Origin: an uncultured Prevotella sp.
Lineage (GTDB): Bacteria; Bacteroidota; Bacteroidia; Bacteroidales; Bacteroidaceae
Assembly (NCBI GenBank): GCA_945788545.1
Contig: CALZMK010000142.1
Location: 1-5,299, forward strand
DNA length: 5,299 bases
Reading direction: 5' to 3'
Shown: positions 1 through 5,299 of the stretch, piece by piece
How positions within the stretch are numbered: position 1 is the first letter of the stretch
Layout of the letters: every line of letters starts with the position of its first letter
The notes under the pieces: model-generated
The model's database searches: none
What the model was told of the DNA's origin: nothing
What the model saw: only the letters and a program-made list of their open reading frames with translations
Position numbers and translations under genes: made by a program

Positions 1-1066
1 CGAGTACGAACGGGATAAGGATGCTTACCACTGCCATGGTGCTGAGAGTGAAGTGGCTGCTGCAACTGTTGGCAATGGTGAGCGAGCTCTGCAGGTCGGC
101 ATTCGAGGGATAGTAGGCGGTGTTGTTCCATCCGGCGCTCAACAGAAGGGCGAGGACGGTGAGGACTGTGCCGATGCCTACGGGCCATATGCCGCAGATG
201 TAGGTCTTGCTGACGATGGTGCGGATGATGCCGTAGAGCACGAGGGCGACACCAGCGAGGAGCAGGACTGCGAGATACCACATGTCGAGGAAGTTGTGGA
301 GATACTTATAGGGCTCCATCATGATGACTCCCGAGGCGGGGTCGTAGGCATAGCCCTCCTTGCAGAGGGTGCGCACGAGGAACGCCACGAAGAGGAGGAC
401 GAAGGGAACGGCGCAGCCCACGAGGCGCACACTGCCGCGAGAGCGGATGTTCTCGTCGTTGACATTGTTCATCACATATAATATTCCAAGAATGCGTGCG
501 AGGAAGAATACGGCAAAGCCGAGGACGAGGTTCCACGGGTCGAGCAGGGCGTCGAGACCATGTGAGGCGTTAGCCCAAGAACTGATGACGGGTGAGGCGA
601 AACCATCCACGAGGTTGTCCTTGGCAACGACGAAGTTGCTGCCGTTGAAGAAGGTTGCCACGGCACCGCCAAGGAGCAATGGACCGAGGATGCCGTTGAG
701 CACGAGGAACCACTGGAAGGTGCGAGTGCCGAGCAGGTTGCCGAGCTTGTTCTGGAACTCATAGCTGACAGCCTGGAGCACGAAACTGAAGAGGATGAGC
801 ATCCAAAGCCAGTAGGCGCCACCGAAACTGGTGCTATAGAACAGCGGGAAGGAGGCGAAGAAGGCTCCGCCGAAGGTTACGAGAGTGGTGAATGTGAACT
901 CCCACTTGCGTCCCGTGCTGTTGACGATAAGACGACGCTCCTCGTCGGTGCGACCGAGCGAGAAGACCAATGAGTTGGCTCCCTGAACGAATAGCAGGAA
1001 GACCAACAGGGCTCCAAGAAGTGATACGAGGAACCACCAGTATTGTTGCAAAAATGTATAATCCAT
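1..1066 (-). CDS. cydB: Cytochrome bd quinol oxidase subunit II (CydB), 3' end cut by window
   Basis: CydB is the second large membrane subunit of cytochrome bd oxidase and pairs with the haem-bearing CydA in the inner membrane. The frame starts at ATG 1066-1064 (MDYTFLQQYWW) and is open for 355 codons to the left edge. Bacteroidetes CydB is usually about 380 residues, so only a short C-terminus is missing. About nine hydrophobic segments are visible, near residues 8-32, 57-78, 83-103, 118-140, 180-200, 212-233, 263-285, 292-311 and 341-355. Family-like motifs are the N-terminal LLGALLVFLLFVQGANSL, the DPWN near 177-180, the AGWNNTAYYPS near 311-321 and the SLTIANSCSSHFTL near 328-341. The gene lies 157 bp downstream of cydA on the same strand. 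That gap is long for a cyd operon and is filled with repeats. No strong Shine-Dalgarno site precedes the ATG, as is usual in Bacteroidetes. The identification is secure; the operon membership is inferred. Confidence 0.95.
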   Translation of the reverse strand, partial: MDYTFLQQYWWFLVSLLGALLVFLLFVQGANSLVFSLGRTDEERRLIVNSTGRKWEFTFTTLVTFGGAFFASFPLFYSTSFGGAYWLWMLILFSFVLQAVSYEFQNKLGNLLGTRTFQWFLVLNGILGPLLLGGAVATFFNGSNFVVAKDNLVDGFASPVISSWANASHGLDALLDPWNLVLGFAVFFLARILGILYVMNNVNDENIRSRGSVRLVGCAVPFVLLFVAFLVRTLCKEGYAYDPASGVIMMEPYKYLHNFLDMWYLAVLLLAGVALVLYGIIRTIVSKTYICGIWPVGIGTVLTVLALLLSAGWNNTAYYPSNADLQSSLTIANSCSSHFTLSTMAVVSILIPFVL

Positions 1067-1089
1067 AAGTCAAAATTTTCAATTTTGAG

Positions 1090-1121
1090 ATTAAAATATT
1101 AAAATATTAAAGTATTAAAGT
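1090..1121. repeat. Octamer tandem array, ATTAAAAT/ATTAAAGT x4
   Basis: Four perfect-length 8-bp units stand in a row on the plus strand: ATTAAAAT twice, then ATTAAAGT twice. They lie in the leader of cydB. The unit is close to a rotation of the octamers at 1138-1161 and 1182-1213, but in inverted orientation. The two sets can therefore pair with each other (see the hairpin at 1098-1159). Confidence 0.85.
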
Positions 1122-1159
1122 GCATTGCCGCAGCAACTTTAATTTTTTAATTCTTTAAT
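1098..1159 (-). other. Large imperfect hairpin in the cydB leader
   Basis: Opposed octamer arrays form a long inverted repeat. The paired blocks are 1098-1103 with 1154-1159, 1106-1111 with 1146-1151, and 1114-1120 with 1137-1143. A GC-rich tip, TTGC-CGCA-GCAA on the plus strand, spans 1125-1136. Two-base internal loops separate the blocks with an 8-bp period. The structure would sit about 30 nt upstream of the cydB start codon in the cydA-cydB mRNA. A role in message processing or in setting the cydA:cydB ratio is inference only. There is no T-tract that would make it a classical terminator. Confidence 0.6.
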
Positions 1160-1161
1160 TG
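1138..1161 (-). repeat. Octamer tandem array, (C/G/A)AATTAAA x3
   Basis: Read on the minus strand, the units are CAATTAAA, GAATTAAA and AAATTAAA. They directly follow the GC-rich TCGACGAAGT module (1156-1171 overlaps the first unit) and precede the TTGC/GCAA tip at 1125-1136. The array uses the same unit and orientation as the arrays at 1182-1213 and 2773-2804. Confidence 0.8.
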
Positions 1162-1171
1162 ACTTCGTCGA
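1156..1171 (-). repeat. 16-nt dispersed module, copy 1 (inverted match to 4184-4199)
   Basis: On the minus strand this reads TCGACGAAGTCAATTA, exactly as the plus strand does at 4184-4199. Both copies run straight into an AATTAR-type tandem array and lie in a spacer between two same-strand genes, in the direction of transcription. Just before it on the minus strand, another ACGAAGT occurs (around 1172-1178), giving a short direct repeat in this copy. Confidence 0.85.
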
Positions 1172-1181
1172 ACTTCGTTTC

Positions 1182-1213
1182 TTTAATTTTTTAATTCTTT
1201 AATTCTTTAATTT
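1182..1213 (-). repeat. Octamer tandem array, (A/G)AATTAAA x4, after cydA
   Basis: On the minus strand the units are AAATTAAA, GAATTAAA, GAATTAAA and AAATTAAA, 32 bp in all. The array starts right after the hairpin that covers the cydA stop codon. It is the first repeat block of the cydA-cydB spacer. Confidence 0.85.
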
Positions 1214-1236
1214 CCATCGGACCTTAGTCCGATGGA
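1213..1236 (-). other. Perfect hairpin spanning the cydA stop codon
   Basis: TCCATCGGAC at 1213-1222 on the plus strand pairs fully with GTCCGATGGA at 1227-1236, leaving a 4-nt loop (CTTA). The loop contains the TAA stop codon of cydA on the minus strand. With 10 bp, mostly G+C, it is the strongest compact stem in the window. The downstream minus-strand sequence is A-rich rather than U-rich, so it does not look like an intrinsic terminator for cydA. A 3'-end stabiliser or processing signal is possible but unproven. Confidence 0.75.
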
Positions 1237-2759
1237 CCCTGGTCCGATGGACCTTGTTTGATCGCTTTCAGCAGGATGTTGATTTCCACTGCGAGGAGGG
1301 TGGTGAAGAGGGCGAGGAAGATGAAGAAGGTGAGCATCACACTGCTGCTGCCGATGTTGCTGACACCTACCCATGTGGGCATCATGTCCTGGATGGCCCA
1401 AGGCTGGCGCCCGAATTCGGCGACAAGCCAACCCGACTCACTGCATATATATCCCAGGGGCAGAAGAGCTATTGCCGCCATGTGGAGAAGGCGCAGTTTG
1501 GGGCATGCCACGTCCTTGCGCCACGAGATGAATGTCATCACGGCGAAGAACAGGAGGAAGAGTGTGCCGAGACCCACCATCACGCGGAAGGCATAGAAGC
1601 ACAGTGGGATATAGGGCACGAGGTCGGCCTTGTCCTTGATATATCCATATCCGAAGTAGGGCATGTTGTCCTGTATGTCCTTGAGCAGTTGTGCCTTGCG
1701 CTCTGCGGGAACATCCTTCTGGCGATATTCCTTGAGTGCCGTGATGGCGATGCGTCCGCGGCGAATCTTCTCGTCGCTGTCCTTGAGCAGGTCGTTGACA
1801 CCGGGAACGAAGCCGTTGATGTCGCGGGTGGCGAGGAAGGAGAGGGCGTAGGGAATCTCGATTTTGAGAGCAGGATCCTCGCCCGAGGCATAGTCGGGTT
1901 GCTCGAAGGGATTGACGAGCGCGATGGCTGTAAGTCCCTGACCCTCACTGCCGTTATAGAGTGCCTCCATAGCAGCGAGTTTCATCGGTTGCACCTGTGC
2001 CACCATATATGCCGAGTGGTCGCCGGTGTGAAGGGCGAGCAGTGAGGCAACAAGTCCGACGGTAGAACCAATCTTGATACTCTTTGTTGCCAACTCGGTG
2101 TGGCGCTTCTTGAGAAGATACCAGCAGCTGACGGCAACGACGAAGATGGCGCCGATAATCCACGACGAGATGACGGTGTGGCAGAACTTGTCGATGGCGA
2201 AGGGCGAGAGAGCCACCTCGGCAAACGACGCCATCTCATTGCGCATGGTGTCGGGATTGAATGTGCAGCCCACGGGATATTGCATCCATGAGTTGGCAAC
2301 GAGAATCCACCATGCCGAGAAGGTTGCGCCGATGCCAGTGAGCCATGTGGCAGCGAGATGGAACCCGCGCGACACCTTCTTCCATCCGAAGAACATCACA
2401 GCCACGAAGGTGGATTCCATGAAGAACGCCACGATACCCTCGATGGCAAGCGGGGCTCCGAAGATGTCGCCCACAAACCATGAGTAGTTGCTCCAGTTGG
2501 TGCCAAACTCAAACTCGAGGATGATACCCGTGGCGACCCCCATGGCGAAGTTGATACCGAAGAGTTTCTGCCAGAACTGTGCAGCCTCTTTCCAGAATTC
2601 CTTGCCGGTGCGATACCAGCATGTCTCGATGATGCCCATGATGAGAGCGAGTCCCAGTGTGAGTGGGACGAAGAGCCAGTGATAGATGGCTGTGAGAGCG
2701 AATTGCGCGCGTGCCCAGTCTATCGCTGATGCGTCGATGTTTAGAATTGTTTCTGTCAT
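1224..2759 (-). CDS. cydA: Cytochrome bd quinol oxidase subunit I (CydA)
   Basis: CydA is the catalytic subunit of cytochrome bd, an inner-membrane oxidase that takes electrons from quinol, reduces O2 to water and does not pump protons. At 511 residues it is full length. Residues line up with E. coli CydA at a constant offset of 8 over the first half: H27 (H19, haem ligand in the high-spin pair), E107 and E115 (E99 and E107, proton path), H194 (H186, haem b558) and K260 and E265 (K252 and E257, quinol site). Further on, M394 in FRVMVG is the second b558 ligand and E448 lies just before the signature GRQPW (450-454). A long hydrophilic insert at about 270-380 indicates a long Q-loop. The start MTETILNIDA fits the family. 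DUF4492 lies 30 bp upstream. Oddly, the last nine residues (GPSDQGPSD) come from a 15-bp duplication, and a hairpin covers the stop codon. Confidence 0.98.
   Translation of the reverse strand: MTETILNIDASAIDWARAQFALTAIYHWLFVPLTLGLALIMGIIETCWYRTGKEFWKEAAQFWQKLFGINFAMGVATGIILEFEFGTNWSNYSWFVGDIFGAPLAIEGIVAFFMESTFVAVMFFGWKKVSRGFHLAATWLTGIGATFSAWWILVANSWMQYPVGCTFNPDTMRNEMASFAEVALSPFAIDKFCHTVISSWIIGAIFVVAVSCWYLLKKRHTELATKSIKIGSTVGLVASLLALHTGDHSAYMVAQVQPMKLAAMEALYNGSEGQGLTAIALVNPFEQPDYASGEDPALKIEIPYALSFLATRDINGFVPGVNDLLKDSDEKIRRGRIAITALKEYRQKDVPAERKAQLLKDIQDNMPYFGYGYIKDKADLVPYIPLCFYAFRVMVGLGTLFLLFFAVMTFISWRKDVACPKLRLLHMAAIALLPLGYICSESGWLVAEFGRQPWAIQDMMPTWVGVSNIGSSSVMLTFFIFLALFTTLLAVEINILLKAIKQGPSDQGPSD
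1227..1256 (-). repeat. 15-bp tandem duplication at the cydA 3' end
   Basis: Two 15-bp copies, 1227-1241 and 1242-1256, differ at one base (C at 1239, T at 1254). Read on the minus strand they encode QGPSD twice, giving the CydA C-terminus GPSDQGPSD. Each copy also holds a small palindrome, GGTCC-N3-GGACC or nearly so. The inverted third partial copy at 1213-1222 makes the stop-codon hairpin. Confidence 0.85.
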
Positions 2760-2772
2760 GTTATCTAAGTTT

Positions 2773-2804
2773 TTTAATTCTTTAATTTTTTAATCCTTTA
2801 ATTC
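2773..2804 (-). repeat. Octamer tandem array, (G/A)(A/G)ATTAAA x4, DUF4492-cydA junction
   Basis: On the minus strand the units are GAATTAAA, GGATTAAA, AAATTAAA and GAATTAAA. The first two overlap the 3' end of the DUF4492 gene: they encode its last residues and its TAA stop. The rest fills most of the 30-bp spacer before cydA. No promoter-like TAnnTTTG lies in the spacer, so co-transcription of the two genes is likely. Confidence 0.85.
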
Positions 2805-3008
2805 TTCACTAAGTATTTCCGTTGCCACGAATTCCGCCTTGTCGCCGTTGGGGGCATGCTCCGAGAGGAAGTCGGGGAAGAAGAAAACCTTGAGCACAGC
2901 GAAGATGATGATCAACTTGATGATGATGATCGTCCACAGCGTGCGCCCGATTTTCATGTTCCGGAAACCGTCGGCATATAGGTCGTATATTCGGTGTAAT
3001 TGTTTCAT
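2790..3008 (-). CDS. DUF4492 small membrane protein, first gene of the cyd group
   Basis: This 72-residue protein matches the DUF4492 family in length and layout. It has an amphipathic N-terminus (MKQLHRIYDLYADGFRNMKIG), one hydrophobic segment at about residues 23-44 interrupted by K31 and K40, an FFFPDFL motif at 42-48, and an acidic, hydrophilic tail. The family is known mainly as a small gene beside cydAB in Bacteroidetes, with no established function that I know of. Its place 30 bp upstream of cydA suggests an accessory or assembly subunit of the bd oxidase, loosely like CydX/CydH in other bacteria; that is inference. ATG 3008 is the only sensible ATG, because an in-frame TAG stands at 3020-3018. 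The last codons and the stop lie within an octamer repeat array. A promoter-like TAGATTTG lies only 4 bp before the ATG, so the mRNA may be leaderless. Confidence 0.88.
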   Translation of the reverse strand: MKQLHRIYDLYADGFRNMKIGRTLWTIIIIKLIIIFAVLKVFFFPDFLSEHAPNGDKAEFVATEILSEELKD

Positions 3009-3012
3009 GCTG

Positions 3013-3043
3013 CAAATCTAATAAAAAATAATCAAAACACAAT
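3013..3043 (-). promoter_or_regulatory. Predicted Bacteroidetes-type promoter for DUF4492-cydA-cydB
   Basis: Read on the minus strand, TAGATTTG at 3020-3013 matches the -7 consensus TAnnTTTG exactly. ATTG at 3043-3040, 19 nt upstream, matches three of four bases of the -33 element TTTG. The implied transcription start falls at about 3006-3009, on or next to the ATG at 3008. Confidence 0.5.
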
Positions 3044-3145
3044 GATAATATTTGTTTTTTTTGATTTTTTAAATATAAAATTGTTCCTTTTTTCCATAAT
3101 ATTCCTAAAAAATGAGGAAAGAGGGTAAATCTCAGCTGTTATTTC

Positions 3146-3176
3146 TTTGCCGTTTCAATGAAAATACGTAATTTTG
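3146..3176 (+). promoter_or_regulatory. Predicted Bacteroidetes-type promoter for the coiled-coil/tolC group
   Basis: TTTG at 3146-3149 and TAATTTTG at 3169-3176 match both the -33 (TTTG) and -7 (TAnnTTTG) elements of the Bacteroidetes housekeeping sigma factor, with a 19-nt spacer. Transcription would begin near 3181-3184 and give a 5' leader of about 40 nt before the ATG at 3221. Confidence 0.65.
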
Positions 3177-3193
3177 CAAGCGAATTCGAATTA

Positions 3194-3209
3194 ATATTAT
3201 ATATAATAT
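3194..3209. repeat. 16-bp perfect A/T palindrome in the 5' leader
   Basis: ATATTATATATAATAT is its own reverse complement. It lies between the predicted transcription start and the AAGG Shine-Dalgarno-like sequence at 3210-3213. Such palindromes arise easily in A/T-only sequence, so function is doubtful. Confidence 0.6.
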
Positions 3210-3220
3210 AAGGTAAAAAG

Positions 3221-4096
3221 ATGAACAAGAAATTGACTTATGCGCTTGTGGCAGTGATTGTGCTGCTGATGGCGGGTGGTGGGTATCTCTTTTTCAGTTT
3301 GACACAGCAGAAGCAGGCCAACAAGGAGATGCAGGAACTGGCGGAATTGGACAAGAAGGAGATGGAGAACGAGTACGAGCAGTTTGCCCGCCAATATAGC
3401 GAGATGAAAACTCAGATAAACAACGACTCCATCGTGGCGCAGCTCACCCAGGAGCAGATGAAGACCCAGCAACTGCTGGAGGAACTGAAGCGCGTGAAGA
3501 GCAGCGACGCAAGGGAGATAGCCCGACTGAAGAAGGAGCTTGCCACGATGAGGCGGGTGCTGAGGTCGTATGTGATGCAGATTGACTCGCTGAACAGGGT
3601 GAACGAGAACCTGACTGCGGAGAACACCCGCGTGAAGGGTCAGTATGCCGAGGCGACACGACAGATAGAGGGCTTGAGTTCGGAGAAGGCCAGTTTGTCG
3701 GAGAAGGTGGCGATAGCAGCCCAGTTGGACGCCACGGGTATCACGATGACTCCATTCAAGAAGGGAGGCAAGAAGTTGAAGAGAATGAAGGATTGCAAGA
3801 GCTTCCGCGTGGATTTCACTGTGGCTAAGAACGTTACGGCATCCAATGGTATGCGCACCTTCTATGTGCGTGTCACTAAGCCCAACGGACAGGCAATTGA
3901 GGATGGTGCATCTTTCACATTCGAGAATCGCACCCTGCGTTCCACTATGAGCAAGCAGGTGGAATACACTGGTGAGGCTCTCGCTCTGTCGTTGTATTAC
4001 AGTGGCAGTCAGGTGTATGAGCCTGGCACATATATCGTCAGCATCTTTGCTGATGGACACATGATTGGAAGCAGAACATTTTCATTTGAGAAATGA
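3221..4096 (+). CDS. Membrane-anchored coiled-coil protein of unknown function
   Basis: I cannot name this 291-residue protein. It starts MNKKLTYALV with two lysines, followed by one hydrophobic segment at about residues 5-27, so it is probably a single-pass inner-membrane protein with its bulk in the periplasm. Residues 29-170 are rich in E, K, Q and L with heptad-like spacing and almost no proline or glycine, as expected of a long coiled coil. A basic linker (about 180-190, KKGGKKLKRMK) leads to a C-terminal domain of about 100 residues (191-291). This alternates hydrophobic and polar residues, with FRVDFTV, TFYVRVTKPNG and EPGTYIVSIFADG, suggesting a small beta-sandwich. ATG 3221 follows AAGG at a reasonable distance. 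The tolC-like gene starts 113 bp downstream on the same strand, so a link to envelope or export is plausible. No lipoyl domain of a membrane fusion protein is visible. Confidence 0.85.
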   Translation: MNKKLTYALVAVIVLLMAGGGYLFFSLTQQKQANKEMQELAELDKKEMENEYEQFARQYSEMKTQINNDSIVAQLTQEQMKTQQLLEELKRVKSSDAREIARLKKELATMRRVLRSYVMQIDSLNRVNENLTAENTRVKGQYAEATRQIEGLSSEKASLSEKVAIAAQLDATGITMTPFKKGGKKLKRMKDCKSFRVDFTVAKNVTASNGMRTFYVRVTKPNGQAIEDGASFTFENRTLRSTMSKQVEYTGEALALSLYYSGSQVYEPGTYIVSIFADGHMIGSRTFSFEK

Positions 4097-4097
4097 G

Positions 4098-4122
4098 AAA
4101 TTAGGAATTAGGAATTAGGAAT
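4098..4122 (+). repeat. Heptamer tandem array, (A/G)AATTAG x3.5
   Basis: AAATTAG, GAATTAG, GAATTAG and a partial GAATT follow the TGA stop of the coiled-coil gene after a single base. The unit resembles the octamer of the cyd spacers but is one base shorter, with G in place of AA at its end. Confidence 0.85.
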
Positions 4123-4184
4123 TGCTGCGCAAACCGAATGCAGAGCCGAGCTTGCTCGAGCTATGCTGAGGTGAAGCCAGCAAT
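4119..4184 (+). repeat. GC-rich insert with terminal inverted repeats inside the heptamer array
   Basis: ATTGCTG at 4121-4127 is repeated inverted as CAGCAAT at 4178-4184, bounding 64 bp that interrupt the AT-rich heptamers. Inside are TTGC-TGC-GCAA (4122-4132), matching the tip of the cydB leader hairpin (TTGCTGCGGCAA on the minus strand), and CGAGC-TT-GCTCG at 4147-4158. No open reading frame of note is present. It could be a miniature dispersed element or a transcribed structured RNA module. Confidence 0.5.
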
Positions 4185-4199
4185 CGACGAAGTCAATTA
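4184..4199 (+). repeat. 16-nt dispersed module, copy 2 (inverted match to 1156-1171)
   Basis: TCGACGAAGTCAATTA here is identical to the minus strand at 1171-1156. It passes directly into CAATTAG-GAATTAG heptamers at 4194-4207, as the other copy passes into octamers. Confidence 0.85.
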
Positions 4200-4212
4200 G
4201 GAATTAGGAATG
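4194..4212 (+). promoter_or_regulatory. Heptamer repeats that form the ribosome binding region of the tolC-like gene
   Basis: CAATTAG (4194-4200) and GAATTAG (4201-4207) lead into GAATG, whose last three bases are the start codon at 4210-4212. AGGA at 4199-4202 lies 7 nt before the ATG and can act as a Shine-Dalgarno sequence. The repeat thus supplies the translation signal. Whether it is used is an inference. Confidence 0.55.
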
Positions 4213-5299
4213 AAAGGACTTTTTTCCATAGTATTATTATTGGGTGGCATATCATGCTCGCTTGATGCCGATGCCCAGGATGTCCTGTCGTTGGACAGTT
4301 GCCGAGCAATGGCACTGCGCAACAACAGGCAGATGGGTGTTGCCAAGGTGAAGCGTGACATGGCGCGCAATATGAGGAAGTCGGCAAGGACGAAATACCT
4401 GCCTCAGATAAATGCCTCGGGAGCGTATGTATATACGAGCAAACAGGTGTCGATACTGAGCGACGAGCAGAAACAGGCCCTCGGCAACATGGGTACTGCT
4501 GCCGGACAGGTGTTTGCCCAGATGGGACTTCCCAATACCGACGTGCTCGCCGGTATGCTCAATGGAGTGGGGGGTGGCATAGTGGATGCCTTCCACACCG
4601 ACACGCGCAATATGTTTGCAGCGTCGGTGATGCTCACCCAACCCGTGTTTATGGGTGGCAGTATCATTGCCATGAACAAAATTGCCGACCTGGGCGAGGA
4701 CATGGCAGCCAACCAAGCCGACGCCACCACGCAGGCCACGCTCTATAGCATCGACAATGCCTATTGGACGGTGGTGTCGCTGAAGCATAAGAAAAGACTG
4801 GCTGAGAGCTATCTCAACCTGGTAAAGAAACTCGACGGTGATGTCGGTAAGATGATTCGCGAGGGTGTGGCGACTCGTGCCGACGGACTGAAGGTGAGCG
4901 TGAAGGTGAACGAGGCTGAGATGACTCTGACACAGGTGGACGACGGACTGGCACTCGCCAAGATGCTGTTGTGCCAACTGTGCGGACTGGATGTGAACAA
5001 GGAAATCACTCTTGCCGACGAGGACAACGACCAACTCGCCACCGAGATTGAGGCTATTGCCGCCGATATCGAGAGTCAGGAGCAGACTGCGGGCGACAAT
5101 CGTCCCGAACTGAAGATGCTGCAAAATGTAGTGGATATCAGTAGGCAGGCTGTGAATGTGGCGAAGGCGGGACATATGCCCAAGGTGATGCTCACGGGCG
5201 GATACACCGCCACCAATCCCAATGTCTATAACGGGTTCAGTCGCAGTTTCGCGGGGGTATGGAACATCGGAGTGATGGTGACAGTGCCCGTGTGGAACT
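4210..5299 (+). CDS. TolC-family outer-membrane efflux protein, 3' end cut by window
   Basis: TolC-family proteins form the trimeric outer-membrane channel and periplasmic tunnel of tripartite exporters, working with a periplasmic adaptor and an inner-membrane ABC, RND or MFS pump. The frame is open for 363 codons to the right edge; the family is usually about 430-490 residues, so roughly the last quarter is missing. Residues 1-22 look like a signal peptide, with cleavage likely after ADA (22); C16 does not sit in a good lipobox. The N-terminal helix region LSLDSCRAMALRNNRQM (26-42) and the KYLPQI that follows are typical of the family. So are LTQPVFMGGSIIAMNKIADL in the middle and the second half-repeat starting near NRPELKML, ending in a beta-strand-like VMVTVPVWN at the edge. 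Substrate cannot be told. Adaptor and pump genes would be expected just beyond 5299. The start was chosen for the signal peptide and the AGGA 7 nt upstream. Confidence 0.93.
   Translation, partial: MKGLFSIVLLLGGISCSLDADAQDVLSLDSCRAMALRNNRQMGVAKVKRDMARNMRKSARTKYLPQINASGAYVYTSKQVSILSDEQKQALGNMGTAAGQVFAQMGLPNTDVLAGMLNGVGGGIVDAFHTDTRNMFAASVMLTQPVFMGGSIIAMNKIADLGEDMAANQADATTQATLYSIDNAYWTVVSLKHKKRLAESYLNLVKKLDGDVGKMIREGVATRADGLKVSVKVNEAEMTLTQVDDGLALAKMLLCQLCGLDVNKEITLADEDNDQLATEIEAIAADIESQEQTAGDNRPELKMLQNVVDISRQAVNVAKAGHMPKVMLTGGYTATNPNVYNGFSRSFAGVWNIGVMVTVPVWN

Follow-up and report, generated by a model that had tools for sequence, protein, structure and literature searches.

A covarying 75-nt hairpin repeat, probably mobile, at gene junctions of Prevotella and related genomes

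Two intergenic spacers in a 5,299-nt stretch of DNA from an uncultured Prevotella sp. (contig CALZMK010000142.1; the whole stretch is referred to as the window) share several short strings in opposite orientation, which raises the question of whether they carry copies of one element and, if so, of what kind. All strings reported in an initial sequence-only reading are indeed present: the 16-mer TCGACGAAGTCAATTA occurs exactly at 1156-1171 on the minus strand and at 4184-4199 on the plus strand, TTGCTGCGGCAA at 1125-1136 on the minus strand, and TTGCTGCGCAA at 4122-4132 on the plus strand. In 200 shuffled versions of the window with dinucleotides preserved, no such match arises, even when one mismatch is tolerated. 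A repeat search of the window lists this pair first among its inverted pairs. The results described below indicate that spacer 2 probably carries one copy of a family of non-autonomous, MITE/REP/BOX-like mobile repeats that is represented in Prevotella and other genomes of the same GTDB family and apparently represents a type of small mobile repeat not previously described.

Two modules with a common tail

The features of the window are collected in Table 1. AATTAR arrays are present in both spacers, as originally noted, but they are not of one type: those of spacer 1 consist of 8-nt units, AATTAAAG, and those of spacer 2 of 7-nt units, AATTAGG. A third array spacer, absent from the earlier list, separates the DUF4492 gene from cydA. 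The interpretation of spacers 1 and 2 as copies of one composite element does not hold, given that the 75-nt unit is found only in spacer 2, whereas spacer 1 combines octamer arrays with another small module, AAACGAAGTTCGACGAAGTC, that has only the 3' tail of the unit. Because the 16-mer of spacer 1 belongs to this other module, the supposed swap in the order of the GC-rich modules comes down to distinct modules that end in a common tail and not to a rearrangement within one element. The same small module, without the 75-nt unit, is also found at two loci of genome G001 (L138 and L179) and twice at one locus of G002 (L002). Likewise, TTGCTGCGCAA is not the separate mini-hairpin of the TTGC-loop-GCAA form for which it had been taken; it opens a long stem that is completed by CAGCAAT, some 50 nt further downstream. 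The predicted RNA fold of 1083-1212 on the minus strand, in spacer 1, has an energy of -19.7 kcal/mol (z -2.69).

Table 1. Features of the window
Feature	Positions	Strand	Remarks
cydB, cytochrome bd oxidase subunit II	2-1066	-	cut by window end; Pfam
TTGCTGCGGCAA	1125-1136	-	tip of inverted octamer array; paired in RNA fold
octamer array AATTAAAG	1137-1160	-	pairs with 1083-1120 as inverted array hairpin
small module AAACGAAGTTCGACGAAGTC + AATTA	1156-1180	-	contains 16-mer; within octamer array of spacer 1
octamer array AATTAAAG	1181-1212	-	after cydA stop
cydA, cytochrome bd oxidase subunit I	1224-2759	-	Pfam
third array spacer	2772-2810	-	DUF4492 gene to cydA; contains DUF4492 stop codon
upstream gene of 75-nt unit, 291 aa	3221-4096	+	without Pfam match
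heptamer array	4092-4119	+	left of 75-nt unit; overlaps TGA stop of upstream gene (4094-4096)
75-nt repeat unit AATTGCTG...GAAGTC	4120-4194	+	complete unit within (AATTAGG)n heptamer array
closing stem 5' arm ATTGCTG	4121-4127	+	partner 4178-4184
apical hairpin CGAGCTTGCTCG, CTTG loop	4147-4158	+	covariation
closing stem 3' arm CAGCAAT	4178-4184	+	complementary to target duplication in two distant members
tail mini-hairpin GAC-GAA-GTC	4186-4194	+	unit end; common to spacer 1; RNA fold
heptamer array	4195-4215	+	right of 75-nt unit; extends into start codon at 4210
downstream gene of 75-nt unit, outer membrane efflux protein (OEP)	4210-5298	+	cut by window end; Pfam

The unit length follows from the spacing of tandem copies (75, 75, 76, four times 82, and 89 nt) and from the comparison of a SpoIID-domain gene described below.

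An imperfect hairpin backed by covariation

The collection analyzed comprises 92 near-full copies, namely the window's own and 91 from 80 regions picked among the best BLAST matches listed; another 25 BLAST pieces (partial, composite or diverged) stand outside this count. The whole 81 nt lie inside the retrieved stretch in 90 copies, of which 74 are distinct and 72 were aligned (alignment A1, in which L087 is represented by the identical window copy, and two copies with internal deletions, L101:194-265 and L156, are left out). In A1, 97.1% of the cells are paired, against 21.5-40.5% in slid controls, and 101 cells show double changes, against 38.5 +- 4.2 in shuffles. In alignment A2, which consists of 39 distant matches and was fitted to the covariance model, 97.0% of the cells are paired, 20 of the 23 pairs are double-changed, and the number of double-change cells is 200, against 57.6 +- 6.8. 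For example, column 5-66 in the closing stem of the 72 aligned copies is occupied by UA in 35, GC in 29, AU in 1, GU in 2 and other combinations in 5, and column 30-39 in the apical hairpin by GC in 41, AU in 27, GU in 3 and another combination in 1. The hairpin is thus strongly backed by covariation. It is conserved and imperfect, comprising a closing stem, a tandem G.A step and a loop of the CTTG type, and many copies have a small additional hairpin as a tail; a hairpin of 3-6 bp directly 3' of the 3' arm is present in 19 of 44 distant copies with distinct arms (shuffled mean 5.69). The two arms match each other copy by copy: within one copy, 6.75 of 7 positions pair, compared to 3.88 of 7 when arms are mixed across genomes (n=81).

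Accordingly, the suggestion of a structured RNA stands as far as the structure is concerned. The folding energies of the sense and antisense RNA of the unit are nearly equal (-28.8 and -27.5), and the asymmetry count (21 G.U and 14 A.C cells) does not separate RNA from single-stranded DNA.

Copy number, spread and orientation

The proposed dispersal of the repeat is borne out by BLAST matches in all 10 genomes of relatives, 1 to 55 in each, rather than one or two copies in total; seven copies are identical over 81 nt (five in G003 and two in G005). At E<=1e-4, the covariance model detects at least 15, 14, 15, 41, 45 and 27 copies in G001 to G006, respectively, at least 6 in Xylanibacter brevis ATCC 19188 and at least 1 in Hoylesella pleuritidis; these are lower bounds because only some candidates, 150 per genome, were scored. 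Most of these genomes are drafts, and regions with arrays are easily misassembled. Model matches were obtained in at least 160 of the 251 genomes sampled from the GTDB family versus at least 2 of the 296 sampled from the phylum. This structured repeat is without an Rfam match: the Rfam 15 covariance models give no match to the window up to E 1, and their matches in 16 distant loci, all elsewhere in the loci, are limited to a tRNA and to microRNA models below threshold. None of six sequence strings from the unit and the arrays was found in a literature text search whose coverage leaves out most subscription papers and supplements. The hairpin family could be among the thousands of microbiome RNA motifs listed, judging from the part of the source available, in PMC8040213.

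The preference for intergenic positions is also confirmed: with genes called as the longest ORFs rather than by a trained gene finder, an overlap of more than 40 nt with a called ORF is seen in 5 of the 92 copies. In contig C76 of G002, copies sit after genes. That copies follow the direction of the flanking genes applies to the window's clade, where an upstream gene was called for 86 copies and 82 of these lie on its strand, and not to distant genomes: in G456, G366 and G531, the upstream gene is on the opposite strand for 16 of 24 copies.

Taken together with the strong covariation, the orientation bias and the presence of same-strand genes on both sides of 66 of the 92 copies would fit a functional intercistronic RNA element, with a hairpin, maintained by selection, that adjusts transcript stability, termination or translation for the genes on either side. 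There is a precedent in Escherichia coli, where REPs near stop codons are reported, in the part of the source available, to affect translation (PMC12306157). Against this explanation, which appears quite unlikely, orientation is mixed in the distant genomes and, in the window's clade, tracks that of the arrays, 41 of 50 intergenic arrays being themselves sense to the upstream gene. A host function of the mobile repeat is possible. When a copy is transcribed, its hairpin separates two genes on the same mRNA, with or without an effect.

Arrays at stop codons

The arrays of the window's clade are anchored at stop codons: 33 of 41 sampled arrays start from 20 nt before to 10 nt after the stop-codon end. 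Among the 280 spacers of 20-600 nt that separate same-direction genes in the sampled contigs, 34 are marked by the arrays alone. The 75-nt unit is set into the arrays with precision, a heptamer in exact phase being present to its left in 77 of 90 copies and on either side in 85 of 90 (a matching 7-mer occurs at 0.0023 of positions per strand), and the variable array letter is the same as the unit's letter in 72 of 77. The SpoIID-domain gene carries, in different species, pure arrays of two kinds, an array with the 75-nt unit, or an array with another module; in particular, G001 has the array only and G003 the array with the unit, in frame.

The phase and letter agreement, along with the varied arrays and modules in the SpoIID-domain gene, are what would be expected if no transposition were involved, that is, if slippage at and near stop codons generated the arrays and homologous exchange between arrays were the unit's only way of spreading. 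This alternative, however, is unlikely given that distant members (G456, G366, G379 and G531) lie outside such arrays, and at two of these the target duplication is clean. The observations are best compatible with a mobile repeat that is probably propagated in the window's clade as a stop-codon-array cassette and elsewhere by insertion at stem-matching sites.

Empty sites and target duplications

Comparison of orthologous sites reveals rapid turnover. For example, a comparison of L139 from G001 with L147 from G002 shows a site that is occupied in one genome and empty in the other, between flanks that are 97 and 96% identical. At the site orthologous to that of the window, a short motif search detects no unit in nine relatives. 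A comparable orthologous site is available for 28 copies, and the copy is shared in 7 of these cases but not in the other 21, as judged by short motif search, which also speaks against an RNA element kept by selection. The repeat thereby quickly changes gene junctions, being located between the stop codon of one gene and the start of the next and, in the SpoIID-domain gene, taken up in frame.

In two distant species, relatives with empty sites reveal a target duplication of 7-8 bp that spans the stop codon, and the inner 3' arm of the element is complementary to the duplicated target, with which it is paired in the closing stem. In a NUDIX-domain gene, AATTTTA is duplicated in G379 and single in G360, with close variants single in G339 and G493 (one of two G379 copies of this gene, 95% identical to each other, was used). 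In a succinate dehydrogenase/fumarate reductase flavoprotein gene, AACTAATG is duplicated in G531 and single in G017 (one of the 16 loci in this comparison is incomplete). More generally, among 44 distinct arms, the arm is repeated in the element's own right flank over a mean of 4.75 nt, compared to 3.88 nt when permuted, a value reached in 0 of 2000 permutations; these 44 remain from 81 elements after exclusion of 19 judged to be tandem, with each arm that recurs counted once. In 21 of the 44, this repeat is shorter than 5 nt, that is, there is no clear target duplication.

In the window's clade, the GCTG of the left arm is missing from the empty array; therefore, the left arm travels with the unit there and is not made from the target. 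The seven model matches in the single 3.55-Mb contig of G531 include four clear arm types and one truncated copy. None of the others has the arm that is found at the succinate dehydrogenase-type gene, which leans towards an arm that is copied from the site rather than one that acts as a guide.

Proposed mechanism of insertion

Beyond mobility as such, we tentatively suggest, as a possible but less likely than not particular, that insertion is directed or finished by target pairing. The duplicated target, which sometimes includes a stop codon, would become the 5' arm of the closing stem, with the complementary arm of 6-7 nt inside the element being either a site-picking guide or a strand copied by fold-back synthesis; the descendant in the window's clade would have become a cassette of stop-codon arrays. 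Insertion might proceed via a folded single strand, with the 3' arm base-pairing with the target and a putative host or trans-acting enzyme performing the joining. In the window's clade, whole cassettes may also move among the many AATKARG arrays by short-homology exchange. If target pairing is true, this would be a small mobile element that builds its stem from the insertion site.

Transposases and other candidate identities

A hairpin with a target-pairing arm resembles guide-directed single-stranded DNA transposition, a likeness that brings to mind REP/REPIN-type elements moved by RAYT or another IS200/IS605-like Y1 transposase acting on a folded single strand. Y1 matches are indeed found in 11 of 15 high-copy genomes versus 4 of 15 genomes without model matches, and in 6 of 10 close relatives. 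Nevertheless, such an origin is very unlikely: four of the 15 high-copy drafts (e.g., G456 and G309) give no Y1 (HUH) match, and a clear copy lies near only one of 33 Y1 loci (L273, E 1.6e-12, in the same stretch), two more matches being weak (E 0.048 and 0.54). Moreover, target duplication would not be expected of IS200/IS605 insertions. The search of Y1 genes identified no mobilizing transposase.

The identity with GTAG-tagged REPs, in particular, is rejected because GTAG or CTAC is present in the first 12 or last 14 nt of only 2 of 72 sequences in A1 and 3 of 39 in A2. The attC sites of integrons are characterized by the core motifs RYYYAAC and GTTRRRY; neither motif is found on the sense strand of any of the 72 and 39 sequences, and none has both on the other strand, so this identity is rejected as well. 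A phage or plasmid origin is unsupported, a blastn search with window positions 4110-4201 yielding no match in either collection; one scan of viral contigs with the OEP protein found no relative.

Comparison with known repeat systems

One of the systems compared comes from Porphyromonas gingivalis, a member of a related bacterial group. This repeat, BrickBuilt, is likewise an intergenic MITE with internal tandem repeats but, as described in the available part of the source, has a 23-nt tandem unit with a leader and a tail, lies 49-591 nt from genes and is present in 19 copies in one strain (PMC4596501), whereas the 7-nt array of the family described here lies outside the unit, in many cases in contact with the stop codon. 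The TAACTGA heptamers of Beggiatoaceae, Cyanobacteria and some Bacteroidetes are similar in being intergenic 7-nt direct repeats, with orthologous sites that differ by 7-nt steps and some sets within ORFs; they differ in consisting of one fixed heptamer, which in the principal genome of that study mostly lies shortly before start codons, and the accessible text does not describe a hairpin cassette (PMC4679880). The BOX elements of Streptococcus pneumoniae are also small, interspersed, modular repeats with a predicted RNA fold, nested with other repeats and with a variable number of internal modules; however, they are built of boxA, boxB and boxC, and stop-codon-anchored 7-nt arrays or a target-matching stem are not described in the part of the source available, so that the likeness, compared by description, is one of modular layout only (PMC3049150).

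The GTAG- and CGTC-tagged REPs that form REPtrons with RAYTs are small, palindromic, high-copy repeats thought to be moved by tyrosine transposases; according to the available part of the source, they are 20-40 nt long, in contrast to the 75-nt unit with its bulges and second hairpin (PMC3733652). The tag CGTC adjoins the stem on the other strand in 56 of the 72 close copies and is kept in only 2 of the 39 distant members. Finally, the repeat agrees with MITEs in being short, present in many copies and variably present at orthologous sites; the target site duplication typical of MITEs is clear at the two loci with empty-site relatives and exceeds permutation overall, but in 21 of the 44 distinct-arm copies the flank repeat is shorter than 5 nt. 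The stem arms of the unit act like inverted ends.

The repeat unit and the array-bearing spacers

Spacer 2, between the gene of a 291-aa protein and an outer membrane efflux protein gene, carries a complete 75-nt hairpin unit of a repeat family that is most likely a non-autonomous, selfish, structured mobile repeat. The sequence-only reading had reported a 16-mer common to this spacer and spacer 1, the cydA-cydB spacer; the match is indeed exact at both sites, and chance is not expected to give such a match. The host is of the Prevotella type: the 56 relatives of the 291-aa protein in genome_contigs all come from Prevotella, Prevotellaceae or close genera, except for one titled only 'uncultured bacterium'. 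Short tandem arrays are present in all three same-strand gene junctions of the window; an array scan of the divergent spacer detects none, and TRF reports there two short A+T-rich rows with periods of 9 and 10. An octamer array encloses the end of the DUF4492 gene and provides both its stop codon and its final residues. At its 3' end, cydA consists of a 15-nt tandem repeat, parts of which are inverted, and the TAA stop falls in the second copy; the C-terminus, GPSDQGPSD, differs from those of relatives.

Features of the window
Feature	Strand	Position
cydB	minus	
cydA	minus	
DUF4492 gene	minus	
Gene of 291-aa protein without Pfam match	plus	3221-4096
Outer membrane efflux protein gene	plus	
Array, spacer 1		1137-1212
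Array, end of DUF4492 gene		2772-2810
Array, spacer 2		4092-4215
15-nt tandem repeat, cydA 3' end		1213-1253
Divergent spacer		3009-3220
16-mer, spacer 1	minus	1156-1171
16-mer, spacer 2	plus	4184-4199
Hairpin unit	plus	4120-4194
Closing stem, 5' arm	plus	4121-4127
Closing stem, inner 3' arm	plus	4178-4184
Query stretch, 81 nt		4119-4199

Spacer 1 contains two octamer arrays, an inverted array of octamers with a long hairpin fold, and the module AAACGAAGTTCGACGAAGTC, found elsewhere twice in L002 and also in L138 and L179 (L numbers denote loci, G numbers sampled genomes). In G005, the full unit stands in place of AAACGAAGTTCGACGAAGTC both at the cydA-cydB spacer (L005/L102) and at the L179 site (L097), so that the module may be a remnant or an alternative cassette. 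Small modules of the TTCGGCGACCGAAGGG type occur in the same arrays (L110, L125, L197 (G004), L299 (G002)), once in frame within a SpoIID-domain gene.

Conservation of the hairpin

In the alignment of 72 close copies, standard pairs occupy 97.1% of cells, slid controls are 21.5-40.5% paired, and double-change cells number 101 versus 38.5 +- 4.2 after shuffling. The alignment of 39 distant matches, from 29 loci with one locus per genome, has both-side changes in 20 of 23 pairs and 200 double-change cells versus 57.6 +- 6.8, figures that lean towards the model to which this alignment was fitted. The closing stem varies widely among copies, yet 6.75 of its 7 positions pair within a copy, compared to 3.88 when arms from different genomes are combined (81 distinct elements, G.U counted). 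The predicted RNA fold of the unit has an energy of -28.8 kcal/mol (z -3.17) in the sense and -27.5 (z -2.33) in the antisense orientation; for DNA, the values are -15.5 (z -2.45) and, on the other strand, -13.9 (z -1.64). Searches of the window and 16 distant loci against Rfam yield no match to the repeat.

Distribution and relation to heptamer arrays

The 81-nt stretch has matches in all ten nearest relatives, 1 to 55 per genome, seven of them identical throughout (five in G003 and two in G005). A DNA search with the window's copy (E<=0.001) has hits in at least 119 of 299 sampled genomes of the G005 genus; the covariance model matches at least 160 of 251 genomes from the family (E<=1e-4) and at least 2 of 296 from the phylum (E<=1e-6), one of these being G005. 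These counts are lower bounds because no more than 18 candidates were scored in any genome. Carriers include Prevotella sp. P5-92 (27 matches), Xylanibacter brevis ATCC 19188 (6) and Hoylesella pleuritidis JCM 14110 (1).

Comparison of 92 near-full copies and their flanks defines the repeating part as AATK-GCTGCGC...CAGCNATCGACGAAGTC, after which comes AATK. Tandem neighbours are spaced by 75, 75, 76, 82, 82, 82, 82 and 89 nt, or roughly 75 nt with up to two heptamers added. Heptamers flank the copies in exact phase: of 90 copies, 77 have one on the left and 85 have one on either or both sides; the background frequency of a matching 7-mer is 0.0023 per position and strand. In the window's clade, the variable letter of the array, at a position that pairs with the 3' arm, is the unit's own letter in 72 of the 77.

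A comparable spacer in another genome exists for 28 of the 83 copies with both flanks; judged by motif, the repeat is also there for seven copies (four sites) and absent for 21, and 35 of 42 comparisons by copy and genome are empty. In the closest empty pair, with flanks 97 and 96% identical, G001 has the repeat and G002 a plain array. At the window's own site, nine relatives lack the unit, and five of these nine have short arrays (L001-L005). In the SpoIID-domain gene, the array is absent from G006-G010; in-frame units are of the (AATTAGG) type in G001 and the (AATTAAG) type in G005; G002 has the array and another module; G003 and G004 have the array and the unit, read through in frame, G003 being equivalent, point differences aside, to G001 with the unit between two heptamers. 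Exchange between arrays, by which the unit would spread in the window's clade, would account for the phase, the array-letter match, the direction and the travelling left arm.

Composite copies (L143 2480-2800, L144, L145, L092, L104) contain a second, related 75-nt module nested after the CTGA of the unit, which is missing from L150, orthologous to a composite copy. L308 holds four copies about 1-2 kb apart (4709-4791, 6506-6588, 7482-7564, 8485-8567), each providing the TGA stop of the preceding gene; three of these genes resemble one another, and the fourth is, by appearance, presumably kinase-like.

Orientation and stop codons

Among the 92 copies, 66 lie between same-strand genes and 13 behind a gene and facing a convergent one; 3 are reversed within a run, a single copy occupies a divergent spacer, and 9 border the edge of their stretch on one side. 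Of the 86 copies with a called upstream gene, 82 share its strand. In five of the 92, the overlap with a called ORF exceeds 40 nt. Arrays, defined as at least three A(A/G)T(T/G)A(A/G)(A/G) units, were surveyed in contigs totalling 783 kb (for G001, those that come first in the assembly; for G004 and G005, ones picked among those already known to carry copies). The 52 arrays found are located between same-strand genes (35), behind a gene facing a convergent one (6), in divergent spacers (5), reversed within a run (4), or inside genes or at edges (2); no array appeared in 20 mononucleotide shuffles of the spacers. Among spacers of 20-600 nt, arrays are present in 34 of the 280 between same-direction genes, 5 of the 58 convergent ones and 3 of the 75 divergent ones. 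The repeat itself gives 21 BLAST pieces in these contigs, which fall between same-strand genes (15), in a convergent (1) or divergent (1) setting, or within called genes or at edges (4). Copy orientation in the window's clade follows that of the arrays.

Arrays begin at stop codons: among 41 in sense to the adjoining gene end, 24 start before the stop codon is complete and a further 9 in the next 10 nt; 21 start within 10 nt on either side, compared to 12 for one random placement in the same spacers. Read from sequence, the units contain TAA, TAG or TGA, and repetition every 7 or 8 nt places stops in each of the three frames. The same contigs (L175-L214) contain further short-period arrays, e.g., of ACACAGAG units.

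Probable insertion in distant genomes

The sense orientation does not extend to the distant genomes G456, G366 and G531, where the upstream gene is on the opposite strand for 16 of 24 copies; in G456 and G366, the members lie outside heptamer arrays. In G379, an element is found at the stop codon of a NUDIX-domain gene, ...GG AATTTTA [element] AATTTTA AACAG...; among 12 such loci, it is present in G379 and G313, at the same place and with the same arms, and absent from ten, the empty site reading GGAGTTTTGAACAG in G339, GGAATTTTAAACCC in G360 and GGAATTTTGAAAAG in G493. In G531, the gene of a succinate dehydrogenase/fumarate reductase flavoprotein has an element at its stop, AAG AACTAATG [element] AACTAATG AATT...; in 14 other readable relatives the gene ends in AA(C/T)-TAA (11), -TAG (2) or -TGA (1), and the full AACTAATG is present once in G017. 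All seven model hits in G531 were inspected and comprise four clear arm types and one truncated copy.

The inner 3' arm is complementary to the duplicated target over 6 nt in G379 (CTAAAAT) and 7 nt in G531 (CATTAGT). In a set of 44 non-tandem copies, each with a different arm, the match between an arm and the right flank of the same copy averages 4.75 nt, versus 3.88 for the flanks of others (0 of 2000 permutations), and matches of at least 6 nt number 9 versus 2.5 expected (reached by 1 of 2000); 21 of the 44 share less than 5 nt. The duplications and the target pairing are indicative of true insertion in these other clades. Arms in L256-L262 (G366) and L315-L321 (G006) are often CAAAGATA or alike, reverse-complementary to the -7 promoter box of Bacteroidetes; such copies may sit at promoters.

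Mobilising enzyme and precedents

HUH tyrosine transposases (Y1) match 11 of 15 high-copy genomes (10 above the curated cut-off) versus 4 of 15 genomes without model hits, and 1 of 33 Y1 loci lies near a clear copy; these Y1 searches identify no mobilising enzyme. A regulatory role is possible for single copies. The family was not found in the literature searched, which is a partial collection, so that novelty is not proven; precedents of the general kind are BOX, BrickBuilt, TAACTGA heptamers and REPs.
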